From NCBI GenBank assembly GCA_023263235.1, contig JALQXE010000026.1:1-7665 (forward strand): DNA of 7,665 nucleotides. The letters run 5' to 3'. Positions 1-7,665 of this stretch are shown here, piece after piece. The notes under the pieces are model-generated. The model did not search any database, was not told where the DNA came from, and worked only from the letters and a program-made list of their open reading frames with translations. The position numbers and the translations under genes are program-made. Each line of letters opens with the position of its first letter. Within the stretch, counting starts at the first letter, position 1. The DNA is from Sediminibacterium sp. (GTDB lineage Bacteria > Bacteroidota > Bacteroidia > Chitinophagales > Chitinophagaceae).

Positions 1-980
1 CCAATGATACTAAAACGGCCCATTCGGCGGCTAGTAACTATCACGACACAACCGGCAGAACAGATATTTTCACCGGTGGTGTTCAAATGATCCCCATTCA
101 AACTGCAAAAGGAACTTTTAATGTTTGGACTAAAAGAGTAGGGAACAATCCAAAAACAAAAGTTTTATTATTGCATGGCGGTCCTGGTGGCACCCATGAA
201 TATTTTGAATGTTTTGATTCATTCTTTCCACAAGAAGGTTTTGAGTATTATTATTATGATCAGTTAGGTTCAGCTTATTCTGATAATCCTAAAGATTCTT
301 CCCTTTGGACAATAGAGCGATTTGTGGAAGAAGTAGAAACGGTTCGTAAGGCTTTAAAAATGGACTCCACGAATTTTATTTTATTAGGACATTCTTGGGG
401 CGGTATTTTGGCAACTGAATATGCCTTAAAATATCAACAAAATTTAAAAGGCTTAGTTATTTCAAATATGGTCCCTTCTGTTCCTGAATATAATGCGTAT
501 GCAAATAACGTACTGGGTCCAAAATTGCCAAAGGATATCTTAGCAAGTATAAGATCTTATGAAGCGAAGGGTGATTATACCAATCCTACTTATTTAAAGT
601 TGATTGAGGACAATTATTATCCTGAGCACGTTTTAAGAATGCCACCTGCAACCTGGCCTGATCCTGTAAAAAGAGCATTTGCAAAAATGAATTATCCTTT
701 ATACTTAAAAATGCAAGGTCCTTCTGAATTTGGTATTGTAGGGGACGCATCTTTAAAAAATTGGAATCGTAAACCAGATTTAAATAAAATTAAAGTACCT
801 GTTTTAAGTATTGGCGGTGAGTTTGACACGATGGATCCTAAGGCTATGGAAGAAATTTCAAAACTTGTACCTAATGGCCAGTATTTGTATTGTTCTAAAG
901 GTTCACATATGTCCATGTATGATGATCAACAAACATATTTTACTGGGTTAATTAAGTTTATTAAAGGATTAGAAAAGTAA
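1..980 (+). CDS. Prolyl aminopeptidase-like alpha/beta hydrolase, 5' end outside window
   Basis: This is a serine hydrolase of the proline iminopeptidase (S33) type, which releases N-terminal proline from peptides. Numbered from the ATG at 87, HGGPG (30-34) is the oxyanion-hole motif typical of this family, GHSWGG (101-106) carries nucleophile Ser103, and Asp247 (GEFD) and His274 (GSHM) complete the triad. DQLGSAYSDNP (58-68) is also family-typical. The reading frame has no stop from base 3 to the ATG at 87, and the upstream residues (SAASNYHDTTGRTD, then FTGGVQ) run smoothly into the family fold. The real start is therefore probably upstream of the window, and the missing part may be a lipoprotein or secretion signal, as in some Bacteroidota homologues; that is inference. 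Its stop lies 31 bp from the stop of the convergent receptor gene. The family is well supported; the true substrate is not shown. Confidence 0.9.
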   Translation, partial: NDTKTAHSAASNYHDTTGRTDIFTGGVQMIPIQTAKGTFNVWTKRVGNNPKTKVLLLHGGPGGTHEYFECFDSFFPQEGFEYYYYDQLGSAYSDNPKDSSLWTIERFVEEVETVRKALKMDSTNFILLGHSWGGILATEYALKYQQNLKGLVISNMVPSVPEYNAYANNVLGPKLPKDILASIRSYEAKGDYTNPTYLKLIEDNYYPEHVLRMPPATWPDPVKRAFAKMNYPLYLKMQGPSEFGIVGDASLKNWNRKPDLNKIKVPVLSIGGEFDTMDPKAMEEISKLVPNGQYLYCSKGSHMSMYDDQQTYFTGLIKFIKGLEK

Positions 981-1011
981 TTGATGTATGGTTTAGGATT
1001 AGAAAATGGCT

Positions 1012-3201
1012 CTATTTAATATCTATTTTTAAACTTAATAAATAATTTCGACCTGCCATTGGGAAATAATTATTGGAAGTTGTTGTCACGCCTCCATAAA
1101 CATAGCTATAAGTATAGCCGTTAGGTTCGTATTTCACATCCATCAAGTTTAATGCATAAAATTGTAATAATGCATTCCAATTTTTCTTTTTTGTTAATGT
1201 ATATGCAATACTTAAGTCATTTGTGAAATAGGCGTTAAGTATTCGCTTTTCATTTTGTGTGTTGTCTAAATATTGTTTTGACACATATTTACTTGTCCAG
1301 TTTATATTTAATTTATCGGATGCTTTATAAATAAATTGATGAGATGCAGTAGTGTTTGGGGAGAGCGCTATATTGGTATTATGATGCGCAATAGATACTT
1401 GGCCTCCATTATCATAGTCGTCAAAGTATTCAGTAAAATGCTTTATTTTATTATTGCTAAAAGTAATATTGCCAATACTTGTTAAATACTTATTTAACTG
1501 CCAGCTTTCTTCAATTTCAATACCAGCACGATAACTATTTGGAACATTCGTCCTAGTATAGGAGCCTACATCATTAATTTTTCCAGTAAGCACCAATTGA
1601 TCCTTGTAATTCATATAGTAAAGGTTTACGCCCCAACTAAATTTTTCCCCTTTATGATTAAATCCTGTTTCCCAGTCATAAAGAGTTTCTTTTTTTGGTT
1701 GTTGTGTAATGCCTGCTTCAAAATCGTCTCTGTTGGGCTCTTTATTTGAAATAGCAATACTTGAATAATAGGTAGTATTGTTTACTTTATAACTAATTCC
1801 CACTTTTGGATTAAAAAAATTAAAGCTTCTATCTATAAGTAGAGTGGGGTTGCCATCAAATCCATTCATTGTATGTTGAACATGCCTAAATTGAAGATCT
1901 ACAAAACTGCTTAATTGTTTATTGTATGCGTGTTCCCATTTCGCATAACTATTGTATTCTTTTTTGACAGCATCATTATTATAATAGTTGAATTGCAATA
2001 AATCAAGTGTTTCCAAAATTGCATTATTGCTTGGCAGTTCCCCAAAATGTAACCCATCATAAATACTCCATCCGCCGCCAACAATAATTTGTTCTTTATT
2101 TTTCTTATAGGTTAAGGATGCAATTTGGCCATAAAATTTATTATCTAACCACCTTCTTCTAATTAAATCTACAGGATTGTTGGCGCCAATATTAATACCA
2201 TAATCACTTGGGGATACGCCGGCTTTATACTCTTCATAATATCCGCGACCTGTGGTTAAAAATAAAGCAGTACTCCATTGTAGGTTCGTGTTTATTGTTT
2301 TATTATAAAACAATTGGTAATGTGTTTGAACATAATTATCGGTTTGATTCTCATATGGGGTTCCACTTTTTTCAGTACCTGCAGGGTTATATGTTCTGTT
2401 GGTAAGCAAACTATCCTCGGGAACGCCATACCAGGCCTGGTAGGTTTTTTCTTTTCCAGAAAATATATTTAAACGTAAGGAAGAATTGTAGCCCCAGTAG
2501 GTGGTGCTTATATAAAAAGATTTCAAATTGGAACTAGCTCTGTCTATATAACCATCGCTCATTATATTACTAAGGCGCCCATCAATTGTAAAACGATTAT
2601 TAATTAATCCTGTTCCAAAAAGTAAGTTATTTTTTTGTGTATTAAATGATCCAAAACTATTGTTTAATGTTAAATAGGGTAAGGGTTTATAGTCATTGGT
2701 TGCTAAATTGATGGTTGCACCAAATGCGCTTGATCCATTGGTGGATGTTCCTACCCCTCTTTGAATTTGTATGCTATTTGCGCTGGAACTAAAATCCGGA
2801 AGGTCCACAAGATATGCTCCCATACTTTCTGCGTCATTGTATGGTATCCCATTAAGGGTGATATTTATTCTTGTAGCATCTGTTCCTCTTATTCTCACCC
2901 CTGTATATCCAATGCCTGTTCCTGCATCTGAATTAGCCACAATTGAAGGTGTATTTTGGATGATAAAAGGCAAATCTTGCCCAAAATTCACTTGGGCAAT
3001 TTGTTGTGCATTTATATTGCTTTTTGCAAATGGACTATTGTCGCGAACTCTTACAGCGCTTACTTCCAATGGAGGCAAACTTCGGATACTGTCTTGAATT
3101 TTTTGAACACTGTCCTTTTTTAAAAGGCTTTGCTTAGTTTGCTGAGCCATTGCAGGGGCCAATAGCATTAGCATGGTGATTGTTCCCAATAACTTAGTCA
3201 T
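1012..3201 (-). CDS. TonB-dependent outer-membrane receptor, probable thiamine-compound importer
   Basis: This 729-residue protein has a signal peptide (MTKLLGTITMLMLLAPAMA, cleavage near AMA-QQ), a TonB-box-like segment around LEVSAVRV (45-52) and a plug domain over about 60-170. The plug carries VRIRGTDATRINITLNGIP and a later IQIQRGVGTSTNGSSAFGA segment. A long beta-barrel rich in Tyr, Asn and Ser follows to the C-terminus (SLKIDIK). It lacks the N-terminal carboxypeptidase-like domain of SusC proteins and no SusD partner is next to it, so it is closer to the vitamin/siderophore receptor type. The substrate call comes from the TPP riboswitch 72 bp upstream on the same strand. THI-element-controlled TonB receptors are known in Bacteroidota and are assigned to thiamine uptake. 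No pnuT or thiamine pyrophosphokinase gene is visible nearby. Receptor identity is near certain; substrate is inferred from regulation. Confidence 0.9.
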   Translation of the reverse strand: MTKLLGTITMLMLLAPAMAQQTKQSLLKKDSVQKIQDSIRSLPPLEVSAVRVRDNSPFAKSNINAQQIAQVNFGQDLPFIIQNTPSIVANSDAGTGIGYTGVRIRGTDATRINITLNGIPYNDAESMGAYLVDLPDFSSSANSIQIQRGVGTSTNGSSAFGATINLATNDYKPLPYLTLNNSFGSFNTQKNNLLFGTGLINNRFTIDGRLSNIMSDGYIDRASSNLKSFYISTTYWGYNSSLRLNIFSGKEKTYQAWYGVPEDSLLTNRTYNPAGTEKSGTPYENQTDNYVQTHYQLFYNKTINTNLQWSTALFLTTGRGYYEEYKAGVSPSDYGINIGANNPVDLIRRRWLDNKFYGQIASLTYKKNKEQIIVGGGWSIYDGLHFGELPSNNAILETLDLLQFNYYNNDAVKKEYNSYAKWEHAYNKQLSSFVDLQFRHVQHTMNGFDGNPTLLIDRSFNFFNPKVGISYKVNNTTYYSSIAISNKEPNRDDFEAGITQQPKKETLYDWETGFNHKGEKFSWGVNLYYMNYKDQLVLTGKINDVGSYTRTNVPNSYRAGIEIEESWQLNKYLTSIGNITFSNNKIKHFTEYFDDYDNGGQVSIAHHNTNIALSPNTTASHQFIYKASDKLNINWTSKYVSKQYLDNTQNEKRILNAYFTNDLSIAYTLTKKKNWNALLQFYALNLMDVKYEPNGYTYSYVYGGVTTTSNNYFPMAGRNYLLSLKIDIK

Positions 3202-3272
3202 TACTTTAATTTAACTATCAATAAATGGGAACAGGAATAATTAGCTTTGAGAAGTGCACGAGTGGTGCGGTA

Positions 3273-3341
3273 CCTTCCCTTCGCAGGCATTACCCTGTTC
3301 AGGTTCAACGGGTTTTATCTCAGCTTTTGACAGCACCCCGA
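3273..3341 (-). ncRNA. TPP riboswitch (THI element)
   Basis: On the minus strand the conserved TPP aptamer blocks appear in order: GGGGTGC (3339-3333), CTGAGA (3323-3318), GAACCTGA (3306-3299), the CAGG...CCTG P5 arm enclosing GTAATG, and CGAAGGGAA (3283-3275). These are the CUGAGA and AUAAUGCC/CGAAGGGA signatures that bind the pyrimidine and pyrophosphate ends of TPP; here the AUAAUGCC block reads GTAATGCC. Only a short P1 (about 3 bp, CCT with AGG) is obvious. The aptamer starts a few bases after the predicted promoter, and about 70 nt of leader separate it from the receptor ATG at 3201. High TPP should switch the receptor off. No canonical terminator hairpin with a U-run lies in the leader, so control is probably at translation start or through an alternative pairing (3229-3235 with 3294-3300). 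Confidence 0.95.
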
Positions 3342-3349
3342 GGACAGGG

Positions 3350-3380
3350 CAAAATTAACTGCAACGTTTTAATTGGCCAA
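3350..3380 (-). promoter_or_regulatory. Bacteroidota-type promoter for riboswitch and TonB receptor
   Basis: On the minus strand, TTG (3380-3378), a 20-base spacer, then TAATTTTG (3357-3350) match the Bacteroidota -33/-7 consensus TTTG-N19-21-TAnnTTTG, with the -7 box exact. Transcription would start within a few bases, right at the 5' edge of the TPP aptamer, which supports the call. It overlaps the candidate divergent promoter of the gene at 3430. Confidence 0.7.
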
Positions 3381-3383
3381 CTG

Positions 3384-3391
3384 TAACTTTG
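3384..3391 (+). promoter_or_regulatory. Candidate -7 box for the GIN-domain gene
   Basis: TAACTTTG matches TAnnTTTG exactly and lies about 40 bases before the ATG at 3430, a sensible leader length. No good TTG is found 19-21 bases upstream (the closest is CTG at 3359-3361, spacer 22), so the -33 half is weak. The promoter region would overlap the minus-strand promoter at 3350-3380. Confidence 0.4.
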
Positions 3392-3429
3392 ATTTATGAT
3401 TTTCGTTATACGATAAATTAAGACTAACT

Positions 3430-4212
3430 ATGAAAAATCTATTTCTCGCTTTCTTTGTACTATTTGCCTCTATATCCCAGGCGCAAAATTCCTCTTTAAT
3501 TTATGATAATAACGCTCAGGTTAGACAGGTAGGGAATTTCTCGTCAATTAAAGTTTCCAGTGGAATAGATTTATATTTAACTCAATCAGAAAAATGCGAA
3601 ATCGCAGTTAGTGCCTCAAAAAATGAAATCAGAGATCGTATTCATACAACAGTGGAGGGTAGTACCTTGGTCATAAAATTTGAAAATTCCAAAGGCTGGT
3701 CAGGCTGGAATAATTGGGGTAATTATAAAATGAAGGCATATGTAAGTGTTAAAGAGTTGAATGCTTTATCAGCTTCAGGAGCATCAAATATTCGTTTATT
3801 GAATAAAATTGCCGCTAAGAAATTACAAGTAAAACTTTCGGGCGCTAGTGATTTTGATGGAGAGATTGAAGCTGGCGCAATAGATTTAAATATATCTGGG
3901 GCCTCAAATTATAAAGGACAATTAAACGCCAATTCATTTACGTTAGACGCATCTGGTGCAAGTCAGTGTTCAATGAAAGGTGCGGTGGATGATATGTCCA
4001 TTGAATTATCTGGTGCAAGCAGTGCAAAGTTATTTGATTTGTTCAGTAAAGGTGCAATTGTTACCACTTCTGGAGCTAGTCTTGCTCAAGTACAGGTTAG
4101 TCAGCTTTTAAAAGCACATGCTTCAGGCGCGAGCGATATCATTTATCAAGGAGAAGCTACAGCAAAAGAGATTGAAAAATCTGGCGGGTCAAATATTCGT
4201 CACAAGGATTAA
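3430..4212 (+). CDS. Exported GIN-domain (DUF2807) beta-solenoid protein
   Basis: This 260-residue protein starts with a signal peptide (MKNLFLAFFVLFASISQA, then QN). The segment VRQVGNFSSIKVSSGIDLYLTQ (about 31-52) is the usual beginning of the GIN domain, also called DUF2807 or putative auto-transporter adhesin head. The C-terminal half is a repeat: SGAS-type turns start at residues 116, 137, 156, 175, 194, 214, 232 and 251 (the last is SGGS), a period of about 19 residues, as expected for the rungs of a parallel beta-helix. The start is chosen because the signal peptide follows it directly. There is no Shine-Dalgarno site, as usual in this phylum. It is divergent from the TonB receptor and convergent with the gene at 4232-4711. 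A cell-surface or periplasmic location is likely. The molecular role of the family is unclear; none is assigned. Confidence 0.9.
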   Translation: MKNLFLAFFVLFASISQAQNSSLIYDNNAQVRQVGNFSSIKVSSGIDLYLTQSEKCEIAVSASKNEIRDRIHTTVEGSTLVIKFENSKGWSGWNNWGNYKMKAYVSVKELNALSASGASNIRLLNKIAAKKLQVKLSGASDFDGEIEAGAIDLNISGASNYKGQLNANSFTLDASGASQCSMKGAVDDMSIELSGASSAKLFDLFSKGAIVTTSGASLAQVQVSQLLKAHASGASDIIYQGEATAKEIEKSGGSNIRHKD

Positions 4213-4231
4213 TTGATTTGAGATTTTGCGC

Positions 4232-4711
4232 TTAAAAAATTTTGTGCAAAAGCTTAAAGCCAAACATATTCCAAGTGCTTGAACCATTAGTTTTTGAGCT
4301 AGTATAGTGGGCAACAAAATCAATACTTTTAAAACTGTAAGAAATTTGGGGGCTAATTGTAAAACCACCTTTCGTTGAACCACCTGCAGTAGAACTGCCA
4401 TATCCAATACCAATACCGGGTTTAAAATTATTGATATTAACATTGGCACCCACTAACATTGGTATAAATGCAACGTTGAAGCCATTGTTTAAATAGGCAT
4501 TGTATCCAGTTTGAGCAAAGGCTTCCACATTTTCAGAAAGGCTTGCTTTTGCAGTTAAATCCAAGCCAAATCCGCTGGTTGTTTTTGTATTGCCAGTGGC
4601 TTTGTAACTAGAATAACCTCCACCAAAGCTTACGGAGTATTTTTGTTGTGCGCTTGCGTTAAATGTGATAAGCGTTAAGAATGTGAAACTGAATAATAAA
4701 GACTTTTTCAT
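4232..4711 (-). CDS. Small outer-membrane beta-barrel protein
   Basis: This 159-residue protein has a clear signal peptide (MKKSLLFSFTFLTLITFNASA, mature start near QQKYSVSFGGG). The rest alternates polar and aromatic or aliphatic residues in short strands separated by Gly/Ser/Asn/Thr-rich turns (FGGGYSSYKATGNTKTTSG; GIGIGYGSSTAGGSTKGGF). It ends in phenylalanine (LLHKIF), as many outer-membrane barrels do. Size and pattern fit the 8-stranded OmpA/Opa-like porin-fold barrels common in Bacteroidota. Its role is unknown: such proteins are often annotated only as outer-membrane beta-barrel. Its stop lies 19 bp from the stop of the convergent GIN-domain gene. A smaller open frame over 4189-4449 on the same strand is a shadow. 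Confidence 0.8.
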   Translation of the reverse strand: MKKSLLFSFTFLTLITFNASAQQKYSVSFGGGYSSYKATGNTKTTSGFGLDLTAKASLSENVEAFAQTGYNAYLNNGFNVAFIPMLVGANVNINNFKPGIGIGYGSSTAGGSTKGGFTISPQISYSFKSIDFVAHYTSSKTNGSSTWNMFGFKLLHKIF

Positions 4712-4805
4712 ATCTTGAAATTTTGGGGGTTGACTTGATTGTATAAATGGGCTTATATTGAATGAATATCTATCAATAAGGGCTATATTTTTTTGAGCTT
4801 TTTTT

Positions 4806-4813
4806 CAAATTTA
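4806..4813 (-). promoter_or_regulatory. Candidate -7 box for the beta-barrel gene
   Basis: TAAATTTG on the minus strand matches TAnnTTTG exactly, about 95 bases before the ATG at 4711. No TTG lies at the expected -33 distance, so this would be a weak or activator-dependent promoter. The perfect palindrome at 4813-4828 falls in the spacer. Confidence 0.35.
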
Positions 4814-4828
4814 ATACTTTAAAGTATT
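4813..4828. repeat. Perfect 16-bp palindrome, operator-like
   Basis: AATACTTTAAAGTATT is its own reverse complement, directly followed by a second palindrome AGTATACT (4830-4837). It lies between the -33 and -7 positions of the candidate minus-strand promoter of the beta-barrel gene, where a dimeric regulator could act. The region is AT-rich, so a chance palindrome is possible. Confidence 0.4.
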
Positions 4829-4863
4829 TAGTATACTATATGAAAGTGTTAAATGTCTATTTG

Positions 4864-4880
4864 AACCCTAAGTAAGGGTT
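4864..4880. repeat. Inverted repeat upstream of the tRNA promoter
   Basis: AACCCT, five bases, AGGGTT form a perfect 6-bp stem. No T-run follows on either strand, so it is not a classic terminator. It lies about 25 bases upstream of the -33 box of the tRNA promoter and may be a regulator site or a remnant. Function unknown. Confidence 0.3.
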
Positions 4881-4905
4881 AATTAGGATAATCTTCTCAA
4901 GAAAC

Positions 4906-4936
4906 TTGCATAAGAACTTATTATGCACTATCTTTG
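4906..4936 (+). promoter_or_regulatory. Promoter of tRNA-fMet
   Basis: TTG (4906-4908), a 20-base spacer and TATCTTTG (4929-4936) match the Bacteroidota consensus very well. The predicted start leaves a leader of only a few bases before the tRNA 5' end at 4949. An intact promoter shows that the left side of the tRNA junction is the native chromosomal side. Confidence 0.75.
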
Positions 4937-4948
4937 CCGTCCAAACAT

Positions 4949-4986
4949 CGCGAGGTAGAGCAGCGGTAGCTCGTCGGGCTCATAAC
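4949..4986 (+). tRNA. Initiator tRNA-fMet(CAT), 5' half only, disrupted
   Basis: The 5' half of an initiator tRNA is complete. It has acceptor strand CGCGAGG (4949-4955), TA, a D-arm of GAGC-AGCGGTA-GCTC (4958-4972), G26, anticodon 5' stem TCGGG (4974-4978) and loop CTCATAA (4979-4985) with anticodon CAT at 4981-4983. The C at position 1 and the GGG of the anticodon stem are initiator hallmarks. The next bases should be CCCGA plus T-arm and acceptor; only the first C (4986) fits, then GATTTATAG follows. No T-arm, acceptor 3' strand or CCA is found downstream, and no group I intron features were seen. The break fits element integration at the anticodon loop, with the matching 3' half expected at the other end of the element. 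Confidence 0.85.
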
Positions 4987-4988
4987 GA
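4974..4988 (+). other. Probable attachment-site junction (attL/attR) in the anticodon stem-loop
   Basis: The chromosomal left arm TCGGG, the 7-base loop CTCATAA and the foreign right arm CGATT make a plausible hybrid core site. TCG (4974-4976) and CGA (4986-4988) are still inverted around it. Tyrosine recombinases often use the anticodon stem-loop of tRNA genes, with arms as inverted binding sites and the loop as crossover region. The recombinase gene ends about 100 bp away. Exact crossover bases cannot be fixed without the other junction. Confidence 0.6.
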
Positions 4989-5032
4989 TTTATAGTTGAC
5001 GATAAGGTTGAAATGAAAATATTTAAAATGAA

Positions 5033-5061
5033 CCACTTGAATAAAAACAAGTGGTTTTTTT
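5033..5061 (+). terminator. Rho-independent terminator
   Basis: CCACTTG (5033-5039), an 8-base loop AATAAAAA and CAAGTGG (5048-5054) form a perfect 7-bp stem followed by seven T residues. On the plus strand it would end transcripts from the tRNA-fMet promoter about 120 bases after their start, shielding the element from antisense reading into the integrase gene. On the minus strand the stem is followed by TTCATTTT, a weaker tail that may also serve the integrase transcript. Confidence 0.8.
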
Positions 5062-5067
5062 ATGCCC

Positions 5068-5087
5068 GCGCTAGACTTTTGCGCTAG
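5068..5087. repeat. Two direct GCGCTAG repeats near the junction
   Basis: GCGCTAG occurs at 5068-5074 and 5081-5087, 13 bp apart start to start, between the terminator and the integrase stop. Short direct repeats near an attachment site can be arm-type recombinase or excisionase binding sites; here that is only a suggestion. Confidence 0.3.
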
Positions 5088-5090
5088 GAT

Positions 5091-6335
5091 TTAGCCAAAT
5101 ATTCTTACCTCTAGTGCGGCTTTTTCAACAGCCGATAAGATGGTTGGGTCGATGTAATGGTCGCTTAAAATCTTTGTTCCAGCATGTGAGGTAATCTTAC
5201 CTGTATCTGAACCTAGTACTTGATTGGTCCAAGAAATATAGGTCTTTCTTAAATGCTTTAGTGTAATCTCGCTTTTTATACCAGCGCCATTCTTGAAGTG
5301 GGTAAATGCTTTAGTTATCATTTCCATCATTGTATTGGTGCTATACTCTTCGGTTGGGTCAATAATTCGTTCGGTGGTGTGTTTTTTCTGTTCCATTCCC
5401 ATATCCATTAGCGCCTTTTCAAGGTCAGCGCCAATGGGGATGTATTTTATGTACTCCTTGTCTGTTTTTTGAATTCTGTTTGCTTTTAAGTTTCCAATCA
5501 TAAAGAATTTGGTGCCATTTTTCAAAGTATATATATCATTCCATCTTAATTGGATGATTTCCTCTCTGCGACCACCTGCTAGTAAAAAGAGTCTAAAGGC
5601 GTCTTTCATCCAAGGCTGGTACAAATTGATTTTCCTGCCATTATTCTGTACTAAAATAGGAGTGTACGTGTCTAATGCGTCTAGTATAGCTTCAAATTCT
5701 TCTCTGTTGATGGTTTTGATTGTCTTTTTGGGTACTGGCAAGCTGGCGCACTCCTTAAAATAGTTCTTCATTGATAGATCTTCCTTTTCTATAAGGAAAT
5801 CAAAGAAGGTAGTAAGGGCCTGTATGATGTTATTTACGGATTTAGGGTGGTATTTTTCCTTCATCTTCCCAAAAAAGTAAGATACGTCCGACCGATTGAT
5901 TTGAGGGGGTTTTATCCACCTGATTTTTCTATTTTCTTTTACGCTATCATGAAACTTAATCAAAAACCCAACGGTCTCCTTGATGTACTTTGGTGTTAGG
6001 GTTTTGTTGTACTGCTGATACTCGCTATCGCCGCTAAGGTACATCTGATATTTTACTATAGCAGTTGCAAGGTCATAATCATTGCCAACTGTGCTTGTGG
6101 GTGTCAGGTTTCTTTGTTCATCCAGCCCCTTTTTGAAATTAATCGCCTCAACAAGCGCGTCATCGTAATCAGTAGCTTCAAGGATTTTGCTTTTGTGTTT
6201 TCCGGTAATAGCGTCGATATAGTTAGCTCTGAAGTTTTGGTGCTCATAATGTTTACATCCGTTGTTATGTTTTCTACACTTACGACACCAGATTTTAATA
6301 CCGTTTCTGTTTTTGCGTAGTTTTAATTTGATCAT
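5091..6335 (-). CDS. Tyrosine recombinase / integrase
   Basis: This 414-residue enzyme is of the phage-integrase family, cutting and rejoining DNA through a tyrosine-linked intermediate to insert or excise the element. The visible catalytic set is Arg256 (LAGGRREEIIQLRW), a likely beta-hairpin Lys284 (LKANR), His361 and Arg363 (LKHLRKTY), His384 (SHAG) and nucleophile Tyr394 (SDHYID). About 90-210 is the SAM-like core-binding domain. The N-terminus carries a cysteine/histidine cluster (C17, C20, H23, C27, H29, H32) that could bind zinc, followed by an arm-binding-like region. Its ATG overlaps the stop of the upstream 119-residue gene by 4 bp, so the two are probably translated together. Its 3' end faces the tRNA-fMet junction, the likely target. 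The gene looks intact. Confidence 0.95.
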   Translation of the reverse strand: MIKLKLRKNRNGIKIWCRKCRKHNNGCKHYEHQNFRANYIDAITGKHKSKILEATDYDDALVEAINFKKGLDEQRNLTPTSTVGNDYDLATAIVKYQMYLSGDSEYQQYNKTLTPKYIKETVGFLIKFHDSVKENRKIRWIKPPQINRSDVSYFFGKMKEKYHPKSVNNIIQALTTFFDFLIEKEDLSMKNYFKECASLPVPKKTIKTINREEFEAILDALDTYTPILVQNNGRKINLYQPWMKDAFRLFLLAGGRREEIIQLRWNDIYTLKNGTKFFMIGNLKANRIQKTDKEYIKYIPIGADLEKALMDMGMEQKKHTTERIIDPTEEYSTNTMMEMITKAFTHFKNGAGIKSEITLKHLRKTYISWTNQVLGSDTGKITSHAGTKILSDHYIDPTILSAVEKAALEVRIFG

Positions 6336-6691
6336 CTATATAGCCGTTTTAGAAGTTCTTCTTGCTGTTTGTTCTTTGGTTTTATTCTTGTGGTTGGCGC
6401 AGATACTTGATATTCGGTTTCTAGTTCAAGTAGGAATAGCTCATACAGTTGGTTATTGCCGTCGCAAAGGATTTTAAGCTTCTCTTTCCATAGGTGTGGG
6501 TACCTTTTTTTGCAGTCTAATACCAATGGTTTTAGATACTGCATTTGGACTTCTATTTGAAACACATATTTTTGTTTGTCAATGTGAATTTTCACGTCAT
6601 TATCTGTCAACCAAGATTCAATTGTATCTCGGTCTTTTTTCCTGATAATTCTACCAGCTTCTATAATTGATATTCTTGAAAAATCTTTCAT
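6332..6691 (-). CDS. Small helix-turn-helix protein, candidate excisionase / directionality factor
   Basis: This 119-residue basic protein has an N-terminal segment (about 7-48) compatible with an excisionase/MerR-type winged helix-turn-helix: SIIEAGRII, then RDTIESWLTDNDVKI and a strand-like KQKYVFQIEVQ wing. The rest is helical with a Lys/Arg-rich C-terminus (KPKNKQQEELLKRLYR). The stop codon shares ATGA with the integrase start, which implies translational coupling and a joint role. Small DNA-binding proteins beside tyrosine recombinases often control excision. The fold call comes from pattern reading only; it could instead be a transcription regulator or an unrelated accessory protein. 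The ATG is the first in frame after the upstream non-coding region. Confidence 0.6.
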   Translation of the reverse strand: MKDFSRISIIEAGRIIRKKDRDTIESWLTDNDVKIHIDKQKYVFQIEVQMQYLKPLVLDCKKRYPHLWKEKLKILCDGNNQLYELFLLELETEYQVSAPTTRIKPKNKQQEELLKRLYR

Positions 6692-6799
6692 TCTTGTTAT
6701 CTCTTATCTTAATGTTTTAATAGTAGAGGGTTAGTCGCTTCATAAATTCTAACGAAAAATTATTGCAAATAAAAATCGCAACGAAAAAAAGTTTACTAG

Positions 6800-6813
6800 C
6801 AAGTGTACGCTTG
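6800..6813. repeat. Near-perfect 14-bp palindrome upstream of the helix-turn-helix gene
   Basis: CAAGTGTACGCTTG is symmetric except for one base pair. It lies about 110 bp upstream of the helix-turn-helix gene, in the region that must hold the promoter of the integrase operon. It could be an operator. A seven-A run (6784-6790, T-run on the minus strand) lies 9 bases away, but the stem is too short for a convincing terminator. Confidence 0.3.
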
Positions 6814-6843
6814 TTCCACGCGGAGCAATCGTTAGTTAATACC

Positions 6844-6877
6844 CCTGGACTGCTGGCCGCTCCAGCGGGATCCCTCC
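6844..6877. other. GC-rich foldable patch in the non-coding region
   Basis: In this AT-rich element these 34 bases are 25 G/C. They hold several competing inverted repeats: GCTGG/CCAGC (6852-6856 with 6862-6866), CTGGA/TCCAG (6846-6850 with 6861-6865) and the palindrome GGGATCCC (6867-6874). On the minus strand it follows the stop of the polymerase-like gene and contains AAGGAGG with no start codon or open frame behind it. It may be a structured 3' end, an origin or transfer site, or a recombination scar. No RNA family is recognised. Confidence 0.45.
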
Positions 6878-6899
6878 TTAGTATAGAAAATACCTACAG

Positions 6900-7665
6900 T
6901 TAAATTTGGTCATCAATACCGTTCAAAAAATTTCTGCCAAAATTTTCCAAAAAATCAGAACCTCTTTTGATATTTGAACTGAATACGCCGTTTATTTTTT
7001 TTAAGTACTTTTCTTCTGTGTTTATTGGTTCTATTTTAGACCATTGGTTATCTATATCTATTAAATGTGGATTAGGATCAATCTGGGACGACTTTGTTTT
7101 GCAACCAGCAACTACCCCTGTTATTTCAAGAAGTCGTCTTAAAACGTACCCATTTAGTTTTTGAACGTATTCTGAAGTAGTAAACACTCCGTCGTGAATT
7201 GTTAACAGTGGCGCATTTGGGTGTAGTTCATTAAACTCCCTACAAATGACATTTAGTAGCAGGTAGCTTTCGGCTCTTTGCAACAGGTACGAAAACCGCT
7301 GCTTTCCAATCATTTTATGCATTCGGTTAATCCAGCTATCAACGCCAGGGAATACCGTTTGAAATTTCTGAATCTGTAGGTTGTTGTTTCTGTGGTTCAT
7401 TTTATCTTCAAACAGAACATACATCATGGTATTCTTTAGATTCTCCCTGTCTTCTTTTTTCGCCGCACTTTTTGGTGTATTAGTATATGTGTAATACCTG
7501 TCCAATATATAGGAATAGAAATCTAAATAGAAGGGTGACTGTGTGTACCTGTTAATGCATTCTAATTCAGAGGTACTAAAAAAATTACACCACATAAATG
7601 AAGAAGAGTCACTTACATTAGATATAAAGGAATTAGTATAACCAGTATTACTAGAATAGTATAGA
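6900..7665 (-). CDS. C-terminal part of a single-subunit polymerase-like protein, 5' end outside window
   Basis: The frame has no stop from the TAA at 6900-6902 to the right edge, so the ATG at 7595 is likely internal and only the C-terminal 254 residues are seen. Numbered from that Met, R50-x3-K54-x7-F62 (RENLKNTMMYVLF) has the spacing of motif B (O helix) of family A DNA polymerases and T7-like RNA polymerases. FPGVDSWINRMHK (82-94) resembles the segment after it. A helix LLQRAESYLLLNVICREF (104-121) precedes LLTIHDGVFTT, whose His134-Asp135 matches motif C (HD). Motif A would lie in the missing part. The distance from motif B to C (84 residues) is shorter than in Taq polymerase (about 125), so it would be a compact variant. 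A replication role for the element is inferred; family membership is not proven. Confidence 0.55.
   Translation of the reverse strand, partial: LYYSSNTGYTNSFISNVSDSSSFMWCNFFSTSELECINRYTQSPFYLDFYSYILDRYYTYTNTPKSAAKKEDRENLKNTMMYVLFEDKMNHRNNNLQIQKFQTVFPGVDSWINRMHKMIGKQRFSYLLQRAESYLLLNVICREFNELHPNAPLLTIHDGVFTTSEYVQKLNGYVLRRLLEITGVVAGCKTKSSQIDPNPHLIDIDNQWSKIEPINTEEKYLKKINGVFSSNIKRGSDFLENFGRNFLNGIDDQI

Follow-up and report, generated by a model that had tools for sequence, protein, structure and literature searches.

Integrative elements are usually regarded as having a settled habit in which half of a tRNA gene they carry. According to the accessible part of PMC6563490, which cites Zhao and Williams 2002, recombination also occurs, less often, with the 5′ region of tRNA genes. 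In the portion of PMC10865867 available to us, phages with tRNA-dependent lysogeny are described as rebuilding the tRNA at neither junction and as carrying a whole tRNA gene, and the accessible sections of PMC12561888 describe an ordinary 3′ insertion in tRNA-Met of one Bacteroidota species. Our literature searches, several of them narrow and covering few subscription journals, found no description of an element in the initiator tRNA-fMet gene like the one reported here.

We analysed a 7,665-nucleotide stretch of DNA from a Sediminibacterium sp. contig, hereafter the window. We are highly confident that it contains the integrase-proximal junction of an integrative element in tRNA-fMet, that the integrase-distal end is where the gene is restored and that the half gene in the window is a displaced leftover. 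The window has the following features:

1012–4711, chromosomal flank: TonB receptor, DUF2807 protein and 159-aa protein, in an order shared with locus L034
4906–4936, + strand, promoter of the displaced 5′ half, TTG-N-TAnnTTTG
4949–4986, + strand, tRNA-fMet 5′ half, orphan at the junction; first 38 bases, identical to intact relatives
4979–4985, + strand, anticodon loop CTCATAA, the probable strand-exchange region; identity between empty site and element stops here (cleavage points presumed)
5030–5057, + strand, hairpin and T-run that resemble an intrinsic terminator and face the transcription coming from the displaced promoter
5067–5087, + strand, two direct repeats, CGCGCTAG and TGCGCTAG, putative integrase arm sites
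5091–6335, − strand, tyrosine integrase of 414 aa, convergent with the tRNA half
6332–6691, − strand, 119-aa protein adjoining the integrase, no family match; homologues similarly placed in related elements
6900–7664, − strand, large element protein, partial, cut by the window end; related to a 596-aa protein of locus L026

Window positions 4949–4986 read CGCGAGGTAGAGCAGCGGTAGCTCGTCGGGCTCATAAC and are followed by GATTTATAG; the intact tRNA-fMet genes of relatives have the same bases and then continue CCCGAAGGTCGG. A preliminary description of this DNA had stated that tRNA identity stops one base after the anticodon loop, and the 38 exact bases, which end one base past the seven-base loop, bear this out. 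The span that it gave, 4949–4990, starts correctly and ends four bases beyond the last shared base, 4986. It had also placed the integrase about 100 bp away, and the 3′ end of the integrase gene lies 104 bp past the break. The tRNA 3′ half is absent here, as had been claimed: ARAGORN found no tRNA in the window, and a 24-base piece of the 3′ half, searched for in the window with up to three mismatches, had no match. The contig stops inside the element, and the far junction lies outside the window. We take the motif upstream of the half gene, at 4906–4936, to be a Bacteroidota-type promoter.

Residues R256, K284, R363 and Y394 of the integrase, presumably the catalytic residues of a tyrosine recombinase, were invariant across 18 aligned rows. 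The window integrase had a Pfam score of 23.4, under the cut-off of 27.1, and matched a PHROG integrase with an E value of 1e-22; no relative of solved structure was found at 1e-3. A phage or plasmid origin, judged by the integrase, was rejected, as it had no match in either the phage or the plasmid collection. Searching viral contigs with the window integrase alone gave no match, and searching them with an integrase alignment gave one distant relative (L162, 45%). The contig of L162 stops 18 bp beyond the match, and a pattern search of its record found no tRNA-Met. The 119-aa protein may, at a guess, be an excisionase. Neither the part of the large element protein inside the window nor the 596-aa protein of L026 (3834–5624) had a Pfam match, and other elements encode a BT4734-like_N protein in place of the L026-type large protein.

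A scan of genome contigs revealed relatives of the integrase at nine loci, each from metagenome-assembled Bacteroidetes and several from Chitinophagaceae. Eight of these have a tRNA-fMet 5′ half, and the ninth (L009) has a cut integrase and no half. A later census brought the number of orphan 5′ halves to 17, the window included, with an integrase within 200 bp at 12 of them (the others are L073, L075, L077, L084 and L088). At all 12 loci of the clade with a readable flank, the orphan half adjoins the integrase. The 34-base probe matched exactly in 14 of the 17 halves, with one mismatch in L039, three in L073 and two in L084, and the promoter motif was kept at 15. In L073 and L084 the orphan half has a damaged anticodon and has lost its promoter motif, and the far copy is intact. 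This pattern is what one would expect if the left half were dead and the right copy functional, and the far copy is presumably the one expressed.

Two viral contigs also contain tRNA-fMet halves. In L212 (approximately 2098–2290) an orphan half lies less than 120 bp before an intact tRNA-fMet gene, and in L211 (9538–9560, − strand) a 5′ half sits at the contig edge. Searches with the integrase and with the remaining reference proteins gave no match on either contig.

The preliminary description had suggested a comparison with relatives lacking the element, and L034, from genome G009, provides it: behind the left flank of the window stands an uninterrupted tRNA-fMet gene. The order in L034 is TonB receptor, DUF2807, 159-aa gene, a related 160-aa gene, intact tRNA-fMet, era and a Der-like gene (Era and Der were named by eye), and 79 of the 85 bases up to 4986 are identical between L034 and the window. 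By sequence and gene order, L034 is the empty, intact site in the window's arrangement. A TPP riboswitch (3259–3350, − strand, 66.4 bits) lies upstream of the TonB receptor gene in the window, so the substrate of this receptor is probably thiamin or a precursor. In the census, era was found within 700 bp of 74 of the 77 intact genes with at least 700 bp available downstream, and a DUF2807 gene was found upstream of 52 of the 71 with at least 900 bp available upstream. The orphan half of G005 has era upstream on the opposite strand, and this different neighbourhood indicates that the target is the tRNA gene, not its surroundings. In each of the genomes G002 and G009, a single bin combines an intact native site with an element contig, which suggests that these bins are mixed in strain or content.

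Both ends of the insertion could be read on one contig in six cases, and in all six the far copy of the gene was intact, by ARAGORN in G003, G004 and G007 and by sequence in G317, G329 and G365. The two copies are 10,456 bp (G003), 12,063 bp (G004) and 32,503 bp (G007) apart in the integrase-bearing insertions, and 1,448 bp (G317), 1,159 bp (G329) and 779 bp (G365) apart in those without an integrase. The far gene of each of the six relatives is a composite, its promoter and 5′ half coming from the element and its 3′ half from the chromosome, and direct repeats containing the loop are present at both ends; these repeats are not visible in the window. The era gene lies within 200 bp downstream of the far copy in G004, G007, G317 and G329. 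The contigs of G003 and G365 stop at this point, and in both genomes a second contig opens with the intact gene and has era next to it. Four other occupied genomes (G005, G006, G008 and G382) yielded no intact gene, perhaps because their contigs break at the repeat. The far junction predicted in the preliminary description was thus looked for and found in relatives, and its first option, restoration at the far end by an element-carried 5′ half with its own promoter, is supported by six of six. The element in the window would presumably rebuild the gene in the same way.

It is improbable that the window instead records tRNA-dependent integration, in which the gene is broken at both junctions and the cell depends on a complete tRNA-fMet elsewhere, either chromosomal or within the element. 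This process is known in actinobacteriophages, as the accessible part of PMC10865867 reports, the window contig ends before the far junction, and one genome, G388, has two separate intact copies of the gene. However, all six relatives read at both ends rebuild the gene at the far end, and the part of the element inside the window has no tRNA gene. When a whole tRNA gene inside the element was sought, ARAGORN found none in the window and only the far-end copy in L003.

Under far-end rebuilding, the promoter of the left copy and that of the right copy would come from different sources. We compared the 52 bp preceding the tRNA in the two copies and found that 29 positions agreed in G001, 41 in G004, 17 in G007 and 42 in G353. 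The right promoters of G001 and G353, whose two ends sit on different contigs, were identical at 50 and 52 of 52 positions, respectively, to element-type ends from other genomes. In G003, G317, G329 and G365 the left and right copies agreed at 52, 43, 49 and 49 of 52 positions, and an imported copy is indistinguishable there. An element-like promoter also precedes L108, an intact gene that lacks repeats, so this promoter type is not exclusive to elements. The promoter motif was kept in all ten intact genes with right-end repeats. As far as these sequence comparisons go, the promoter arrives with the element and replaces that of the gene.

We then considered how many copies of the gene a cell has. 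The probe matched 81 of 101 genomes of the genus (the other 20, judged by their contig sizes, are all draft assemblies), and more than one intact match was found in six; these counts come from draft genomes with a probe allowing three mismatches, so diverged copies could be missed. In five of the six, one match lies at a contig edge with less than 140 bp upstream, which we read as one locus on two contigs. The clear exception is G388, with its two clearly separate copies. A single tRNA-fMet gene was found in most of the genomes examined, and this essential initiator gene has its promoter replaced on insertion. An orphan half or right-end repeats were found in 13 of the 81 genomes (G323 and G392 by repeats alone). 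Genomes with an A at tRNA position 7 were occupied in 0 of 20 cases, compared with 13 of 61 among the others, a difference that kinship may explain.

These counts bear on the second option of the preliminary description, a dead gene with another copy supplying the cell, from which the relatives differ: one genome of 81 clearly has two copies. That the element is stuck in a dead extra tRNA-fMet, with the cell relying on another locus, is very improbable. The displaced half alone would be non-working, and some leftovers do decay, but the site is the conserved one next to era, L034 shares the window's left flank, and most genomes with a match show one copy. An assembly chimera at the junction is scarcely credible: repeats of this size can break or misjoin metagenome assemblies, and the contigs of several relatives end at the repeat, yet other assemblies show this junction too and have the repeats at corresponding offsets, and its occurrence at 17 orphan halves (the window included) makes chance or chimera unlikely. 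An intron or trans-splicing was rejected, as the empty and rebuilt copies are continuous.

Repeats of the TGCGCTAG type mark both ends of the element. At left ends they lie 115–116 and 128–129 bases after the probe start, and at right ends 76–86 and 117–131 bases before it. Every orphan half but L084 has them (16 of 17), and so does the upstream sequence of ten intact genes; 66 intact genes had none in the stretch searched, and 12 had too little flank. Right-end repeats also lie upstream of six orphan halves, consistent with tandem insertions or remnants. The repeats would serve as arm sites for the integrase.

Relatives displayed an orphan half beside the integrase, an intact far gene, an imported promoter and an empty site, and together these suggest a mechanism. 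The integrase would recombine the anticodon-loop site of tRNA-fMet with an element attP that carries a promoter and a complete tRNA-fMet 5′ half on its integrase-distal side. Strand exchange would fall within the anticodon loop, at exact points that are presumed. The chromosomal promoter and 5′ half would be left beside the integrase, and those brought by the element would be joined to the chromosomal 3′ half at the other end, rebuilding the gene there. In ordinary relatives attP would have a 3′ half on the integrase side, whereas in the fMet clade the integrase would still face the chromosomal 5′ half.

The terminator-like hairpin would block transcription from the displaced promoter into the element. 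By a strict pattern it is present at 12 of the 17 orphan halves, it was recognized by eye in L075, L083 and L086, and it is decayed or absent in L073 and L084. Folding of a predicted 120-nt transcript of the orphan half gave the terminator stem and no tRNA shape, with a z score of −2.05; 6 of 200 shuffles folded equally well. A rather unlikely extension is that the element controls translation start. Integrase or excisionase bound at the repeats could tune initiator supply, deletion of the right end could be lethal and the element hard to lose, and the orphan half may yield a tRNA-half RNA of approximately 120 nt.

Insertions without an integrase occupy the same site in L075 (5745–6524), L073 (159–1607) and L084 (6148–7307). 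They measure 779–1,448 bp and look like cassettes moved in trans; in L073 and L084 the insertion contains a single gene, whose product has a TonB plug-like domain (Pfam was run on L073's only). In L026 (1–1484) and L036 (4438–6417) an S9-like peptidase gene, identified by eye, lies between the DUF2807 gene and the orphan half, and the right-end-like sequence upstream of that half was perhaps left by a previous insertion. Four related elements encode an additional, short tyrosine recombinase of 189–211 aa, in L026 (7403–8011), L027 (9160–9729), L029 (7952–8587) and L035 (4219–4788), confirmed by Pfam in the first three and by likeness only in L035; in L026 and L027 it stands immediately before the right-end cargo. 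The cargo differs between elements, with an HMA domain, a multicopper oxidase and DUF3347 in G004 (L027 5213–8676) and a ChrB-like regulator in G007 (L028 14546–15412). A pair resembling a GNAT toxin and ribbon-helix-helix antitoxin, recognized by eye, precedes a right-end-type junction in L075 (4650–5440) and L088 (5296–6125). Among the proteins tested from three elements, no relaxase, conjugation or virion genes were recognized. The tandem insertions and short integrase-less pieces suggest that the site is a cargo slot in freshwater Chitinophagaceae.

We found matches to the integrase reaching 1e-40 in 23 of 395 genomes of the class, including G003. At the 28 loci examined besides that of G003, an intact convergent tRNA lies near the integrase at 13 (six with a CAT anticodon), an intact divergent tRNA-Met at L171 and a truncated tRNA-Phe at L196, and at 13 no tRNA was found. 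The tRNAs of L160, L161 and L043 are intact tRNA-Met, -Asn and -Lys, respectively. Far ends were read in five cases. In G503, G704, G904 and G775 an orphan 3′ part lies 12–23 kb away, which is the ordinary mode. In G769 an intact elongator tRNA-Met and its promoter adjoin the integrase (L171 1311–1385), and an orphan 5′ half lies 7.4 kb from the intact gene (L198 4594–12035). No far fragment was found within the stretch examined in G873 or G207, and the element of G530 runs off its contig. A midpoint-rooted tree of 29 integrases placed the 11 fMet rows on one side of a branch with support of 100/100, and G503, G704, G904, G769 and a viral contig formed a neighbouring group of five (88/87). Of the four elements in this group read at both ends, three carry the 3′ half of elongator tRNA-Met and one carries the 5′ half. 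The loops are CTCATAA in tRNA-fMet and TTCATAA in the elongator, and the common TCATAA could have allowed a change of target.

The fMet clade can be set beside known systems. Like the 5′-region elements of Zhao and Williams 2002, as far as they are cited in the accessible part of PMC6563490, it recombines with the 5′ region, and in six of six relatives with both ends the element carries the 5′ part of the gene. Phages with tRNA-dependent lysogeny, as presented in the available portion of PMC10865867, share a tyrosine integrase, a tRNA target and a gene broken at the junction; the clade differs in that six of six relatives rebuild the gene. The element in the accessible sections of PMC12561888 likewise belongs to Bacteroidota and targets a tRNA-Met gene; it differs in being conjugative, 75 kb long and associated with a 17-bp repeat at the gene's 3′ end. 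The ordinary 3′-half elements in elongator tRNA-Met (G503, G704 and G904) and tRNA-His (G775) share a related convergent integrase (approximately 41%, 40%, 41% and 28% identical, respectively) and a break in the anticodon region. Ordinary elements have the 3′ half beside the integrase and the orphan 3′ part far away, whereas in the fMet clade the element's promoter and 5′ half are distal to the integrase; the clade does not follow the ordinary mode, as the orphan 5′ half stands beside the integrase at 12 of 12 loci. G769, whose integrase is 43% identical, resembles the clade in carrying a promoter and 5′ half and leaving an orphan 5′ half, but it targets elongator tRNA-Met, and its rebuilt gene lies beside the integrase, pointing away. 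A single integrase subfamily includes three modes: the ordinary one, a 5′ one in which the gene is rebuilt next to the integrase and a 5′ one in which it is rebuilt distally, the last falling on a well-supported branch. This variety makes it testable how attachment sites come to change sides. Targeting of the tRNA 5′ region has already been published; what is new here is a variant aimed at the initiator tRNA gene.
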